A stretch of DNA of 64,000 nt from the NCBI GenBank assembly GCA_017410325.1, contig JAFQRA010000021.1, positions 177,706 through 241,705 of the forward strand, given 5' to 3'. The notes under the pieces were generated by a model that was not told the DNA's origin, made no database searches, and saw nothing but the letters and a program-made list of their open reading frames with translations. Numbering within the stretch: the stretch's first letter is position 1; the number at the start of each line of letters is the position of its first letter. Positions 1 through 64,000 of this stretch are shown here, piece by piece. The translations under genes and the position numbers were made by a program. Source of the DNA: Clostridia bacterium. Lineage in GTDB: Bacteria; Bacillota; Clostridia; Oscillospirales; Acutalibacteraceae.

Positions 1-179
1 TGGCGCTTCTTGACCTTACAGATTTTAACATCGCACGCTTCTGGGAAGCGATAAATATTCCTGCAGTTATAATTTTTGCTGTTGTGCTTTTCCTTGCACA
101 GTTCAAAAAAACAAAAAAACTGCACCCGATAGTCTTCATCGGTGCGTGTGCAGTTCTCGGAATATTGCTCAAGCTGTAA
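1..179 (+). CDS. Probable chromate transporter, C-terminal fragment
   Basis: This is the 3' end of a gene that starts before the window; the frame runs from base 3 to a TAA at 177-179 and gives 58 residues. The visible part has one clear hydrophobic segment (IPAVIIFAVVLFLAQF), a basic loop (KKTKKLHP) and a second hydrophobic segment ending in LGILLKL. That arrangement resembles the end of CHR-family chromate transporters of Clostridia, which are short paired membrane proteins. The family call rests only on this tail and is tentative. The gene converges on the next gene and shares a bidirectional terminator with it. Confidence 0.5.
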   Translation, partial: ALLDLTDFNIARFWEAINIPAVIIFAVVLFLAQFKKTKKLHPIVFIGACAVLGILLKL

Positions 180-182
180 AAT

Positions 183-216
183 ACCGCCGTACCTGTATAA
201 AAGCAGATACGGCGGT
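183..216. terminator. Bidirectional intrinsic terminator
   Basis: Perfect 9-bp inverted repeat ACCGCCGTA (183-191) and TACGGCGGT (208-216), flanked by A-rich sequence on the left and TTTTATT on the right. It lies between two convergent genes, so it can serve both. Confidence 0.85.
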
Positions 217-224
217 TTTATTAT

Positions 225-923
225 TCAGTTTTGTTTTGCCCTTTCTATAAGCTTTTTGGTTATCAGGCTTGCAACCGTTGCAAAAACAACGATAACGGCA
301 ACGGGAATAGCCACTACCCACGGCTGTTCTCCGACAGTCTTAAGCGTACAGCCAAAGAAGGTGTAAACAATAGCCAGCGGCAGCGTTCCCAGATTGCCGC
401 CAATCATAAACGATTTGTAGGATATACCCATTGCGCCGAAAAGCAGGCTTGAAAGGTCGCCGGGTATCAGGCCGGAAAGCTTAACCGCAAAAGTCATCTG
501 CGTTTCGTTTGCACCTGCAAAATCATCCAGCTTCTTGACCGCCTTGAATTTGCCCTTGAGCGCGTCAGCCATTCCCGCTCCTGTGAATTTGCCGAGGAAA
601 TAGGGGATTGACAGACTGAGAAAGCTTGAAATTATATTTACAAGGAGTGCAAGCCAGAAATTCGGCAGAAGGTACGCGCAAACGGAAAAAACAACCGCAG
701 GCGGGAAAACAAGTGCAAAGGATTTGACAACGGAGAAAAGAATTATGCCTAACGAAATTGCAAGTGTACCGCCGGTAATCTGCTCGCAAAGCTGAGGTAT
801 GTTGGTAACCTTGATGTTGTATTTCTTTGTAAGCACAAGGCAAAGCACAACCATCGCAGCCATAAAAATGCCTGCAATAACCTGCAGTACCTTGATGAGC
901 TTACCGTAATTCTTCCCGGACAT
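225..923 (-). CDS. TVP38/TMEM64 (DedA-like, VTT domain) membrane protein
   Basis: Polytopic membrane protein of about 232 residues in the SNARE-associated/VTT superfamily, whose members act in lipid or solute movement across the membrane; the exact role is unknown. Hydrophobic segments lie near both ends. The central domain carries the family pattern of a re-entrant region: a Ser-rich helix, PYFLGKFTG, then LSGLIPGDLSSLLFGAMGISYKSF and a glycine-rich GGNLGTLP. A longer reading frame begins at 959, but the ATG at 923 is preceded by GGGAGAAG seven bases upstream and is the better start. It lies 70 bases downstream of a DeoR regulator on the same strand, so the two may be co-transcribed. Confidence 0.8.
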   Translation of the reverse strand: MSGKNYGKLIKVLQVIAGIFMAAMVVLCLVLTKKYNIKVTNIPQLCEQITGGTLAISLGIILFSVVKSFALVFPPAVVFSVCAYLLPNFWLALLVNIISSFLSLSIPYFLGKFTGAGMADALKGKFKAVKKLDDFAGANETQMTFAVKLSGLIPGDLSSLLFGAMGISYKSFMIGGNLGTLPLAIVYTFFGCTLKTVGEQPWVVAIPVAVIVVFATVASLITKKLIERAKQN

Positions 924-993
924 AAAACTTCTCCCTAAAAATAATGTTTTAATAAACATACATTATTATGTGCTTTTTGTCAATTACGGTTGA

Positions 994-1776
994 TTATACA
1001 ACGTTTTCGGCTATTACTACCTCCACTCCGATTTCGTCAAACTGCTTCAAATCTTCTTCCGAGGCATCCCAATCGGTTATGAGGGTGTTGAGCTTGCTTG
1101 CGGGACAAATACTTATCACCGACTCGAAGCCGATTTTTTCCGTGGGGTAAAGTCCGTAGACCTTTCCGGAATTTGCGATTACGGTGTTAGTCAGCTCGAT
1201 GCTTCTTGATTTCTGGATAGATAAACCGAAGCCGGCTGAAATGCACGCGGAAGTGATGAAGCACTTGTCAAAGCGCAGTCTTTTGATAACGGAAAGGGTA
1301 AAGCTGTCGTAAAAACAGCCGTTTTTCTCCATTTCGCCGCCCGTGAGAATAACGCTTACATCAACATTTTTTCTCAAAACCTCTGCAATGGCAACTGAAT
1401 TGGTAACAACCGTGCATTTTAACGCTTCGGGAATATTCTGCGCCATAAGATAGCCGACGCTTGCGTTTGTGATATAAACAATGTCGTTTTCCTCTATCTG
1501 TTCAACCGCCTTTTTTGCGATTGACAGGTAGTTTTCTTTTATGCTTTCAACTCTTTCGGCAGGGGAGAGGTCACGGCACATATTACCGCCGACCTGCTTT
1601 ACGGGGATTGCACCGCCGTGCGTGCGCTTAAGCAAGCCCTTTTCCTCCAAAATACGCAGGTCTCTTTTGGCAGAATCGTAGCTTACGCCGAATTTTTCCT
1701 GAATTTCGCCGTTGGAAATCCTGCCCGTTTCGTTAAGGTAATCGAGAATAGCCTGATGTCTTTCTTCTATAAACAT
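994..1776 (-). CDS. DeoR-family transcriptional regulator
   Basis: 260-residue regulator with the typical DeoR layout. Residues 1-58 form a winged helix-turn-helix (EERHQAILDYL ... RDLRILEEKGLLKRTHGGA, the family signature). The rest is the DeoRC sensor domain that binds a phosphorylated sugar-type effector. The ATG at 1776 has a GAGGT ribosome site nearby. A strong promoter lies just upstream, and direct TTTCGTG repeats around 1792-1806 could be operator sequence for autoregulation. The target cannot be named; the downstream VTT membrane gene is one candidate. Confidence 0.9.
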   Translation of the reverse strand: MFIEERHQAILDYLNETGRISNGEIQEKFGVSYDSAKRDLRILEEKGLLKRTHGGAIPVKQVGGNMCRDLSPAERVESIKENYLSIAKKAVEQIEENDIVYITNASVGYLMAQNIPEALKCTVVTNSVAIAEVLRKNVDVSVILTGGEMEKNGCFYDSFTLSVIKRLRFDKCFITSACISAGFGLSIQKSRSIELTNTVIANSGKVYGLYPTEKIGFESVISICPASKLNTLITDWDASEEDLKQFDEIGVEVVIAENVV

Positions 1777-1842
1777 ATTTTTACCTCATTTCGTGTAATT
1801 TCGTGAAATAACGGGAATGTCGACCTTCCCTGTTTCGAGTAT

Positions 1843-1871
1843 ACAATAGCACGGTTGTTAACGAATGTCAA
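1843..1871 (-). promoter_or_regulatory. Sigma-A promoter for the DeoR regulator
   Basis: On the minus strand TTGACA (1866-1871), a 17-base spacer, then TATTGT (1843-1848), preceded by TG one base upstream (extended -10). It points at the DeoR gene. Confidence 0.75.
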
Positions 1872-1878
1872 TAGGAAA

Positions 1879-1920
1879 ATAAAAAAATCGTGAAAGTTCG
1901 TTAAATAAACTTTCACGATT
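1879..1920 (-). terminator. Intrinsic terminator after rfbD
   Basis: Perfect 13-bp stem AATCGTGAAAGTT / AACTTTCACGATT with a 9-base loop; on the minus strand it is followed by a run of T residues. It separates the rhamnose genes from the DeoR gene. Confidence 0.85.
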
Positions 1921-1932
1921 CGGGAATTAATG

Positions 1933-2775
1933 TTATTTAATTTCTTCCAAAAACCTGCCCAATGCGTCTTTCCAATCGGGTAGGGGAGAGAAGCCGTTAT
2001 CGAGCAGCTTCTGCTTGGAGAGCTTGCTGTTCATCGGGCGTTTTGCTTTGGCGGGGTACTCGCTTGAGGTTATGGGTACAACTCTTGCGTTTGAGCCGGA
2101 CTGACGCATAATCTCGTAGGCAAATTCCGCCCAAGAGCAGAAGCCCTCGTTCGTTGCGTGGTATGTACCGTATCTGTCCGTTTCAAGCATATCACAGATA
2201 AGTTTTGCAAGGTCTTTTGTGTAGGTAGGCGAGCCGAACTGGTCGCAGACAACGTTGAGTGTATCTCTTTCGCTTCCGAGGCGGAGCATCGTTTTGACGA
2301 AATTGCTGCCGTTTGCACCGAATACCCACGCCGTGCGCACGATGAAGTGCTTTGCAAGGCTTTGCCTTACCGCGTTTTCACCGCCGAGCTTTGTCAAGCC
2401 GTAAACCGTCTGCGGATTTGTTTTGTCTTCGGTTTCATACGGCTCTTTTTTCTCGCCGTCAAAAACATAGTCCGTGCTGACGTACACGAATTTAACGTCA
2501 AGGTTTTTGCAGGCGGTGCAGAGGTTTTTTGTGCCTGCAACGTTTACGGCGTAGCAGTTGACGCTGTCCTCCTCTGCCTTGTCAACAGCCGTGTATGCGG
2601 CGCAGTGAACAACAGCATCGGGTCTGAAAGCCTGTACAAAGCCCGTTGTGCTGTCTGCGTTTGTCAGGTCAAAATCCGCCTTGTCTGCGGCAAGGCAGGT
2701 TTCGCCCTTTGCTTTGAGCAGCTCGTAAACGTCGTGGCCCAGCTGTCCTGCACAGCCGGTGATTAAAACTCGCAT
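1933..2775 (-). CDS. rfbD: dTDP-4-dehydrorhamnose reductase
   Basis: Last enzyme of dTDP-L-rhamnose synthesis, reducing dTDP-4-keto-L-rhamnose with NAD(P)H in the cytoplasm. The 280-residue protein starts with a Rossmann nucleotide-binding motif (MRVLITGCAGQLG). It has the extended SDR active site: Thr in YVSTDYVFDG and Tyr/Lys in VYGLTKLGGE. Length and motifs match the RfbD family. GAGGAAG precedes the ATG. It is the last gene of the rfbA-rfbC-rfbD set but is separated from rfbC by about 160 bases of repeat sequence. The product would feed rhamnosylated cell-surface polysaccharide. Confidence 0.95.
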   Translation of the reverse strand: MRVLITGCAGQLGHDVYELLKAKGETCLAADKADFDLTNADSTTGFVQAFRPDAVVHCAAYTAVDKAEEDSVNCYAVNVAGTKNLCTACKNLDVKFVYVSTDYVFDGEKKEPYETEDKTNPQTVYGLTKLGGENAVRQSLAKHFIVRTAWVFGANGSNFVKTMLRLGSERDTLNVVCDQFGSPTYTKDLAKLICDMLETDRYGTYHATNEGFCSWAEFAYEIMRQSGSNARVVPITSSEYPAKAKRPMNSKLSKQKLLDNGFSPLPDWKDALGRFLEEIK

Positions 2776-2799
2776 AATTCTTCCTCACTTGTACGTAAA

Positions 2800-2880
2800 T
2801 GAATGCAGAATGCAAAGTGCAAAATGCAAAGTTGAAGGTGGGCTTACGCCCACACCCATTATAAATTTGGCATATTGGTG
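2800..2880. repeat. Heptamer-arm repeat element, truncated copy (E1)
   Basis: About 40 bases of iterated heptamers (TGCAAAG, TGCAAAA, TGCAAAG) are followed by a small hairpin GTGGGC-TTAC-GCCCAC and ACCCATT. The same left arm and hairpin occur in the full copy near 46.5 kb. The right arm is missing here. Confidence 0.7.
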
Positions 2881-2906
2881 TTGTTTAATGTTTTACTTAA
2901 ATTTAT

Positions 2907-2928
2907 CGGGCGGAAAACAATCCGCCCG
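2907..2928 (-). terminator. Hairpin downstream of rfbC
   Basis: CGGGCGG / CCGCCCG stem, 8-base loop, just after the rfbC stop on the minus strand. It lacks a clear T run, so it may slow or partly end transcription rather than fully terminate it. Confidence 0.45.
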
Positions 2929-2936
2929 AAGTCAAG

Positions 2937-3506
2937 TTAATATGTAAATTTAACGTCGCTGTCCTTCAGCAGGGGGGCAGAGCTGTCCTTTGCCGAAAGC
3001 ACGGGGCTTTCAATTCCCCAGTCGACATTGATGTCGGGGTCGTTAAAGGCTATGCTTCTGTCTGCGCTCGGCTCGTAGTAGCTGTCTGTCTTGTACATAA
3101 CCTCAACCTCGTCGGTAAGGGTTACAAAGCCGTGCAGAAAGCCCCTCGGAATAAAAAACTGCCTCTTGTTTTCTGCGGAAAGCTCAACCTTTATCCACTT
3201 CATATAGGTCGGTGAGCCCTCACGGATATCCACAGCTACATCGAGTATGGCGCCCTTTGTGCAGGTGATGAGCTTTGCCTGCGCAAACGGGTCGAGCTGG
3301 CAGTGAAGTCCTCTTAAAATACCCTTCTGTGCGGAATACGAGCGGTTGTCCTGTACGAAATCCGCCTTGATTCCGAGCTCCTCGTATTTCTTTTTGGAGT
3401 AGCTCTCGTAAAACCAGCCTCTTGAATCGCCGTGTACAAGCGGCTCAACGATAATTGCACCGTCAAGCTCGGTTTTAACGGCTGTGAGTGCCTTATTCGG
3501 GGTCAT
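2937..3506 (-). CDS. rfbC: dTDP-4-dehydrorhamnose 3,5-epimerase
   Basis: Cupin-fold epimerase that converts dTDP-4-keto-6-deoxyglucose to the L-rhamno form. At 189 residues it has the usual family length. It has the conserved N-terminal [12 protein letters not shown], the [19 protein letters not shown] stretch with the catalytic His, and the [14 protein letters not shown] signature. The start overlaps the end of rfbA by 14 bases and is preceded by GGAGA, which supports translational coupling. Confidence 0.95.
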
Positions 3507-4446
3507 AGCTGTCTTCTCCTCTGCCCCAGATGGGCCTTTCGTTCTGGCGGTTGTGTCTTGAATAAAGTATTCTGCCCTCAGCTACACGCCTTAAGTGCTC
3601 ACCGTAGGGGGATTTGCCGTATTTTTCTGCGGATTCGAGAAGCTGCTTCTTGGAAATCCAGCGCATATTGTAGGCAATTTCCTCAAGTGCGGAAATCTTG
3701 ATTCCCTGAAGCTGCTCGATTGTGCGGATGAAGTTTGCCGCATCGTGAAGCGAATCAACCGTGCCCGTGTCAAGCCAGGCAAAGCCTCTGCCCATAAGCT
3801 TGATGTCAAGTTCACCGTTTTCGAGGTAGATGCGGTTTATGTCGGTAATTTCAAGCTCACCGCGCTTGGAGGGCTTGAGCGATTTTGCATATTCAACAAC
3901 ACGGTTGTCGTAGAAGTAAAGGCCTGTTACCGCATAGTTGGATTTCGGACATTCGGGCTTTTCCTCAATTGAAATAGGCTTGCCAGTTTCGTCAAACTCA
4001 ACAACGCCGAAAGCCTGCGGATTTTCAACGTAGTAGCCGAAAATTGTGGCACGCTTGTTGTTGGCGGCAGCGTGGCGAAGCATTGAGCCAAGGCCGTTGC
4101 CGTAGAAAATATTGTCGCCGAGCACCATTGCGACGTCGTCATCGCCGATAAATTCTTCGCCGATGATGAATGCCTGTGCAAGACCTTCGGGCTTTTCCTG
4201 GACGGCGTAGGACAGCTTTAGACCGAACTGTGAGCCGTCGCCCATAAGTGCCTCGAATTTCGGCGTGTCCGCAGGTGTGGAAATAATCAGAATTTCTCTG
4301 ATGCCTGCGAGCATAAGTGTTGAAAGCGGATAATATATCATCGGCTTGTCGTAAACCGGTAAGAGCTGTTTACTGGTAACCATTGTAAGCGGATAAAGGC
4401 GTGTGCCAGAACCGCCTGCAAGGACTATACCTTTCAAATAATTCAC
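3493..4446 (-). CDS. rfbA: Glucose-1-phosphate thymidylyltransferase
   Basis: First step of dTDP-rhamnose synthesis: glucose-1-phosphate plus dTTP to dTDP-glucose. The nucleotidyltransferase signature [11 protein letters not shown] is at the N-terminus, followed by [17 protein letters not shown] and the [20 protein letters not shown] segment. The start is uncertain: a GTG at 4446 sits only two bases from AAAGGA, whereas a TTG at 4437 would give the usual family start (MKGIVLAGG) with an 11-base spacing. The protein is slightly long at the C-terminus ([10 protein letters not shown]), where it overlaps rfbC. The operon lacks rfbB (dTDP-glucose 4,6-dehydratase), which must be elsewhere. Confidence 0.95.
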
Positions 4447-4484
4447 AATCCTTTCGGCTGAAATAAGTATAATAACTTTTATTC

Positions 4485-4513
4485 AATATACTACTTTATT
4501 CCGCTTTAGTCAA
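4485..4513 (-). promoter_or_regulatory. Sigma-A promoter for the rfb operon
   Basis: Minus strand TTGACT (4508-4513), 17-base spacer, TATATT (4485-4490), about 40 bases upstream of rfbA. Confidence 0.75.
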
Positions 4514-4577
4514 CACTTATGGCTGTTAGTTAAAATTTTGTTCATTATTTGTGCAAACTGTCAAACGGGAAAAATGT

Positions 4578-4606
4578 TTGACCGAGGAGCAAAAATGTAG
4601 TATAAT
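4578..4606 (+). promoter_or_regulatory. Sigma-A promoter for the DUF6472 gene
   Basis: TTGACC (4578-4583), 17-base spacer, TATAAT (4601-4606), ending 24 bases before the start codon. Confidence 0.85.
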
Positions 4607-4629
4607 CAAGCCGTAAGGAGCTGAGAAAA

Positions 4630-4803
4630 ATGAAGATGTGCGAGGACTGCCTCAACTACGAATACAACGAGGAAACGGGCGAAAACGAGTGTATAATTGA
4701 TATGGATATGGACGACACCGAGCGCTATATGGGCGGCATGGTGAAAAGCTGTCCGTATTTTATGATTAATGACGAGTACGCTATTGTCAGAAAACAGAAC
4801 TGA
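4630..4803 (+). CDS. Small acidic Cys-containing protein, DUF6472-like
   Basis: A 57-codon gene. It has a consensus promoter, an AAGGAG ribosome site nine bases before the ATG, and a terminator directly after the stop, so it is well supported despite its size. The protein is acidic, with CEDCLNYEY at the N-terminus, a third Cys, a run of Asp/Met residues (DMDMDDTERY) and a C-terminal CPYF ... DEY.IVRKQ motif. This matches the small DUF6472 proteins of Clostridia as I recall them. The four cysteines suggest a small metal-binding fold. Function is unknown. Confidence 0.85.
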   Translation: MKMCEDCLNYEYNEETGENECIIDMDMDDTERYMGGMVKSCPYFMINDEYAIVRKQN

Positions 4804-4809
4804 AAGCGT

Positions 4810-4845
4810 AAAAAGGCGAACTGTGTAAAAGCAGTTCACCTTTTT
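4810..4845. terminator. Bidirectional terminator between DUF6472 gene and glmS
   Basis: AAAAAGGCGAACTG (4810-4823) pairs with CAGTTCACCTTTTT (4832-4845) with one G-T pair; A and T runs on both sides serve the two convergent genes. Confidence 0.9.
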
Positions 4846-4847
4846 GT

Positions 4848-6635
4848 TTATTCTACCGTAACGGATTTGGCAAGGTTTCTCGGTTTGTCAATGTCACAGC
4901 CGCGCAGTCTTGCTATGTGGTAGCTGAGCAGCTGTAAGGGCACAATCTGCGTGCTGACCGCAAAAAGCGGATGCACTTCGGGCAATGTTATTGTTTCGTC
5001 GGCGTTGATTTTACTGTCTGCCGAGGTTACGGCAATAACACGTGCACCTCTTGAACGCACCTCGTCAATGTTGCTTTGCAGTTTGTGCGCAAGAGCTGTT
5101 TGCGTGTTCATTGCAATAACAGTCGTGTCCTTTTCAATAAGTGAAATTGTGCCATGCTTCATTTCGCCTGCGGCGTATGCCTCGCAGTGGATATAGCTGA
5201 TTTCCTTGAGCTTTAGTGAGCCCTCCGAAGCCGCCGCAAAGCCGGCACCTCTGCCGATGAAATATGCTCTGTCAATACCCTTTAGCCTATGTGCAATTTC
5301 CTTTATCTGCTCCTCGCAGTTAAGTGCCGCACTTACCGATTTGTGAAGGTCGTTGAGTGCTTTTTTCATTTCTTCAAGCTCGTTTTTGTCTGCCGTGCCG
5401 AAGCTTTCGGCAAAGTAAATTCCGAGCAGATACAGCGCTGAAAGCTGTGCGCCGTAGGCCTTGGTCGTTGCAACGGCGATTTCGGGCCCTGCCCTGGTCA
5501 GCAGTACAAAATCGCTTTCCGAGGCAATTGTACTCTCTTTTACGTTAACTATGCTCAGCGTTTTTGCGCCCCGCTTTTTTGCTTCTCTCAGTGCCGCAAG
5601 GCTGTCTGCCGTTTCGCCGCTCTGGCTGATAATTATGACGGGTGTTTCCTCGTTCACAAGCGGCTCGGAATAGCGGAATTCCGACGCTGTTTCAACGCTT
5701 ACGGGGATTTTGGCAAGTGTCTCAAAAACGCGTCTGCCCACAAGTCCGGCGTGGTATGCCGAGCCGCAGGCAACAATAAAAATCCGCTCGGGCTTTGCAG
5801 GTTTAAGCCCTAAATCAAAGCCGTTTTCGTTCAGGTAAGCCTCAACCGTTCTGCGTATCGCTTCGGGCTGCTCGTAAATTTCCTTGAGCATAAAATGCTC
5901 GCAGCTTCCTTTGTCTGCCGTGTAGCTGCTCTTTTCAAATACATCGGGTGTTTTTGTTATTCTGTTCAGCTCAAAATCGTAAAAGCTGATTCTGTCTTTT
6001 TCAAGCACGGCTATTTCGCCGTCGTTCATTCTGTAAAGGGTGTGAATATTTTCGCTGATTGCCGCCGTGTCCGATGCGGCAAAAGTTCCTTCGCCAAGTC
6101 CTACAACAAGCGGGCTTGCCTGCCGTACGCAGAAAAGCTTTTCGGGTTCATCCTCGTACATCACGGCAAAGGCAAACGAGCCTTCAAGCTGCTTTGCCGT
6201 GTGTGCAATTGCTTCAAGACAGCTGTCGGAGCAGAACCTGTTGAGCAGGTGTACCGCAACCTCGGTGTCGGTGCCGCTTTTCATTGCGGTGAGTTTTAAA
6301 TACTGCTCTTTCAGTTTGGTGTGGTTTTCGATTATTCCGTTGTGAACAAGCGTGAATTTTCCGCTTTGGTGGGGATGGGCGTTTTCGTCACTCGGCTCGC
6401 CGTGAGTTGCCCAGCGTGTGTGCCCGATGCCGATTTGTGCTTCCGAATTCGCTTTCCGTTCAAGCTCTTTTACAAGTGCGGCAACTCTGCCCTTTTTCTT
6501 TTCGGTTACGGTTTTTCCCTTGCATAACACGGCAATGCCCGAAGAATCATAACCCCTGTATTCCATTTTTTTCAGCCCGTTTATGAGTACGGGCACGGCC
6601 GACTCAACGCCGTTGCAGCCTATAATTCCGCACAT
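4848..6635 (-). CDS. glmS: Glutamine-fructose-6-phosphate aminotransferase
   Basis: Makes glucosamine-6-phosphate from fructose-6-phosphate and glutamine, the entry to peptidoglycan and amino-sugar synthesis. The N-terminal glutaminase begins MCGIIGCNG with the catalytic Cys after Met. It is followed by two sugar isomerase (SIS) domains (SQSGETADSLAALREAKKRG) and the C-terminal KPRNLAKSVTVE. A longer frame starts at 6665, but catalysis needs Cys as residue 2, and AGGTGA sits five bases before the ATG at 6635. The product is 595 residues, normal for the family. No glmS ribozyme was recognised upstream, which is unusual for a Gram-positive glmS. Confidence 0.97.
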   Translation of the reverse strand: MCGIIGCNGVESAVPVLINGLKKMEYRGYDSSGIAVLCKGKTVTEKKKGRVAALVKELERKANSEAQIGIGHTRWATHGEPSDENAHPHQSGKFTLVHNGIIENHTKLKEQYLKLTAMKSGTDTEVAVHLLNRFCSDSCLEAIAHTAKQLEGSFAFAVMYEDEPEKLFCVRQASPLVVGLGEGTFAASDTAAISENIHTLYRMNDGEIAVLEKDRISFYDFELNRITKTPDVFEKSSYTADKGSCEHFMLKEIYEQPEAIRRTVEAYLNENGFDLGLKPAKPERIFIVACGSAYHAGLVGRRVFETLAKIPVSVETASEFRYSEPLVNEETPVIIISQSGETADSLAALREAKKRGAKTLSIVNVKESTIASESDFVLLTRAGPEIAVATTKAYGAQLSALYLLGIYFAESFGTADKNELEEMKKALNDLHKSVSAALNCEEQIKEIAHRLKGIDRAYFIGRGAGFAAASEGSLKLKEISYIHCEAYAAGEMKHGTISLIEKDTTVIAMNTQTALAHKLQSNIDEVRSRGARVIAVTSADSKINADETITLPEVHPLFAVSTQIVPLQLLSYHIARLRGCDIDKPRNLAKSVTVE

Positions 6636-6665
6636 AAAAATCACCTCACCGATTAATATGCCCAT

Positions 6666-6714
6666 AGGGTGGCGAGTATAATCCGAAACGGATTCAGAAT
6701 ATATTCGACACCCT
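6666..6714. repeat. 49-bp palindromic mini-element (AGGGTGGCGAG family)
   Basis: Ends are AGGGTGGCGAGTATAATCCG at the left and the imperfect inverted copy ending CACCCT at the right. The same terminus bounds the 273-bp element near 48.6 kb. It occupies most of the space between the divergent glmS and M14-like genes and carries a TATAAT hexamer that could act as a -10 box. Confidence 0.75.
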
Positions 6715-6753
6715 AAATTAATAAAATTTACTGCCTTTGCATATTGATTAGAG

Positions 6754-7659
6754 ATGTCTGAGAAAAAAATGAAAGCGGTGGTTAAAACGGAGGAGAAAGG
6801 TTTTTGCGGCGATTATGCGGATATGCGGCGCAAAGTATATGCGCTCAAGGAAAAATATCCCTTTGCCTGCTGTACCGTCGGGGCGAGAAGTTGGGGAGGC
6901 AGAGCAATTTTTACTTTGGGTCTGGGTCAGACTCAGGGTGCAACGCTTTATACGGGCTGTGTGAATGCCTGCGACGGTGAAACGGCTTTTGCGCTTTTGA
7001 GGCTGTATGAAAATATGTGCCGTGCCGTTGACGGCGGCGGTAAGCTGTGCGGAATAAAGCTTAATGAAATTTTTAAAAGCAGGGGAGTGATTATTGTGCC
7101 CTGCGTAAATCCGGACGGAATGGAAATACGCCGCTGCGGTGCCGTTGCGGCGGGGTGCTACGCGGGGCTTGCACAGCGCTTGAGTCCCGACGGGTTCGAG
7201 AATTGGCGCGCCAACGCCGCAGGCGTGGATTTAAGCCGTAATACTTCGGATAATTGGCGCAGGCTGAAGGAAACGGAAAGAAGCGTTGGCTATACCTCGC
7301 CGGGGGCAAGGTTTTACGGAGGCAAAACCTGTTTCAGCGAGCCTGAATCCCGTGCGGTGGCAAGCTTGTGCCGTAAATACGGCGTGCGGCATATAGTGGA
7401 TGTTAGGAGGGGAAATAACGCGCTTTACGTTACGGGCGGTGAATGTGAGGAAAAGGGTGCGCTTATGGCAAAAATACTGCGCCTTTGCTCGGGGCTTGAA
7501 AAGGCGGAGCGAAGCGGTGCACTTGATGAGGAAAGAGGCTTCTGCGACTGGTTTGCCGCCGAATACGGCAGAGCAGCATTTTCGCTTGAATATGAAGAAT
7601 ACTGTGTGAAAAATTATCCGTCTTTTGAGGAGGCGGCAGTGGTTGCGGCTATAATGTAA
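6754..7659 (+). CDS. M14 carboxypeptidase-like protein, probably inactive
   Basis: 301 residues with the M14 zinc carboxypeptidase layout: an N-terminal GARSWGGRAIFTLGLG strand region, VIIVPCVNPDGMEI, a NWRANAAGVDLSRN block, GYTSPGARFYGG and SEPESRAVASL. The first zinc ligand motif HxxE reads CDGE, and the second zinc-ligand His region reads VDVRRGNN with no His. The general-base Glu is probably kept (FSLEYEEY). Loss of both His ligands suggests no normal zinc site. No signal peptide is seen. The start is uncertain because no good ribosome site precedes the ATG at 6754. It is divergent from glmS. Confidence 0.75.
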   Translation: MSEKKMKAVVKTEEKGFCGDYADMRRKVYALKEKYPFACCTVGARSWGGRAIFTLGLGQTQGATLYTGCVNACDGETAFALLRLYENMCRAVDGGGKLCGIKLNEIFKSRGVIIVPCVNPDGMEIRRCGAVAAGCYAGLAQRLSPDGFENWRANAAGVDLSRNTSDNWRRLKETERSVGYTSPGARFYGGKTCFSEPESRAVASLCRKYGVRHIVDVRRGNNALYVTGGECEEKGALMAKILRLCSGLEKAERSGALDEERGFCDWFAAEYGRAAFSLEYEEYCVKNYPSFEEAAVVAAIM

Positions 7660-7832
7660 AGATGTTTGTACAGTTTTTACAAATAAAAACAGCGGCCTCG
7701 TTATTTTACACAAAAGGCCTTTGAAAAAGCTGCAAATCAAGAATTTTGCGGAATGAAACGACCGAAAAATTTGCAGGAAAACAATATTTATTTTAGCGAT
7801 TTTAACAAAGAATATATTATTACAGAATTTGC

Positions 7833-7860
7833 TTGCAAAATTTTACATTTGTGTTATAAT
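7833..7860 (+). promoter_or_regulatory. Promoter and leader of the secreted protein gene
   Basis: TTGCAA (7833-7838), 16-base spacer, TATAAT (7855-7860). The leader that follows has a GGGGAG / CTCCCC hairpin (about 7875-7898) and then a strong GAAAGGAG ribosome site. The 170 bases before the promoter hold no recognised feature. Confidence 0.75.
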
Positions 7861-7934
7861 AGGATTACCTAAAAGGGGAGTATGAGTTCGCCTCCCCGGG
7901 TGCCAAAAGAAATATACGAAAGGAGAAAATCAAA

Positions 7935-9512
7935 ATGCAGTTTTTCCAGAAGATCATCTCACTTTTCCTGTCTTTTGTGATGTCCCTTCTCGGTCTTACT
8001 CCTGCTCTTCAGCCTGAGGACTGTTATACAGAACTTGAGTGGTACGTAATGGTTTACGAAAAGTTCCAGCTTACTTACGAGCCCGCCAAGGACGAAGTTC
8101 TTACAGACGAGCAGTTTGCCATCAAGGCTTGTGAGTATTGGGACGTTATCTACGGTGAGTATGATGAAGATGCAGCAATTACAGACGTTCTTGTTGCAGA
8201 ATCTCTCGTTGCTGCTGCAAACCTCAAGGCTATTTCCGATGAGGATACCGCTGTTAAGGTTGCAGTTGATCTCGGTGTAGTCAAAATCGAAATCGAGTCA
8301 GGCGAGTACGAGGCACAGCTTATCAGCAAGGCTGATGCAAGAACAGCGCTTGATCTTGCCGATCAGCTCCGTTCAAACAACGTTCTTAAGCCCTCCGAAA
8401 ACGGCGGTGTTCTTACCGACAAGGATCAGGGCGATATGAACCTGCAGAGCCTTTCACTCGTATCCAACAGCGACGGACTTACCCTTCAGACAGCTGACGG
8501 TGAGATTATCGAAGAAGAGGATATTACATACCTTGCTTATGAAGGCAGTGTAAATCCCTTTATTCAGCCCGAAAAAGCAGGCATCAACGGCCAGTCTATC
8601 CTTGAAGATATCGAGGTAGATTTCTCTATTGCCGGTCTTGATGTTCATGCAGGTCTCGCAGAAGGCGGCTTTGATGTTTCCGTAGCAGGTACATTCAATG
8701 GCGTAAACGTTGAGAAAGCATACGAAGTACGTAACTTCGACGTAAAGACAAAGTTTGAGGGTGCTCTTTCCGTTAACGACGTTAAGCATTCTTACATCAT
8801 TGTTGATTACGATCTTAAGGACAGAACAACCGTTACAGGTTCCAAGTCCTGGTCTCTTGACGAATCCGAACTTCCCGAAGGCTCCGAAGCTATCGACTTC
8901 TTTGGTCGTGTAGAAGGCGGTCTCTTCGAGATGAAGGGCGGCTCCGAAAGCGAAATCGAAGTATTCTCTGTCGATGTTGCTATTCCCAACTGCCCCGCTA
9001 TCACAGTCGGTATCACAGCCAAGTTCGTTATCACCTTTGACGGCAGAGTTGATCTTGTTATCACCTCTCACGAAACTAAGGGTGTAGAGGTTATCGACAA
9101 TAAGGTCAGAGCTATCTCTCACGAGGAAGCCGGCACAACAGACTTCACAGCTCAGGCTTGGGTAGAAGCTGTTCTCGGTCTTTATGTTGATATCAGCATC
9201 GTAAGCATCGTCCTTGTTGACGTTGGCCTTGAGGTTGGTCTTGGCGTACACGTAACAGTACACCTTACCTCCGGTGCTGCAGTTCACAACCTTGACATTC
9301 CTTATGACTTCCTTATGGATATGAACTGGACTCTTCCCACAGGCGAGAATCTTGACGGTTCCATTAACTTCAAGGTTTACGGTATCGTTACAATCTCCGT
9401 TGGTGAGAATTCCGACATCCTTGAGCCTCTCGGCCTTTGCAAGACCTGGAGACTTGTCACAGAGGAAAACGGTACATTTATCGATGAGACAATTGAACTC
9501 AGTGATCTTTAA
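7935..9512 (+). CDS. Large secreted protein of unknown function, highly expressed codon usage
   Basis: 525 residues; I do not recognise the family. The N-terminus (MQFFQKIISLFLSFVMSLLG) looks like a signal peptide or signal anchor with little positive charge. Residues about 30-130 are acidic and predicted helical, with EYWDVIYGEYDEDAA and repeated Ala-rich segments. The remainder alternates short hydrophobic and acidic strands rich in Val, Gly and Asp, suggesting a beta-rich exported domain. There are almost no cysteines. Codon use (AAC, ATC, GTT, CTT, AAG) is strongly biased compared with neighbours, and promoter and ribosome site are strong, so it is probably abundant. It stands alone, with its own terminator. 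Confidence 0.85.
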   Translation: MQFFQKIISLFLSFVMSLLGLTPALQPEDCYTELEWYVMVYEKFQLTYEPAKDEVLTDEQFAIKACEYWDVIYGEYDEDAAITDVLVAESLVAAANLKAISDEDTAVKVAVDLGVVKIEIESGEYEAQLISKADARTALDLADQLRSNNVLKPSENGGVLTDKDQGDMNLQSLSLVSNSDGLTLQTADGEIIEEEDITYLAYEGSVNPFIQPEKAGINGQSILEDIEVDFSIAGLDVHAGLAEGGFDVSVAGTFNGVNVEKAYEVRNFDVKTKFEGALSVNDVKHSYIIVDYDLKDRTTVTGSKSWSLDESELPEGSEAIDFFGRVEGGLFEMKGGSESEIEVFSVDVAIPNCPAITVGITAKFVITFDGRVDLVITSHETKGVEVIDNKVRAISHEEAGTTDFTAQAWVEAVLGLYVDISIVSIVLVDVGLEVGLGVHVTVHLTSGAAVHNLDIPYDFLMDMNWTLPTGENLDGSINFKVYGIVTISVGENSDILEPLGLCKTWRLVTEENGTFIDETIELSDL

Positions 9513-9540
9513 TCTTTAAATAAACCGTAATTATAAAGAT

Positions 9541-9573
9541 GCGCCCTTCGGTTAACGCCGAGGGGCGTTTTCT
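9541..9573 (+). terminator. Terminator of the secreted protein gene
   Basis: CGCCC-T-TCGG (9542-9551) pairs with CCGA-G-GGGCG (9558-9567), followed by TTTTCTTATT. Confidence 0.85.
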
Positions 9574-9673
9574 TATTGCTATATTTAATTGTCATTATAA
9601 TTATTTTTTACTTGAAAAACACTATAAAGGTATGTTAATATAATGGTATAATTTTTTATCCGGGTGATTTGAA

Positions 9674-10432
9674 ATGACAATGGTTTTTCTCACGGCACTG
9701 GGTGTAGGCGGTGCTTCGGTAATGGGAGCACTTCTCGGCCTTATTTTTAAAAAGACAACGCATAAATTCAACGATATCGTTCTTGCCTTTGCGGCAGGTG
9801 TAATGCTCGCCGCTTCGGTTATAGGGCTTATCCTGCCCTCGCTCGAGCTTGGCGGAAAATATTCGCTTGTTGTCACGATTGCGGGCATTTTCTGCGGTGC
9901 TATGTGCGTTAATTTAATCGATAAAATCGTACCGCACCTGCATAAAATGACGGGTGTTGACCAGGAAGCACACCCCGAAAAGCAGGCACAGTTAAATAAA
10001 GTGTTGCTCTTTGTAATTGCAATTGCAATACACAACCTGCCCGAGGGTATAGCCGCAGGTGTCGGCTTCGGTACGGGCAACGTTACTCAGGCGCTTGCAA
10101 TTGCAATCGGTATAGCTTTGCAGAACATTCCCGAAGGTATGGTAATAATAGCTCCGATGCTCGCCGCAGGAATGAGCCATTCCCGAACCTTTGTCGTGGC
10201 AATACTCACAGGCGTGGTCGAGGTTGTCGGAACTCTTTTCGGCTTCTTTGCCGTGAGTATATCAACAGCTATCCTGCCGTTTGCCCTTGCCTTTGCCGGC
10301 GGTACTATGCTTTACGTCGTCAGCGATGAAATGCTGCTTGAAACCCACGCACACGGCAGTGAAAGAGGCGCAACCTACGCCATGATTGCGGGCTTCTGCC
10401 TTATGCTCGTGTTTGATACGTTACTGGGATAA
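9674..10432 (+). CDS. ZIP-family metal transporter
   Basis: 252-residue integral membrane protein that probably takes up divalent metal such as Zn, Fe or Mn. About eight hydrophobic segments can be seen. The two metal-site helices carry the ZIP signatures HNLPEGIAAGVGFG and QNIPEGMVIIAP. A short His-poor cytoplasmic loop (DQEAHPEKQAQ) lies between helices 3 and 4. Length is typical for bacterial GufA/ZupT-like members. GGGTGA precedes the ATG, and several TATAAT-like hexamers lie within the 60 bases upstream. It is a single gene ending at a strong terminator shared with the convergent operon. Confidence 0.92.
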   Translation: MTMVFLTALGVGGASVMGALLGLIFKKTTHKFNDIVLAFAAGVMLAASVIGLILPSLELGGKYSLVVTIAGIFCGAMCVNLIDKIVPHLHKMTGVDQEAHPEKQAQLNKVLLFVIAIAIHNLPEGIAAGVGFGTGNVTQALAIAIGIALQNIPEGMVIIAPMLAAGMSHSRTFVVAILTGVVEVVGTLFGFFAVSISTAILPFALAFAGGTMLYVVSDEMLLETHAHGSERGATYAMIAGFCLMLVFDTLLG

Positions 10433-10448
10433 ATAGATATAAAAAACG

Positions 10449-10474
10449 AGGCGTTGCGGAAACCCGCAACGCCT
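10449..10474. terminator. Bidirectional terminator
   Basis: Perfect 11-bp stem AGGCGTTGCGG / CCGCAACGCCT with flanking A and T runs, between the ZIP gene and the convergent GtaA-like gene. Confidence 0.9.
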
Positions 10475-10480
10475 TGGTTT

Positions 10481-12385
10481 TTATACTTTCAGTTTTCCAC
10501 TGTTCATCAGTACTCTCATAAACAAGCCGCCCTGTACAGTCCTGTGGCGGAAGGAAACCCATTTTCCGCTAACCGTGTCGTACCAGTCTGTCATAGGTAC
10601 ACGGGACGTACTTTCGTTATAGGCTGCCCACAGCGGAGCAATGTATTTTCTGAACGTTTCATCGCTTGAAGCCATTGCACCGGTCCACACAAGCCAGTCG
10701 GATTTTGTGTAATCTGCTCTGCTGTCAAGAGGCATACCGTAACGGTTGAAATGGTTGAAATTGTCCGCAATTTCTGCGTCCATAAACTCCTGCGTGAAAA
10801 GTCCGCTTCCCCAGACCTTGTCCCATACCATATTATATTTCATCGAATATGTGTCGGGCTGGTCAAAAGCAAGCTTTGTTGTGCCGTCATCGTTTACAGC
10901 TGTGTTCAACCATATTTCAGCCATCTTTTCGGCTTCATTTCTATAATGTGCCGACTTTTCGCTGTTGCCGAGCATATCGGTAATTATTGACATACCCTGC
11001 AAGCCCATTATTGCCTTTAGAGAAAGGTTGCAGTTGTGGGCAAGGTGACCTGCAAAATCGTCCGTGCAAAGCTGGTTTCCTGGGTCAGTACCGTATTCAA
11101 TAAGGTAATCACACCATTTTTCGAGCAGGTCAATGTGCTCGGTGGCAAAATCCGCATTGCCTGTCGCAAGGGCAACATTTGCCTCCATAACCAGCATATT
11201 TCCGCATTCCTCAACAGGCATCTGGTATTTTCGAACGTCTTTTGCGTTGCACGCATAAACCTGACCGTTTAAAAGCGGGTACTGTCCTACGTCATGCGGT
11301 GCAAAATCAAATATCCACTTGTCGCTTCTTGCAAACTTGTAAACAGGTCGCATCATACCCTTTACAAGCTCTGGATTATAAAGCAGAAACAATGGTGTTG
11401 ACGGGTAGGAAACGTCAACCGTAGCAGCACAGCCGTTGGAGTAACATTCCTTTGAAACGAACAGTATTTCACCGTTTTCGTCAAGCACGAGCTTGTGCCC
11501 TGCGATAACCTGACGGTAGGCGAGGGAGAGCATTTCAGCATATTCTTCGCCTCCTGCGGCAAATGCATCGGCATAAAGCTTATCCGAAAACTCCTTGCAT
11601 TTAAGTTTAAGGCTTTCGTATTCATCTGCCGCCTCGGCAATAGCCTCAAGTATTGTTTGTCCATCCTTGTTCCAGTAGGAACGAAGGGGCTTGCCGAAGT
11701 ATTCAATGCTGTAAACATCATCATAGGCAAAGTAATACATTAACGGCTTGCTTTCGTAAAGCGGAGCGGAAATATTGATATGTGCATCGCTCCAGATTCT
11801 TGAAAAGCTGCTTTCAGCTTTGGGACAGTCGGTTGCAAGGTAGCAGTATCCCCAGTCTATTCTCACGTCGTCACCACTCTTGTTAAGGGGTTTTTGCGTT
11901 TCGTTACCCATCTTCATTGCGGTGAGTCTGCCGTATTTAATATCCTCGGTTGTTACGTCAATATTTTTCTGATTGTCAAGGCAGAGCTCTTCGCTGACAG
12001 CGACGTTTATTTTAACTTCGTGCTCCTTGCCGTCAACGCTTTCAAAGCTCACCTCCATATAAGAAACAGGTCTTGTCAGCAGGCGGTAATCATCGGGCAG
12101 CAGGGGAGTTGTGAAAACTGCCGTAAGCCTTATACTTTCATTTTCAAAAACTGCTGTTGTGGAAAGCGCTTGAATTTCAAGCGAAACCTGCGGCAGTTTC
12201 TTTTTATCTCTGTGGTAGCCAAGAAAGACAAACTCCTTGCCGTCAATAAATGCACTGCCGATAATTGAATTTCCCTTGCCTGACCAATGCTCGGTTTTTG
12301 AGTGGTTCAATACGCTGTCTGCTGACCATACGGTGAAAAACGGGTCAACCGTAATCAGCGGAACTGCGGGGGCTCTTAATTTCAT
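10481..12385 (-). CDS. Glutaminase A (GtaA)-like, DUF4964/DUF5127/DUF4965/DUF1793 protein
   Basis: 634 residues. The N-terminus PAVPLITVDPFFTVWS is the hallmark of the GtaA family (DUF4964). It is followed by a beta-rich DUF5127-type region and a C-terminal six-hairpin-like region (YPSTPLFLLYNPELVKGMM, DVGQYPLLNGQVY, EECGNMLVMEAN, DWLVWTGAMA) typical of DUF4965/DUF1793. Fungal members were reported as glutaminases, but gut bacterial members sit in glycan loci and may be glycosidases. There is no signal peptide. A longer frame reaches 12556, but GGAGAA sits just before the ATG at 12385, leaving 22 bases after the upstream gene. It is the last gene of a three-gene operon. Confidence 0.85.
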   Translation of the reverse strand: MKLRAPAVPLITVDPFFTVWSADSVLNHSKTEHWSGKGNSIIGSAFIDGKEFVFLGYHRDKKKLPQVSLEIQALSTTAVFENESIRLTAVFTTPLLPDDYRLLTRPVSYMEVSFESVDGKEHEVKINVAVSEELCLDNQKNIDVTTEDIKYGRLTAMKMGNETQKPLNKSGDDVRIDWGYCYLATDCPKAESSFSRIWSDAHINISAPLYESKPLMYYFAYDDVYSIEYFGKPLRSYWNKDGQTILEAIAEAADEYESLKLKCKEFSDKLYADAFAAGGEEYAEMLSLAYRQVIAGHKLVLDENGEILFVSKECYSNGCAATVDVSYPSTPLFLLYNPELVKGMMRPVYKFARSDKWIFDFAPHDVGQYPLLNGQVYACNAKDVRKYQMPVEECGNMLVMEANVALATGNADFATEHIDLLEKWCDYLIEYGTDPGNQLCTDDFAGHLAHNCNLSLKAIMGLQGMSIITDMLGNSEKSAHYRNEAEKMAEIWLNTAVNDDGTTKLAFDQPDTYSMKYNMVWDKVWGSGLFTQEFMDAEIADNFNHFNRYGMPLDSRADYTKSDWLVWTGAMASSDETFRKYIAPLWAAYNESTSRVPMTDWYDTVSGKWVSFRHRTVQGGLFMRVLMNSGKLKV

Positions 12386-12407
12386 ATTTTTTCTCCGTTG
12401 TCTGTTA

Positions 12408-14147
12408 TTATTTGTTGATTTCCTTTGCAAGTGCGTTGAGCACTGTGATTGTTGTCGAGCCTGCTTTGTCGCCCGTTGAAAGCATTTCTTCATAGTGTCT
12501 GTGGTATTCGCCGAAAAGCTTGTCTGCGCCGTCCATATCCCAGATTGTGTCGGCAATGAAGTGGGCGTAGTCGTTGTCGGGGATAATATAGCCTATAGCA
12601 TCGTTGCAAAGGCCCATTACAAGCACCGTTTTGCCTTCGGGAACAAGGTCTGCCGTGGCTTCAAGCGTCCATTCCGTGCCGAGGTAGGAGTCCTCCGCTG
12701 AAATTACCTCGCCGTAAATAAGCTGGGGTACGATTTCACCAGGTGTGGTGAGCAAAACTATGCTTTTGCCGATTTCAATATAGCCGGCTTCCGTAATGAT
12801 TGAATAGCCGGTTTCGCTTGAAGCGTCCTCAACCGTTGTCGTGCCGATAAAGCCCTCCGTTGCGCCGTAGGGGAGCAGACCCTTGCCCAGCGGAATGGCG
12901 TATTCCGTCATCTTGACGTTAAGTATCGGCTCAACCTCTGTTGCGTTTTCCTGTGCCTCAAGGATAAGGCTTGCAAATTCGTAGCCGAGCTGTTTGGAAA
13001 CCCTGTAATCCTCAACAGTCGGGTCGGCCGCAATTTCAGCCTCAACCTTTGCGACTATATCTTCGGGCATTTCTGTCCACTTGTTTACCGAAACGGGAGC
13101 CTGTGCGCCCTGAATGAACATAAAGTTCATACCCGCCGCATTGATTTCGCTTTCCATAAATGCAGGGAAATCAGCGGAAAGGAGCTTTGTCGATTCGTCA
13201 ATAACCGTGGGGTGTGCACCGATATTGGTGAAAATTGTTGCACGTGACTGCGCGTTATCGGGCACGAATTTGAAGCAGGCAAAGAAATTCTGGAAGGTCT
13301 CCGTGTAGTATCTCTTGTTGCAAAGGTAGGGGTACTCGTCGTCAAGGAAAATGCCTGCGCCTTCGTCCTTACCCATTGTTGCGCTTTCGAAATAGTAAAG
13401 CTTGCCCTTTTCCATATTGAGGTATGCTTCAACAATGGCATCGGCTGTTTTGTCAATCATAACGCCGAGAAATTCACTGTCAATCGACCTGTCTGCGCCC
13501 GTGAAAAAGCTCTTGAGAATTTTCGGGAGCAGGTCAAGGCCGATGCCCTGCGTGTCGATAACCGTGTGGCAGTGAGTTGCGTTTATGTTTATGGAGTTGA
13601 TGTTTGCAAAAACACCGTTTTCAAGCAGCTTCTTTTCAACCGCGGCTCTGATTGCGCGGATATCCTGGTTGGCAACGCCTATGCCGTCAACCGAAGCAAA
13701 GATTGTCGTGCCTCTGCCCGAGCCGTCTTCCATAGCAATTGCGACAGCCTTCTGGTCATCGTATACACCGCTGACCTTCTGGGTAAAGTAGCCGCCCGTG
13801 TAGTATTTCTTTGTGCCGTCAAGCAGGTTTTGGGGCACAAGGCTTTCCTTGCCGAAGCCGAGTGACCACTGCGCACCCTCGGCTGCCTCGTCGATAAACT
13901 CTGCCGTGCCCTCGTAGAAGTTTTCACTCTCGCCCTTGAAGTATTCTTCAACCGTGGGGTAATCCGGCGTGGGGGCAAGGAACCCGAGCAGGCCGATTGC
14001 GCCGTCAATAATTCCGCCGAGCACGCTCGTCACGGCCCTGATTGCGGTGTTGTGTCCTGCGTAGGCGGAGGCCGCAGATGCGTTGACGGAGAAAAGCATT
14101 GTGAATACAAGAAGTACTGCGATGAAGGTTTTAAAGCTTTTTTTCAT
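12408..14147 (-). CDS. Secreted neutral ceramidase-like protein
   Basis: 579 residues with a signal peptide (basic MKKSFK, a hydrophobic core, then SVNASAASAYA). The mature part resembles the N-terminal catalytic domain of neutral/alkaline ceramidases: a metal-binding NATHCHTVIDTQG block (family ATHTHSGP), GAHPTVIDESTKLLSADFPAF (second His ligand), GAQAPVSVN, and the TTPGEIVPQL segment holding the conserved Glu. The substrate could be a ceramide or another amide or ester. It is followed 22 bases later by the GtaA-like gene and preceded by a cytoplasmic paralogue 14 bases away; its ribosome site AAGGAG overlaps the end of that paralogue. Confidence 0.8.
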   Translation of the reverse strand: MKKSFKTFIAVLLVFTMLFSVNASAASAYAGHNTAIRAVTSVLGGIIDGAIGLLGFLAPTPDYPTVEEYFKGESENFYEGTAEFIDEAAEGAQWSLGFGKESLVPQNLLDGTKKYYTGGYFTQKVSGVYDDQKAVAIAMEDGSGRGTTIFASVDGIGVANQDIRAIRAAVEKKLLENGVFANINSININATHCHTVIDTQGIGLDLLPKILKSFFTGADRSIDSEFLGVMIDKTADAIVEAYLNMEKGKLYYFESATMGKDEGAGIFLDDEYPYLCNKRYYTETFQNFFACFKFVPDNAQSRATIFTNIGAHPTVIDESTKLLSADFPAFMESEINAAGMNFMFIQGAQAPVSVNKWTEMPEDIVAKVEAEIAADPTVEDYRVSKQLGYEFASLILEAQENATEVEPILNVKMTEYAIPLGKGLLPYGATEGFIGTTTVEDASSETGYSIITEAGYIEIGKSIVLLTTPGEIVPQLIYGEVISAEDSYLGTEWTLEATADLVPEGKTVLVMGLCNDAIGYIIPDNDYAHFIADTIWDMDGADKLFGEYHRHYEEMLSTGDKAGSTTITVLNALAKEINK

Positions 14148-14161
14148 AACATATATCTCCT

Positions 14162-15625
14162 TTATTTAATCAGTTTTTCCGTTGCTTCAAGCAGGATTCT
14201 TCCCGTTTCGGGGCCTGTTGAATTCGTTTCCTCGTAGTGGTCTCTGTCCATATCGTCGGTTGCCTTGTTGATGTAGGGCAGTGTTTCGTTGAGCATAAAA
14301 TCGTTTTCCGCAAGTATGTAGCCAAGCTCATCGTTGCAAAGGCCGATAACGAATTTATGCCTGCAGTCCGTCATATCGCAAAGCACCTTTTTGTAGCTTG
14401 CCTTGCGGTGGTGTGCGCTGTCCTTTTCGGTGAGGAATTCGCCGTTGTAAAGCTCGGGGAAAAGCTCACCCGGTATAAGGAAAATGCCGACGTCCTTTTC
14501 ACCAAGCTCCATATAACCGACCTCGGAGCGGATACAGACCTTGTTGCGCTTGTCGGTGCGGACAATGTCGTTGTTGAGTACGCCGATAAACCTTGCCAGA
14601 ATAAGCACCGTGTTGTCGCCCGGAATGTCGACACCCGTTGATTTTATGTTCAGTATCGGCTTGAGCTCGGTTTCGTCCTCTATTGAAAGTGCAAGCTCGC
14701 CGAGCTGCTTGCCGAAGCCCGTCATATATTCCTTGCAGTCTATCGTGTTGCGGTATACCTTTTTGATTTCCTTTGCGGAAATCATTCCGCCGATTGCGCC
14801 GTTGAAGAATACTGCCTTTGAGCCGGGCACGTTTTCTTCAATTTCCTTTATGAGATAAGCCGGGAAATCCGCGCTGACAAGGCTTGTATCGCCGAGCAAT
14901 TCTGCGTGTGAAGCAAAGTTGACAACGTATATGTCGCCTGAGCCGTCAAAAGGGGCAAAGCGGAATCTCGTCAGGTTTTTGTCGTAGGTTACGGGTGTTC
15001 TTACATCCGCCTGCATACCCTCAGCCTCGGTATAGCCCATAAAGAGCTTGCCGTCCTTGCGGTTTTTATAGGCCGAAATAATTGCTTGGGCGGCCTTGGC
15101 TTTAAGGTTTGCAAGAAAAGCCTCGTCCTTGCCCGTTTTATACAGCTTTTCGCCCCACAGACCTTGCGTATCAATGCCTGCGTGAGTGTGGGTTGAAGCG
15201 ATGTTGAGTGACTTGATTTTGCCGAGCTTACCGCTTTCAAGCACGAGCTTTCTTATGTCGTTTATGTCGCGCCTGCTTATTCCCACACAGTCAAGCGAAC
15301 AGAAAACAACGCCGCCGTTACCGCGGTTGTCGTCAAGGAAAACCGCTCTTGCACAAAGGTCGTCAAGCACGCCTTTTACGGGGTTGTTTGAGTCGTAGCC
15401 CGCTATGTAATAGGTTTTTTCGTTGTAATCCGTCGGGGTGAAAACAGCTTTGCCGTAACCGCAGGTCCATTTTATGCCCACACTGCAGCTGAAAGCTTCA
15501 TCACCGGTTTTCATGTATTTGTCCGCCGCTTCACGGGTTGTGAAAAAGCGCTTGGGCATAGCGGAAAGAATGGTGTTTGTAAGTGCACCGACCGAGCCTT
15601 TGGTGATTTTGTCTTTGAAATTCAA
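14162..15625 (-). CDS. Ceramidase-like protein without signal peptide
   Basis: About 487 residues, paralogous to the next gene downstream. Shared blocks: IASTHTHAGIDTQGLWG, NFASHAELLGDTSLVSADFPAYL, FFNGAIGGMIS and LIPGELFPELYNGEF. No signal peptide is present, so it should act inside the cell unless membrane-bound. An upstream frame starts at 15670, but AGGAGG lies eight bases before a TTG at 15625 that gives MNFKDKITKGS; this is the better start. It is first in the three-gene operon. One copy exported and one retained may mean two steps of the same pathway, but that is inference. Confidence 0.78.
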   Translation of the reverse strand: MNFKDKITKGSVGALTNTILSAMPKRFFTTREAADKYMKTGDEAFSCSVGIKWTCGYGKAVFTPTDYNEKTYYIAGYDSNNPVKGVLDDLCARAVFLDDNRGNGGVVFCSLDCVGISRRDINDIRKLVLESGKLGKIKSLNIASTHTHAGIDTQGLWGEKLYKTGKDEAFLANLKAKAAQAIISAYKNRKDGKLFMGYTEAEGMQADVRTPVTYDKNLTRFRFAPFDGSGDIYVVNFASHAELLGDTSLVSADFPAYLIKEIEENVPGSKAVFFNGAIGGMISAKEIKKVYRNTIDCKEYMTGFGKQLGELALSIEDETELKPILNIKSTGVDIPGDNTVLILARFIGVLNNDIVRTDKRNKVCIRSEVGYMELGEKDVGIFLIPGELFPELYNGEFLTEKDSAHHRKASYKKVLCDMTDCRHKFVIGLCNDELGYILAENDFMLNETLPYINKATDDMDRDHYEETNSTGPETGRILLEATEKLIK

Positions 15626-15661
15626 GGCGATCGCCTCCTGAACAATATTGATTGTAATTTT

Positions 15662-15689
15662 AATATACACTTTATTTAAAATTTTTCAA
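15662..15689 (-). promoter_or_regulatory. Probable promoter of the ceramidase-like operon
   Basis: Minus strand TTGAAA (15684-15689), 16-base spacer, TATATT (15662-15667). Confidence 0.55.
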
Positions 15690-15708
15690 GTTTTTCATTA
15701 ACTTTTTG

Positions 15709-15737
15709 TTGAAATTTTCGCTTTTTTATGATACCTT
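15709..15737 (+). promoter_or_regulatory. Possible promoter of the acetyltransferase operon
   Basis: TTGAAA (15709-15714), 17-base spacer, TACCTT (15732-15737). The -10 match is weak. Confidence 0.4.
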
Positions 15738-15776
15738 TATTATCGTATACCGGATTGAGGGTGGTGAATTTTTAAA

Positions 15777-16340
15777 ATGGTGTCCATCAGAAAATACGAG
15801 GAAAAGGACAGGGAGGATGTGCACTTTGTCTGCCACAACAGCGAAGGCCCCGAAGAAGTGCCGAACTACCTTACGGGCTTGTTCTATCTCAATACCTTCT
15901 GCGATTATTACATAGACCACGAGCCGGAAAACTGCTTTGTCCTCGATGATGACGGCAAGGCTGTCGGCTATATAATCTGTGCCGAAAACTTTGACCGCTT
16001 CAAGGAGATTTTTGACAGGGAGTATCTTCCGCGTTCGGATGATTACGGCGAGGACAGATACGAATGGGCTTCCACAGCCTATCTGCGTCAGCAGGATTTC
16101 AAGGACGAATATCCTGCCCATTTTCACGTCGACATTCTGCCCGAATACCAACGTATGGGTATGGGCGGCAAGCTGGTAGATACCCTGTGTGCCCACCTTA
16201 AGCAAAAAGGCGTAAAAGGCGTATGCCTTACCTGCGGTCCGAGAAACGAAAGGGCAATGAAATTCTACGAAAAATACAGTTTCACCCTTCTTTCAATTGA
16301 CCACGACGACGCCTGCTTCGGCAAAAAACTCATTGATTAA
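15777..16340 (+). CDS. GNAT-family N-acetyltransferase
   Basis: 187 residues. The acetyl-CoA binding signature is HVDILPEYQRMGMGGKLVDTL (residues about 120-140), followed by NERAMKFYEKYSF near the C-terminus, as in many GNAT proteins. The N-terminal part has a long acidic insert (YYIDHEPENCFVLDDDGKAVGY) and YLTGLFYLNTFCDYY, similar to acetyltransferases found with glycosidases in Clostridia. The acceptor is unknown. It starts the plus-strand cluster, 26 bases before the next gene, and may acetylate an amino sugar handled by this cluster (inference). Confidence 0.85.
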   Translation: MVSIRKYEEKDREDVHFVCHNSEGPEEVPNYLTGLFYLNTFCDYYIDHEPENCFVLDDDGKAVGYIICAENFDRFKEIFDREYLPRSDDYGEDRYEWASTAYLRQQDFKDEYPAHFHVDILPEYQRMGMGGKLVDTLCAHLKQKGVKGVCLTCGPRNERAMKFYEKYSFTLLSIDHDDACFGKKLID

Positions 16341-16366
16341 ATTTTTATCTGACAGGAGAATTAATT

Positions 16367-17578
16367 ATGGCATCACCCGAATTGGTAGAACAGCTCTATC
16401 AGGCTCTTCCCGATGAAACAAAAGAATTTCTCGCAACCGCAATCGAAAAGGTTGTTGAGGTTAAAAAGCGTGGCGGCAAGGTTGCAGCGGTTATCGGCAG
16501 CGGCCCCAACCTCCACGAGGGCGTAACAACCCTTATTGCTACACTTATTCACGCAGGTCTTATAGACGGCGTTACCACAAGCTCGGCAGTTATCTCCCAC
16601 GAAATGGGTGGCACGCTTGACCGTGTTAAGCGTTTTGACGCAGACATTCTCGGCGACAAGTGCCCCGAGGATATCCGCTGCCGAGGCAATATCTATGAGC
16701 TTACACAGCTTGACGAGGCAGAGTGGGCAAGAATCCGCTCCGAAATGCCTCTTGATGAGGAGCTTGTTGAAATCTGTGAAAAGGCAGAGGGCAAGGTTAT
16801 CATCAAGGCGGCAGGCAATATGGCTTACCCTGTAGGCTGGTTCAACGAAACCGTTTCCACAGAGGTTATGGTTGCCGCACAGACTCTGGGCGAAAGCTTT
16901 GAGTACGTTGCAGGCCTTGGCGCTGATCCGAGAACAATGATAGGCGCAGGCGCAATCAAGGGCGTTCCCGTTCTTGTAAGCGTTCCCCAGCTTATCGGCG
17001 GCGGTCAGGTCGGCCTTTGCATTTCCGACAGTATTCCCGTCAGCCAGCGCTGCAAGAGAATTGCAAAAATGCTTTCCGATGCAGATGTTATTATTGAATC
17101 CGCAGTTGCTCTCACTCAGGAAATTCACGACGGCCCGTTTGAAACCTACACGGGTCACGGTATCTGGGCTTCAATGAACGGCCTGCCCACATACAGCCTC
17201 AAGGACAAGACTCTCATCCGCTTTGACCTTGACGAAAACCTCAAGCGCTCCTGGGATCTCAACAAGCAGAGCGAGCTTATCCAGAAGGCAATCAACGAGG
17301 GCCTTCCCAAGACCAAGCTCACAAAGATTCCGTTCCGTATGGAAATGTCAGCCTTCACACGCCTTGAAAACAGTATCCCCGTTATCGGCGATATAGGCGA
17401 GCTGTGGCCGATATTTGTTGACCGTATCTGCAAGGAGCTCGGCGTTGAGCTTGACTTCTCCTCCGCTCCGCAGAACACTGAAGAGGGCAAGGCAATGCGT
17501 GAACGCATCGTAGAAGAAATCAAGCCCTTCTCTCTCAACAAGATGCGTAATGCAGTCAGCGAAAAATATAAGTTTTAA
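16367..17578 (+). CDS. Conserved protein of unknown function, Rossmann/DHS-like
   Basis: 403 residues, no signal peptide, high-expression codon usage. I do not recognise a named family. The segment KVAAVIGSGPNLHEG ... LIHAGLIDGVTTSSAVISHEMG resembles in layout the NAD-binding domain of TIGR00300/LOR-SDH proteins and deoxyhypusine synthase-like enzymes, but similarity is too weak to assign. Other notable blocks are GNMAYPVGWFNETVSTE, GADPRTMIGAGAIKG and VPQLIGGGQVGLCISDS, with many glycines typical of a ligand pocket. It sits 23 bases before kdsB with a GACAGGAG ribosome site, so a role in the same sugar-acid pathway is plausible. Confidence 0.7.
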   Translation: MASPELVEQLYQALPDETKEFLATAIEKVVEVKKRGGKVAAVIGSGPNLHEGVTTLIATLIHAGLIDGVTTSSAVISHEMGGTLDRVKRFDADILGDKCPEDIRCRGNIYELTQLDEAEWARIRSEMPLDEELVEICEKAEGKVIIKAAGNMAYPVGWFNETVSTEVMVAAQTLGESFEYVAGLGADPRTMIGAGAIKGVPVLVSVPQLIGGGQVGLCISDSIPVSQRCKRIAKMLSDADVIIESAVALTQEIHDGPFETYTGHGIWASMNGLPTYSLKDKTLIRFDLDENLKRSWDLNKQSELIQKAINEGLPKTKLTKIPFRMEMSAFTRLENSIPVIGDIGELWPIFVDRICKELGVELDFSSAPQNTEEGKAMRERIVEEIKPFSLNKMRNAVSEKYKF

Positions 17579-17601
17579 TTGATATAAAGGAGATTAATAC
17601 A

Positions 17602-18351
17602 ATGGCTAAGGTATTAGGTGTAATCCCTGCACGTTACGGTTCATCCCGTCTTCCCGGCAAGCCCCTTAAGGATATCTGCGGCAAGCCGATGATTCAGCAC
17701 GTTTACGAAAACGCAAGCAAGTCCAAGGTTCTTGATAAGGTTGTTGTTGCAACAGATGACCAGCGTGTTTATGATGCAGTTGTTGCCTTCGGCGGCGAAG
17801 CAGTTATGACAAGCGTTAACCACCCCACAGGCTCCGACCGTGTGGCGGAGGCTGCAAGCCACTATCCCGATTGTGATTATGTTATCAACATTCAGGGTGA
17901 CGAACCCCTCGTTCCTCCCCAGATTATTGACGATATAGGTTCCGCACTTATCAACAGCCCCGATTGTGTTATGGCAACGGGCAGCGTTCCGATTGACGGC
18001 GAGGACTACATAAAGAACAACACCGTTGTCAAGGTTGTAACCGACGTCAACGGCAACGCTATCTATTTCTCCCGTTCACCCATTCCTTATCCCCGTAACG
18101 CACAGCACGCAAAGTATTTTGAGCACGTAGGTATTTATGCCTATACCCACGATTTCCTCAATACATACACCAAGCTTGCTCCCACACCGCTTTCCGAGTC
18201 CGAATCTCTCGAACAGCTTAAGGTGCTTGAGCACGGCTATAAAATCAAAATCGTTCCCGCACCTGCACAGTATGAGGCAGTAAGCGTTGATACGGAAGAG
18301 GACCTTCAGACAGTTATCCGTATTTACAAGGAACGTCACGGTCTTTGCTGA
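17602..18351 (+). CDS. kdsB: 3-deoxy-manno-octulosonate cytidylyltransferase (CMP-Kdo synthetase)
   Basis: 249 residues with every KdsB hallmark: VIPARYGSSRLPGKPL, GKPMIQHVYENA, VVVATDD, TSVNHPTGSDRVAEA, VINIQGDEPLVPP, then YFSRSPIPYPR and EHVGIYAYTHDFL. The family activates Kdo with CTP to CMP-Kdo. Kdo is known mainly from Gram-negative lipopolysaccharide and some capsules, so this gene is unexpected in a Gram-positive genome. No kdsA, kdsC or kdsD lies nearby. The true substrate may be Kdo or a related 3-deoxy-ulosonic acid for a surface glycan or exopolysaccharide. Codon usage is of the highly expressed type. A terminator follows directly. Confidence 0.93.
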   Translation: MAKVLGVIPARYGSSRLPGKPLKDICGKPMIQHVYENASKSKVLDKVVVATDDQRVYDAVVAFGGEAVMTSVNHPTGSDRVAEAASHYPDCDYVINIQGDEPLVPPQIIDDIGSALINSPDCVMATGSVPIDGEDYIKNNTVVKVVTDVNGNAIYFSRSPIPYPRNAQHAKYFEHVGIYAYTHDFLNTYTKLAPTPLSESESLEQLKVLEHGYKIKIVPAPAQYEAVSVDTEEDLQTVIRIYKERHGLC

Positions 18352-18365
18352 TTTAACTGCGTTTT

Positions 18366-18404
18366 CCCCGAATGAAATATGAACACCTTTCATTCGGGGC
18401 TTTT
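18366..18404 (+). terminator. Terminator after kdsB
   Basis: CCCCGAATGAAA (18366-18377) pairs perfectly with TTTCATTCGGGG (18388-18399), followed by CTTTTATTTT. Downstream genes must rely on readthrough or their own promoter. Confidence 0.9.
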
Positions 18405-18440
18405 ATTTTAAAATTTAAAATGTAAGGGAGACTTTAATTT

Positions 18441-19460
18441 ATGATTAAGGCTGAACTTTTATATCAGGAATACCTCGAAACAGAAGGCATTAACGAAGAA
18501 ATCGGCGAGTGCCACGCATCTACGGTTGCTATCTGCAACGGTAAGCCCACAGCCGCATGGTTCGGCGGCATCAAGGAGAAAAACCCCAACGTACGCATCT
18601 GGTTTGCAAAGCGTGACGGCGAATGGAGCACACCTGTTGCAATTACACCCGACGACGGTGAGGCAGACTGGAATCCCACCCTCTTTGCGGAGGACGGCGT
18701 GCTTACTCTTATTTACAAGAGCGGTATTGACGAGGGACATTGGTATTCAATGAAGTCTGTTTCCGAGGACGGCGGTGCAACGTGGTCAACACCCGTTGAG
18801 CTTGTGCCCGGTGATATCGGCGGCAGAGGCCCCGTTAAAAATCAGATGATAAGACTTTCCAACGGTGCGCTTCTTGCACCCGGCTCAACCGAGGATATCG
18901 GCGACCGCTGGGAATCCTGGACAGACTACAGCGAGGACAACGGCGCAACGTGGAAGCTTTCCGCACCCGTTGCCTTTGAGCTTCCCGACGGTACAATCTG
19001 CAACCGCAAGGAAGAGCTTCCCAAGGACGGCGAGGGTCTTATTCAGCCCGCAGTTTGGGAAGACCCTGCACACGACGGCAGAGTTTATATGCTTGCACGT
19101 ACAAACCTCAACTGGGTTTACCGCAGCGAGTCAACGGATTTCGGCAGAAGCTGGTCTGTTGCCCGTCCCACCGATATGCCCAATAACAACAGCGGTCTGG
19201 GCGCAGCCCTTACGGATTGCGGCGTACTCGGTCTGATTTGTAACCCCATTGGCGAAAACTGGGGCGACCGTACACCGCTCAATCTCTTCCTCTCTGAGGA
19301 TAACGGTGCTACATATCCTGTAAGCATAGAGCTTGAAAACACTCCCGGCGTAGAGTTTTCATATCCTTCAATAGTTGCTGAAGGCAACCTTCTCCATATG
19401 GTTTACACCGTTGGCAGAAAGAAGATATGCTACGCTCTCGTTAAGGTAGAAAAAGACTGA
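18441..19460 (+). CDS. Sialidase-like BNR/Asp-box protein, cytoplasmic
   Basis: 339 residues of a predicted six-bladed beta-propeller in the predicted-neuraminidase group (COG4692-like). Four Asp-box repeats can be read: SEDGGATW, SEDNGATW, STDFGRSW and SEDNGATY. The N-terminal region has GECHASTVAICNGKPTAAWFGG, typical of this group. There is no signal peptide, so the enzyme would act on imported oligosaccharide or be involved in sugar-acid turnover. Cleavage of Kdo, Kdn or a related alpha-keto acid linkage is possible given kdsB next door, but unproven. It uses the same highly expressed codon pattern as kdsB and the next gene. Confidence 0.85.
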   Translation: MIKAELLYQEYLETEGINEEIGECHASTVAICNGKPTAAWFGGIKEKNPNVRIWFAKRDGEWSTPVAITPDDGEADWNPTLFAEDGVLTLIYKSGIDEGHWYSMKSVSEDGGATWSTPVELVPGDIGGRGPVKNQMIRLSNGALLAPGSTEDIGDRWESWTDYSEDNGATWKLSAPVAFELPDGTICNRKEELPKDGEGLIQPAVWEDPAHDGRVYMLARTNLNWVYRSESTDFGRSWSVARPTDMPNNNSGLGAALTDCGVLGLICNPIGENWGDRTPLNLFLSEDNGATYPVSIELENTPGVEFSYPSIVAEGNLLHMVYTVGRKKICYALVKVEKD

Positions 19461-19492
19461 TTGAAAAACTGAATATTGAAAGGGTTTAATAT

Positions 19493-20929
19493 ATGGAAAC
19501 TCAGAATGTATTAGCATTTCTTGCCATAAGTATGGTAACTATGTGCTTTGGCTGGGGTATGCGTGGCTCCGCAATCGGCGGCGAAAAAGGCGCAATGCTC
19601 CCCGGTGCATTTATGGGCATACTCTGTGTCTGGTACACAGGCTCTGACCTGCTGATGGAAAACGTTTTCCTCTTTGCCGCCGCCTGTGCGCTCGGCTACT
19701 TCTACGGCGGTATGGAGCCCTACGGCTCAACAATGTCCCTTGTCCTTCACCACGACCAGCCCCGTTATAATCCGTCGTTGGGTTATCTTGCACTGGCTTT
19801 CAAGGGCTCAATCTGGAGCGGTCTTGGCTCGGCATTTTTAGGCATCAGCTTCTCTGCAATGAGCGGTGTTGTTTACAAATGGTATGATTTCGTAATTTTC
19901 TTTGCACTTGTTCCGCTTGTACAGGAAATCGGCTACCGCATTTTCAACACACCCTACGACCCCGAACACGGCAGAATGCCCAAGGTCTGCTTCTCAAAGG
20001 ACAGCCGTGAGGAGTGGGGACGCAATCTTGTTATAGTTGCCGGTCTTCTCGTTATGATGGCTGTACGCCGTGACTATTTCGGTATCCTTATGTGGATTGG
20101 CGGTGCACTCGCAGGCTCAGTCGGCTGGGTTGTTGCAATCTTCTTCTATGATAAGGAAATCAATCCCCTCAAGAACGGCAAGCGTCTGTTCGGCAAGTGG
20201 GACGAAGCCAACATTATCGATGGCTGGAAGATTATGGAATTCACTCAGGGCTGCTTCCACGGCCTTGGTATAGCAGGTGCCTTTGCTCTCGGCTGGCCTA
20301 TAGCTGCCAAGAATCTTGAGCAGGCAGAGGCCGCAGGCAAGCTGTGGTATGAGCTTCCCGAAAAGGTTGATACCACTCTTTCGTGGGTATTCTGCGCACT
20401 CATAATTCTCACAATCTTCCTCTTCATCATTCCTTACCGCAGAAACGGAAACAAAATCACCCGTGCCTTCGGCGAGGTTGATATGAATATTGTCGAGGTG
20501 CTTGAGCGCCCCTGCTATATGGTAGGTCCGCTTTGCCTGGTTATGCTCGGCTCAAACTTAATGGCAGAAATCATCTGCTGCTTTACAATGTACTACGTAA
20601 TTGCCCAGCACGACGGTCTGGAAAGATACTGGGATTACAAGGGTATCAAGTTTATCCGTATATTCCTTATTCTTCTGGGTGCAGTACTGCTTGCGATTCA
20701 GGCAGTCAGAGGCTACACTCTCTGGGAAACATGGGTATTCTACTGCGTAGGCTATATTCTTTTCGACGCAGTAGCCTTCCTCCGCCCCAAGAGAATAAAG
20801 GAAAACAAGGCAAAATCAAAATCCTTCAAGGAGTTCCTTATTGCCTTCAACGGTGACCTTACCGTTCTTCCCTTCTTCTATATCCTTATGGCAGGTCTGC
20901 TTGCCTTCGGTTACGCAAACTTCCGCTAA
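19493..20929 (+). CDS. Polytopic membrane protein of unknown function (copy 1)
   Basis: 478 residues with about 11 hydrophobic segments and no family I can name. The N-terminus has a distinctive FGWGMRGSAIGGEKGAMLPG motif, rich in Gly with a charged RGS/EKG pair within the membrane region. Further conserved blocks are GYFYGGMEPYGSTMSL, EIGYRIFNTPYDPEHGRMPK, LIILTIFLFIIPYRRNGNKI and FGEVDMNIVEVLERPCYM. The next gene is a full-length paralogue sharing all of these. The layout suits a transporter or membrane enzyme for the product of the kdsB/sialidase genes (inference). It starts 33 bases after the sialidase gene and ends at a terminator. Confidence 0.75.
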   Translation: METQNVLAFLAISMVTMCFGWGMRGSAIGGEKGAMLPGAFMGILCVWYTGSDLLMENVFLFAAACALGYFYGGMEPYGSTMSLVLHHDQPRYNPSLGYLALAFKGSIWSGLGSAFLGISFSAMSGVVYKWYDFVIFFALVPLVQEIGYRIFNTPYDPEHGRMPKVCFSKDSREEWGRNLVIVAGLLVMMAVRRDYFGILMWIGGALAGSVGWVVAIFFYDKEINPLKNGKRLFGKWDEANIIDGWKIMEFTQGCFHGLGIAGAFALGWPIAAKNLEQAEAAGKLWYELPEKVDTTLSWVFCALIILTIFLFIIPYRRNGNKITRAFGEVDMNIVEVLERPCYMVGPLCLVMLGSNLMAEIICCFTMYYVIAQHDGLERYWDYKGIKFIRIFLILLGAVLLAIQAVRGYTLWETWVFYCVGYILFDAVAFLRPKRIKENKAKSKSFKEFLIAFNGDLTVLPFFYILMAGLLAFGYANFR

Positions 20930-20937
20930 ATAACAAA

Positions 20938-20968
20938 AAAGCCGGTACATAGCTTATGCACCGGCTTT
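20938..20968 (+). terminator. Terminator between the two membrane protein genes
   Basis: AAAGCCGGT (20938-20946) pairs with ACCGGCTTT (20960-20968), with CATA/TATG extending the stem inside; TATTTT follows. Confidence 0.8.
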
Positions 20969-21001
20969 ATTTTAAAAATATCATAAAAGGAGTGTGTGAC
21001 T

Positions 21002-22435
21002 GTGACTCAAAGTCCGCTTCTCTTTATTGTTTTCAGTATGCTCGCAATGTGCTTTGGCTGGGGCATAAGAGGCTCGGCCATAGGCGGCGAAAAGGGCGCA
21101 ATGCTGCCCGGTGCCTTTATGGGCATTATGTGCGTGTGGTATACGGGCTCTGAGCTGCTTATGGAAAACGTCTTTCTGTTTGCAGGCGCTTGTGCGCTCG
21201 GCTATTTCTACGGCGGTATGGAGCCGTATGCATCTACAATGGCCCTTATTCTTCACCATACCAAGCCCCGTTACAATCCGCCTTTGGGTTACCTTGCCTT
21301 GAGCTTCAAGGGCAGTATATGGGGCGGTCTCGGTGCGGCGTTTCTCGGTATGAGCTTTTCCGCAATGAGCGGACGGGTGTATAAGTGGTATGATTTGGTA
21401 ATCTTCTTTGCACTCGTTCCGCTTTCGCAGGAAATCGGATACCGCATTTTCAACACACCCTACGACCCCGAAAACGGCAGAATGCCGAAGGTCGGTTTTT
21501 CCGAGGACAGCCGTGAGGAATGGGGCAGAAACGTTGTAATCGTTGTCGAGCTGCTTATTATGGCGGCTGTACGAGGCGATATCTTCACGATTATTATGTG
21601 GAGCGGTGGTGCGCTTTTCGGCGCAATCGGCTGGGTTATCGGCATAACCCTTTACGATAAGCAGTGCCATACACGCAAAAACGGCAAACGCCTTTTCGGC
21701 AGACTGGATGAAATCGGCGTAATAGACGGCTGGAAGATGATGGAGCTTGTGCAGGGACTTGCGCAGGGTTTTGGCATCTCCGTTGCCTTTGTTGTCGCCT
21801 GGCCTCTTGCAAAGGAAAATCTTTCTGCTGCTGAAAGCGCAGGTGCTTTGTGGCATCCGATACCGCAAACTGTCGATACCGTGCTTTCGTGGGTGTTCTG
21901 TGCTCTGATTATCCTTACAATCTTCCTCTTTATAATTCCTTACCGCAGAAACGGCAATAAGATAACAACGGCCTTCGGCGAGGTCGATATGAACATTGTT
22001 GAAGTTCTTGAACGCCCGTGTTATATGGTTGCACCCCTTTGCCTTATAATGCTTGGTTCAACCACAATGGCAGGCATAATCTGCTGCTTTACAATGTACT
22101 ACGTTATTGCCCAGCACGACGGTCTGGAAAGATATTGGGATTATAAGGGTATCAAGTTTATCCGTATATTCCTCATTCTTGTCGGTGCAGTGCTTCTGGC
22201 AATTCAGGCGGTGCGTGGTTATACCCTTTGGGAAACCTGGGTATTCTACTGTGTCGGCTATCTCATTTTTGAGTTCTTCTTTATGTTCCGTCCGAAGCTT
22301 GTTGCCGAAAACCGCAAGAAAACCAAGACCTTCAGGGATTTTGTCGTTTCCTTCGGCTGTTCGGCAAGCGTTTACCCGACATATCTGCTGATGATGACTG
22401 CATTGCTTATCTTTGGCTGGGTATATCTGAAATAG
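21002..22435 (+). CDS. Polytopic membrane protein of unknown function (copy 2)
   Basis: About 478 residues, a paralogue of the preceding gene, colinear over its whole length. It keeps FGWGIRGSAIGGEKGAMLPG, GYFYGGMEPY, EIGYRIFNTPYDPENGRMPK and FGEVDMNIVEVLERPCYM. Two GTG codons (20996 and 21002) could start it. The one at 21002 has AAAGGAG nine bases upstream and aligns with the start of copy 1. Its codon use is less biased than in copy 1, so the copies may be expressed at different levels. The two may form a heterodimer or act on different substrates. Confidence 0.75.
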   Translation: MTQSPLLFIVFSMLAMCFGWGIRGSAIGGEKGAMLPGAFMGIMCVWYTGSELLMENVFLFAGACALGYFYGGMEPYASTMALILHHTKPRYNPPLGYLALSFKGSIWGGLGAAFLGMSFSAMSGRVYKWYDLVIFFALVPLSQEIGYRIFNTPYDPENGRMPKVGFSEDSREEWGRNVVIVVELLIMAAVRGDIFTIIMWSGGALFGAIGWVIGITLYDKQCHTRKNGKRLFGRLDEIGVIDGWKMMELVQGLAQGFGISVAFVVAWPLAKENLSAAESAGALWHPIPQTVDTVLSWVFCALIILTIFLFIIPYRRNGNKITTAFGEVDMNIVEVLERPCYMVAPLCLIMLGSTTMAGIICCFTMYYVIAQHDGLERYWDYKGIKFIRIFLILVGAVLLAIQAVRGYTLWETWVFYCVGYLIFEFFFMFRPKLVAENRKKTKTFRDFVVSFGCSASVYPTYLLMMTALLIFGWVYLK

Positions 22436-22447
22436 GGAGAAAAAAGT

Positions 22448-22858
22448 ATGAATGTAACGATTATTGACGGTCAGGGCGGTCAGCTTGGCGCACAGCTTAT
22501 AAAGGCGGTGCTTTCACGCTTCCCCGAGGTTAATCTGACCGCTGTGGGCACAAACGCGGTTGCTACGGCAACAATGCTTAAAGCAGGGGCAAAAAACGCC
22601 GCAACGGGTGAAAATCCCACGCTCGTTGCCTGCCGCAAGGCAGACGTTATTATAGGGCCTATAGGTATAGTTATTGCCGATTCGCTTTTGGGCGAGGTTA
22701 CGGGCAAAATGGCAGTTGCCGTCGGTCAGGCGGATGCTGTGAGAATACTCATACCCGTGAATAAGTGCGACAATATTGTTGCAGGCGTTTCAAACCTTAA
22801 TATCGGCGCACTTGTTGATGATGCAGTTTCAAGGCTTGCCGAGGTAATTAACCGTTGA
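22448..22858 (+). CDS. DUF3842 family protein
   Basis: 136 residues matching the Clostridial DUF3842 family: N-terminal IIDGQGGQLGAQLIKAV resembling a nucleotide-binding loop, then VGTNAVATATMLKAGA, PIGIVIADSLLGEVTG and a conserved KCDNIVAGVSNLNIG near the C-terminus. Function is unknown. It follows membrane protein copy 2 by 12 bases with a GGGAGA ribosome site and is probably co-transcribed. Its stop codon lies inside the -35 box of the next promoter. Confidence 0.85.
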   Translation: MNVTIIDGQGGQLGAQLIKAVLSRFPEVNLTAVGTNAVATATMLKAGAKNAATGENPTLVACRKADVIIGPIGIVIADSLLGEVTGKMAVAVGQADAVRILIPVNKCDNIVAGVSNLNIGALVDDAVSRLAEVINR

Positions 22859-22883
22859 CAAGAGCAGAAATTTAGAGTACAAT
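22855..22883 (+). promoter_or_regulatory. Consensus promoter of the ECF leader
   Basis: TTGACA (22855-22860, overlapping the DUF3842 stop codon), 17-base spacer, TACAAT (22878-22883). Confidence 0.85.
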
Positions 22884-22889
22884 ACTCTT

Positions 22890-23003
22890 GTTGTTCTGAA
22901 GAACGGCAAAAGGGCAGAAGCCCTGCAGAATCAAAGCGTTTTACTGATTTAACGATACTATGAAGGTGTCATTATCTCCGCAGGGGGTAATGGCACCGTT
23001 TTT
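22890..23003 (+). ncRNA. Leader RNA with intrinsic terminator, candidate riboswitch
   Basis: Between the promoter and the ECF gene lie about 75 bases of compact structure, then a strong terminator. Small hairpins visible: GTTC-TGAA-GAAC (22893-22904) and AGGGC-AGAA-GCCCT (22911-22924). The terminator has GGTGTCATTA (22965-22974) pairing with TAATGGCACC (22988-22997), extended inward, and then GTTTTTG. It ends ten bases before the ribosome site. This is the architecture of a transcription-attenuating riboswitch. I could not match it to a known class. Confidence 0.6.
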
Positions 23004-23025
23004 GTATGGTTGAGAAAGGATTTTT

Positions 23026-23559
23026 ATGAAAAGTAAACTCTTAAAGCCCGTGCTTTCAGCACTCTTTCTTGCTCTTGCCTTTGTTATGCCGTTTTTAACG
23101 GGGCAGATTCCCGAAATCGGCTCAATGCTGTGCCCGATGCATATTCCCGTACTGCTGTGCGGCTTCGTCTGCGGCTGGCCCTGGGGTCTTGCCGTGGGCT
23201 TTATTGCTCCGCTTTTCCGCTCGCTTACGCTTGGTATGCCTCCGCTGTTTCCCGCGGCGGTGTGTATGGCGTTTGAGCTTGCCGCCTACGGTGCGGTTTC
23301 GGGCCTTATGCATAAGCTCCTGCCCAAGAAAAAGCCCTGTATCTATTGCTCGCTGCTTGTTGCCATGATAATAGGCAGACTCGTTTGGGGTGCGGCGATG
23401 TTCGTTTGTATGGGTATAAACGGCGGTGCACTCACCTTTGCCGCCTTTATTGCAGGCGCATTTACAAACGCTGTTCCCGGAATTATTATACAGATAGTTG
23501 TAATACCCGTTCTTGTTATGGTGCTTGAAAGCCCCAAAATCAAAAAGATTACAGATTAA
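23026..23559 (+). CDS. ECF transporter S-component
   Basis: 177 residues, about five to six hydrophobic segments, in the ECF vitamin-transporter substrate-binding subunit family. The typical segment after helix 1 is present: GSMLCPMHIPVLLCGFVCGWPWG, followed by PLFRSLTLGMPPLFP. This S-component would share the ATPase and T-subunits encoded elsewhere. The substrate is not identifiable from sequence alone. The gene is preceded by a leader RNA with a terminator and followed 12 bases later by a kinase gene, suggesting uptake and phosphorylation of a vitamin or nucleoside. Confidence 0.85.
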   Translation: MKSKLLKPVLSALFLALAFVMPFLTGQIPEIGSMLCPMHIPVLLCGFVCGWPWGLAVGFIAPLFRSLTLGMPPLFPAAVCMAFELAAYGAVSGLMHKLLPKKKPCIYCSLLVAMIIGRLVWGAAMFVCMGINGGALTFAAFIAGAFTNAVPGIIIQIVVIPVLVMVLESPKIKKITD

Positions 23560-23571
23560 TCGGAGAATACT

Positions 23572-24615
23572 ATGAACACCCGAAACAGAATTTCGGCGCA
23601 TTACCGTGCGTATGAGCAGATGAATCTGCGTGATATATTCAAATTTCTGCACCAGAGCACCTTCGGCTGTGAGCATATGGTCACTTCGCTCGAAGCGGCA
23701 ACGGCTTACATAAAAAAAGAAGCTGAAAATATTTCGGATACAAAGCTGTTGGTTGAGCCGCTTGACGGTGAATTCAGCCGTGTCCATCTGTCGGTTTTAC
23801 GCGAAGGCTTAACCCCCGAAACCTTAGCTAAGCTGTTTTACCTTTCTGCCAAAAAAGAAAAAAGCTCCGCTGAGGCTCTTGAGGAAAAACTGAGAGCTAC
23901 AAGAGAACTGATAACCGAGGGCGTTCTACCGTTTGACAAAAATGAGTTTGACCGTGCGGCGGCTCAGTGGAAGCAAAGCGGCTACGAAGCCCTGCACCAT
24001 TCGGACAGCTTCCGCGCTGCGTATAAGCCTGCCTACCGTGTGATTTCAAACAGCTTCGTGCCGTTTCTTGAGCTTTTTACGGCAATTGACAAAGCACTCG
24101 AAAAAGGCAGGGTAATCCTCGCGGTTGAGGGCAGGAGTGCAGGTGGCAAAACAACTTTAGCCAAGGAGCTTCAGAAAATATACGGCTGTACCGTTTTCCA
24201 TACGGACGATTTCTTTCTTCAGCCCTATCAGCGCACACCCGAGCGTTATGCAGAAATCGGAGGAAACCTTGACAGAGAGCGCTTTTTTGATGAAGTAATT
24301 GTTCCGCTAAAAGAAAACAGGGCGGTCAGCTACAGAAAATTTGACTGCTCAACCTTTACGCTTCTACCGCCCGTTGAAGTAAATGCGCAAAAGCTTACCG
24401 TAATCGAGGGCGCATATTCTCTGCATCCGTATTTCGGAAATTATTTCGATTTGTCCGTGTTTCTCGATATTTCACCCGACCTGCAAAGGGAGCGGATTTT
24501 AAACCGCAACCCCGAAATGGCAGACCGCTTTTTCGATGAATGGATACCGCTTGAAGAAAAATACTTTGCCCAAATGCAGATAAAACAGCGGTGTGAAATT
24601 GCAGTAAATATCTGA
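23572..24615 (+). CDS. Uridine kinase-like P-loop kinase with N-terminal extra domain
   Basis: 347 residues. The C-terminal half is a uridine/pantothenate-kinase-like P-loop domain: Walker A GRSAGGKTT (residues about 186-194), HTDDFFLQPYQRTPERY, DRERFFDEVIVPLKE and VIEGAYSLHPYFGNYFDLSVFLDI. The N-terminal 160 residues form a separate domain (HQSTFGCEHMV, EPLDGEFSRVHLSVL) seen fused to such kinases in other Clostridia. It is cytoplasmic. It is likely co-transcribed with the ECF S-component and so a candidate for trapping the imported compound by phosphorylation. The substrate is unknown. Confidence 0.85.
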   Translation: MNTRNRISAHYRAYEQMNLRDIFKFLHQSTFGCEHMVTSLEAATAYIKKEAENISDTKLLVEPLDGEFSRVHLSVLREGLTPETLAKLFYLSAKKEKSSAEALEEKLRATRELITEGVLPFDKNEFDRAAAQWKQSGYEALHHSDSFRAAYKPAYRVISNSFVPFLELFTAIDKALEKGRVILAVEGRSAGGKTTLAKELQKIYGCTVFHTDDFFLQPYQRTPERYAEIGGNLDRERFFDEVIVPLKENRAVSYRKFDCSTFTLLPPVEVNAQKLTVIEGAYSLHPYFGNYFDLSVFLDISPDLQRERILNRNPEMADRFFDEWIPLEEKYFAQMQIKQRCEIAVNI

Positions 24616-24625
24616 TAAGATTATT

Positions 24626-24654
24626 AAACAGCTTGCGATGCGAGCTGTTTTTTT
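24626..24654 (+). terminator. Terminator of the ECF-kinase operon
   Basis: AAACAGCT / AGCTGTTT stem (24626-24633, 24643-24650) continuing into a TTTTTTT tract. Confidence 0.9.
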
Positions 24655-24780
24655 ATATACTGAATAGAAAATTCGCCCGTTAAGAGAATTTATTTCAAAA
24701 ACAAAGTTATTGTTTATTTGCCGTGTAACTGTTATTATCTGATTGCAGCTGCAAACAAATTTACGGAAGGTGAAGTAAAA

Positions 24781-25869
24781 ATGTCAGTATATTTCGGCGA
24801 AAATCTTAAAAAATTACGCAAATCAAAAAAGCTCACGCAGGAGTCGCTTGCCGAGTTTTTGGGTATGTCTTTTCAGGCTGTCAGCAAGTGGGAGAGAGGC
24901 GAAACCTACCCCGATATAACAATGCTTCCCGTGATTGCTTCCTTTTTCGGCGTTACGGTTGACAGCCTCCTCGGCACGGATTTGATTGCAAGAGAGGCTA
25001 AAATCAAGGAGTATGGTGACAGCTATTCCCGCCTGTGGAACGAAAGAAAAATCGGTGTGGCAAGGGATATGCTAAAGCAGGCTACAGTCGAATTCCCCGG
25101 CAACTACGACCTTATGGCAAAGTATTTCAACGCCCTTATTCACGCAGAGTACAGCGACGAATACTGTATATCAATAAAGCCCGAAGTCAACCGGGTGTAC
25201 GATATTATTCAGAATTATTGCACCACAGACAGCATACGAATCTGGACTAAAAAGCTGATGTGCCGTTACCTGCGTGATTTGAGCCTTATTGAAGGCAGCG
25301 GAGTTGATATTTCCGAAGCTGAAAAAATTCTTTCGGAAATGCCGCTTATGCAGAACACGAGAGATTACGAGGCTATGTATATGTACCCTCACGATGATGA
25401 AAAGCGTGCAACGGCCTGTGCAAACGGAATTACGGAAATGCTTCGTCTGTTCGGCGAAATAATGAACAGACGGTATAAAAGCTTTCTCGATGCCGACGAG
25501 GAGATAGCCGAGGCCTATATTAACCTCGTTGAAAAGGTTATGCCTGACGGCGATTACGGCAAAAGCTGGTACCTCGTTGTAATTCACGCCCAGAGAATCG
25601 GCGTAAAGAAATATATTCAGGGCGATGAAAAATCAGCCCTTGAACACTTTGAAAAGGCGGTAAGGCTCGCAAAGCGTTACGATGAAATGCCTGACGTAAC
25701 CGTGCATACCTCAAAGGCCGTAGAAGGCGTAACCTTTGACAAAACCAAAGCCTACCGCTTCTGGGAAGGTTCTTTTGCCGAGGATATAAAAGACGGCCTT
25801 CGTGACAGACCCCAGCTGTCGGAAGAATTTAAAAACAGCGAAGCTTTCAAGAGAATACTGGCAATCTGA
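24781..25869 (+). CDS. XRE-family HTH regulator with large C-terminal domain
   Basis: 362 residues. Residues about 5-65 are a helix-turn-helix of the Cro/CI type (LRKSKKLTQESLAEFLGMSF, QAVSKWERGETYPDITMLPVIASFFGVTVDSLLG). The remaining 290 residues are helical and resemble the tetratricopeptide-like sensory regions of Clostridial XRE proteins; no ligand can be named. An upstream frame starts at 24718, but the ATG at 24781 has GGAAGGTGAAG just before it. It is a single gene. The 190 bases after it contain hairpin repeats and the end of a tRNA transcript from the other strand. Confidence 0.88.
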   Translation: MSVYFGENLKKLRKSKKLTQESLAEFLGMSFQAVSKWERGETYPDITMLPVIASFFGVTVDSLLGTDLIAREAKIKEYGDSYSRLWNERKIGVARDMLKQATVEFPGNYDLMAKYFNALIHAEYSDEYCISIKPEVNRVYDIIQNYCTTDSIRIWTKKLMCRYLRDLSLIEGSGVDISEAEKILSEMPLMQNTRDYEAMYMYPHDDEKRATACANGITEMLRLFGEIMNRRYKSFLDADEEIAEAYINLVEKVMPDGDYGKSWYLVVIHAQRIGVKKYIQGDEKSALEHFEKAVRLAKRYDEMPDVTVHTSKAVEGVTFDKTKAYRFWEGSFAEDIKDGLRDRPQLSEEFKNSEAFKRILAI

Positions 25870-25925
25870 ATTGCAAGAAGAAAAATCAAACTGTTTTAAA
25901 ACATTATCAAATCCGCAGGAGTGGT

Positions 25926-26028
25926 ATGTCATCATTGCAGAAGTTTATGCACCTGCGGTGATGATATACGCCTGCGGCGATGATATACACGCTAAAGCGT
26001 GATGATATGCCATTGCTTTCGCAATGGA
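25926..26028. repeat. Tandem hairpins joined by GATGATATAC linkers
   Basis: The linker GATGATAT(A/G)C occurs three times (near 25957, 25978 and 26001). Linkers alternate with small palindromes: GCCTGCGGC, ACGCTAAAGCGT and ATTGC-TTTC-GCAAT. A mirror of the linker (TGTCATCATTGCAG) opens the array. Spacing is about 21-22 bases. Confidence 0.65.
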
Positions 26029-26029
26029 T

Positions 26030-26057
26030 AAAAAAATCCAAGTCGAAAGACTTGGAT
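26030..26057 (-). terminator. Terminator of tRNA-Arg
   Basis: ATCCAAGTC / GACTTGGAT 9-bp stem with a 4-base loop; on the minus strand followed by a T run. Confidence 0.9.
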
Positions 26058-26061
26058 TTTT

Positions 26062-26136
26062 TGGCACCCGCAACAGGAATCGAACCTGTAACTAACCCTT
26101 AGGAGGGGTTTATTATATCCATTTAACTATGCAGGC
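26062..26136 (-). tRNA. tRNA-Arg (anticodon CCU), CCA encoded
   Basis: The minus strand folds into a full cloverleaf: acceptor GCCTGCA / TGCGGGT with two G-T pairs, D-arm GTTA/TAAT with GG in the loop, anticodon stem AACCC/GGGTT around loop CTCCTAA, T-arm ACAGG-TTCGATT-CCTGT, discriminator G and encoded CCA. The anticodon CCT reads AGG arginine codons. It has its own promoter and terminator. Confidence 0.93.
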
Positions 26137-26144
26137 ATATTTAC

Positions 26145-26200
26145 TTCGGGCGGTTTTGCACCGCCCGAATATATTACCACAAATCATTGTGTGCAGTCAA
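26145..26200 (-). promoter_or_regulatory. tRNA-Arg promoter with downstream hairpin
   Basis: Minus strand TTGACT (26195-26200), 18-base spacer, TAATAT (26171-26176). The hairpin TTCGGGCGGT / ACCGCCCGAA (26145-26169) lies between the -10 box and the mature tRNA 5' end; it may also end the upstream cyclase transcript. Confidence 0.6.
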
Positions 26201-26208
26201 GGGGAATT

Positions 26209-26811
26209 TTACGCTTTGCCCCAGAAAACGAAATCCGAAATGAGAATTGCTCTTGTGGGCGTGGCTTCAACGTCGCTGAATTTCATCGGCAGGGCAACGA
26301 GGAAATATTTGCCCGGCGTTACCTTTTCAAGGTCAAGCCCTTCAAGCAGGGGGATATCTGCGCCGAGGAAGGCTCTGTGGGGAGCAAGCTGTGCGCCTTG
26401 TGTGCCGACGGAATTTGAGTCCGTGCCGACCAGCTTTAAATTCGTTGAAGCTGCCGCAAAAGCACCGCTCTGCGAAAAATACGCCTTGCCGTTGCCCTTG
26501 ATAATAAGCCGCTCACAGTCCTCGGGCACATTTTCGTCTATAAAATCGCCGTTAATCGGACCCTCGGGCGCTTCGAGAACAAGACATTCGCCTATAAAGC
26601 GGTTAAGGTCAAATTCTTCGGCGGTAATACCGTCCTCTATAAAATGGCGCGGTGCATCAATATGCGTGCCATTGTGCAGGCAGAAATAGAGGGCACTCAG
26701 GTTACAATCGTCGCCCTCCTCCATCCGTTCAACCCTTTGCAGACGGGGCTCGGGGTCGCCCGGATAAACCTCGGCTTCAAAAATATCTCTTGAAATATCA
26801 ATAATTCTCAT
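26209..26811 (-). CDS. Cyclase-family (kynurenine formamidase-like) hydrolase
   Basis: About 200 residues of the PF04199 cyclase family, metal-dependent hydrolases that include kynurenine formamidase and isatin hydrolase. The signature HNGTHIDAPRHF (residues about 47-58) supplies the metal ligands; other typical blocks are DISRDIFEAEVYPGDPEP at the start and GADIPLLEGLDLEKV near the end. The physiological substrate is unknown. The start overlaps the end of the upstream kinase gene; the ATG at 26811 lies two bases after that stop, with a TTG at 26817 as alternative, so translation is probably coupled. Confidence 0.87.
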   Translation of the reverse strand: MRIIDISRDIFEAEVYPGDPEPRLQRVERMEEGDDCNLSALYFCLHNGTHIDAPRHFIEDGITAEEFDLNRFIGECLVLEAPEGPINGDFIDENVPEDCERLIIKGNGKAYFSQSGAFAAASTNLKLVGTDSNSVGTQGAQLAPHRAFLGADIPLLEGLDLEKVTPGKYFLVALPMKFSDVEATPTRAILISDFVFWGKA

Positions 26812-26813
26812 AA

Positions 26814-28412
26814 TCAACCGTTAAGCATTGCAAAGTTTTTCTTGTTTGCCTTGTAAAGCTGCTTGTAAACCTCAAAATTCTTGTCGTAAACTGCCTTGTT
26901 TGCGGGGTTGGGGGTGTAGGTAGCATCGGCAGGAATGAGCGATTTTGCCTTTTCAAGGTTTTCGATAACGCCCAGACCGACTGCAACCGTAAGCGCCGCA
27001 CCGACCGAGCCTGCGTTCTGCGGGCTCTTTGTGGTTTCAACCGTTTTGCCCGTGCAGTCTGCAAGAATCTGGCAGGTGAGTGCTGAAAGTGCACCGCCGC
27101 CGACAAAACGGATTGTGTCGCTCGTCTTAATCTTCTTGTCCTGCGTTTCAATAAACCATCTCAGGTGGTAGCAGACACCCTCAAGCACGGCACGTATAAG
27201 CTCGCTCTTGCCCGTTTCAAGGCTGATGTTAAAGAACATACCTCTTGAATTGGGGTCTTCAAATGGGCAGCGGTTGCCGTGAAGCCACGGTGTGAAAATT
27301 ACGCCGCCGCAGCCTGCGGGAACGTCCTTGATTGCATCGGTCATATAGTCGTAAAGGCTTGTGAATACGCTTTCCTTGCTTTCGGCAACGTCCTCTTTCT
27401 TGAGGTAGATGCCGATTTCGTCAAGCGCAAGGTGATCCTTGACCCATTCAAGGCACTTGCCTGCGGTTTCAAGCTCGGCAAAGTAGTTGTAATAGCCGTC
27501 CTGTGCGCCGACAATTGCGGCAATCATAGCCGAGGTGTCAACAATGCTCTTGTCAACAACCGTGCCTACCCAGCCGGATGTGCCGGAATAAACGTGAGTG
27601 TCGCCAAGTGCTGTTGCGCCTGCGCCGACACCGATGAGCGAAGCGTCACCGCCGCCGCCGAAAACAGCCGTGCCGGGGCACAGACCAAGCTCGGCCGCAG
27701 CCTCATCGGTAAGTCCGCCGACCTTGTCGGTTGATTTTACGATTTCGGGCAGGTGCTTCATATCAACGCCGAGCAGCTTACAAACAGTCTTGCTCCAGCC
27801 ACGCTTACCGTCACGAATATCGTAAAGCAGTGTGCCGAAGGCAGAGTCCTGCGTCATAACGCATTTGCCTGTCATTTTGCAGATTATGTATTCCTTAACA
27901 TCAAGCCACTTGTAAATCTTCTTGAAATTCTCGGGCTCGTGCTTTTCAACCCACTTGTATTTGTAAACGGGGTCCTTAACGCTTGCGGAAACAGCGCCCG
28001 TGATAAGAAGCGAGGGAATGAGCTTGAAAATGTTAGCACCTGCAATCTGAATGCCGTACGCCATATTTTCTTTGAGCTCCTGCTTGGCACGCTGATCCAT
28101 ATAGCTGAATGCGTTTCGAATGGGTTCACCCTTTTCGTCAACTATAACAAGACCCTGCATCTGTGAGCAGAAGGAAATACCGGCGATTTCCTTGGGGTCA
28201 ACACCCGTTTTTTCTATAACCTTTTTGCTCGTGGAGCAAATTGCGCTCCACCACTCGGACGGAATCTGCTCCGCAGAGCCGTCGGGCTTTGTGTGCAGGG
28301 AGTAGCCCTCCATAGCCGCACCGATGAGATTTACGGTTTTGTCAACCTCAAAAAGACAGGTCTTTACGCCCGTCGTGCCAATATCAAATGCCATTATAAG
28401 TGTTTTGCTCAT
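26814..28412 (-). CDS. xylB: FGGY-family sugar kinase, probable xylulokinase
   Basis: 532 residues with the FGGY fold: N-terminal phosphate loop AFDIGTTGVKTCLFE, YMDQRAKQE, GGGGDASLIGVGAGA in the hinge region, and the C-terminal RFVGGGALSALTCQILADCTGK with the ADP-binding signature. The product is likely xylulose-5-phosphate, but FGGY specificity is hard to read from sequence and another ketose is possible. Start: ATG at 28412 (MSKTLIMAFD) or a GTG three codons earlier; AGGGAG is close to both. A good promoter precedes it. It forms an operon with the cyclase-family gene. Confidence 0.85.
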   Translation of the reverse strand: MSKTLIMAFDIGTTGVKTCLFEVDKTVNLIGAAMEGYSLHTKPDGSAEQIPSEWWSAICSTSKKVIEKTGVDPKEIAGISFCSQMQGLVIVDEKGEPIRNAFSYMDQRAKQELKENMAYGIQIAGANIFKLIPSLLITGAVSASVKDPVYKYKWVEKHEPENFKKIYKWLDVKEYIICKMTGKCVMTQDSAFGTLLYDIRDGKRGWSKTVCKLLGVDMKHLPEIVKSTDKVGGLTDEAAAELGLCPGTAVFGGGGDASLIGVGAGATALGDTHVYSGTSGWVGTVVDKSIVDTSAMIAAIVGAQDGYYNYFAELETAGKCLEWVKDHLALDEIGIYLKKEDVAESKESVFTSLYDYMTDAIKDVPAGCGGVIFTPWLHGNRCPFEDPNSRGMFFNISLETGKSELIRAVLEGVCYHLRWFIETQDKKIKTSDTIRFVGGGALSALTCQILADCTGKTVETTKSPQNAGSVGAALTVAVGLGVIENLEKAKSLIPADATYTPNPANKAVYDKNFEVYKQLYKANKKNFAMLNG

Positions 28413-28451
28413 AGCTTCCACAGCTCCCTTTCGGACACAATAATATATATT

Positions 28452-28480
28452 AATATATCATAATTTGATATGTGTTTCAA
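28452..28480 (-). promoter_or_regulatory. Promoter of the xylulokinase operon
   Basis: Minus strand TTGAAA (28475-28480), 17-base spacer, TATATT (28452-28457). Confidence 0.7.
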
Positions 28481-28579
28481 TTAACATCATAAACAAAAAA
28501 ATGTACGGTAATTTGTGCTATAATATATGCAATGAATCTCAATCTTTTCTGTGTATAAAGGTGAAAGGGGGAAAACAAA

Positions 28580-29140
28580 ATGACTGACGGCGAAATTGTA
28601 AGACTTTTTTGGAAGAGAAATGAAGCGGCGCTTGAGCACACACGCACGAAATACGGCAGCTATTGCAGAAGTATTGCGTTCGGTATTCTTCGCAACGGTG
28701 AGGATGCCGAGGAATGTGTCAACGACAGTCTGCTTAATGCTTGGAATTCAATTCCTCCAAGCAAGCCCCAAAACCTGCGTACATATATGGGCAAGCTCGT
28801 GCGCAATGCTTCAATCAACCGCTTTGAGCATTACTCTGCACAGAAAAGGGGCGGTACGCAAACCGAGCTTGCTATTAGCGAGCTTGAAAACTTGCTGTCG
28901 GATAATGGGGATGCTTTGGCAACCTTTGAAAGCGAAGCAATAACACGGTGCATTAATACAATGCTTCAGAACAGCTCAAAGGAAAAGCGTACTGTTTTCG
29001 TGCGCCGGTACTGGTATCTTGACAGCATAGCGGATATTGCAAAGGCGTATTCGTTAAGCGAAAGCAAGGTTACGAGCATTTTATTCAGAATGAGGAAGGA
29101 ACTGAAAGAAGAACTTGAAAAGGAAGGAGTAAATTTATGA
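28580..29140 (+). CDS. Sigma-70 family (ECF-type) sigma factor
   Basis: 186 residues. Region 2 is visible as YCRSIAFGILRNGEDAEECVNDSLLNAWNSIPP with PQNLRTYMGKLVRNASINRFEH; region 4 as FVRRYWYLDSIADIAKAYSLSESKVTSILFRMRKELKEELE. This is the group of Clostridial ECF sigma factors with a membrane anti-sigma partner. The ribosome site is AAAGGGGG. An extended -10 promoter (TGC-TATAAT, 28516-28524) lies upstream. Its stop codon overlaps the start of the partner gene (ATGA), so the two are translationally coupled. Confidence 0.93.
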   Translation: MTDGEIVRLFWKRNEAALEHTRTKYGSYCRSIAFGILRNGEDAEECVNDSLLNAWNSIPPSKPQNLRTYMGKLVRNASINRFEHYSAQKRGGTQTELAISELENLLSDNGDALATFESEAITRCINTMLQNSSKEKRTVFVRRYWYLDSIADIAKAYSLSESKVTSILFRMRKELKEELEKEGVNL

Positions 29141-30267
29141 ACGGATTAACTGTTTTAAAGGCAATGAACGGCATTGACGACCGCTTTATTGCCGAGGCTG
29201 TGCCTGAAAAGAAAAAGGGAAAGCTGCTTGTTCTGGCCAAAGCGGCTGCTGCGGTTGCCGCCTGTATCTGTCTTGTTGCAGGCGGAGTATATGCATATAA
29301 TTCTTTTCAGAATTCTCAACTGCCTCTGCTCAGCATTGAGGAAATTGATTTCGGCGGTATGGGCTTTGAGGGCAGCGACAGCCTTACCCTTGAACATTCC
29401 GACGATATCAGCCCGTGGAATGAGCAAATTAAAATTGATAAGCTGCCCGTTTACAAAAATCGTTTCTACCGCTATGAGGGGCAGGAAAAATCGTATTATT
29501 CCGAAAGCGATTTATTGAAAGTGGCTGAAAAATATTCAACGCTTTTGGGTGAAGAAATTATTTCTTATGAGAATTTTACTGACGATTTCAACGAAAAAAT
29601 AGTGCGTAACGTCATTGCTCAAACGCAAAACCATCAGATATCCGTTGGCGGTGACGGCGGAGTAAGTATCGTGTTCAAAAATCCCGAGGGCTTGACGGAT
29701 TTATCCGCAGTCAAAGCGAAATATCCTTTCCTGTTTAATGAAAATGATGTTGTGGGTAAATATCAGGAGTTTTCAGTAGACGGTGAGCCGTTGGGGTCTT
29801 ATTACAAAAAATATGAAAAAGGCGAAACGGTAGAGCAAAGCGTTGTAAACTATACGCTGAAAAAAATGCGATTTACTCATTCGGAAAACGGTGAAATACG
29901 CTCTGTAAATATTAACACTCAACAACGGTTTTCTGAAAAGCTCGGCGACTATCCTGTTATCAGCTTTGACGAAGCCAAAGAAAAACTATTGGATGGTCAG
30001 TATGTGAGTTCGGTAGATGAAGTATCGTATATTTCAAGCGGAAGGGTTGAAGAACGGCTTATCAAAAAGGTTGATATAATCTACTATACGGGCAATAACC
30101 AACAGCTTTTTATGCCGTATTACAGGTTTTATATTTGGCTGGATTTGTTACCGTTTGAACGGACCGGTCTGCCGGAAGATTACGAGCACTACGGCTATTT
30201 CTATGTCCCCGCTGTGCCGGAAGAATATTTCGTGAATTATGAACTGTTTGACGGAGAGTTTCAGTAA
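29137..30267 (+). CDS. Membrane-anchored putative anti-sigma factor
   Basis: 376 residues. A short N-terminal cytoplasmic part (residues 1-27, MNGLTVLKAMNGIDDRFIAEA) of the type found in Clostridial anti-sigma proteins is followed by one transmembrane segment (residues about 30-52, AAAVAACICLVAGGVYAY). A large extracytoplasmic domain of about 320 residues follows, rich in Tyr, Glu and Lys, with no family I can name. The gene arrangement and topology support control of the adjacent sigma factor through an external signal. It ends with a hairpin 3 bases after the stop. Confidence 0.82.
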   Translation: MNGLTVLKAMNGIDDRFIAEAVPEKKKGKLLVLAKAAAAVAACICLVAGGVYAYNSFQNSQLPLLSIEEIDFGGMGFEGSDSLTLEHSDDISPWNEQIKIDKLPVYKNRFYRYEGQEKSYYSESDLLKVAEKYSTLLGEEIISYENFTDDFNEKIVRNVIAQTQNHQISVGGDGGVSIVFKNPEGLTDLSAVKAKYPFLFNENDVVGKYQEFSVDGEPLGSYYKKYEKGETVEQSVVNYTLKKMRFTHSENGEIRSVNINTQQRFSEKLGDYPVISFDEAKEKLLDGQYVSSVDEVSYISSGRVEERLIKKVDIIYYTGNNQQLFMPYYRFYIWLDLLPFERTGLPEDYEHYGYFYVPAVPEEYFVNYELFDGEFQ

Positions 30268-30269
30268 AA

Positions 30270-30310
30270 CAAATTGCGGTTTGTCGATTTCATCGACAAA
30301 CCGCAATTTG
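30270..30310 (+). terminator. 19-bp perfect hairpin after the anti-sigma gene
   Basis: CAAATTGCGGTTTGTCGAT (30270-30288) and its exact reverse complement (30292-30310) are separated by three bases. There is no immediate T run, but ATTTTTTTG follows 10 bases later. It could be a terminator or a small repeat element. Confidence 0.65.
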
Positions 30311-30345
30311 CAGAAAGGATTTTTTTGTAAACCTTGAAAAAGCTC

Positions 30346-30374
30346 TTGACACCTCAACTCTAATGTGTTAGAGT
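30346..30374 (+). promoter_or_regulatory. Promoter of the BlaI/M56 operon
   Basis: TTGACA (30346-30351), 17-base spacer, TAGAGT (30369-30374). The operator dyad covers the spacer and the -10 box. Confidence 0.7.
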
Positions 30375-30399
30375 TGAGGTGTACTCTAATGCATTAGAG
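30349..30399 (+). promoter_or_regulatory. Twin operators for the BlaI-type repressor
   Basis: Two 16-bp palindromes, CTCTAATGTGTTAGAG (30358-30373) and CTCTAATGCATTAGAG (30384-30399), have centres 26 bp apart. The first is the core of a longer palindrome with 17-base arms (30349-30382). Consensus CTCTAATGYRTTAGAG. Position over and just after the promoter implies repression. Confidence 0.8.
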
Positions 30400-30414
30400 A
30401 AGAGGGGGATAAAA

Positions 30415-30783
30415 ATGAACACACCAAAAGTTTTTGACAGCGAATACCGCTTTTGTTTGATTTTGTGGGAGCACGAGCCAATCAAAAGTAGTGAGCTGGT
30501 TAACCTTTGTAAAGAGCAGCTTGGCTGGAAGCCTACCACTACGTACACCGTCATCAAGCGCTTGTCCGAAAGGGGAGTGCTCAAAAACGAAAATACAATC
30601 GTTTCGTCTTTGGTTTCAAAGGACGAGGTGCAGGCATCCGAAATCAACGAAATGGTTGAAAAAACCTTTGAAGGCTCTCTGCCCGCTTTTATTGCGGCGT
30701 TTACAAGGCACAGAAAAATCTCTGAAAATGAAATTGATGAAGTACAAAAAATGATTGACCGATACAGGAAAGGGGAATTGTAA
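30415..30783 (+). CDS. BlaI/MecI/CopY-family repressor
   Basis: 122 residues with the penicillinase-repressor fold: a winged helix (EYRFCLILWEHEPIKSSELV ... TTYTVIKRLSERGVLKNE) and a C-terminal dimerisation helix pair (FEGSLPAFIAAFTRH, ENEIDEVQKMIDRYRKGEL). It would be released from DNA when its partner protease senses a signal. The ATG at 30415 has AGAGGGGG upstream; an in-frame codon at 30379 lies inside the operator and is rejected. It overlaps the M56 gene by one base. Confidence 0.93.
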   Translation: MNTPKVFDSEYRFCLILWEHEPIKSSELVNLCKEQLGWKPTTTYTVIKRLSERGVLKNENTIVSSLVSKDEVQASEINEMVEKTFEGSLPAFIAAFTRHRKISENEIDEVQKMIDRYRKGEL

Positions 30784-32540
30784 TGGCTGAGCTGTTCTTG
30801 TCAATAGTCAATATGAGCATTTCTGCCTGTTGGCTTGTATTGGCTGTTCTTCTTTTAAGATTGGTTTTGAAAAAAGCACCCAAATGGATAATTTGTCTGC
30901 TTTGGGGCTTTGCAGGCCTGCGCCTTGTAATGCCGTTTTTGCTTGAAAGCATATTCAGCCTTATTCCCAGCGCGGAAACTGTCAGCCCCGAAATTATGAC
31001 AGCCACAAGTCCGTCGGTAAATACGGGTATTCCTGCGCTGAACAATACGATAAATCCCGTAATCAGCGAATCGTTTGCGCCTGAAATCGGGGCAAGCGCA
31101 AACCCGTTGCAAATTCTTGTTCCGATTGCGGCCGCAGTCTGGCTTGTCGGTATTGCAGTGCTGCTGATTTATACTCTCGTCAGCTTCTTAAGATTAAAGA
31201 AAAAAATCGGTACGGCAGTTCTGCTTCGGGATAATATTTATCAGAGCGAAAACGTTGCCTCGCCCTTCGTTCTCGGTATTATCAATCCGAAAATTTATCT
31301 TCCCTTTAATATGAGCGAGCAGGATACACTGCTCGTTATTGCCCACGAAAACGCGCACATCAAAAGAAAAGACCACCTTTGGAAGCCGCTCGGATTTCTG
31401 ATTCTCACGCTCCATTGGTTTAATCCGCTTGTGTGGCTCGGATACGTACTTCTTTGCCGTGATATTGAGCTTGCGTGTGACGAAAGGGTTGTAAAAGGGC
31501 TTGATAACGTTCATCGTGCGGATTATTCGCAGGCTCTGCTTACCTGCAGCATAAACAGACGAATGATAGCTGCTTGTCCCCTTGCCTTTGGAGAGGTGAG
31601 TGTAAAGGACAGAGTAAAATCGGTGCTCAGTTATAAGAAGCCTGCATTCTGGATAATTGTTGTTGCAGTTGTTGCAAGTGTAGCTGTTGCGGTTTGTTTT
31701 TTGACAAATCCGAAGAAAGATAAGGAATATTACGATTCGGGCTATTCATTGCAGATTGTTGACGAAACCTATATAGGTACAACGCAGCTGCCCGAAAAAA
31801 CGGATACATATTATTTTGATGTTCTCAACGGCACAAAGGGCAAGCTCTCCAACGGCGCAAGGTTTAAAATCACCGAGTGCAATCTCCAGCAGGGAAAACT
31901 TACGGTTAAATTGAGCGGAGCGGCACTTTACAGCACAACCGAGGCAGAGCCCGTTGCTTTGAAGGAAATAGTTGTTGAAGAAGGCTCTGACGGAGTAGTT
32001 CTTACCGATAAGCAATACACACACTACTATACCTTTAGTTTTGTAAGAACGCAAAGCCTTGACGAAGCCGTGGCGCAGGCAATATTTGAGCTTGATAAAC
32101 CTGCGCACAGTGATTTCGGCACGGAGCTTGTAAGCGAAGGACACGAAATTTACGGCACAGAGATTGATGGTAACCAATATACGGTATATGCAGCCATAAG
32201 CTATAATCTTTGGGGCTTTGAAAACGAATATTTTGTGCCTAAGTATGACTTTTTTGAAACTGTTATTATGACTTTCAAGAAAACAGCCGGCGAATATGAA
32301 TTGCTCAATATAGATTATCCTATAGGTGTAACGGATTCAGATTACGAATCATCCGCAAAAGAACTGTTTCCGAAGAAGTATTGGAACCGTGTATTAAATC
32401 CTACGGTACAGGATTATAAAAACCATCAAGGACAGAATGTGAGTTACGCTCAAATATATCTTATCGAAACAGGGAGAAACCCGGAAACGATACGTTACTA
32501 TAATCAATTGGAATCAGTGACCCAAACGATGTGGGTGTGA
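30783..32540 (+). CDS. M56 (BlaR1-like) membrane metallopeptidase sensor
   Basis: 585 residues. The first 300 form the BlaR1-type membrane protease: four hydrophobic segments and the zinc site HENAHIKRKDHLW (HExxH form H-E-N-A-H) with downstream ELACDERVV. A fourth membrane segment (residues about 283-303, IIVVAVVASVAVAVCFLT) leads to an extracytoplasmic domain that is not a penicillin-binding domain, so beta-lactam sensing is unlikely. The reading frame ends inside a region where another frame opens (next feature), suggesting a disturbed 3' end. Confidence 0.88.
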   Translation: MAELFLSIVNMSISACWLVLAVLLLRLVLKKAPKWIICLLWGFAGLRLVMPFLLESIFSLIPSAETVSPEIMTATSPSVNTGIPALNNTINPVISESFAPEIGASANPLQILVPIAAAVWLVGIAVLLIYTLVSFLRLKKKIGTAVLLRDNIYQSENVASPFVLGIINPKIYLPFNMSEQDTLLVIAHENAHIKRKDHLWKPLGFLILTLHWFNPLVWLGYVLLCRDIELACDERVVKGLDNVHRADYSQALLTCSINRRMIAACPLAFGEVSVKDRVKSVLSYKKPAFWIIVVAVVASVAVAVCFLTNPKKDKEYYDSGYSLQIVDETYIGTTQLPEKTDTYYFDVLNGTKGKLSNGARFKITECNLQQGKLTVKLSGAALYSTTEAEPVALKEIVVEEGSDGVVLTDKQYTHYYTFSFVRTQSLDEAVAQAIFELDKPAHSDFGTELVSEGHEIYGTEIDGNQYTVYAAISYNLWGFENEYFVPKYDFFETVIMTFKKTAGEYELLNIDYPIGVTDSDYESSAKELFPKKYWNRVLNPTVQDYKNHQGQNVSYAQIYLIETGRNPETIRYYNQLESVTQTMWV

Positions 32541-33001
32541 CTGAACCAACATATGAACATAGTATTTTCTCGGATTATAAATACCGATACCGTTATTATT
32601 CAATCTCGGCACCGTTTATTGATCTGGTAGGTGAGGATGAATTTAACGACTGGTTTTATGATGAATATTACCCTATACCGATAGAAGAACGAGACGAAAT
32701 GGCGATTGTTGCCTTTATAAAAGAGTTTAATATTTCTCGTGAAGATTTTGACCGTGCTAATGCAATTCATAATAAAAATGCTTCGGACTCACAAAGTGAT
32801 ATAATAACAGATGTTTCACAATATAAACCGGGGTATGACAGAGCGATAGAGTGTAATGAAACATACAACGCAGATATAATCTACACCTTAGACAACGAAA
32901 AAATCAATGCTTATTACGCCAGGCCGCCTCAAATTATAATTGAGGACGGCACAAACGCCCTTGGCGAAACGGTAAAACCACGCACACAACCGGCAGAATA
33001 A
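32531..33001 (+). pseudogene. Fragment of a Clostridial secreted/lipoprotein-type domain
   Basis: 156 codons open from a GTG that overlaps the M56 stop; no ribosome site and no signal peptide are present. The sequence (IVAFIKEFNISREDFDRAN, a run of Tyr/Asp, and NADIIYTLDNEKINAYYARP) matches the C-terminal part of a domain I recall from Clostridial lipoproteins that normally starts with an export signal. An in-frame stop at 32501-32503 precludes extension upstream. It is probably a remnant left by a deletion or frameshift, possibly still translated by coupling. It ends beside a dense repeat region. Confidence 0.6.
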
Positions 33002-33016
33002 AGCACAAATTTGTAG

Positions 33017-33140
33017 TACCTCGTTTCACCTAAAACTTCACAGTAGGGGCGGCTATCAGCCGCCAGCAAACTGAGCGTTATCAACACGGGCGGATAATAT
33101 CCGCCTCTACAAAAAGTCAACTTTAAGATGAAACAAGGTA
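33017..33140. repeat. 124-bp inverted-repeat element, copy A
   Basis: Ends TACCTCGTTTCACCT and its imperfect complement AGATGAAACAAGGTA bound the element. Inside are GGGGCGGCTATCAGCCGCC and CGGGCGGATAATATCCGCC palindromes. A nearly identical copy lies in the opposite orientation at 54429-54552. Confidence 0.85.
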
Positions 33141-33232
33141 GTAGGGGAGGGGTCACCCCTCCCGACATAAAAGCGATAATACTGTCAACCGCGAGAGGCG
33201 AAACGCCTCCCCTGCGCAACAATAAAAACTAC

Positions 33233-33300
33233 TGTCATTCTGAGCGAAGCGAAGAATCTTAAAAATGTAAAAGATCCTTCGGCTTCGCCTCAGGATGACA
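33233..33300. repeat. 68-bp palindromic repeat (TGTCATTCTGAGCGAAGCGA type)
   Basis: Left arm TGTCATTCTGAGCGAAGCGA and right arm TTCGCCTCAGGATGACA are imperfect inverted copies around AAGAATCTT/AAGATCCTT. This pattern is widespread in gut Firmicutes as I recall it. The bases between 33141 and 33232 hold two further small palindromes (GAGGGGTCACCCCTC and AGGCGAAACGCCT). Confidence 0.7.
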
Positions 33301-33315
33301 CTCTGCAAGGTTGCT

Positions 33316-33388
33316 TTTTAAAAATCGGAGCGACCCACAATTACGCATTACGCATTGCGAATTACGAATTAGTTCGACAAACTCTAAT
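33316..33388. repeat. Heptamer-arm element, right half only (E4)
   Basis: A TCGGAGCGACCC core is followed by an arm of ATTACGC, ATTACGC, ATTGCGA and ATTACGA heptamers and the end TTCGACAAACTCTAAT. The core and end match the copy at 46.5 kb, but the heptamers differ. Confidence 0.65.
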
Positions 33389-33393
33389 TTAAC

Positions 33394-33429
33394 AACCCGA
33401 CCTTGGAACGAAAATTCCTTGGTCGGGTT
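33394..33429 (-). terminator. Terminator of the aromatic operon
   Basis: AACCCGACC / GGTCGGGTT stem with an inner partial stem, directly after the aroQ stop on the minus strand. Confidence 0.75.
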
Positions 33430-33433
33430 AATT

Positions 33434-33862
33434 TTATTTATATGCTTTTAATATATCCACCGCTTCGATGTAGCCGTCAAAGCCCTTGCCTTTGACAGTT
33501 GCTATACAAGCCGCGCGTATATACGAAACCTTGCGGAAATCCTCTCTTGTGTCGGGGTCGGAGATATGCACCTCAACTGTGGGGATACTGACGGTTTTAA
33601 CTGCATCAAGCAGGGCAACGCTCGTGTGGGTGTATGCGCCGGGGTTGATGACTATTCCGTCAAATTTGCCGTAGGCCTGCTGAATTTTATCAACAAGACA
33701 GCCCTCGTGGTTGGACTGATAAAACTCGGTCTCAATCCCGCTTTTTTCGCAGTAGTCGGAAATCAGCTTACATAAATCGGCGTAGGTTTTACTGCCGTAA
33801 ATGTGGGGCTCGCGTATGCCGAGCATATTCAGGTTAGGACCGTTTATAATGAGTATTTTCAT
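33434..33862 (-). CDS. aroQ: Type II 3-dehydroquinate dehydratase
   Basis: Third step of the shikimate pathway, dehydrating 3-dehydroquinate to 3-dehydroshikimate. 142 residues, normal for the type II dodecameric enzyme. Motifs: IINGPNLNMLGIREPHIYG with the catalytic Tyr, QSNHEGCLVDKI, INPGAYTHTSVALLDA and VEVHISDP with the catalytic His. Its ATG overlaps the stop of the AroE-AroK gene by four bases (ATGA), so translation is coupled. It is the last gene of the aromatic operon. Confidence 0.97.
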   Translation of the reverse strand: MKILIINGPNLNMLGIREPHIYGSKTYADLCKLISDYCEKSGIETEFYQSNHEGCLVDKIQQAYGKFDGIVINPGAYTHTSVALLDAVKTVSIPTVEVHISDPDTREDFRKVSYIRAACIATVKGKGFDGYIEAVDILKAYK

Positions 33863-35088
33863 TCTTCTTCAAGTCCTTTCAGTATTCGTTCAACCGTTAC
33901 CTCGGGGTCGGAATCAACCTCAACCGACATATCGCTTACCGTCCGGTAATGCAGCTGACGCACCTTATACATTTCGCTGAGCTTGTTTGTTTGGCTTAGG
34001 GGTCTGCCGTCAACGGCAAGCGTTGAAATATCACGGCTGAGGAACACAACAACCGAGTTTTGTCTGAGTGCCGCTTTGTTTTCGTCGCGCAGTATTGCGC
34101 CGCCGCCCGTGGCAATTATTTTGCCGCTCATTTTGCCCGCGGTTTTAACCGCATTTGTTTCGCAGTCGCGGAAATACTGTTCGCCCTTTTCCTCAAAAAT
34201 TACGGGTATTGGCGTGCCCTCGCTTTCGGTTATCAGGCTGTCGGTATCGATAAATTCTCTTTGCAGTTTTTCCGCAAGCAGTCTGCCTGCCGTGGATTTA
34301 CCGCAGCCGGGCATACCCACAAGCACAATGTTTTTCATCTGCTTTTCAAGTGCCGATAAAATTTCAAGCGTTTTACTTTCGGGGTATTTATTTCCCGTGA
34401 AATTCTCCGCCGCTTTAACAGCCTGGGCGCAGAGCATTACAAGCCCGTTCACAGCAGGAATTTTAAGTGCTTCCGCGTCAAGAATAAACTGCGTTTTTGA
34501 GGGGTTGTAGATAAGGTCTGCAACACCCTTACAGCCTTTGAAAAGCGTTAAATCAATCAGCCTTTCGCCGTTATTCGGGTACATTCCCACGGGGGTGGTG
34601 TTGATTATATAATCCGCATCGGCGTGCTTGGCTATATTTTCGTAGTTGTCCGTTTCGCTTCTGCGTGAAATAACGTTTATTTCCTTTGCACCCTTGTCAC
34701 GGCACACGCATACAACCGTTTTGGAAGCGCCGCCGTCGCCGAGAACAACGACCTTTTTGCCCTTTACGTCAAAGCCTGCACTTTCAAGCAGAAACGAAAA
34801 GCCGTAGTAATCCGTGTTGTCGCCGTAAAGTGAGCCGTCGGGCAGACGTGTAACCGTGTTGACCGAGCCGATTTTCTTTGCCGCATCGGAAAGCCGTGAC
34901 ATATACGGCACAACGGTTTCCTTGTACGGAATTGTGACGTTCATTCCGTCAAATTCGCCGCTTGCCATAAAATCGGCTATTTCGTCGGGCTCTTTTTCGT
35001 AGAGCGGATATTCGTAATCCCCCAGAAGCGAATGTATCTGCGGTGAGTAGCTGTGGCCGAGCTTACGGCCGAGTAGTCCGAAACGCAT
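33859..35088 (-). CDS. aroE-aroK: Shikimate dehydrogenase-shikimate kinase fusion
   Basis: 409 residues joining two consecutive enzymes. Residues 1-245 are AroE: FGLLGRKLGHSYSPQIHSLLG for shikimate binding, NVTIPYKE with the catalytic Lys, DNTDYYGF, the nucleotide loop VVLGDGGASK, and NTTPVGMYP. Residues about 250-409 are AroK: P-loop VGMPGCGKSTAGRLLAEKL, DTDSLI, the FRDCE shikimate site, ATGGGAILR and a lid region DGRPLSQTNK. The kinase half begins at MKNIVLVGM without a linker. Channelling of shikimate to shikimate-3-phosphate is the likely benefit. It starts 16 bases after pheA. Confidence 0.95.
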   Translation of the reverse strand: MRFGLLGRKLGHSYSPQIHSLLGDYEYPLYEKEPDEIADFMASGEFDGMNVTIPYKETVVPYMSRLSDAAKKIGSVNTVTRLPDGSLYGDNTDYYGFSFLLESAGFDVKGKKVVVLGDGGASKTVVCVCRDKGAKEINVISRRSETDNYENIAKHADADYIINTTPVGMYPNNGERLIDLTLFKGCKGVADLIYNPSKTQFILDAEALKIPAVNGLVMLCAQAVKAAENFTGNKYPESKTLEILSALEKQMKNIVLVGMPGCGKSTAGRLLAEKLQREFIDTDSLITESEGTPIPVIFEEKGEQYFRDCETNAVKTAGKMSGKIIATGGGAILRDENKAALRQNSVVVFLSRDISTLAVDGRPLSQTNKLSEMYKVRQLHYRTVSDMSVEVDSDPEVTVERILKGLEEE

Positions 35089-35104
35089 GGTTTAGTCTCT
35101 TTTC

Positions 35105-36247
35105 TTATACGATTTCTGAGTAACTGCCAAGGTAGGTGAAGTTGTCAAGCTCCGTTTCAAGCTCACATATAAGCTGCTTGAGGGCAGGGGAGTAAACCGA
35201 GGTGCCTACGTCAAAATAGAACATAAACTCAAAGTCGCTGCCCGGTATGGGACGGCTTTCAAGCTTTGTCATATTGATACCGTGTGCATAGAAACGGGAA
35301 ATAATTTTGTAAAGCGAGCCCGGCTTATGGGGAAGGATGAGCATAAGGCTTGTTCTGTCCGCGCCGGGATAAATTTCGGGCTTTTTTGAAATGCAGATAA
35401 AGCGCGTGTAATTACTGCCTTTATTCTGCACGGCTCTTTTGAGCACGGTCAAGCCGTAAAGAGCGGCACATTCCGAGGAGCCGAGGGCCGCAATATCGCC
35501 TCTGTCGCTTTGCGCAACAGCCTGTGCGGCAAGCGCCGTGTTGGCGTAGGCGGTTGTTTTAACACCGTCAAGGGAGCCCAGAAAATCGCTCGACTGGCTG
35601 AGTGCCTGCTCGTGGGAAATAATTTCCTTTATATCCTCGAATTTCGTGCCGGGCTTCACAAGCAGGCAGTGGTTAATCTGCACTCTCGTGCTTCTCACGA
35701 TATAAAAGCTGTGCTTCATCATCAAGTCGTAAATGCTGTTGACCGAGCCTGCCGTGCTGTTTTCAATCGGCAGTACGCCGTATTTGCAAAGCCCGGATTC
35801 AACCGCGTTGAAAACGCCTTCGAACGAATTGTTATACATAATATTGGGAAGAGCAAAAAGCTTGTTGCACGCAACCTGAGCATAGGCACCCTCCGTGCCC
35901 TGGCAGGCAACGGTTGCCCTTTCGGGGAAAAGGGGAGAGGTTTCTTCCAATGCGGAAGTGATTATCTTTTCATATTTTGATTCGGGCAGAAGAAGCTTGG
36001 CCTGATAGGACTTTGAAAGATCCATCAGCAACGAAAAAATCAGCCTCGTGTTTGCCTCGTGCTCCTCGCCTGCAAGGTCGGACACGCGCTCTAACAGCGC
36101 ACGTTCTCTTGCGGGGTCGTAAATGCTCATTGAGTTTTGCTTTTTGTATTCCGCAACGCTTGCCGTCTTTTCAAGCCTCTGCCTGAACAAATTGACAAGC
36201 TGTGTATCAATACTGTCAATGTCCTGTCTAATCTGCTGAAGGTTCAT
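35105..36247 (-). CDS. pheA: Chorismate mutase-prephenate dehydratase (P-protein)
   Basis: 380 residues in three parts. Residues 1-85 are an AroQ-type chorismate mutase (LQQIRQDIDSIDTQLVNLFRQR, VAEYKK). Residues about 105-285 are prephenate dehydratase (ATVACQGTEGAYAQVA, the ENSTAGSVNSIYDLM motif and SNYTRFICIS). The C-terminal part is an ACT domain (SLMLILPHKPGSLYKIISRF ... TKLESRPIPGSDFEFMFYFD) that would bind phenylalanine for feedback control. The ATG at 36247 follows the aroC stop by one base and uses GGAGAA inside aroC; a longer frame from 36265 overlaps aroC and is less likely. Confidence 0.96.
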   Translation of the reverse strand: MNLQQIRQDIDSIDTQLVNLFRQRLEKTASVAEYKKQNSMSIYDPARERALLERVSDLAGEEHEANTRLIFSLLMDLSKSYQAKLLLPESKYEKIITSALEETSPLFPERATVACQGTEGAYAQVACNKLFALPNIMYNNSFEGVFNAVESGLCKYGVLPIENSTAGSVNSIYDLMMKHSFYIVRSTRVQINHCLLVKPGTKFEDIKEIISHEQALSQSSDFLGSLDGVKTTAYANTALAAQAVAQSDRGDIAALGSSECAALYGLTVLKRAVQNKGSNYTRFICISKKPEIYPGADRTSLMLILPHKPGSLYKIISRFYAHGINMTKLESRPIPGSDFEFMFYFDVGTSVYSPALKQLICELETELDNFTYLGSYSEIV

Positions 36248-36248
36248 A

Positions 36249-37337
36249 TTATCTGTTTTCTCCAATCATCATATCGGCTATGGTCAGTGCCGCTGCAGCT
36301 TCAACCACGGGTACGGCACGCTGAACTATGCACGGGTCGTGTCTGCCGACTATGTTAAGCGTTGTGTTCTCTTTATTCTTTAAAGAAACCGTATTCTGCG
36401 TCTTGTAAATTGAAGGTGTGGGCTTGAATGCAACCCTGAAAACCAGCGGCATCGCGTTTGAAATACCGCCGAGTATGCCTCCGCAGTTGTTCGTGCGGGT
36501 TTTAACCGTGCCGCTGCCGTCAAAATAAAACTCGTCGTTGTTTTCGCTTCCGAAAAGCAGGGTGCTTTCAAAGCCTGCACCGAACTCAATGCCCTTTACG
36601 GCAGGAATTCCGAAAATCGTGTGTGAAATTTTGCTCTCAATTCCGCTGAACATGGGGCCGCCTATGCCTGCCGGAAGTCCGAGAACAGCACATTCAACGG
36701 TACCGCCTACCGAATCACAGTCATCTCTTGCGCAAAGTATGGCAGCTTTCATTTTTTCTTCCGCTTCGCCGTCGATGCAGGCGAACGGCTTCGATTTAAG
36801 AGCGGTCAGCTCTTCGGCTGTTATATTTACACTGTCGATTTTCTTATCTTCAATACCGTGTACGCTTGCTATGTGTGCGCCTACGGTAATACCCTTGCTT
36901 TCAAGCCACTGCATACATATTCCGCCTGCAATGCACAGCGGAGCTGTCAGCCTGCCCGAAAAATGTCCGCCGCCGCTTACATCATAGCTTTCGCCGTATT
37001 TTATTCTGGCGGTGTAATCTGCGTGGCCGGGACGGGGCTTGTCAAAAAGCTCGGAATAATCCTTGGAGCGCTGATTGCTGTTGTATATAACGGCGCGAAC
37101 GGTTGTTCCGTCTGTTTTACCGTCGGTGATACCTGACAGAAAAACAACCTTGTCCGCTTCTTTTCTTTGTGTTGAAAATTCGTCTCTGCCCGGAGCGCGT
37201 CTTGCCATAAATGCGGCAAGCTTTTCCCGGTCAATCTCAAAGCCTGCGGGAAAGCCGTCAACCGTAACGCCGATTTCGGGAGAATGTGACCCGCCGAATA
37301 TAGATATTTTAATGTTTTCACCTGTGGAGGATTCCAT
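36249..37337 (-). CDS. aroC: Chorismate synthase
   Basis: 362 residues. FMN-dependent enzyme making chorismate from EPSP. Family signatures: FGGSHSPEIGVTVDGFPAG at the start, RRAPGRDEFSTQRKE, RPGHADYTARIKYG, SGGGHFSGRLTAP, the GIPAVKGIEFGAGFE segment and TRTNNCGGILGGISNAMPL. Start ATG with GAGGTG ribosome site, 11 bases after the aroA stop. Fifth structural gene of the operon. Confidence 0.97.
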   Translation of the reverse strand: MESSTGENIKISIFGGSHSPEIGVTVDGFPAGFEIDREKLAAFMARRAPGRDEFSTQRKEADKVVFLSGITDGKTDGTTVRAVIYNSNQRSKDYSELFDKPRPGHADYTARIKYGESYDVSGGGHFSGRLTAPLCIAGGICMQWLESKGITVGAHIASVHGIEDKKIDSVNITAEELTALKSKPFACIDGEAEEKMKAAILCARDDCDSVGGTVECAVLGLPAGIGGPMFSGIESKISHTIFGIPAVKGIEFGAGFESTLLFGSENNDEFYFDGSGTVKTRTNNCGGILGGISNAMPLVFRVAFKPTPSIYKTQNTVSLKNKENTTLNIVGRHDPCIVQRAVPVVEAAAALTIADMMIGENR

Positions 37338-37348
37338 AGCGCACCTCG

Positions 37349-38557
37349 TTAATCTGTAATTACCTTACCGCCTAAAGCTTTGAACTCTTCAAAAAAAGTG
37401 GGGTAGGATTTATTTACGGCCTCACAGCCGTTGATTACCGTTTCGTTTTCGCTTGCTGCCGCAGCAATTGCCGCCGCCATTACTATGCGGTGGTCGTTGA
37501 AGGACTCAACCGTGCCGCCTGTCAGCGTTCCCGTGCCGTAAACTGTAAGCGTATCGTCCGTTATTTCGGCTTGTCCGCCGAGATTGTTAATCATCTCTTT
37601 TGTAGAAAGCAGTCTGTCGCTTTCCTTGATTTTCAGCCTTGCGGCATTGTAAAACACGGTTGTTGCCTTGAAAAAGCACGCCGTAACCGCAAGCACGGGT
37701 ACGAGGTCGGGTATATTTCCGACGTCAATTCTGATATCCGAGCCGTATTTTTGCGCGATTTCGGCAACTGCCCTGTCGCCCTGTGCAGTATTGTCTGTCA
37801 AGCCAAAACACTTTACATTATTGCCTCCAATTACATCGGCACAAATAAAGAATGCTGAGTTTGACCAGTCGCCTTCTACCGTGTATTTTTCGGGCGAAAT
37901 ATAGCCGTTGTTTTCAAAAATCCTTATCTGATTTTCTGTAAATTCTGTTTTGATTCCGAAGTCGGAAAGCACGGACAAAGTCATTTCAATATACGGCCTT
38001 GACTGGATTTCACCAACTACCGTAACCGTTGATTCTGCGTGGTTTTGGGGGAGCGCCAGCAACAGACCGCTTATGAACTGCGAGCTTACACTTCCGTCAA
38101 TGACATATTCACCCGATTCAAGCTTTCCACTTACTGTTAAGGGGATGGCATTACCGCTTGTGTGGCAGCCGTGTAAGCACAGTGCGTTGCACAGCTCGCC
38201 TATGGGTCTTTCGGGTAATCTGCCGCTGCCGTAAAGTGAAACTGCTTTACCGAGCGAAGCGGCAACAGGGAGCATAAAGCGGAGCGTCGAGCCGCTTTCA
38301 CCGCAGTTGAGTTCTGCATTTTCGGTTGAGTCTGCTATCGGCTCAACGAAAAAGCCCTTAGTCGTTCTTTCAATTTTTGCACCGAGCCTTCTCAGACACT
38401 CTGCCGTAGCGTCAATATCGGCGGATGTGGTTGAACAGATAACTTCCGTCGGCTTGTCGCTGAGTGCCGCGCAGATTAACGCACGGTGCGCAACCGATTT
38501 TGAAGCAGGTGCATTAACTTCACCGCAAAGGGGAGAGGGCTGAATAATTGCTTTCAT
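37349..38557 (-). CDS. aroA: 3-phosphoshikimate 1-carboxyvinyltransferase (EPSP synthase)
   Basis: 402 residues; transfers enolpyruvate from PEP to shikimate-3-phosphate. Motifs: APASKSVAHRALICAALS at the N-terminus, ELNCGESGSTLRFMLPVAA, YGSGRLPERPIGEL, SSQFISGLLLALP, EGDWSNSAFFICA, KIKESDRLLSTKEMI and FNDHRIVMAAAIAAA. The LNCGESGSTLRF segment has Glu where many enzymes have Asn-Ala-Gly-Thr spacing; it is close to the class II type but glyphosate sensitivity cannot be told. The ribosome site is weak and overlaps the aroB stop region. Confidence 0.96.
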   Translation of the reverse strand: MKAIIQPSPLCGEVNAPASKSVAHRALICAALSDKPTEVICSTTSADIDATAECLRRLGAKIERTTKGFFVEPIADSTENAELNCGESGSTLRFMLPVAASLGKAVSLYGSGRLPERPIGELCNALCLHGCHTSGNAIPLTVSGKLESGEYVIDGSVSSQFISGLLLALPQNHAESTVTVVGEIQSRPYIEMTLSVLSDFGIKTEFTENQIRIFENNGYISPEKYTVEGDWSNSAFFICADVIGGNNVKCFGLTDNTAQGDRAVAEIAQKYGSDIRIDVGNIPDLVPVLAVTACFFKATTVFYNAARLKIKESDRLLSTKEMINNLGGQAEITDDTLTVYGTGTLTGGTVESFNDHRIVMAAAIAAAASENETVINGCEAVNKSYPTFFEEFKALGGKVITD

Positions 38558-38563
38558 ATTTTA

Positions 38564-39622
38564 TCACTTCAATCCGAGTGTAATAATATCTTTCAGTTCA
38601 TCGTAATCGCATTTTTGCAGTACGCTTTCACCCTTGCCCGCGGGAATGACGAGCGTTATTTTGCCGTGGGCATTCTTTTTATCTTTAAGCGTGACGTTGT
38701 ATACCTCGTCAATGCCGTAGGGACATTCAAAGGGAAGGCGATATTTTTTCAGTAATTCAACAAGAATATCAAAAGTTTTGCTTTCGCACTTACCCAGAGC
38801 GATTGCGGCTTTGGTGATTGCCGCCATACCTATTGCAACCGCACTGCCGTGGGGAGTGGTATAGCCGCTTAAATTTTCCACTGCGTGGGCAACCGTGTGG
38901 CCGAAGTTGAGAAACATTCTCTCTCCTTTGTCAAATTCGTCTGCTTCAACGACCCTTGCCTTTATTGCTACACAGCGTGCAACAATTTCTTCAATATCCG
39001 TGTTGCTTTCAGTAAGTATATCAAGAAATCCGCCATCGCAGAACATTCCGTATTTTATAACCTCTGCCATACCGTTGGAAAATTCCTCATCGGGCAGGGT
39101 ATCAAAGGTTGCCGTGTCGCAAAGCACGAGCTTCGGCTGATAAAAAGCACCGGCTAAATTTTTTCCCGCTTCAAGGTCTATTGCCGTTTTTCCGCCTACG
39201 GAGGAGTCAACCGCCGCAAGCAGGGTGGTGGGAAGCTGAACGAAATTCGTGCCCCTCATATAAACGGCTGCCGCAAAGCCGCAAAGGTCGCCGACAACAC
39301 CGCCGCCAAGGGCGAAAAAAGTGTCGGTACGGCTGAATGCGTTTTCTGCCGCGAATTCAAGTATCGCCAGCAGGTTTTCGGCGGATTTAGAGCTTTCACC
39401 GTGTGGTATCACAAAGCTGAATACCTCAAAGCCCGCTTCTTTAAGGGAAGAACTCACTTTTTCGAGATATAATGCCGCAACATTGTCGTCGCTTATTATA
39501 AGCGCCTTGCCGTCAAGCCCGAGTGCCTTTGCCTCTTCACCCGCTTTATCAAGCAGACCCTTGCCGATTTTTACTCTGTAGGGCTTGCCTGCTTTAATGT
39601 CAATTTTTTTCGTCACTGTCAA
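38564..39622 (-). CDS. aroB: 3-dehydroquinate synthase
   Basis: 352 residues; NAD-dependent cyclisation of DAHP to 3-dehydroquinate. Motifs: FVIPHGESSKSAENL, ALGGGVVGDLCGFAAAVYMRG, QLPTTLLAAVDSSVGGKTAIDL, the metal site in EVIKYG and NFGHTVAHAVE, and HGSAVAIGM. The start is either TTG at 39622 or GTG at 39616 (MTKKIDI); both lie inside the end of tyrA and follow AAGGAAG. The 23-base overlap indicates tight coupling with tyrA. Confidence 0.96.
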   Translation of the reverse strand: MTVTKKIDIKAGKPYRVKIGKGLLDKAGEEAKALGLDGKALIISDDNVAALYLEKVSSSLKEAGFEVFSFVIPHGESSKSAENLLAILEFAAENAFSRTDTFFALGGGVVGDLCGFAAAVYMRGTNFVQLPTTLLAAVDSSVGGKTAIDLEAGKNLAGAFYQPKLVLCDTATFDTLPDEEFSNGMAEVIKYGMFCDGGFLDILTESNTDIEEIVARCVAIKARVVEADEFDKGERMFLNFGHTVAHAVENLSGYTTPHGSAVAIGMAAITKAAIALGKCESKTFDILVELLKKYRLPFECPYGIDEVYNVTLKDKKNAHGKITLVIPAGKGESVLQKCDYDELKDIITLGLK

Positions 39623-40442
39623 CCGCTTCCTTCATAAGCCTGCCCTCACGCAGCAGGTCTCTGATTTTTTCTTCATCGTTTTCTTTTAAAGCATCGCTGT
39701 ATTTCTTAAGGTTTTCTATCATCAGGTCAATTTCCGTAATAAGGTTTTCGGAATTTTCAAGGAAAAGCTGTGTCCACATATTTTCGTTAAGCCACGCAAC
39801 ACGGGTTAAATCTTTGTAGCTGCCTGCGGAAAAGCCCTTGTGCACCTTTGAACGGGGGCTTTTGACGTATGCGTTTGATACCACGTGAGCCAGCTGTGAG
39901 GTGTAGGCAATGTTTACGTCGTGCACCTCGGGTGTCGATACCGTAACCGTGCCGAAGCCTGCCTTGAGCAGTACGTCTCTTAAATCTGCCAGCAGGTGCA
40001 TATCCTCGTTGGGCTTGGGTACAAGTATCATCGTTGCGCCGTCAAAGAGAGTATCTTTTGAATTTTTAAGCCCTGAAAACTGCGTACCTGCCATCGGGTG
40101 ACCGCCCACAAAGTTGAAGCCGTTTTCTTCCGCAATTGTGTAGCACGGGGGACAGACCGTAGCTTTTGTACCGCAAAGGTCAACCACGGTTGCGCCTTTT
40201 TTTACCTTTTTGGAAATCTTATCTACATATTCTACCACAGCATTGGGGTAAAGTGCAACGAAAATATAATCACATTCCGATACTGATTTGTCATCAAGCA
40301 CTCCGTCGGTAATTCCGGCCATTACCGCATAGTCCGTAACAGCGGTGTTTATGTCGTAGCCGAATACCGTTTCGTTTGCTCTTTTAAATGCTTTTGCAAG
40401 TGAGCCTCCTATAAGACCGAGGCCGCATATACCGATTTTCAT
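39600..40442 (-). CDS. tyrA: Prephenate dehydrogenase
   Basis: 280 residues; oxidises prephenate to 4-hydroxyphenylpyruvate for tyrosine. N-terminal NAD-binding loop GICGLGLIGGSLAKAFK, then VDLCGTKATVC, the GGHPMAGTQFSG substrate motif with the catalytic His, and a helical C-terminal domain (VAWLNENMWTQLFLENSENL). There is no ACT domain and no fused mutase. AAAGGAG lies ahead of the ATG. Second structural gene in the operon. Confidence 0.95.
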   Translation of the reverse strand: MKIGICGLGLIGGSLAKAFKRANETVFGYDINTAVTDYAVMAGITDGVLDDKSVSECDYIFVALYPNAVVEYVDKISKKVKKGATVVDLCGTKATVCPPCYTIAEENGFNFVGGHPMAGTQFSGLKNSKDTLFDGATMILVPKPNEDMHLLADLRDVLLKAGFGTVTVSTPEVHDVNIAYTSQLAHVVSNAYVKSPRSKVHKGFSAGSYKDLTRVAWLNENMWTQLFLENSENLITEIDLMIENLKKYSDALKENDEEKIRDLLREGRLMKEAVDSDEKN

Positions 40443-40460
40443 TGACTTTATCTCCTTTAA

Positions 40461-41471
40461 TCAGTCTAACTCTGCAACTGCCTTGCGTATTGCGAATACA
40501 CGCCTTGCAACGTCCTCAAACTGCTCGGGTGTAAGTGACTGCGGGCCGTCGCACAGTGCGTGCTGCGGGTCGTTGTGTACCTCTATCATAAGTCCGTCTG
40601 CGCCTGCTGCGGCTGCCGCCATAGCCATCGGCTTGACGAGCCTTGCAATACCGCTTGCGTGGCTGGGGTCAATAACTACGGGCAGGTGAGTGAGCTCCTT
40701 TAGCATAGGCACTGCGGAAAGGTCAAGCGTGTTTCTCGTGTAGGTTTCAAAGGTGCGTATTCCTCTTTCGCACAAAATGATGTTTTCATTGCCGCCCGCC
40801 ATAATGTATTCGGCGCTCATCAGCAATTCCTTGAGGGTATTTGCAAGTCCTCTTTTAAGGAGAATGGGCTTGTTCGTTCTGCCGAGCTCCTTGAGCAGCT
40901 CAAAGTTCTGCATATTGCGTGCGCCGACCTGAATAACGTCAACCTTTTCAAACAGAGGCAGGTGGTGTGCGCTCATAATTTCGGTTACTATCGGCATACC
41001 TGTCTTTTCCTTGGCTTCAAGGAGAAGGTCAATACCCTCTGCGTGAAGGCCCTGGAAATCGTAGGGTGAGGTTCTCGGCTTGAAAGCACCGCCGCGCAGG
41101 AGTGTTGCACCGCCTGCCTGCACCTTTGTTGCAACTTCAAGAATCTGTGCTTCGCTTTCTACCGAGCAGGGGCCGGCGATAATGGCGAACTCGCCGCCGC
41201 CGATTTTAACGCCCGAGCAGTCAACAATCGTGTCGTCGGGGTGGAACTTTCTGTTTGCACTCTTGAAGGGGTCTGAAATTCGCTTAACGCTTTCAACTAT
41301 ATCCAATCCTTCAATAAGGTCAGTGTCGATTGCCGTAGTGTTGCCGACAAGGCCGAGTATGGTCTGATATTCGCCCTTGGAAATATGAACAAGAACCTTC
41401 TGTTCTTCAAGCCAGCTTATAAGGTTGTCAAGCTGGTTCTGTGTTGCGTTGCTTTTAAGTACTACTACCAT
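40461..41471 (-). CDS. aroF: DAHP synthase (3-deoxy-7-phosphoheptulonate synthase)
   Basis: 336 residues; commits PEP and erythrose-4-phosphate to the shikimate pathway. An N-terminal ferredoxin-like regulatory domain of about 70 residues (VVVLKSNATQNQLDNLISWL, GDTTAID-type strand) is followed by the type I-beta catalytic domain: FAIIAGPCSVESEAQIL, LRGGAFKPRTSPYDFQG, QVGARNMQNFELLKELG, LLKRGLANT, CERGIRTFE and VIDPSHASG. The N-terminal domain of this group senses aromatic end products. An upstream frame begins at 41501, but AAAGGTG precedes the ATG at 41471. First structural gene, downstream of an attenuator. Confidence 0.95.
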   Translation of the reverse strand: MVVVLKSNATQNQLDNLISWLEEQKVLVHISKGEYQTILGLVGNTTAIDTDLIEGLDIVESVKRISDPFKSANRKFHPDDTIVDCSGVKIGGGEFAIIAGPCSVESEAQILEVATKVQAGGATLLRGGAFKPRTSPYDFQGLHAEGIDLLLEAKEKTGMPIVTEIMSAHHLPLFEKVDVIQVGARNMQNFELLKELGRTNKPILLKRGLANTLKELLMSAEYIMAGGNENIILCERGIRTFETYTRNTLDLSAVPMLKELTHLPVVIDPSHASGIARLVKPMAMAAAAAGADGLMIEVHNDPQHALCDGPQSLTPEQFEDVARRVFAIRKAVAELD

Positions 41472-41490
41472 TTTTAAAACACCTTTCAAT

Positions 41491-41532
41491 AAAAAAATCA
41501 AGAGCCCTGCAGTGAATTTACTGCAAAGCTCT
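41491..41532 (-). terminator. Attenuator terminator of the aromatic operon
   Basis: On the minus strand AGAGCTTTGCAGT (from 41532) pairs over 13 positions, two of them G-T, with ACTGCAGGGCTCT (to 41501), with a 6-base loop and then TTGATTTTTTTA. It ends 20 bases before aroF. An upstream TTTGCTGC (41568-41575 region) can pair with GCAGTAAA of the stem, offering an antiterminator. Confidence 0.85.
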
Positions 41533-41591
41533 TTAAAATCGCTTTATAAATCTGCCTTTAATAAAGGCGCAGCAAAAATCACTTCTACTGT

Positions 41592-41660
41592 TTATTTCTC
41601 ACCGAAATAAAAGTAAAAGTAAAAAAACTCGTATGCAGTTGCATTGGTTCTGCAAAGCAT
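41592..41660 (-). CDS. Phe/Tyr-rich leader peptide of the aromatic operon
   Basis: A 22-codon reading frame with ATG at 41660-41658 and TAA at 41594-41592. A GGGAGA ribosome site lies nine bases before the ATG. Residues 10-19 read YEFFYFYFYF, so nine of 22 residues are Phe (5) or Tyr (4). It lies just after a consensus promoter and about 60 bases before the terminator hairpin that precedes aroF. This is the layout of a ribosome-mediated attenuation leader, as in pheA/pheST of enteric bacteria. Stalling at Phe/Tyr codons when charged tRNAs are scarce would favour readthrough into the aromatic operon. Too short for ordinary gene finders. Confidence 0.85.
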   Translation of the reverse strand: MLCRTNATAYEFFYFYFYFGEK

Positions 41661-41693
41661 AATACTGCGTCTCCCGTGTCAAAGATTGTCTGC

Positions 41694-41722
41694 ATTATAC
41701 ACCCGTAATTTTTGAATGTCAA
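41694..41722 (-). promoter_or_regulatory. Consensus promoter of the aromatic operon
   Basis: Minus strand TTGACA (41717-41722), 17-base spacer, TATAAT (41694-41699): a perfect sigma-A match. Confidence 0.93.
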
Positions 41723-41838
41723 TAGTTTTTGCAAAAATAATTTTATCGCTTTCAATCGCTAAAGTATTTGTAGGTAATATTCAATTTGGTATTGCAAAAG
41801 CAATGTATATTTGTTAATATAATATAGTTAGAAATAAG

Positions 41839-42699
41839 GTGATTGTTATAAAAGCTAAATTAATTGATCTGCATACTCACTCGACCTGCTCGGACGGGTC
41901 AATGACCCCGACCGAATTGGTAAGGCACGCGGCTGAAAATTCGCTTGCCGCAATAGCTATGACAGACCACGACACCGTCAGCGGTGTTGAGGAAGCTTTA
42001 AGGGCAGGGGAACGGTACGGCATTGAGGTTGTGCCCGCAATTGAATTTTCGGTAAAATCCGAAACCGAAACTCATATACTCGGTTTTTTTATTGATATTC
42101 ATAATCCCGTTTTACAGGGAATACTCAGCGAAATTATTGAAAAGCGCATTGAGCGCAACGCGATGACCGCAAAGCTTCTTCAAAACCTCGGCTTTGACGT
42201 TACGCTTGAAGAAGCGAAGTCGCTGGCACCCGGCGGTGTGGTCGGCAGGGCGCATTTTGCACGGGTTATGATGAACAAGGGCTTCGTTTCTTCCGTTAAG
42301 GAGGCTTTTGAAAAATACCTGGCATCCGGCAAGCCTGCCTATTTCGGCAACCAGAAGCTGGAGGCGAAAACGGCAATTGAAGCCATACATTCCGCAGGCG
42401 GCGTTGCGTTTCTTGCACACCCTCATCTTATAAAAATTCCCGATGAGAGATTGGAAAAATTTCTTGATGAGCTTAAAACCTTCGGCCTTGACGGACTTGA
42501 GGGCTATTATACCGACTATGACGAGGAAATGCAGGCGAAGTTTCAGGCTATGGCAGAAAGGCACGGTCTGGGAATAAGCGGCGGAACGGATTTTCACGCA
42601 CAGATGAAGCCCCATATAGCTATCGGCAAGGGGCTTGGCAATATGGCAATACCCTACAGCGTTCTTGAAAAAATAAAAGAATCAGTCAGCAAAAAATAA
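41839..42699 (+). CDS. PHP-domain phosphoesterase (TrpH/YciV-like)
   Basis: About 286 residues of the polymerase-and-histidinol-phosphatase family, most like YciV/TrpH enzymes that hydrolyse 3',5'-nucleotide bisphosphates or RNA 5' ends. Metal-site motifs: DLHTHSTCSDGS, AMTDHDTVSG, VPAIEFS, AFLAHPHLIKI and GGTDFHA. The start is odd. The only standard start codon is a GTG at 41839 that overlaps AAGGTGA, itself the best ribosome site. Initiation at ATA (41848) or ATT (41842) would suit that site better and give the usual family start. Confidence 0.9.
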   Translation: MIVIKAKLIDLHTHSTCSDGSMTPTELVRHAAENSLAAIAMTDHDTVSGVEEALRAGERYGIEVVPAIEFSVKSETETHILGFFIDIHNPVLQGILSEIIEKRIERNAMTAKLLQNLGFDVTLEEAKSLAPGGVVGRAHFARVMMNKGFVSSVKEAFEKYLASGKPAYFGNQKLEAKTAIEAIHSAGGVAFLAHPHLIKIPDERLEKFLDELKTFGLDGLEGYYTDYDEEMQAKFQAMAERHGLGISGGTDFHAQMKPHIAIGKGLGNMAIPYSVLEKIKESVSKK

Positions 42700-42717
42700 T
42701 TGCAGAGAGGTTATATT

Positions 42718-44916
42718 ATGAAAGACTATATTCTCCACCTTGAAAATTCGGCAAATAATTGGGAAAACTGTACTCCGCTTGGCAACGGCTCAATGGGTCT
42801 GAGCGTTTTCGGCAGAACGGACAGCGAGCTTTTTGTTCTCAACGAGGAAACCGTGTGGGACGAGCCTGCCGAAATGAAGCCTGCAGGCAATTTCAAGGAA
42901 AAGATTGATTATATACGCTCGCTTTTTCTTGAGGGTAAGAATTTTGAAGCGGCAAAGTGGGCGGAGGAAAACCTTGAAAACGATTTCAACGTTATTGCTT
43001 CCTTTGAGGTTGCAGGCAGACTTAACGTCGAATTTGACGACAGGTCGAAGGCGAAGAATTACCGCCGCGACCTCAACCTTAATAAAGGCGTTGCAACCGT
43101 GAGCTATACGAAGAAGAATGTTGAGACGGTTGAGGAATGCTTTGTTTCCTATGAGGAAAAGCTGATGGCGGTTAAGTTCAGCTTTTCCGAAAAGTCATCC
43201 TTCAATATCACGTACGACCGTGACCTTGTAACCGAGAAAACTGCTGTGGGCAACAAGCTGGTTGCCTGCTGCGATACCGCACACAAGACGCACGGCTTCT
43301 GCGTTGCGGTAAGGGTAGACACAAACGGTGAGGTTACCGCAAAAACAGACAGCCTGCGTGTTGAAAATGCAACCGAGGCTGTGATTTACATAAATATCGT
43401 TTCCGATAATATTGACAAGAATTACAGAACAGCCTGTGTCGAAAAGCTGAGCAGTGATTTCGATTACGAAGTAATTAAGGCCGAACACGTTAAGAGCTTC
43501 TCTTCGGTTATGGAACGCAGTGATGTCTGCTTTGAAGCAGATGAGGAGCTTGAAAAGCTTCCCGTTGACAAAAGGCTTGAAAGGCTGAAAAAGAACGACA
43601 AAGCAACCGATTTCGGGCTGATGTCGCTTTACTGGCAGTTCGGCAAGTATCTGCTTGTCAGCTCAAGCAGACCGGGCACTCTGCCTGCAAATCTTCAGGG
43701 TGTCTGGGGAGAGAGAATGCAGAATCCGTGGAATGCGGATTACCACACCAATATCAACCTGCAGATGAACTACTGGCAGGCAGAACAGGCAAATATCAGC
43801 GAGTGCACGAAGCCGCTGTTTGACTATATGAACACGAACCTTCTTGAAGGCGGCAGAAAGGCAGCGAAGGATTACTACGGCTGCAACGGCACGGTTACCC
43901 ACCACCTGAGCGATATTTACGGCTTCAACGGACCGGCAGACGGCGTTTGGGGTCTGTGGCCCGTAGGCGGTGCGTGGCTTGCCTTCCATATGTGGGAGCA
44001 TTTTCTCTACACCCGTGACCTTGATTTCCTTAAAAACGAAGCCTATGAATACATAAAAGCCTGTGTTGACTTTTTCCTTGATTATATGGTTGAAGACGGT
44101 GAAGGCAGACTTCTTACGGGTCCCTCCGCTTCACCCGAAAACGAATATATCGGTGCCGACGGTAAGCCCGTGACGATGTGTATGGCACCCACAATGGACA
44201 GACAGATTGTAAGCGGTCTGTTTGAATTCTATCTCGAAACCGAAAACCTTCTCGGTATGAATACCGAAACGGCAGAAAAGGTAAAAGAGGCACTTTCCAA
44301 AATCCCGCCCATGCAGGCAGGTAAGCACGGCCAGCTTATGGAATGGCTTGAGGATTACGACGAGGAAGACCCCGGACACCGTCACATTTCTCACGCCTTC
44401 GGCCTTTATCCTTCTGCACAGATTACGAGAAATACACCCGAGCTTTACAAGGCGATAAGAGTTACTCTCAACCGCAGGCTTGCCAACGGCGGCGGTCATA
44501 CGGGCTGGAGCAGAGCGTGGCTTATAAATCTTTTTGCAAGACTGCGTGACGGAAACGAGGCTTATAAGCACGTCAGACTTCTCTTTACACGTTCAACTCT
44601 GCCCAACCTTTTTGACACTCATCCGCCCTTCCAGATTGACGGTAACTTCGGTGGTGCGGCAGGTATAGGCGAAATGCTTATGCAAAGCCACGAGGGCGTG
44701 ATTTCCCTGCTTCCCGCAACGGTGTCCTTCCTGTCAGGCTCATTCAACGGGCTCAAGGCAAGGGGCGGTGTTGAGGTTTCCGCACGGTTTAAAGAAGGCA
44801 GAGTTATTTCCTGCAGCCTTGTTTCGGAATCCGCACAGTCGGTAAAGGTGGAAATCAACGGCGAAATCAAAGAATGTGCACTTGAAGCAAATAAAGAATA
44901 TGTACTTACCGCATAA
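42718..44916 (+). CDS. GH95-family alpha-L-fucosidase or galactosidase
   Basis: 732 residues. Glycoside hydrolase family 95 layout: N-terminal beta-sandwich (PLGNGSMGLSVFG, LNEETVWDE), linker, and an (alpha/alpha)6 barrel with NLQGVWGERMQNPWNADYH, INLQMNYWQAE, SPENEYIG, PGHRHISHAFGLYP, GHTGWSRAWLI and FQIDGNFGGAAGI. The conserved Asn pair and acidic residues of the active site are visible. No signal peptide, so it acts on imported oligosaccharide. ATG at 42718 has GAGAGG upstream. Its last 11 bases overlap the end of the convergent bofA gene. Confidence 0.9.
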   Translation: MKDYILHLENSANNWENCTPLGNGSMGLSVFGRTDSELFVLNEETVWDEPAEMKPAGNFKEKIDYIRSLFLEGKNFEAAKWAEENLENDFNVIASFEVAGRLNVEFDDRSKAKNYRRDLNLNKGVATVSYTKKNVETVEECFVSYEEKLMAVKFSFSEKSSFNITYDRDLVTEKTAVGNKLVACCDTAHKTHGFCVAVRVDTNGEVTAKTDSLRVENATEAVIYINIVSDNIDKNYRTACVEKLSSDFDYEVIKAEHVKSFSSVMERSDVCFEADEELEKLPVDKRLERLKKNDKATDFGLMSLYWQFGKYLLVSSSRPGTLPANLQGVWGERMQNPWNADYHTNINLQMNYWQAEQANISECTKPLFDYMNTNLLEGGRKAAKDYYGCNGTVTHHLSDIYGFNGPADGVWGLWPVGGAWLAFHMWEHFLYTRDLDFLKNEAYEYIKACVDFFLDYMVEDGEGRLLTGPSASPENEYIGADGKPVTMCMAPTMDRQIVSGLFEFYLETENLLGMNTETAEKVKEALSKIPPMQAGKHGQLMEWLEDYDEEDPGHRHISHAFGLYPSAQITRNTPELYKAIRVTLNRRLANGGGHTGWSRAWLINLFARLRDGNEAYKHVRLLFTRSTLPNLFDTHPPFQIDGNFGGAAGIGEMLMQSHEGVISLLPATVSFLSGSFNGLKARGGVEVSARFKEGRVISCSLVSESAQSVKVEINGEIKECALEANKEYVLTA

Positions 44917-45169
44917 ATATTGCTTCTGCGGCGAGAATCAGCGCAACGCCGGGTGAGCCCAGAACGGCGGCAGTGCCGAGCGTGTACCAGTTTACCGCTA
45001 CGCTTATTCCCGTTGCAAGCCCTATCAGCTTTACGGCATAAAGGGCGGCAACACCTTGGAAAACAGTGGCAAACAGCCCCTTGAAAAAGCATTTTCTTTT
45101 CAGCATTACCGTCAGTACGGTCAGAACGCATACAGCGGCAAAGCTTATAACAACTGTCGTAGACTTCAT
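44906..45169 (-). CDS. bofA: BofA-family small membrane protein
   Basis: 87 residues with three hydrophobic segments. The C-terminal half has the BofA pattern VNWYTLGTAAVLGSPGVALIL (family: N..T....G..G.PG). In Bacillus subtilis BofA restrains processing of pro-sigma-K during sporulation and lies next to yaaL, exactly as here. The gene starts one base after yaaL. Presence of the pair suggests a spore-forming lineage, though BofA-like proteins also occur in non-sporulating relatives. Confidence 0.8.
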   Translation of the reverse strand: MKSTTVVISFAAVCVLTVLTVMLKRKCFFKGLFATVFQGVAALYAVKLIGLATGISVAVNWYTLGTAAVLGSPGVALILAAEAIFMR

Positions 45170-45170
45170 T

Positions 45171-45413
45171 TTATTCCCTCTTTCCCTGTGCTGTCAGGTT
45201 TTGCTCTTTTGCAAGTGCCAGCATATACCTGTAGCGTGCCTTGAGCGCTTCAATTTCAAAAATAGTTGCCTCTACAAGGTCGCTGTCGCTTTGCAGCTCA
45301 AAGCGCTCGTATGCTCTTTCAAGTGCACGGCTGATGTCCTGAATTTCATTAATCAGATTTATGTTTTCTTCATCAGCCTTTTTGCGGTTCAATAAATCAA
45401 TTAAAGCAGCCAT
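45171..45413 (-). CDS. yaaL: DUF2508 (YaaL-like) protein
   Basis: 80 residues, charged and helical, with LINEIQDISRALERAYERFE and DLVEATIFEIEALKARYRYML, matching the YaaL/DUF2508 family. Function unknown. GAAAGGAT precedes the ATG. In Bacillus the order is recR-yaaL-bofA; recR is not here. It forms a two-gene operon with bofA. Confidence 0.85.
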   Translation of the reverse strand: MAALIDLLNRKKADEENINLINEIQDISRALERAYERFELQSDSDLVEATIFEIEALKARYRYMLALAKEQNLTAQGKRE

Positions 45414-45519
45414 AATCTATCCTTTCTGTTCACAAACTGTATAACATTTTTATGTAATGATAATGGACAATTATTCTTGCATTTATTCATTATTCAATAA
45501 TGGTTAAGGAGACGAATTT

Positions 45520-46485
45520 ATGAATATCACAAAACTTACACCCTTTGCGGTGCGCACCATCTGGGGCGGCAGAAAGCTTATTGAAAATTATAACGTCAAA
45601 ACCGACCTTGAAAACTGCGCCGAAGCGTGGATGCTTTCCTGCTTCAAGGATTTTGAGTGTAAGGCCTGCGGCGGCGAGTACGACGGACTTACAATGACGG
45701 AAATTATTGAAAAGGCAGGCAAGGGTATACTTGGAAAGAACGCAGAAAATTTTGACGATTTTCCGATTCTGATTAAGTTTATCGATGCGGCGGACGACCT
45801 TTCAGTGCAGGTGCACCCCGACGATGAATATGCAAAGCAGTACAACGGCGGCTTTGGTAAGACCGAGTGCTGGTATATTATGGACTGTGAGCCGGGCGCA
45901 AGAATTATATACGGCTTCAAGAATAAAATCACAACCGAGGAATTCGCAAAGGCAATTGAAGAAAACAGAATTGAGGACGTTGTGAATTATGTTGAAGTAA
46001 AGAAGGGCGATTTCTTCTTTATCGAGGCCGGTACTCTTCACGCAATCTGCAAGGGCATACTTCTTGCAGAGGTTCAGCAGAATTCAAACGTCACCTTCAG
46101 AGCCTACGATTACAACCGCTTTGATGCAAAGTGCAACGGCCCGAGGCCGCTTCACGTAAAGGAAACACTCGACGTTACAAAGTGCGAGCCTGCGTGCCCG
46201 TCAATTCCGACACTTACAAAAACGGAAAAGCTTGACGGCGCAACGAAAACCGAGCTTGTCAGCTTTGAGCTTTTCAGCGTGAACAGAGTTGAAATTGACG
46301 GTACCTACAAGGGCCTTGCCGATGAAAATTCTTTTGTACACATTATGATTCTTGACGGCTGCGGCAGAATTTCCTGCGGCGGCGTTACGCTTGATATTGC
46401 CAAAGGCGACGGCGTATTCGTACCCGCAAATGCAGGAGAGTACGTTGTTGAGGGCAAGGTAGAAATTTTAGAGAGCAGGGTATAA
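45520..46485 (+). CDS. manA: Mannose-6-phosphate isomerase, class I
   Basis: 321 residues, the short Firmicute form. Interconverts mannose-6-phosphate and fructose-6-phosphate. Zinc-site motifs: LSVQVHPDDEYA (His pair), GKTECWYIMDCEPGA, and FFIEAGTLHAICKGILLAEVQQNSNVTFR with the remaining ligands. TAAGGAG precedes the ATG. A repeat element begins at its stop codon. Confidence 0.95.
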   Translation: MNITKLTPFAVRTIWGGRKLIENYNVKTDLENCAEAWMLSCFKDFECKACGGEYDGLTMTEIIEKAGKGILGKNAENFDDFPILIKFIDAADDLSVQVHPDDEYAKQYNGGFGKTECWYIMDCEPGARIIYGFKNKITTEEFAKAIEENRIEDVVNYVEVKKGDFFFIEAGTLHAICKGILLAEVQQNSNVTFRAYDYNRFDAKCNGPRPLHVKETLDVTKCEPACPSIPTLTKTEKLDGATKTELVSFELFSVNRVEIDGTYKGLADENSFVHIMILDGCGRISCGGVTLDIAKGDGVFVPANAGEYVVEGKVEILESRV

Positions 46486-46670
46486 TTACAGTTTGTCGGG
46501 GACAAACAATGCAAAATGCAAAGTTCAAAATGCAAAATTGTGGGAGGGCTCCGCCCTCACCCATTTGTATAAATCTCTCTAAATTGACATTTTATAAAAT
46601 TCGGAGCGAAGCGACCCTTAACTTTGCACTTTGCGTTTTGCACTTTGCATTCATTTCGGCAAACTGTAAT
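46485..46670. repeat. Heptamer-arm element, complete copy (E2)
   Basis: Outer ends ATTACAGTTTGTCG and CGGCAAACTGTAAT are inverted copies. Next come arms of TGCAAAA/TGCAAAG-type heptamers, inverted on the two sides. The centre holds GGAGGGC-TCC-GCCCTC, ACCCATTTGTA and GGAGCGAAGCGA. It fills the gap between manA and the ABC-F gene. Confidence 0.8.
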
Positions 46671-46681
46671 CTGGAGTAACT

Positions 46682-48586
46682 ATGGCAGTATTATCAGCAC
46701 AAAACTTGAATATGTCCTTTGGTGACCGTGTGCTTTTTGACAAGGTTTCCTTTGATATAAAGGAAGGTGAGCGTGTCGGCCTCATCGGCGCAAACGGTAC
46801 GGGCAAAACCACGCTTTTCCGCCTTGTTTTGGGGCAGGAGCAACCTACCTCCGGCGAAATTCACCCGGGTAAAAACACCGTTGTGGGCTATATGGAGCAG
46901 CACGCCTGCCGTAACTCGGTGAGAAGCATTTACGATGAAATTCTCACCGTCTTTGAGCCGCTTATGCAAATTGAAATCCGTCTGGAGCAGTTAAACCGCC
47001 TTATCGACAAGGGCGGAGATATTGATGCTCTGATTGACGAGCAGCTTCGCCTGCACGAAAAGTATGAGCGTGACGGCGGCCTCACCTACAGAAGCCGCGC
47101 AAAATCAATGCTCACGGGCCTGGGCTTCCCTGCCGAAATGCATACTCTTGCCTGCGACAGACTCAGCGGAGGTCAGCGTTCAAAGCTGAGCCTCGGCAAG
47201 CTCCTGCTTTCCTCACCCGATTTACTGCTGCTTGACGAGCCGACTAATCATCTTGATATTGAAAGCGTGCAGTGGCTTGAAAATTTCCTTACGGATTACA
47301 AGGGTGCGGCGCTGATTATTTCGCACGACCGTTATTTTCTTGACCGTGTCACAACGCGAACAATGGAAATCGAGCACCGCAGAATGAGAATTTACAACGG
47401 CGGCTACACGAAATTTCTCGAACAGAAGGAAAAGGACAAAATTATTGAACAGCGCCATTACGACAACACGATGGCGGAGGTTCACAGAATAGAAAAAATA
47501 ATCGAACAGCAAAAGCAGTGGAACAGAGAGCGAAATATCCGAACAGCAGAGCATAAGCAGAAATCAATAGACCGCCTGCTTGACGGACTTGAAAAGCCCG
47601 AGTCGGACGAGGCAACGCTGAAATTCAAATTCGGCACTCTCGTTGAAACGGGTAACGATGTACTTATAACCCGGGGCTTGACCAAGGGCTTCGGTGCAGA
47701 GCCTCTGTTTGAAAATGTGGATTTATTGATTAAAAAAGGTGAGCGTGCGTTTCTGCTCGGCGCAAACGGCTGCGGCAAAACAACTTTTCTGCGTGTGCTT
47801 GTCGGTCAGTATATTCCTCAGGCGGGTATACGCAAATTCGGCGAAAACGTAAGGGTCGGCTATTTTGACCAATCGCTTGAAGGCTTGCACGAGGACAAAA
47901 CCGTGCTCGACGAGGTGTGGGACCAATACCGCAAATTAACACAGACCGAGGTGCGCAGTGCCCTTGCCGCCTTCCTTTTCAGAGGGGACGATGTTTTTGC
48001 AAGGGTAGGCGACCTTAGCGGCGGCGAAAAGGCAAGGCTGGCAATGCTCAAACTGATGCTCGGCGGCTACAATCTGCTGCTGCTTGACGAGCCGACAAAC
48101 CACCTTGATATAAGCTCGCGTGAGGCGCTTGAGGATGCGCTTTTGGATTATGACGGCACTATGCTGATTGTTTCGCACGACCGTTATTTTATAAATAAGC
48201 TTTCTACCCGTATTCTGCGCCTTGGCAGAAACGGTGCGGAGGACTTCGGCAACGATTACGACGAATACCTTGCCCGTCTTGAAGCAATCAAGGCGCAGCA
48301 GAGTGCACAGCCGAAGGAAAAGGAAACGAAAGAGGACGGCTATAAACAGCGCAAGCTCAAGGACAGCGAGCGCCGAAAGCTCGCCGCCGCCTGCCGCAGG
48401 GCAGAGAGCGATATAGCTGCAACCGAAGAAAAAATAGCCGTTCTTGAGACTCAGCTTGCAAGCCCCGAAACGGCGGCGGATTACGAAAAGGTTATTTCTC
48501 TTACAGCCGAACTTGATGAAGCCAACGAAGCCCTTATACTTCTTATGGAGGAGTGGGAAAGGCTTCAGGAGCAGCTTACAGAATGA
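46682..48586 (+). CDS. ABC-F family ATPase
   Basis: 634 residues, soluble, with two ABC domains: Walker A GANGTGKTT and GANGCGKTT, signature LSGGQRSKL and LSGGEKARL, Walker B LLLLDEPTNHLDI in both. They are joined by a charged linker (KFLEQKEKDKIIEQRHYDN) and end in a C-terminal coiled coil (residues about 560-634) as in Uup/YdiF. Such proteins act on ribosomes in translation or quality control; some give antibiotic resistance, but no resistance-type linker can be recognised here. GGAG precedes the ATG. Confidence 0.93.
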   Translation: MAVLSAQNLNMSFGDRVLFDKVSFDIKEGERVGLIGANGTGKTTLFRLVLGQEQPTSGEIHPGKNTVVGYMEQHACRNSVRSIYDEILTVFEPLMQIEIRLEQLNRLIDKGGDIDALIDEQLRLHEKYERDGGLTYRSRAKSMLTGLGFPAEMHTLACDRLSGGQRSKLSLGKLLLSSPDLLLLDEPTNHLDIESVQWLENFLTDYKGAALIISHDRYFLDRVTTRTMEIEHRRMRIYNGGYTKFLEQKEKDKIIEQRHYDNTMAEVHRIEKIIEQQKQWNRERNIRTAEHKQKSIDRLLDGLEKPESDEATLKFKFGTLVETGNDVLITRGLTKGFGAEPLFENVDLLIKKGERAFLLGANGCGKTTFLRVLVGQYIPQAGIRKFGENVRVGYFDQSLEGLHEDKTVLDEVWDQYRKLTQTEVRSALAAFLFRGDDVFARVGDLSGGEKARLAMLKLMLGGYNLLLLDEPTNHLDISSREALEDALLDYDGTMLIVSHDRYFINKLSTRILRLGRNGAEDFGNDYDEYLARLEAIKAQQSAQPKEKETKEDGYKQRKLKDSERRKLAAACRRAESDIAATEEKIAVLETQLASPETAADYEKVISLTAELDEANEALILLMEEWERLQEQLTE

Positions 48587-48590
48587 ATAA

Positions 48591-48863
48591 GGGTGCCGAG
48601 TATAATCCGAACTCGCCCAAAAGCGTGAATTTCTGCGGCTTTTCGGCGTTTCGGATTTGAAAGGCGACAGCCTGTCGGCATCCTCAACATCCAAAAATCC
48701 ATCAAAAATTCGCACTTTTGGGTCAAGGATTTTTTGCGAAGCGGATTTTTGGCATATCAAGGCACAAAACGCAGTAAATCCTAACGGATTTACGAGTATT
48801 TTAACGATGAGATGGCGGAAATTCGCCCCGCAAAAAACGGGTTCGGATTATACTCGCCACCCT
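48591..48863. mobile_element. 273-bp MITE-like element (AGGGTGGCGAG family)
   Basis: The left end GGGTGCCGAGTATAATCCG and right end CGGATTATACTCGCCACCC are inverted copies with one mismatch. An internal inverted repeat CCCAAAAGCGTGAATTT / AAATTCGCACTTTTGGG is also visible. No transposase. No clear target duplication was found. It fills the 298 bases between the ABC-F and rhamnosidase genes. Confidence 0.75.
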
Positions 48864-48884
48864 AAACCGGGAGGTTGAACGATA

Positions 48885-51071
48885 ATGAAAAACATTACCA
48901 ACGCACAATGGATTAAAAGCCCCAAGCTCTGCAAGGAATGTGAAATTCGCTATTCCAAGAGCTTTGAGGTAAAAAAAGACCTTGTCAGCGCAAGCCTTGA
49001 GGCAACGGCACTCGGCGTCTATGTTGTTGACATCAACGGCAAAAGGGTAGGGGACTACGTGCTTGCACCCGGCTGGACGGCTTACCAGAAGCGCCTGCAG
49101 GTGGAAACCTACGATGTAACAGCAATGCTTAAGGAAAACAACACTGTTTCAATCGGTGTCGGCCCCGGCTGGAAGGGCAGGTATTTTACCGGTACCGAGC
49201 GATGTGCAGGCTATTTCCTCGGTGTGCGTGAAACGGCGCTTATTGCCGCACTTACCCTTGATTATGCCGACGGTACGAGTGAGGTGATATATACCGACGG
49301 CTCCTGGACGGTACAGCTCGGTAAATTCGTTTCAACCGACCTTTACAACGGCTATACTTACGACCCGAACTTTGTTGATGAAGAGCCGATGAAGGCTATA
49401 GCCTTCCCGCACAACAATAAGATTCTCCTTGACCGTCAGGGCGAAAGGGTTGTTGAGCAGGAAAGACTTCCCGCAAAGGAAATTATAATCACACCCAAGG
49501 GCGAAACCGTTATTGACTTCGGCCAGAATCTTACGGGCTACGTTGAATTCAGAATTAAGGGCAACAAGGGCGAAACCGCTGTTATTCACCACGGTGAGGT
49601 GCTTGATGCCGAGGGTAATTTCTACAGGGATAATCTCCGTGCCGCAAAGGCGCAGGCTTGCTTTGTATGTGACGGTGAGGAGCACGTCTGCAAGCCCGAT
49701 TTTGATTTCTTCGGCTTCCGTTACATAAAGCTTGAAAACTGGAGCGATGAAGTAAGGCTCGAAAACTTTACGGCTATAGTCGTTCATTCCGATATTAAGC
49801 GCACGGGTTACTTCGAGTGCTCAAGCGAAATGCTCAACAAGCTCTATCATAACGTAATCTGGGGTCAGAAGGGCAACTATCTCGACGTGCCTACCGACTG
49901 TCCTCAGCGTGACGAGCGTCTTGGCTGGACGGGTGATGCACAGGTTTTCGTAAAGGCTGCCGCCTACAACTTTGACGTTGAACGCTTCTTCCTCAAGTGG
50001 CTTGCCGACCTTCGTGCGGAGCAGAGGCCGTGGGGCACGATACCTCACGTAATCCCCGATATTTTTGACGTTGATGAAAATTCCTCCGCGGCCTGGGCGG
50101 ATGCCGCAACGGTCTGCCCGTGGCAGATGTATCTGTCCTATGCAAACAAGGACCTCATTGCCGAATCACTCGACTCAATGAAGAATTATATCGAGTATAT
50201 CGAAAACAGCAGTGTTGACGGCATCTGGTGCAAGAGCTGGCATTTCGGTGACTGGCTTAACCTTGACGCAAGTGACGTCGGCAAATGCGACGTCGGCACA
50301 AACAAGGACCTTATTGCAACCGCTTACTATATTTATTCAAGCGAAATTCTTATAAAGTCTATGGAGCTTTGCGGTGAGGATGCAAGTGAATACAAGACGA
50401 AGCGAGAGAATTCAATCATCGCTTTCCGTAATATGTTTATGGAAAACGGCAGAATCAAGCCCGAATATGCAACGCAGACAGCCGCAACCCTTGCCGTACA
50501 CTTCGGCATTTCCGACAACATAGCCGAAACAGCAAAACAGCTCAACGAGCTTGTAACGGAGTGCGGCCACCTCAAAACAGGCTTTGTCGGCACGCCGTAT
50601 CTTCTCCATGCACTTACCGATAACGGCTATGTGAAGACGGCCTACGACCTTATTCTCCGCGAAGAATATCCGTCGTGGCTCTTCTCCGTGCGTATGGGCG
50701 CAACCACTATATGGGAGCATTGGGACAGCCTGAGAGAGGACGGCACGATGTGGAGCACGGATATGAATTCCTTTAACCACTACGCCTACGGTGCGGTTGC
50801 CGATTGGATGTACGGCGATATGGCAGGTATCAAGGTTGACGAAAAGAACCCTGCTTATAAGCACATCTTCTTCAGACCCTATACCGACCCCCGTATTGAC
50901 TGGGTAAAGGCAAGCGTTGAAACGCGCAACGGCTTAGTCAAGAGCGAGTGGAAAACCGAAAACGGCAAAACCGCCTATACCTTTACAGTGCCCGAGGGCT
51001 GTACCGCAACCGTAATTTTACCCGGCGGAGAGTACGAAGTCGGCTCAGGCGTACACGGTTATATTGTGTGA
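48885..51071 (+). CDS. GH78 alpha-L-rhamnosidase
   Basis: 728 residues, cytoplasmic (no signal peptide). N-terminal carbohydrate-binding-like region (YSKSFEVKKDLVSASLEATA, GVGPGWKGRYFTG), DFGQNLTGYVEFRI, then the (alpha/alpha)6 catalytic barrel with the family hallmark DVPTDCPQRDERLGWTGDAQVF containing acidic catalytic residues, and GATTIWEHWDSLREDG, SFNHYAYGAVADWMYGDMAG. Removes terminal rhamnose from imported plant glycans or flavonoid glycosides. GGGAGG ribosome site. Confidence 0.94.
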   Translation: MKNITNAQWIKSPKLCKECEIRYSKSFEVKKDLVSASLEATALGVYVVDINGKRVGDYVLAPGWTAYQKRLQVETYDVTAMLKENNTVSIGVGPGWKGRYFTGTERCAGYFLGVRETALIAALTLDYADGTSEVIYTDGSWTVQLGKFVSTDLYNGYTYDPNFVDEEPMKAIAFPHNNKILLDRQGERVVEQERLPAKEIIITPKGETVIDFGQNLTGYVEFRIKGNKGETAVIHHGEVLDAEGNFYRDNLRAAKAQACFVCDGEEHVCKPDFDFFGFRYIKLENWSDEVRLENFTAIVVHSDIKRTGYFECSSEMLNKLYHNVIWGQKGNYLDVPTDCPQRDERLGWTGDAQVFVKAAAYNFDVERFFLKWLADLRAEQRPWGTIPHVIPDIFDVDENSSAAWADAATVCPWQMYLSYANKDLIAESLDSMKNYIEYIENSSVDGIWCKSWHFGDWLNLDASDVGKCDVGTNKDLIATAYYIYSSEILIKSMELCGEDASEYKTKRENSIIAFRNMFMENGRIKPEYATQTAATLAVHFGISDNIAETAKQLNELVTECGHLKTGFVGTPYLLHALTDNGYVKTAYDLILREEYPSWLFSVRMGATTIWEHWDSLREDGTMWSTDMNSFNHYAYGAVADWMYGDMAGIKVDEKNPAYKHIFFRPYTDPRIDWVKASVETRNGLVKSEWKTENGKTAYTFTVPEGCTATVILPGGEYEVGSGVHGYIV

Positions 51072-51085
51072 AATAATAAATAACG

Positions 51086-51192
51086 ATGAATAAAGAAAAA
51101 GAATAAATGCTGGCGGGCTTCGCCCACAGCCGTTGTATTTCGTAGCGAAGCGATTTTATTTATTCTTCCTTATTTCTTCTTTATTCTTTGAA
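51086..51192. repeat. Heptamer-arm element, AT-rich arms (E3)
   Basis: Arms are built from GAATAAA/AGAATAA-like heptamers, inverted around a centre GGGC-TT-CGCCC, ACAGCCGTTGTA and GTAGCGAAGCGA that matches the centre of the copy at 46.5 kb. The arms do not match that copy. Confidence 0.75.
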
Positions 51193-51199
51193 TTTCGTG

Positions 51200-51228
51200 T
51201 TGACACCGCAAAATCGGTGTGATATAGT
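51200..51228 (+). promoter_or_regulatory. Promoter of the NhaC gene with an internal dyad
   Basis: TTGACA (51200-51205), 17-base spacer, TATAGT (51223-51228). The spacer region contains ACACCG-CAAAAT-CGGTGT (51203-51220), a perfect inverted repeat suited to a repressor. Confidence 0.75.
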
Positions 51229-51266
51229 CAGCATATCCCCAAAAATATTTTTTAGGAGTGACTAAA

Positions 51267-52931
51267 ATGTCAAAGTCAAGAAAAATACTTCTTGCCGTTA
51301 TCGCTGTGGCAATAGTCGGTCTGCTCGTCTGGGCAGGCGTTTCGGGCGGCGCAATGGCAACCGCTGACTGCGTGGACTGTGCAGGCGCAGGCCTCGTTGA
51401 CGGCGCAGAGTGCGAAACCTGCGGCGGTGCAGGTCAGGTTACGGCTTCGTGGTGGGCACTTGTTCCGCCCGTAATCGCTATCGGTCTTGCTCTTATAACA
51501 AAAGAAGTTTACAGCTCTCTTTTCATCGGTATCCTTTCCGGCGCTCTTCTCGGAGCAAACTTCAGCTTTACCGGCACTATGGATATCCTCACTAACGACG
51601 GTCTTATTTCCGCCGTTTCCGGTACGGCAGGTATCTTTGTTTTCCTTGTCGTTCTCGGCGTTCTCGTTGCCCTTGTCAATAAGTCGGGCGGTTCGGCAGC
51701 CTTCGGCCGCTGGGCACAGACCCATATCAAGTCCCGCACGGGTGCAATGCTTGCAACCTTTGTGCTCGGCGTACTTATCTTTATTGACGACTACTTCAAC
51801 TGCCTTACAGTCGGTTCCGTTATGCGTCCCGTAACGGACAGCAAGAAGATTTCCCGTGCAAAGCTGTCCTATCTTATCGATGCTACGGCAGCACCTATTT
51901 GTATGATCGCCCCCATCTCCTCCTGGGCAGCTGCAGTTTCCTCTTACGCTCCCGAGGGTGAAGGCCTGTCCCTCTTTATCAAAGCAATTCCCTTCAACTT
52001 CTATTCACTTCTCACACTCATTTTCGTAATTGCTCTTGCAGTTATGAAGTTTGACTTCGGCCCGATGAAGCTTCATGAGTTCAACGCTCAGAAGCACGGC
52101 GACCTTTACACGAGCGGTGAAAAGGCAGAGGTTACCGAAGAGGGCTTCAACCCCAAGGGTAAGGTTATTGACCTTGTTCTTCCCATAGTTGTTCTCATCG
52201 TTGCCTGCGTATTTGCTCTTATTTACGTCGGCGGCTTCTTCGACGGTGTCGATTTCATCACAGCCTTCGGCGATACGGACGCTACGGTCGGTCTTCCCTG
52301 GGGCAGCATAATTGCTCTCGTGTTTACAATTGCTTACCTTGCACTCCGTAAGGTTATTTCCGTTAAGGAAGCAATGGAATGTATCCCCAAGGGCTTTATT
52401 GCAATGGTTCCCGCTATCCTTATTCTCACATTCGCAACCTCTCTTAAGAATATGACCGCTGTTCTCGGCGCACAGCCCTTTGTCAACAGCGTTATGACAA
52501 ACGCAGGTACTTTTGCTAACTTCATGCCTGCTATCATCTTCCTCGTTGCCTGCTTTATCTCCTTCTCAACAGGTACTTCATGGGGCACCTTCGGTATCCT
52601 TATTCCGATTGTCGTCGTTATCTTCGAAGCAGGCGATCCTCTCCAGATTGTTTCAATGTCCGCTTGCCTTGCAGGTGCTGTCTGCGGCGACCATTGCTCA
52701 CCCATCTCCGATACGACGATTATGTCCTCCGCAGGCGGTCAGTGTAACCACCTCAACCACGTTTCAACCCAGCTTCCCTATGCTGTCACGGTTGCAGCGT
52801 TCTCCTTTGTCGGTTACATCATCGCCGGCTTCGTTCCCAATGCGGCTATCGTTCTTCCCCTTATGATTGTTGTTATGCTTGCCGGTATGTTTATCATCAA
52901 GCTTACAACCGCCAAGAAGGCAGTCAAGTAA
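51267..52931 (+). CDS. NhaC-family Na+/H+ antiporter with DnaJ-like Cys motifs
   Basis: 554 residues, about 11-12 membrane segments. The transport core has NhaC-family blocks: FIDDYFNCLTVGSVMRPVTD, APISSWAAAVSSY, CFISFSTGTSWGTFGIL and GDHCSPISDTTIMSSAGGQCNHLNHV. After the first membrane helix (residues about 8-28) there is an insert with two CxxCxGxG motifs (CVDCAGAG and CETCGGAG), the spacing seen in DnaJ zinc fingers. AGGAG lies eight bases before the ATG at 51267. Highly expressed codon usage. Single gene with its own promoter and terminator. Confidence 0.88.
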   Translation: MSKSRKILLAVIAVAIVGLLVWAGVSGGAMATADCVDCAGAGLVDGAECETCGGAGQVTASWWALVPPVIAIGLALITKEVYSSLFIGILSGALLGANFSFTGTMDILTNDGLISAVSGTAGIFVFLVVLGVLVALVNKSGGSAAFGRWAQTHIKSRTGAMLATFVLGVLIFIDDYFNCLTVGSVMRPVTDSKKISRAKLSYLIDATAAPICMIAPISSWAAAVSSYAPEGEGLSLFIKAIPFNFYSLLTLIFVIALAVMKFDFGPMKLHEFNAQKHGDLYTSGEKAEVTEEGFNPKGKVIDLVLPIVVLIVACVFALIYVGGFFDGVDFITAFGDTDATVGLPWGSIIALVFTIAYLALRKVISVKEAMECIPKGFIAMVPAILILTFATSLKNMTAVLGAQPFVNSVMTNAGTFANFMPAIIFLVACFISFSTGTSWGTFGILIPIVVVIFEAGDPLQIVSMSACLAGAVCGDHCSPISDTTIMSSAGGQCNHLNHVSTQLPYAVTVAAFSFVGYIIAGFVPNAAIVLPLMIVVMLAGMFIIKLTTAKKAVK

Positions 52932-52948
52932 AGTTAATATTCACTCAC

Positions 52949-52982
52949 AAATCAGCCTTGATTTTTCAGGGCTGATTTTTTT
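52949..52982 (+). terminator. Terminator after the NhaC gene
   Basis: ATCAGCCTTGA / TCAGGGCTGAT stem and TTTTTTT tail. The stem overlaps the last codons of the convergent AGCS gene. Confidence 0.85.
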
Positions 52983-54286
52983 ATGTGGTAAACCGCCGTT
53001 TTTCTCAGCCTTATAATTGCCGCAAGGTTGGGTATTGCCATAAGTGCGTTGAAAATATCGGACAGTGCCCATACCGTGTCCGATGAGGCGCAGGTGCCAA
53101 CAACCGTGCAGATTAAAAACACAATTCTGTAGGCCGTCACAGCCTTTTCGCCGAAGGCGTATTCCACTGCTTTTTCGCCGTAAAAGCCCCAGCCGATTAT
53201 AGTTGCAAAGGCAAAAAGGCACAGTGCAACACACACGAAAGGTCCGCTTGAATTTCCGAAAATACCCGAAAAAGCAGTAACGCTCATCTGTACGGGCGAA
53301 AGGGTAGCGCCGCTATTGTAAGCTGAGCCTGTCATAAGCGCAAGAGCGGTCAGCGTGCACATCAGCACGGTGTCAATAAAAACCTCGGCAATTCCCCACA
53401 GACCCTGCGTCAACGGCTCTTTTACGTCTGCCGAGGCGTGCACAATCGGTGAAGAGCCCAGACCCGCTTCGTTAGAAAAAACACCCCGTGCAAAGCCTTC
53501 TCTAAGTGCCTTTGAAAGCGTGTACGAGCCCAAACCTGCCGATACCGAGCCAAAATCAAAAGCCGAAACAAAAATCTGCTTTATACAAGGAACAATAAGG
53601 CTGCAATTCTTGATTATTATTGCCAGAAGTGCAATTATCACCGCGAGTGAAAGCGGCGGAATTATTCTTTCCGTAACCCCCGAAACCCTCTTTATTCCCC
53701 CGAAAATAATCATACCCGCAACGGCGGCAACCGCAACGCCTAACGCCAAGGGTACGGCTTTTGTCTGTTCACAAACGGCGGTGCTTATGGCGTTTGCCTG
53801 CGCCATATTTCCCATTCCGAGTGCCGCGCCCACGCAGAAAATGCTGAAAACGCAGGCGGTTTTTCTGCTGAAGGCCTTTTCTATGTACAGCAAGGAACCG
53901 CCCATCCACTCGTTTTTTTCATTCTTTGCCCTGTATTCAATGCCCAGTATGTTTTCCGCACAGCTTGTCATTTCACCCAGAGTTGCCGAAACAATCATCC
54001 AGAAAACGGCTCCCGGGCCGCCTGCGGTCAGTGCACTTGCAACGCCGACTATATTGCCTGTGCCCATACACGCGGCAAGCGCTGCGGAAAGAGCGGCGAA
54101 AGGCGATATGCCGTCTTTTGCATCGGCTTTTTTTATACTGCCGAAGGTTGAACGGAATATATATACGGGTCTTCGTATCTGTAAAAATCCCGATTTTACG
54201 CTGAAATATAACCCTACCCCGAAAAATGCCGCAAGCAGTAACGGGTTCCAACAAAACTCACGGGCCGCAAATATTATCTCTGACAT
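52952..54286 (-). CDS. AGCS-family sodium:alanine symporter
   Basis: 444 residues with about 10-11 hydrophobic segments. AGCS signatures: AACMGTGNIVGVASAL, GGPGAVFWMIVSATLGEMTSCAENILG, GGSLLYIEK, and ARGVFSNEAGLGSSPIVHASA. It would bring in alanine or glycine with sodium, which fits beside a sodium antiporter gene. It ends within the stem of the opposing terminator and has GGTGA before its ATG. Confidence 0.93.
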   Translation of the reverse strand: MSEIIFAAREFCWNPLLLAAFFGVGLYFSVKSGFLQIRRPVYIFRSTFGSIKKADAKDGISPFAALSAALAACMGTGNIVGVASALTAGGPGAVFWMIVSATLGEMTSCAENILGIEYRAKNEKNEWMGGSLLYIEKAFSRKTACVFSIFCVGAALGMGNMAQANAISTAVCEQTKAVPLALGVAVAAVAGMIIFGGIKRVSGVTERIIPPLSLAVIIALLAIIIKNCSLIVPCIKQIFVSAFDFGSVSAGLGSYTLSKALREGFARGVFSNEAGLGSSPIVHASADVKEPLTQGLWGIAEVFIDTVLMCTLTALALMTGSAYNSGATLSPVQMSVTAFSGIFGNSSGPFVCVALCLFAFATIIGWGFYGEKAVEYAFGEKAVTAYRIVFLICTVVGTCASSDTVWALSDIFNALMAIPNLAAIIRLRKTAVYHIKKSALKNQG

Positions 54287-54428
54287 AATTTTTCACCAAA
54301 TATCAAAATAAGTCTTTATATTTTTATAATTATGTTGTATGATGAAAACGTAGTACAAATTACGGTTTGTAGGGGCGCCCTCGGTCGTCTGTTAAATCGG
54401 AACAAACCTGACAAAGGGCATTTCGTAG

Positions 54429-54552
54429 TGCCTTGTCTCATCTTAAAGTTGACTTTTTGTAGGGGCGGATATTATCCGCCCGTGTTGATAACGCTCAGTT
54501 TGCTGGCGGCTGATAGCCGCCCCTACTGTGAAGTTTTAGGTGAAACAAGGTA
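54429..54552. repeat. 124-bp inverted-repeat element, copy B
   Basis: Near-identical to the element at 33017-33140 but in the opposite orientation: CTTAAAGTTGACTTTTTGT at one end and CTACTGTGAAGTTTTAGGTG at the other. The remaining bases of the 369-base gap show a short related fragment (TTTGTAGGGGCGCCC) and nothing else recognised. Confidence 0.85.
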
Positions 54553-54655
54553 GTAGGGGTCGGCGTCCTCTACGGTCAATAACCAAATATACATTAATAA
54601 AAAGCTCAGCAAACCGCAATTTATCGAACACTTTACAACATAGGAGGTTTCAGTT

Positions 54656-55804
54656 ATGTGTCAGTACTGTGTAGACGAAAGCACCATAAAGGTTACAAAT
54701 TACGAAGTTATGGGTAAGCTCCCTGACCCGTTTAAATTTGATGACGGTACGCGTGTAAAAGCAAAGGCAGACTGGGGAAAACGCCGTGAGGAAATGCTTA
54801 AAACGGCTGTTGAGCTTCAGTACGGAACAATGCCGCCGAAGCCCGAATTTCTGGAGATAGAGCCGCTGTATATCAGTAACGTTGAATCCTACAGAATACA
54901 TACGGGCACCCGCGAAAAGCCCGTAGTTTTCACAATGTATGTAAAGGGTGCGGACAGAGAAAACAAGCGTCCCGTTGTTGTTGACGGCGATATGTGCTTT
55001 GATTACCCGTTTGACAAAAAATACACCTCGATTTTCAAGGATAACGGTATAGCAATCTGCCTTTTTAACCGCTGCGAGCTTGCTCACGACGGCAATGAAA
55101 GAGGCCCCGGTCACGGTCAGCTTTACGATACCTATCCGGAATACACCTTCGGTGCACTGGGTGCCTGGGCGTGGGGCTATTCACGCTGTGTTGATGCACT
55201 TGAAAAGCTCGGCATTGCCGACATGAGCTGTGTTACCTTTACGGGCCATTCACGCGGCGGTAAAACGGCCGCACTTGCAGGCGTGCTTGATGAGCGTGCC
55301 GCAATAGTAAACCCCAACGAAACCTGTGCCGGCTCTTGTGCCTGCTACCGTGTGCATATGTCTGCAATCAAGGAAAACGGCGAGGAAAACCGCAGCGAAA
55401 CGCTTGACGACCTGATTAACCGCTTCGGCTTCTGGATGGGTCCGGATATGGCTGAGTACGCAAAAAATGAGGCGGAGCTTCCCTTTGATGCTCACTTTAT
55501 CAAGGCGCTTGTTGCTCCGCGCGTGCTTTTTGTTTCCGAGGCGGCGAGCGATATCTGGGGCAACCCCATAGGCTCGTGGCAGACCACAATGGCGGCAAAG
55601 GAAGTTTACAAATTCCTCGGTGTACGGGAGAATCTTCTCTGGTATTACCGCAAGGGTGTTCATTCCCACCACCACCGTGACCTTGAAATGCTCGTAAACG
55701 TCATTCGTCACGTGAAATACGGCGAAGAGCTGAACGGCTGTTATTCCAAAACTCCCTTTGTTCAGCCTGAGCTGATTTTTGACTGGAAGGCACCTGAAGA
55801 ATAA
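54656..55804 (+). CDS. CE15-like alpha/beta hydrolase (glucuronoyl esterase type)
   Basis: 382 residues. Alpha/beta-hydrolase with the nucleophile elbow GHSRGGKTAAL (CE15 form GxSRxGK), a preceding GALGAWAWGYSRCVDALE helix, and a His in GVHSHHHRDLEM. Enzymes of this group cleave esters between 4-O-methyl-glucuronic acid and lignin, or related carbohydrate esters. There is no signal peptide; the N-terminus has a CQYC pair. AGGAGG lies eight bases before the ATG, an ideal ribosome site. Substrate is inferred only from the family. Confidence 0.78.
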   Translation: MCQYCVDESTIKVTNYEVMGKLPDPFKFDDGTRVKAKADWGKRREEMLKTAVELQYGTMPPKPEFLEIEPLYISNVESYRIHTGTREKPVVFTMYVKGADRENKRPVVVDGDMCFDYPFDKKYTSIFKDNGIAICLFNRCELAHDGNERGPGHGQLYDTYPEYTFGALGAWAWGYSRCVDALEKLGIADMSCVTFTGHSRGGKTAALAGVLDERAAIVNPNETCAGSCACYRVHMSAIKENGEENRSETLDDLINRFGFWMGPDMAEYAKNEAELPFDAHFIKALVAPRVLFVSEAASDIWGNPIGSWQTTMAAKEVYKFLGVRENLLWYYRKGVHSHHHRDLEMLVNVIRHVKYGEELNGCYSKTPFVQPELIFDWKAPEE

Positions 55805-55815
55805 TAAAAATATAC

Positions 55816-55844
55816 TTTACTTTTAATTAAATATTTGATAAAAT
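55816..55844 (+). promoter_or_regulatory. Promoter of the MinD-like gene
   Basis: TTTACT (55816-55821), 17-base spacer, TAAAAT (55839-55844). Confidence 0.6.
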
Positions 55845-55875
55845 ACACGAAAAGTTATTTGAGGAGAAAAACGAA

Positions 55876-56604
55876 ATGGCTGCAAGAATTGTAATTGCTT
55901 CCGGCAAAGGCGGCGTAGGCAAATCGTCCTTCACTGCGGGTATTGCCTGTGCCCTTCAGAATTCGGGGCATAATGTGCTTGTGGTGGACTGCGATATCGG
56001 TCTGCGCAGTCTCGATATAATTCTGGGCGCAGGTGCGGATATGCTTTTTACCTGGGGTGATATAATTGCAGGCAGATGCAGCTGTGACGATGCGCTGACC
56101 CGTACCAACTGCGGCTGTTCACTGCTTTGTGCCCCTTCGGAATTTGAGGACTGCTTCACACCTGAGGCTATGCGAAGCATGGCAGACGAATTTGAGGAGC
56201 GCTTTGATTATATACTTTTCGATTCTCCCGCAGGCATAGGCAACGGCTTCAGGCTGGCCGCGGCTGCGGCTGAGAGTGCAATTGTCGTTGCCACTCCGGA
56301 CGGCGTGTGTGTGCGAAGCGGTGCGGCTGCGGCAGACAAACTCGCCGCAATGGGCATCAAAAACAGCCGTCTGGTAATCAACCGTTTCGATAAAAAAGCC
56401 ACAATCAAGGGCAAACGCCTGAATATTGACGATGTAATCGACTCAACCTGTCTTCGCCTTATAGGTGTCGTACCGCAGGATAACGTGCTTTCCTTCAATA
56501 TGACCTGCGGCAGGCTTTTGCCAAAGAGAAGCCCGTCTGCGGCGGCTTTCCTCAGAATTGCCTCCCGTCTTGAGGGCAAAAGAGTGCCTCTTGAAATTGA
56601 CTGA
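55876..56604 (+). CDS. MinD/ParA-family P-loop ATPase
   Basis: 242 residues. Deviant Walker A SGKGGVGKSSFT, switch region VVDCDIGLRSLDIILG, and FDSPAGIGNGFRLAA. This matches MinD-type ATPases that position the division septum; the C-terminus lacks an obvious amphipathic membrane-targeting helix. No minC or minE lies next to it. It could therefore be a MinD used with DivIVA/MinJ-type partners or a related placement ATPase such as FlhG. TTTGAGGAG precedes the ATG. Confidence 0.82.
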   Translation: MAARIVIASGKGGVGKSSFTAGIACALQNSGHNVLVVDCDIGLRSLDIILGAGADMLFTWGDIIAGRCSCDDALTRTNCGCSLLCAPSEFEDCFTPEAMRSMADEFEERFDYILFDSPAGIGNGFRLAAAAAESAIVVATPDGVCVRSGAAAADKLAAMGIKNSRLVINRFDKKATIKGKRLNIDDVIDSTCLRLIGVVPQDNVLSFNMTCGRLLPKRSPSAAAFLRIASRLEGKRVPLEID

Positions 56605-56647
56605 CAGGTATATCAATAAAAAACTATTAATATATCTAAAAAAATAT

Positions 56648-56676
56648 TTGACTTATAAGGGGTTTTTTGGTAAAAT
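56648..56676 (+). promoter_or_regulatory. Promoter of mgsA
   Basis: TTGACT (56648-56653), 17-base spacer, TAAAAT (56671-56676). Confidence 0.75.
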
Positions 56677-56750
56677 ATATGGGTAAAATAGGTTTTAGTG
56701 TAATTAAGACCTGTTATCCTGAAAATTGCGGTACAGAAAGGAAAAAGAGT

Positions 56751-57155
56751 ATGAACATTGCTTTAATAGCTCACGATGCAAAGAAAGAACTTATGACCCA
56801 GTTTTGTATTGCCTACTGCGGAATTCTCAGCAGGCACTCACTTTGCGCAACGGGCACTACGGGCAAGCTTGTAAGCGAAGCAACCGGCCTTAAAATCCAG
56901 AGCTTCCTGAGCGGTTCCCAGGGCGGCGACCAGCAGATTGCCGCAAGAATTGCCTGCAATGAAATCGACCTGCTGCTTCTTTTCCGCGACCCGCTCAATC
57001 CCAAGCCGCACGAGCCGAACGAAGCAACGCTTTTAAGGTTGTGCGACGTACACAATATCCCCGTTGCAACCAACATCGCAACAGCCGAGGCAATAATCCA
57101 CAGCCTTGAACGAGGCGACCTCGACTGGCGTGACATAGTTAACCCGAAGAACTGA
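56751..57155 (+). CDS. mgsA: Methylglyoxal synthase
   Basis: 134 residues; converts dihydroxyacetone phosphate to methylglyoxal as a bypass of glycolysis. N-terminal [10 protein letters not shown] with the conserved His, ATGTTGKLV for phosphate binding, [13 protein letters not shown] with the catalytic Asp, and [34 protein letters not shown]. The residue equivalent to E. coli Asp101 is Asn here, a change I recall in other Clostridial members. A longer frame starts at 56667, but AAAGGA precedes the ATG at 56751. Confidence 0.93.
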
Positions 57156-57167
57156 TAAATAACGTCG

Positions 57168-57192
57168 GGGCGGACAAAACGATTGTCCGCCC
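57168..57192 (+). terminator. Hairpin between mgsA and hisS
   Basis: GGGCGGACA / TGTCCGCCC, 9-bp perfect stem. A weak T-rich tail (TATTTTT) starts about 11 bases later; partial terminator or processing site. Confidence 0.5.
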
Positions 57193-57233
57193 TGTAGTCA
57201 TATTTTTAACCACTTGCGAAAGGATTTTTTACA

Positions 57234-58574
57234 ATGGCATTAGTTACCAAAGCTATCAAGGGTACGCAGGATTTACTGCCTAACGAGAGCTATAAAAACC
57301 GCTATGTTGAGCAGACGATGCTCGATATTGCAAGCAAATTCGGCTACAGGGAAATACGCACTCCCGTCTTTGAACACACCGAGCTTTTCAGCCGCGGCGT
57401 AGGCGATACGACAGACGTTGTCCAGAAGGAAATGTACACCTTCGACGATAAGGGCGGCCGTTCAATCACTCTTCGTCCCGAGGGTACTGCCGGCGCAATG
57501 AGGGCCTTTCTTGAGCACGGCCTTTTCAACGAGCCGTTGCCGCAGAAGGTCAGCTATCTTACCTCCTGCTACCGTTACGAAAAGCCCCAGGCGGGCAGAC
57601 TGCGCGAATTCCACCAGTTCGGCGTTGAGTGCCTGGGCACAGCCGCACCTGCAGCTGATGCAGAGCTTATCAGCCTTGCCCACGAAATCTTTTCGCATCT
57701 CGGCGTAGAAGGTCTTCAGCTTGAAATCAATTCAATCGGCTGTCCGACCTGCCGCATAAAGTACCACGAGGCGCTTCACAGCTATTTTGAGTCTGAGAAG
57801 GCTGACCTTTGTGAAACCTGCCTTGACCGCCTTGGCAGAAACCCGATGCGTATTCTCGACTGCAAGAGCCCTGTCTGCAGCGCAATTGCAAAGGATGCTC
57901 CGAAGGTGCTCGATTACATCTGTGAGGATTGCTCGGCACACTTTGAAACAGTCAAAAAGCATCTCGATGCAATGAATATCCCTTATGTTGTAAATCCGAC
58001 CATCGTAAGAGGTCTCGATTATTATACAAGAACGGTTTTTGAGTTTGTTTCCACGCAGATAGGTGCTCAGGGCACGGTCTGCGGCGGCGGCAGATACGAC
58101 GGGCTTGCAGAACAGCTCGGCGGTAACAGCACTCCGTCACTCGGCTTTGCGCTCGGTATTGAACGGCTTATGCTTCTCATGCAGGCGCAGAACACGCCTC
58201 TGCCCGAGGAGGAAAAGCCCGACCTTTATATCGCTTCAATGGGCGAGGAGGCAACCGTGCTTGCCGCAAAGCTTGCCGCTTCTCTTCGTGAGGAGGGCAT
58301 CTCCGTGCAGTACGATGTTGCGGGCCGTTCCGTAAAGGCACAGATGAAGTTTGCAAACAAGCTCGGTGTACGCAACACCGTTGTAATCGGCGACAGTGAA
58401 ATTGAAAGCGGCAAGGTCACTGTTAAGGATATGAACGGCGGCGAAAGCGTTGAAATGGAGCTTGACGGCTTTGAGGACAGCTACCAGAGCTATCTCATTC
58501 AGTCGGCTGTTGCCGAAATTGCAGGCGCGGACGGCTTGGATATGAGCGGCATTGATATTGCCGGCTTGTTTTGA
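57234..58574 (+). CDS. hisS: Histidyl-tRNA synthetase
   Basis: 446 residues, class II. KAIKGTQDLLPNE at the start, motif 2 YRYEKPQAGRLREFHQFGVE, histidine loop RGLDYYTRTVFEF, motif 3 LGFALGIERL, and an anticodon-binding C-terminal domain. A four-Cys segment around residues 165-230 (CPTCRIKYHEA, CETCLDRLGRNPMRILDCKSPVC, CEDC) could bind zinc, as in some Clostridial enzymes. GAAAGGA precedes the ATG. Upstream of aspS, as in many Firmicutes. No T-box leader is seen. Confidence 0.96.
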   Translation: MALVTKAIKGTQDLLPNESYKNRYVEQTMLDIASKFGYREIRTPVFEHTELFSRGVGDTTDVVQKEMYTFDDKGGRSITLRPEGTAGAMRAFLEHGLFNEPLPQKVSYLTSCYRYEKPQAGRLREFHQFGVECLGTAAPAADAELISLAHEIFSHLGVEGLQLEINSIGCPTCRIKYHEALHSYFESEKADLCETCLDRLGRNPMRILDCKSPVCSAIAKDAPKVLDYICEDCSAHFETVKKHLDAMNIPYVVNPTIVRGLDYYTRTVFEFVSTQIGAQGTVCGGGRYDGLAEQLGGNSTPSLGFALGIERLMLLMQAQNTPLPEEEKPDLYIASMGEEATVLAAKLAASLREEGISVQYDVAGRSVKAQMKFANKLGVRNTVVIGDSEIESGKVTVKDMNGGESVEMELDGFEDSYQSYLIQSAVAEIAGADGLDMSGIDIAGLF

Positions 58575-58601
58575 TTAAATCTCTAAAGGAGTAAGAATAA
58601 A

Positions 58602-60389
58602 ATGGAATTTATGACAGGACTTAAAAGAACAAATTACTGCGGCGAGCTTCGTGCGAGCGATGCAGGCAGAGAAGTAGTTGTTGCCGGTTGGGTACAGCGT
58701 CAGCGCGACCTCGGCGCACTTATCTTTATTGACCTTCGTGACCGCACGGGTATAGTACAGCTTGCCTTTGACGATAATACGGACAGAGCGGTTTTTGACA
58801 AAGCGTTTGCCTGCAGAAGCGAGTACGTTCTTATGGCAAAGGGCGTTGTCCGTGAGCGTTCCTCCAAGAATCTCGACATTCCCACGGGCGAAATCGAAAT
58901 TGAGGTAACGGAGCTTCGTGTGCTCAATAAGAGCGAAACACCTCCCTTTGATATCGTTCCCAACTGTCAGACCTCGGAGCTTACCAGACTCAAGCACCGC
59001 TATCTTGACCTTCGCCGTCCCGACCTTCAGTCAAACATTATGCTTCGCCATAAGATTGCAAAGGTTACCCGTGACTACTTCGATGAAAACGGCTTTATCG
59101 AAATCGAAACACCCATCCTCATTCGTTCCACACCCGAGGGTGCGCGTGACTATATCGTTCCCAGCCGTATTCACAAGGGCAGCTTCTACGCTCTTCCCCA
59201 GTCACCTCAGCTTTATAAGCAGCTTTCAATGGTTGCGGGCTTCGACAGATATATGCAGATTGCACGCTGCTTCCGTGACGAGGACCTGCGTGCAGACAGA
59301 CAGCCCGAATTCACACAGATTGACCTTGAAATGTCCTTCGTTGAAATGGACGATGTTCTTGCAATAGGCGAGGGCTATGTCAAGAGAGTGTTCAAGGACG
59401 TTCTCGGTGTTGAAATTGAAGGCGATATTCCGAGGCTTACCTATAAAGACGCTATGGACCGCTACGGTTCCGATAAGCCCGATACACGCTTTGCTATGGA
59501 ACTTTATGACCTTACCGATGTTGTCAAGGGCTGCGGCTTCAGCGTGTTTACGGGTGCAACCGAAAACGGCGGCAGCGTAAGAGGTATCACTGCAAAGGGT
59601 GCTGTTACAACTCTTACAAGAAAAGAAATCGACAAGCTCACCGAATTTGTCAAGGGCTCAGGCGCAAAGGGCCTTGCATGGATAAGACTCAATGAGGACG
59701 GCACAATGGCTTCTTCGTTTGCAAAGTTTATGACAGAGGACGAAATGGCTGCTATCCTTGCCAAGGCAGATGCCAAGGCGGGCGACGTGGTTCTCATCAT
59801 TGCCGACCCGAAGAATGCACTTGTTCTCAATACTCTCGGTCTGCTTCGCTGCGAGGTTGCACGCAAGCTCGACATTATCCCGAAGGATAAGTACAATTTC
59901 CTCTGGATTACCGAATTCCCGTTCTTCGATTGGGATGAGGAGCTTGGCCAGTTCGTTGCCATGCACCACCCCTTCACAGCTCCTATGGACGAGTGTATAG
60001 AATACCTTGAAACAGACAAGGCAAAGGTACGCGCAAAGGCCTACGACCTTGTACTCAACGGTATCGAGCTCTCTTCCGGCTCAATCCGTATCACCAACCC
60101 CGAGCTTCAGAGCCGTATTTTCTCTCTCCTCGGCCTTACAGATGAGCAGGCACACGAAAAGTTCGGCTATCTTCTGGATGCATTCCGTTACGGTGCTCCT
60201 CCCCACGGCGGTATGGGCATCGGCCTTGACAGACTTATTATGCAGATGCTCGGCTGTGACAGCCTTCGTGACGTTATTGCTTTCCCGAAGGTACAGAATG
60301 CAACAGAGCCTATGACGGAGTGCCCTGCACCTGTTGACGGCGTTCAGCTTACCGATCTGGGTATCAGCGTTACAGTTCAAGAAAAATAA
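58602..60389 (+). CDS. aspS: Aspartyl-tRNA synthetase
   Basis: 595 residues, bacterial type. N-terminal OB anticodon domain (VAGWVQRQRDLGALIFIDLRDRTG), class II motif 1 and 2 (GFIEIETPILIRSTPEGARDY, QSPQLYKQLSMVAGFDRYMQIARCFRDEDLRADRQPEF), the bacterial GAD insertion domain (residues about 290-415) and motif 3 GGMGIGLDRLIMQML. 27 bases after hisS with AAGGAG; co-transcribed. Confidence 0.97.
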   Translation: MEFMTGLKRTNYCGELRASDAGREVVVAGWVQRQRDLGALIFIDLRDRTGIVQLAFDDNTDRAVFDKAFACRSEYVLMAKGVVRERSSKNLDIPTGEIEIEVTELRVLNKSETPPFDIVPNCQTSELTRLKHRYLDLRRPDLQSNIMLRHKIAKVTRDYFDENGFIEIETPILIRSTPEGARDYIVPSRIHKGSFYALPQSPQLYKQLSMVAGFDRYMQIARCFRDEDLRADRQPEFTQIDLEMSFVEMDDVLAIGEGYVKRVFKDVLGVEIEGDIPRLTYKDAMDRYGSDKPDTRFAMELYDLTDVVKGCGFSVFTGATENGGSVRGITAKGAVTTLTRKEIDKLTEFVKGSGAKGLAWIRLNEDGTMASSFAKFMTEDEMAAILAKADAKAGDVVLIIADPKNALVLNTLGLLRCEVARKLDIIPKDKYNFLWITEFPFFDWDEELGQFVAMHHPFTAPMDECIEYLETDKAKVRAKAYDLVLNGIELSSGSIRITNPELQSRIFSLLGLTDEQAHEKFGYLLDAFRYGAPPHGGMGIGLDRLIMQMLGCDSLRDVIAFPKVQNATEPMTECPAPVDGVQLTDLGISVTVQEK

Positions 60390-60406
60390 TCGAAAAGAGA
60401 TAAAAA

Positions 60407-61333
60407 ATGGGTATTTTTTCAAAAATCAACAAAGGTCTGCAGAAGACAAGACTGTCAATGGCAGGTGCTATAGATAACGTTCTTCACGGTGTCAACGAAA
60501 TTACCGACGAAATGTTTGATGACCTTGAGGAAATCCTCGTAATGGGTGATGTCGGTGTTACGACTGCAACGGAAATCATTGACCGTCTTCGTGCCAAGGT
60601 TGCCAAGGAAAACCTGCGCAACGGCAAGCAGGTAAGAAATGCCATCAAGGAAATTGTTGCCGAGCTTATTGACGGCGGCGAGCAGATGGAAATGATTACA
60701 ATGCCGTCTATCATCCTTGTTATCGGTGTCAACGGTGTCGGCAAGACAACTACCATCGGCAAGATGGCGGCTCTCTATAAGGCTCAGGGCAAAAAGGTCA
60801 TTCTCGGTGCGGCAGATACCTTCCGTGCCGCAGCCATTGACCAGCTCCAGATATGGGCTGACAGAGCAGGTGTCGATATAGTCAAGCACAAAGAGGGTGC
60901 AGACCCTGCTGCGGTTGTTTTCGACACAATCAGCGCAGGTAAGGCGAGAAACGCCGATATTATCATTATCGATACGGCAGGCAGACTCCACAACAAGAAA
61001 AACCTTATGGATGAGCTTGCAAAGATATACAGGGTTATTGACCGTGAGCTTCCCTGGTCAGACCGTGAAAGCCTTTTGGTGCTTGATGCCACAACGGGAC
61101 AGAACGCCGTAAACCAGGCAAGAGAGTTCAAGAACGTTGCCGAAATTACGGGTATAGTCCTCACAAAGCTGGACGGTACTGCAAGAGGCGGCGTCGTTCT
61201 CGCAATCAAGCACGACCTTAACGTGCCCGTAAAGTTTGTCGGTGTCGGCGAGCAGATGGACGATTTACAGCCCTTCGACCCGAGAGCCTTTGCAGAGGGC
61301 CTGTTTGACGTTGCAGAGGAAGAGGACGCGTAA
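60407..61333 (+). CDS. ftsY: Signal recognition particle receptor FtsY
   Basis: 308 residues: NG domains only, without the long acidic A domain of proteobacteria. Targets ribosomes making membrane proteins to the translocon together with Ffh. G motifs: GVNGVGKTTTIGKMAAL, DTFRAAAIDQL, DTAGRLHNKKNLMDEL, TKLDGTARGG and GVGEQMDDLQPFDP. First in a compact run ftsY-rdgB-yhbY-nadD-yqeK. Confidence 0.97.
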   Translation: MGIFSKINKGLQKTRLSMAGAIDNVLHGVNEITDEMFDDLEEILVMGDVGVTTATEIIDRLRAKVAKENLRNGKQVRNAIKEIVAELIDGGEQMEMITMPSIILVIGVNGVGKTTTIGKMAALYKAQGKKVILGAADTFRAAAIDQLQIWADRAGVDIVKHKEGADPAAVVFDTISAGKARNADIIIIDTAGRLHNKKNLMDELAKIYRVIDRELPWSDRESLLVLDATTGQNAVNQAREFKNVAEITGIVLTKLDGTARGGVVLAIKHDLNVPVKFVGVGEQMDDLQPFDPRAFAEGLFDVAEEEDA

Positions 61334-61334
61334 A

Positions 61335-61928
61335 ATGAACTATATCATTGCAACCCACAATATGAAAAAGCGCAACGAGCTTGCCCGTATTTTAGAGCCG
61401 CTCGGTGTCAGCGTTTTAACTGCCGAGCAGGCAGGAGTAGAGCTTACCGACGTTGAAGAAACGGGCGAAACGTTTGAAGAAAACGCCCGCCTTAAAAGCC
61501 AAAGCGGCTGTAAGGAGAGCGGTCTGCCCTGCATTGCAGACGATTCGGGACTTATGGTAGATGCTCTTGGCGGCGAGCCCGGCGTTTATTCCGCACGCTA
61601 TGCCGGTGAGCACGGTAACGACCCGAAAAACAATGCGCTTCTGCTCGAAAAGCTTAAGAATGTGCCCGATGAACAGCGTACGGCACGCTTTGTATGTACG
61701 GTCTGCTGTACGTATCCTGACGGCAGGGAAATTGTCGTTACGGGTAAGTGCGAGGGCAAAATCGGCTATGAGCCCAAGGGTGAGGGCGGCTTCGGCTACG
61801 ACCCTGTGTTTATGGTAGGGGATAAGAGCTTTGCCGAGCTTACCTCGGAAGAAAAAGACAAAATAAGCCACAGAGGCAACGCGCTCAAAGCGCTTGCTGA
61901 GGCTTTAGCTAAAGAAACTGTAAAATAA
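61335..61928 (+). CDS. rdgB: Non-canonical purine NTP pyrophosphatase (RdgB/HAM1)
   Basis: 197 residues; removes ITP, dITP and XTP from nucleotide pools. IIATHNMKKRNELARIL at the start, ETGETFEENARLKS, PCIADDSGLMVDALGGEPGVYSARYAG and GFGYDPVF are all family hallmarks. A longer frame extends into ftsY, but the ATG at 61335 lies one base after the ftsY stop and has GAGGA upstream. Confidence 0.96.
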   Translation: MNYIIATHNMKKRNELARILEPLGVSVLTAEQAGVELTDVEETGETFEENARLKSQSGCKESGLPCIADDSGLMVDALGGEPGVYSARYAGEHGNDPKNNALLLEKLKNVPDEQRTARFVCTVCCTYPDGREIVVTGKCEGKIGYEPKGEGGFGYDPVFMVGDKSFAELTSEEKDKISHRGNALKALAEALAKETVK

Positions 61929-61945
61929 CTAAGGATTGATTTGTT

Positions 61946-62326
61946 TTGACAAGTAAGGAAAGAGCTGCGCTTCGTTCGCAGGCAAATACGCTTGAACCGC
62001 TTTTTCAGCTCGGTAAGGGCGGTATGTCCGATGCGCTTATAAAGCAGACGGACGATGCTCTTCGTGCAAGAGAGCTTATAAAACTCAAGGTGCTTCTTGA
62101 GTCCACACCAATCACACCCCGTCAGGCGGCTGACGAATTGGCGGCGGCAACGGGCGCAGACGTTGTACAGGTTATCGGCGGTGTAATCGTGCTTTACCGC
62201 TACAGCCCGGAGCTTCACGGCGAAAAGGCAAAGGGCGAGCCCAAGAAGCGTCCCGCAACCAAGAAGGAAGCCAAGAAGCAGGGCTACAAGGTGCATTTTA
62301 CTCGCCACCCTAAGAAAGAACAATGA
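61946..62326 (+). CDS. yhbY: YhbY-family ribosome assembly RNA-binding protein
   Basis: 126 residues from a TTG start with AAGGAT upstream. The CRS1-YhbY domain fills residues 1-97 (MTSKERAALRSQANTLEPLFQLGKGG broken into helix and GxxG-like loop, then VVQVIGGVIVLYR). A basic tail follows (KKRPATKKEAKKQGYK) ending HFTRHPKKEQ. The bases for that last part (62299-62313) are identical to the terminus of the MITE-like element at 48.6 kb. It overlaps nadD by four bases. Confidence 0.93.
   Translation: MTSKERAALRSQANTLEPLFQLGKGGMSDALIKQTDDALRARELIKLKVLLESTPITPRQAADELAAATGADVVQVIGGVIVLYRYSPELHGEKAKGEPKKRPATKKEAKKQGYKVHFTRHPKKEQ
62299..62313 (+). repeat. Element terminus inside yhbY 3' end
   Basis: TACTCGCCACCCTAA is identical over 15 bases to the right terminus at 48851-48865 and encodes part of the YhbY tail (TRHPK). 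Confidence 0.7.
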
Positions 62327-62901
62327 GCAGAATTGGTATCTTCGGCGGAACGTTCAATCCGCCGCATATAGGCCATACAAGGCTTGCCGAGCATTTTGTC
62401 AGTGAACTGAAGCTCGACAGGCTTCTTGTTATTCCCACTTATCAGCCGCCTCACAAAAGCACTGATAACCTTGCAAGCGGTGAGGACAGAATAAATATGT
62501 GTATGCTTGCCTTCCCCGATGCGGTTATAAGCACGGTTGAAATGAACCGCGGCGGAAAAAGCTACACCTATGATACGCTTTGTGAAATCAAGGAGCAGTA
62601 TCCCGGAGACGAGCTGTTTTTTATTGTCGGGTCGGATATGCTCTTGAGCTTCAACAGGTGGTACAGGAGTGAGGAAATACTCGATATGATTACGCTTTGT
62701 GCCGCAGACAGAGAGGATGACGGCGCTGAGCTTGAAATGCCCGAATTTCTTAAGGGTAAGCGCGTGATAATAACCAAGCTTCATCCCTTTGAGGTGAGCT
62801 CGACTCATATAAGAGAATGTGTTTCAAAAGGGGAGAGCACGCAAGGTATGCTCGATGAAGCGGTAAGATTTTATATTGATGAAAAGGGGCTTTACAGATG
62901 A
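62323..62901 (+). CDS. nadD: Nicotinate-nucleotide adenylyltransferase
   Basis: 192 residues; makes deamido-NAD from nicotinate mononucleotide and ATP. GIFGGTFNPPHIGHTRLAE at the start (with the two His of the HxGH motif), IPTYQPPHKS, FIVGSDMLLSFNRWYR and the C-terminal SSTHIRECVSKG (ISSTxxR class). Its ATG overlaps the yhbY stop, and its stop overlaps the yqeK start, so translation is coupled through the three genes. Confidence 0.97.
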   Translation: MSRIGIFGGTFNPPHIGHTRLAEHFVSELKLDRLLVIPTYQPPHKSTDNLASGEDRINMCMLAFPDAVISTVEMNRGGKSYTYDTLCEIKEQYPGDELFFIVGSDMLLSFNRWYRSEEILDMITLCAADREDDGAELEMPEFLKGKRVIITKLHPFEVSSTHIRECVSKGESTQGMLDEAVRFYIDEKGLYR

Positions 62902-63461
62902 TTGAAGAATATAAAGCTCTCCTGCGAAGCCGTCTGTCGGACTACCGCTATAACCATTCGCTGTGCGTTGCGCAGAGTGCCGTTGAGTTAGCGCAAAAAT
63001 ACGGCGCAGACCCTGCTAAAGCTCTTGTTGCAGGCTTGCTTCACGATATTACAAAAGAGGCAGACAAGCAAGAGCATTTTGCTCTTTTTGAAGAAAGCGG
63101 AACGGTTTTGTCCGGGCTTGAACGCCGTAACCCCAAGCTTTGGCACGCTATGAGCGGCGCGGCATATATAAGACTGAAGCTTAATATAGATGATGAAGAA
63201 ATACTTTCTGCCGTGCGTTACCACACAACCGCAAGGGCAGATATGGCGCTGCTTGAAAAAATCATCTACATTGCCGACTTTATTTCGGCGGACAGAGTTT
63301 ATGACGATGTTGAGACCGTGCGTGAACTGGCACAAAAAAGCCTTGAAGAAACGATGCTCTATACTCAAGCGTACAGCATTAACGAGCTGATTAAAAAGAA
63401 AAGCCCCATTCACCCCGACAGCGTAGCGTGCTATAATGATATTGTAAGCAGTATAAAATAA
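62898..63461 (+). CDS. yqeK: YqeK, symmetrical Ap4A hydrolase (HD domain)
   Basis: 187 residues. HD-domain motifs: NHSLCVAQSAVELA (His), AGLLHDITKEAD (HD), HAMSGAAYIRLK and AVRYHTTARADMALLEKIIYIADFI. Members hydrolyse diadenosine tetraphosphate. nadD-yqeK is a conserved Firmicute pair; in many genomes rsfS follows, but here it is not the next gene. Confidence 0.95.
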   Translation: MIEEYKALLRSRLSDYRYNHSLCVAQSAVELAQKYGADPAKALVAGLLHDITKEADKQEHFALFEESGTVLSGLERRNPKLWHAMSGAAYIRLKLNIDDEEILSAVRYHTTARADMALLEKIIYIADFISADRVYDDVETVRELAQKSLEETMLYTQAYSINELIKKKSPIHPDSVACYNDIVSSIK

Positions 63462-63477
63462 TCCGGAGGTATTCTAT

Positions 63478-63978
63478 ATGTCATTCAGAGAAATAAATAT
63501 CCGTGATATAAAGCAAAGTGCAGTAAAGCTCATAAGTGATGATTGGGCACTCGTAACCGCATCGGCAGACGGCGTTACGAACACAATGACCGTCAGCTGG
63601 GGCGGTATGGGTGAGCTCTGGGGTAAGGACGTGGTGTTTATCTTCATCCGTCCGCAGAGATATACCTATGAGCTGCTTGAAAAGACCGATACTTTTTCAA
63701 TGAGCTTTTTCGGCGGCGAATATAAAAAAGAGCTCGGCTTCTGCGGCAAAAACAGCGGCAGAAACGTTGATAAATTTGCCGAAACGGGCTTTACGGTTTC
63801 CGATTTTGACGGCGCGGCCGCAATTGACCAGGCAAAGATAAACCTCATCTGTAAAAAAATAGCCTTTCAGGATATGAACTCCGAAGGCTTCTTGGATGAG
63901 AGCATCGAAAGCAACTATAACGGCGATTACCACCGAATCTATATCGGCGAAATCGTAAAAGTCTATTCGGCTGAATAA
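63478..63978 (+). CDS. Flavin reductase-like FMN-binding protein
   Basis: 166 residues of the flavin reductase/FMN-binding split barrel family: WALVTASADGVTNTMTVSWGGMGELWGKDV and FIRPQRYTYELLEKTDTFSMSFF, followed by LGFCGKNSGRNVDKFAETGF. It may bind FMN and act as a reductase or flavoredoxin; electron partner unknown. CCGGAGG precedes the ATG. The 22 bases after its stop are AT-rich iterated ATAAAAGA units resembling the arm of an AT-type element that would continue beyond the window. Confidence 0.9.
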   Translation: MSFREINIRDIKQSAVKLISDDWALVTASADGVTNTMTVSWGGMGELWGKDVVFIFIRPQRYTYELLEKTDTFSMSFFGGEYKKELGFCGKNSGRNVDKFAETGFTVSDFDGAAAIDQAKINLICKKIAFQDMNSEGFLDESIESNYNGDYHRIYIGEIVKVYSAE

Positions 63979-64000
63979 GCATAAAAGAATAAAAGAATAA

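Follow-up and report, generated by a model that had tools for sequence, protein, structure and literature searches.

Classical attenuators have a layout of four RNA segments with 1:2, 2:3 and 3:4 pairings. The enterobacterial pheA/pheST and trp leader attenuators use these pairings and respond to one amino acid each. In Firmicutes the control of aromatic genes is usually ascribed to T-boxes and TRAP. Two reports describe the same classical leader-peptide attenuation in Firmicutes, with His codons instead, in bacilli upstream of hisS/hisZ paralogs and, in 17 species, upstream of his operons (PMC2965389, PMC9413887). In PMC1262725 attenuators of actinobacteria are described, and no aminoacyl-tRNA synthetase gene of Firmicutes is placed under classical attenuation. 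The closest published item found, a motif upstream of aroF in Acholeplasma named uORFC-13-1, combines a short ORF with one or more Phe codons, a possible promoter, a ribosome site and an intrinsic terminator adjoining the gene for DAHP synthase (DAHPS), and its authors propose attenuation; they report 24 sequences, from Acholeplasma and environmental sources only, with "at least one phenylalanine residue" (PMC8632094).

The locus described here lies in a window of 64,000 nucleotides (the whole stretch analysed) from a Clostridia bacterium of the Acutalibacteraceae. The intergenic region between the divergent genes aroF (minus strand, 40461–41471) and a PHP-type phosphoesterase gene (plus strand, 41839–42699) is the site of what is very probably, judging from sequence and folding models, a ribosome-mediated transcription attenuator. 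A promoter, a ribosome site, a 22-codon ORF, a 15-nt antiterminator strand, a 14-bp hairpin with seven U's and aroF follow each other on the minus strand (Table 1). A leader peptide, control codons, the three pairings and a terminator before a biosynthetic operon are shared with the enterobacterial pheA/pheST and trp attenuators. The locus differs from them in that it would respond to Phe and Tyr jointly, in that a whole shikimate-Phe-Tyr operon follows, in belonging to another phylum and in that the control codons themselves are an arm of the 1:2 hairpin. T-boxes (RF00230) likewise attenuate transcription by reading tRNA charging, but bind the tRNA directly, without a peptide. The differences from uORFC-13-1 as reported are the occurrence in Clostridia, the dense mixture of Phe and Tyr codons, sometimes with Trp, and an antiterminator that co-variation supports. 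The literature searched, which lay mostly outside subscription journals and leaves absence unproven, yielded no account of a clostridial Phe/Tyr attenuator ahead of DAHPS.

Table 1. Features of the aroF leader and of the downstream operon (window positions).
Feature	Position	Strand	Details
Sigma-70-type promoter TTGACA-17-TATAAT	41694..41722	-	-35 at 41722-41717, -10 at 41699-41694; 12/12 consensus
Leader ribosome-binding site GGGAGA	41670..41675	-	From sequence
Leader peptide gene MLCRTNATAYEFFYFYFYFGEK, 22 codons	41592..41660	-	ATG at 41660, stop at 41594-41592
Control codons Tyr10, Phe12, Phe13, Tyr14, Phe15, Tyr16, Phe17, Tyr18, Phe19	41604..41633	-	
1:2 hairpin	41579..41622	-	Arms 41622-41604 and 41598-41579; in MFE and centroid fold; duplex against shuffles p = 0.005
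Antiterminator 5' strand AGUGAUUUUUGCUGC, 15 nt	41569..41583	-	Invariant in 6 genus sequences; duplex p = 0.025
Small hairpin GCCUUU-AUU-AAAGGC	41554..41568	-	Directly 3' of antiterminator strand; possible spacer element
Antiterminator 3' strand GCAGUAAAUUCACU	41511..41524	-	Runs from the terminator 5' arm through the loop into the 3' arm
Intrinsic terminator hairpin, 14 bp	41500..41533	-	-20.4 kcal/mol
Terminator U tract, seven U's	41491..41497	-	
aroF, 3-deoxy-7-phosphoheptulonate synthase (DAHPS), first operon gene	40461..41471	-	NF006421, TIGR01361 over cut-off
tyrA, prephenate dehydrogenase	39600..40442	-	NF006307 E 1.7e-49, below its cut-off
aroB, 3-dehydroquinate synthase	38564..39622	-	TIGR01357 over cut-off
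aroA, EPSP synthase	37349..38557	-	TIGR01356 over cut-off
aroC, chorismate synthase	36249..37337	-	TIGR00033 over cut-off
pheA, fused chorismate mutase and prephenate dehydratase	35105..36265	-	NF007910 E 1.8e-61, below its cut-off
Fused aroE (residues 3-244) and aroK (about 250-407), 409 aa	33859..35088	-	TIGR00507 E 1.4e-43, NF010553 E 9.7e-31, both below cut-offs
aroQ, type II 3-dehydroquinate dehydratase	33434..33862	-	TIGR01088 over cut-off

The consensus promoter described in an earlier note on this DNA is confirmed: a scan of 41440–41900 found three sites (shuffle mean 1.9), of which only this one matches at 12 of 12 positions; the other two match at 9 of 12. Its -10 element and surroundings are conserved across six aligned genus members, and TTGACA is legible in all five rows that extend to it. 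The peptide gene with its own GGGAGA and the run YEFFYFYFYF, read by the same note, is indeed present on the minus strand. This ORF has a start, a ribosome site and a stop, from which it is predicted to be translatable, and nine codons out of ten in its control region specify Phe or Tyr, the end products of the downstream operon. All eight genus loci that contain the aroF start have an aromatic leader. Over the first 19 leader codons of seven genus loci, 12 are invariant, three have synonymous changes only and four change the residue, one of the four from Phe to Tyr. The genus mate L126 (Clostridia bacterium RGIG6257, from sheep rectum) has a DAHPS that is 99% identical. An ORF with a ribosome site and a frame kept in the genus is also what would be expected of a small protein with its own function, encoded before a fixed terminator that merely trims expression; this is hardly credible, given that peptide length and sequence vary widely among relatives while the RNA pairings persist, and it leaves the antiterminator unexplained.

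The RNA from 41690 to 41470 folds with a z of -5.4, none of 200 dinucleotide shuffles being equally good. A stem around the leader in the MFE structure (41668–41663 with 41574–41569) was dropped as a part for lack of conservation on its 5' side within the genus. The terminator hairpin with its T tract before aroF is present, as claimed, with 14 pairs counted instead of 13, and is the sole terminator-like site in 41440–41900 (shuffle mean 0.2). The upstream strand said to pair with the terminator arm, TTTGCTGC (41576–41569), is real and proved to be longer: the antiterminator duplex has about 13 pairs, against 8, and extends through the terminator loop. Within its 5' strand, GUGAUUUUUGCUGC is invariant in 8/8 genus sequences, and the spacer behind it varies. 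In L016, of the same genus, AAGUGA in the strand is replaced by AGGUGA and UUCACU in the terminator loop by UUACCU, with the pairing preserved one register over. The first arm of the 1:2 hairpin is made of the control codons UUACUUUUACUUUUAUUUC; the second lies around the stop codon and takes in 5 nt at the start of the antiterminator strand. The 1:2, 2:3 and 3:4 pairings found here are the four-segment layout of a classical attenuator. The small hairpin that follows varies in sequence within the genus and is foldable in 8/8 (3 to 6 pairs, -3.5 to -6.3 kcal/mol), which is compatible with a putative role as a spacer element.

We infer the start site, the stalling by uncharged tRNA, the kinetics and the direction of regulation as follows. 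Transcription would start near 41687 and a ribosome would enter the leader. When charged tRNA-Phe or tRNA-Tyr is scarce, the ribosome would stall on codons 10–19, masking the control codons and blocking the 1:2 hairpin; the freed strand would pair with the emerging terminator 5' arm (41524–41511), the terminator would come too late to form, and the aro operon would be transcribed. When both charged tRNAs are plentiful, the ribosome would reach the stop and leave the mRNA, after which the control codons would pair with the strand behind them and remove part of the antiterminator strand; the terminator would then form and transcription would end near 41491.

Constrained folding models support this order of events. 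For a transcript that stops at 41511, short of the terminator 3' arm, a ribosome on codons 12–19 brings both antiterminator halves to 0.86–0.96, against 0.55 for the proximal and 0.06 for the distal half with no ribosome. The distal half reaches just 0.57 with the ribosome on codon 10, and the values for codons 12–19 drop to 0.56–0.93 when the transcript is five bases longer (41506). With the ribosome on the stop codon the proximal half still stands at 0.95 and the distal half at 0.49, so that arrival of the ribosome at the stop seems insufficient for termination at this locus and its release seems to be required. The antiterminator strand of this locus lies just behind the leader stop, and its blocking seems to need both that release and the 1:2 hairpin. 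The full RNA at equilibrium adopts the terminator fold in every ribosome state tried, so that the switch must be kinetic. Prediction and co-variation together indicate that the antiterminator excludes the terminator and is placed to stay free beside a stalled ribosome. The reading as leader-peptide attenuation put forward in the earlier note largely holds, given the leader, the terminator and the co-varying antiterminator; the ribosome would stall on uncharged Phe or Tyr tRNA.

The operon had been called complete, and it does run through chorismate and adds prephenate dehydratase and prephenate dehydrogenase; the word is slightly overstated because there is no aminotransferase among the eight genes. 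Note that the names tyrA, pheA and aroE-aroK rest on matches below curated cut-offs. The fused aroE and aroK of this operon are apparently separate genes in the relatives L234 and L235, as seen by eye. Downstream gene order was inspected by eye in four relatives and was kept out of the counts.

The sample of regions upstream of DAHPS genes comprises 8 loci of the genus, 48 of the family, 60 of other families in the class and 80 of named relatives. The genus loci come from the 9 of 11 genomes with a DAHPS match, of which L017 is a fragment without the gene start. The others are the top of a similarity ranking, not a random sample: 48 from 132 genomes with a match for the family, 60 from 184 for the class, and the best 80 for the named relatives. 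From the 196 loci with a gene start, three were dropped for too little upstream sequence, leaving 193. Aromatic-rich leaders (Trp counted too) precede 139 of these 193 genes, four being repeats; as the loci are top-ranked and non-random, the family and the class may hold fewer leaders than this 72%. By group they number 8/8 in the genus, 35/48 in the family, 38/59 in the rest of the class and 58/78 in the named relatives, where four repeat unnamed loci; 54 of the 193 loci are without a strong leader. The start is ATG in 137 of 140 leaders, and 111 have a Shine-Dalgarno match of 4 or more. Other DAHPS copies, checked for specialised leaders, gave 20 upstream regions; 8 have a leader in which five or more of 10 residues are aromatic and 12 do not, a count that says little because it includes the best-scoring copies of three genomes (L219, L220, L229).

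Leaders were chosen by a score that rewards aromatic density, and chance was controlled at the first 115 usable loci by taking, on both strands and in shuffles, the short ORF with the highest Phe/Tyr density. The earlier note had suggested looking in relatives for a short Phe/Tyr-rich ORF before aroF. A short ORF in which six or more of 10 residues are Phe/Tyr is found at 77/115 loci in sense and at 2 in antisense, and in 32/1150 shuffles; for at least 7 in 10 the numbers are 55/115, 0 and 5/1150. At 7 in 10, other residue groups reach 9 sense and 1 antisense (Ile/Leu), 2 and 0 (Leu), and 0 or 1 for the rest. The Phe/Tyr codon clusters before DAHPS are not chance.

A terminator accompanies 124 of the 139 leaders, 15 having none detected, against 11 of 35 leaderless loci (odds ratio 18, p = 2e-11, without kinship correction); it is found at 16 of 19 intermediate loci. 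The earlier note held that retention of the terminator with loss of the Phe/Tyr codons would speak against attenuation. Terminators track leaders; nine of the 11 leaderless loci with a terminator are of the kind named there, and at the other two (L043, L050) a weaker aromatic ORF is still seen.

Part of the family has a distinct leader style (L046–L051, L055, L056, L058, L061, L064) with fewer, spaced aromatic residues, for example TRFTGFYYPGYFMARAFLACAS; pairing was tested just for the few of these that pass the density cut. One Treponemataceae record and two Lentisphaerae records (the set L135, L188, L191) contain a closely related DAHPS with an aromatic leader, by either operon transfer or wrongly binned contigs. 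Four Treponema/Spirochaetales loci (L140, L181, L184, L197) have no aromatic leader.

The predicted antiterminator and terminator co-vary across relatives. The antiterminator was tested for 121 of 140 leaders, those left out having no or a weak terminator, one lying over 125 nt away from the gene, or a hairpin too close to the control codons. Compared with dinucleotide shuffles, the duplex has p<=0.05 in 89 of the 121 loci and p<=0.01 in 49, and fails the former threshold in 32. When partners were exchanged among 92 dereplicated loci, own pairs averaged -17.3 kcal/mol against a mean of -11.75 (sd 0.29) for exchanged pairs; among 18 motif-anchored loci (19 listed, 18 used after a shorter cut) the values were -11.8 and -8.3 (sd 0.47) kcal/mol. 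Both tests give p = 5e-5, the floor of 20,000 permutations, and the co-variation that the earlier note proposed to look for is thereby borne out. The own partner is among the best 5% in 37/92 loci, and in 43/92 with the arm fixed.

In the 89 loci with p<=0.05 the antiterminator strand starts at a median of 16 nt (IQR 13–21) after the last control codon; the footprint of a ribosome stalled on that codon would end about there and leave the strand roughly clear. The strand begins inside the ORF in 65 of the 89, where a ribosome reading on would cover it directly. The 1:2 pairing, established by computation at the aroF locus, is found in about half of the loci tested (p<=0.05 in 46/97, not passed in 51/97), and it shares 3 nt or more with the antiterminator strand in 80/97; these fractions are conditional, the 97 loci having been picked from the 121 by antiterminator p<=0.1 and enough sequence.

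In TnaC-type systems the nascent peptide arrests the ribosome in response to a free amino acid. The leader peptide could similarly arrest its ribosome on free Phe or Tyr, with no reading of tRNA charging, and a similar stretch does follow the control codons in the distant loci L106 (FSAGYLFCKK), L111 (FSTGYFFCKK), L112 (YGYGYFCCRK) and L200 (FSTGSFCCKK). Elsewhere, however, the number, order and register of the aromatic residues vary, the 140 leaders comprise 134 different peptides, and many recurring stretches behind the control codons (FCC, FAA, NKSKS) coincide with RNA pairing strands, all of which makes such arrest improbable.

Attenuation by stalling at the control codons has also to be weighed against a terminator run by T-box-like tRNA binding, a TRAP-like protein or an unknown ligand, with the peptide merely coupling translation. 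The genome has eight T-box matches, five of them over the cut-off, and a related DAHPS gene (L114) does carry a T-box, the only such case among 20 loci with a weak or missing leader. The aroF locus itself gave no match to a T-box (RF00230 specifier stem and antiterminator), and the gene for TRAP (TrpBP, PF02081) has 0 matches in the 96%-complete genome; among 14 control genomes B. subtilis alone matches. These two results agree with the earlier note, in which T-boxes and TRAP were set apart from the regulation of the aromatic genes here. A scan of the window at Rfam gathering scores found one match, a tRNA elsewhere. An Rfam 15 E-value scan gave 16 matches up to E 10 at the locus, all far below gathering scores, and a scan of 20 relatives gave seven up to E 1, all below gathering scores; both sets were taken as chance. 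With the strong enrichment of Phe/Tyr codons added, another regulator of this kind is very improbable, even more so than peptide arrest.

The genes behind the T-boxes of this genome are pheS, trpB, cysE and thrS (over curated cut-offs) and, below cut-offs, those for a PaaK-type ligase, a 2-isopropylmalate synthase-like protein and two acyl-CoA synthetase-like proteins. At pheS, Phe charging therefore appears to be sensed by a T-box, and at aroF by the ribosome. The T-boxes L001, L003 and L006 stand before the phenylacetate-CoA-ligase-like and the two acyl-CoA-synthetase-like proteins with an extra N-terminal part of >200 residues. The trpB behind T-box L005 occurs in a genome where trpE and trpC were not found, which suggests Trp synthesis from imported indole, or another route. 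Inspection by eye found no His leader before the his operon of the same genome, whose first gene lies ~30 nt or less after the preceding ORF. Two TIGR00118 (ilvB-type) matches in the genome are both below the cut-off, and their upstream regions yielded no candidate leader.

The choice of Phe and Tyr can be related to gene content. This type of DAHP synthase has a single match in the genome, whereas trpE and trpC, two families that match in 14/14 control genomes, have none; since the genome is 96% complete, the absence of both is likely, not certain. Phe and Tyr would then be the amino acids drawn from chorismate, and this leader has no Trp codon. The single match to this DAHPS type and the lack of trpE/trpC matches offer a reason for the earlier proposal of one peptide sensing both Phe and Tyr on behalf of the entire pathway, with sensing itself as the presumed function.

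Across relatives, Trp codons in the leader are associated with trpC. Among 75 loci with leaders of density at least 6, the genome has trpC for 12/16 Trp leaders against 11/59 Trp-free ones (p = 4.6e-5). Kinship was allowed for only by permutation within families (p = 5e-4) and by draws of one locus per family (25 families), which gave a median p of 0.03, with <0.05 in 59% of draws. For density at least 5 the counts are 15/23 and 11/67, in a table that includes the T-box locus L114. The test left out the named loci and the genus loci L010–L012 and L014–L016, and G338, G339 and G405, with sub-threshold or partial trpC matches, were scored absent. Outside the family of the window both traits vary and agree in three families (L119/L124, L121/L120, L112/L117); L119, for example, has the leader GVNYGYYY and no trpC, and its family mate L124 has SFSWGYYY and trpC. 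In three other families a single trait varies: the Trp codon in f5 and trpC in f31 and f39. The exceptions are four Trp leaders without trpC (L083, L102, L111, L118) and 11 Trp-free leaders with trpC.

By their sequences, the clostridial DAHPS leaders are a widespread, apparently undescribed family within a known mechanism, and their codon content tracks the pathway. We lean towards the view that one old attenuator family controls DAHP synthase across much of Clostridia, its codons tuned to the products drawn from chorismate, Phe and Tyr, with Trp added where it is made. E. coli has three separately regulated DAHP synthase isozymes; if this view is true, one transcript would do their work. Given the link of Trp codons to trpC, comparison can directly test how multi-amino-acid sensing evolved, and the attenuator family would let annotation state which amino acids an operon answers to. 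The survey suggests that the ribosome, instead of a T-box or TRAP, reads the first step of the aromatic pathway in many Clostridia, uncultured gut bacteria among them.
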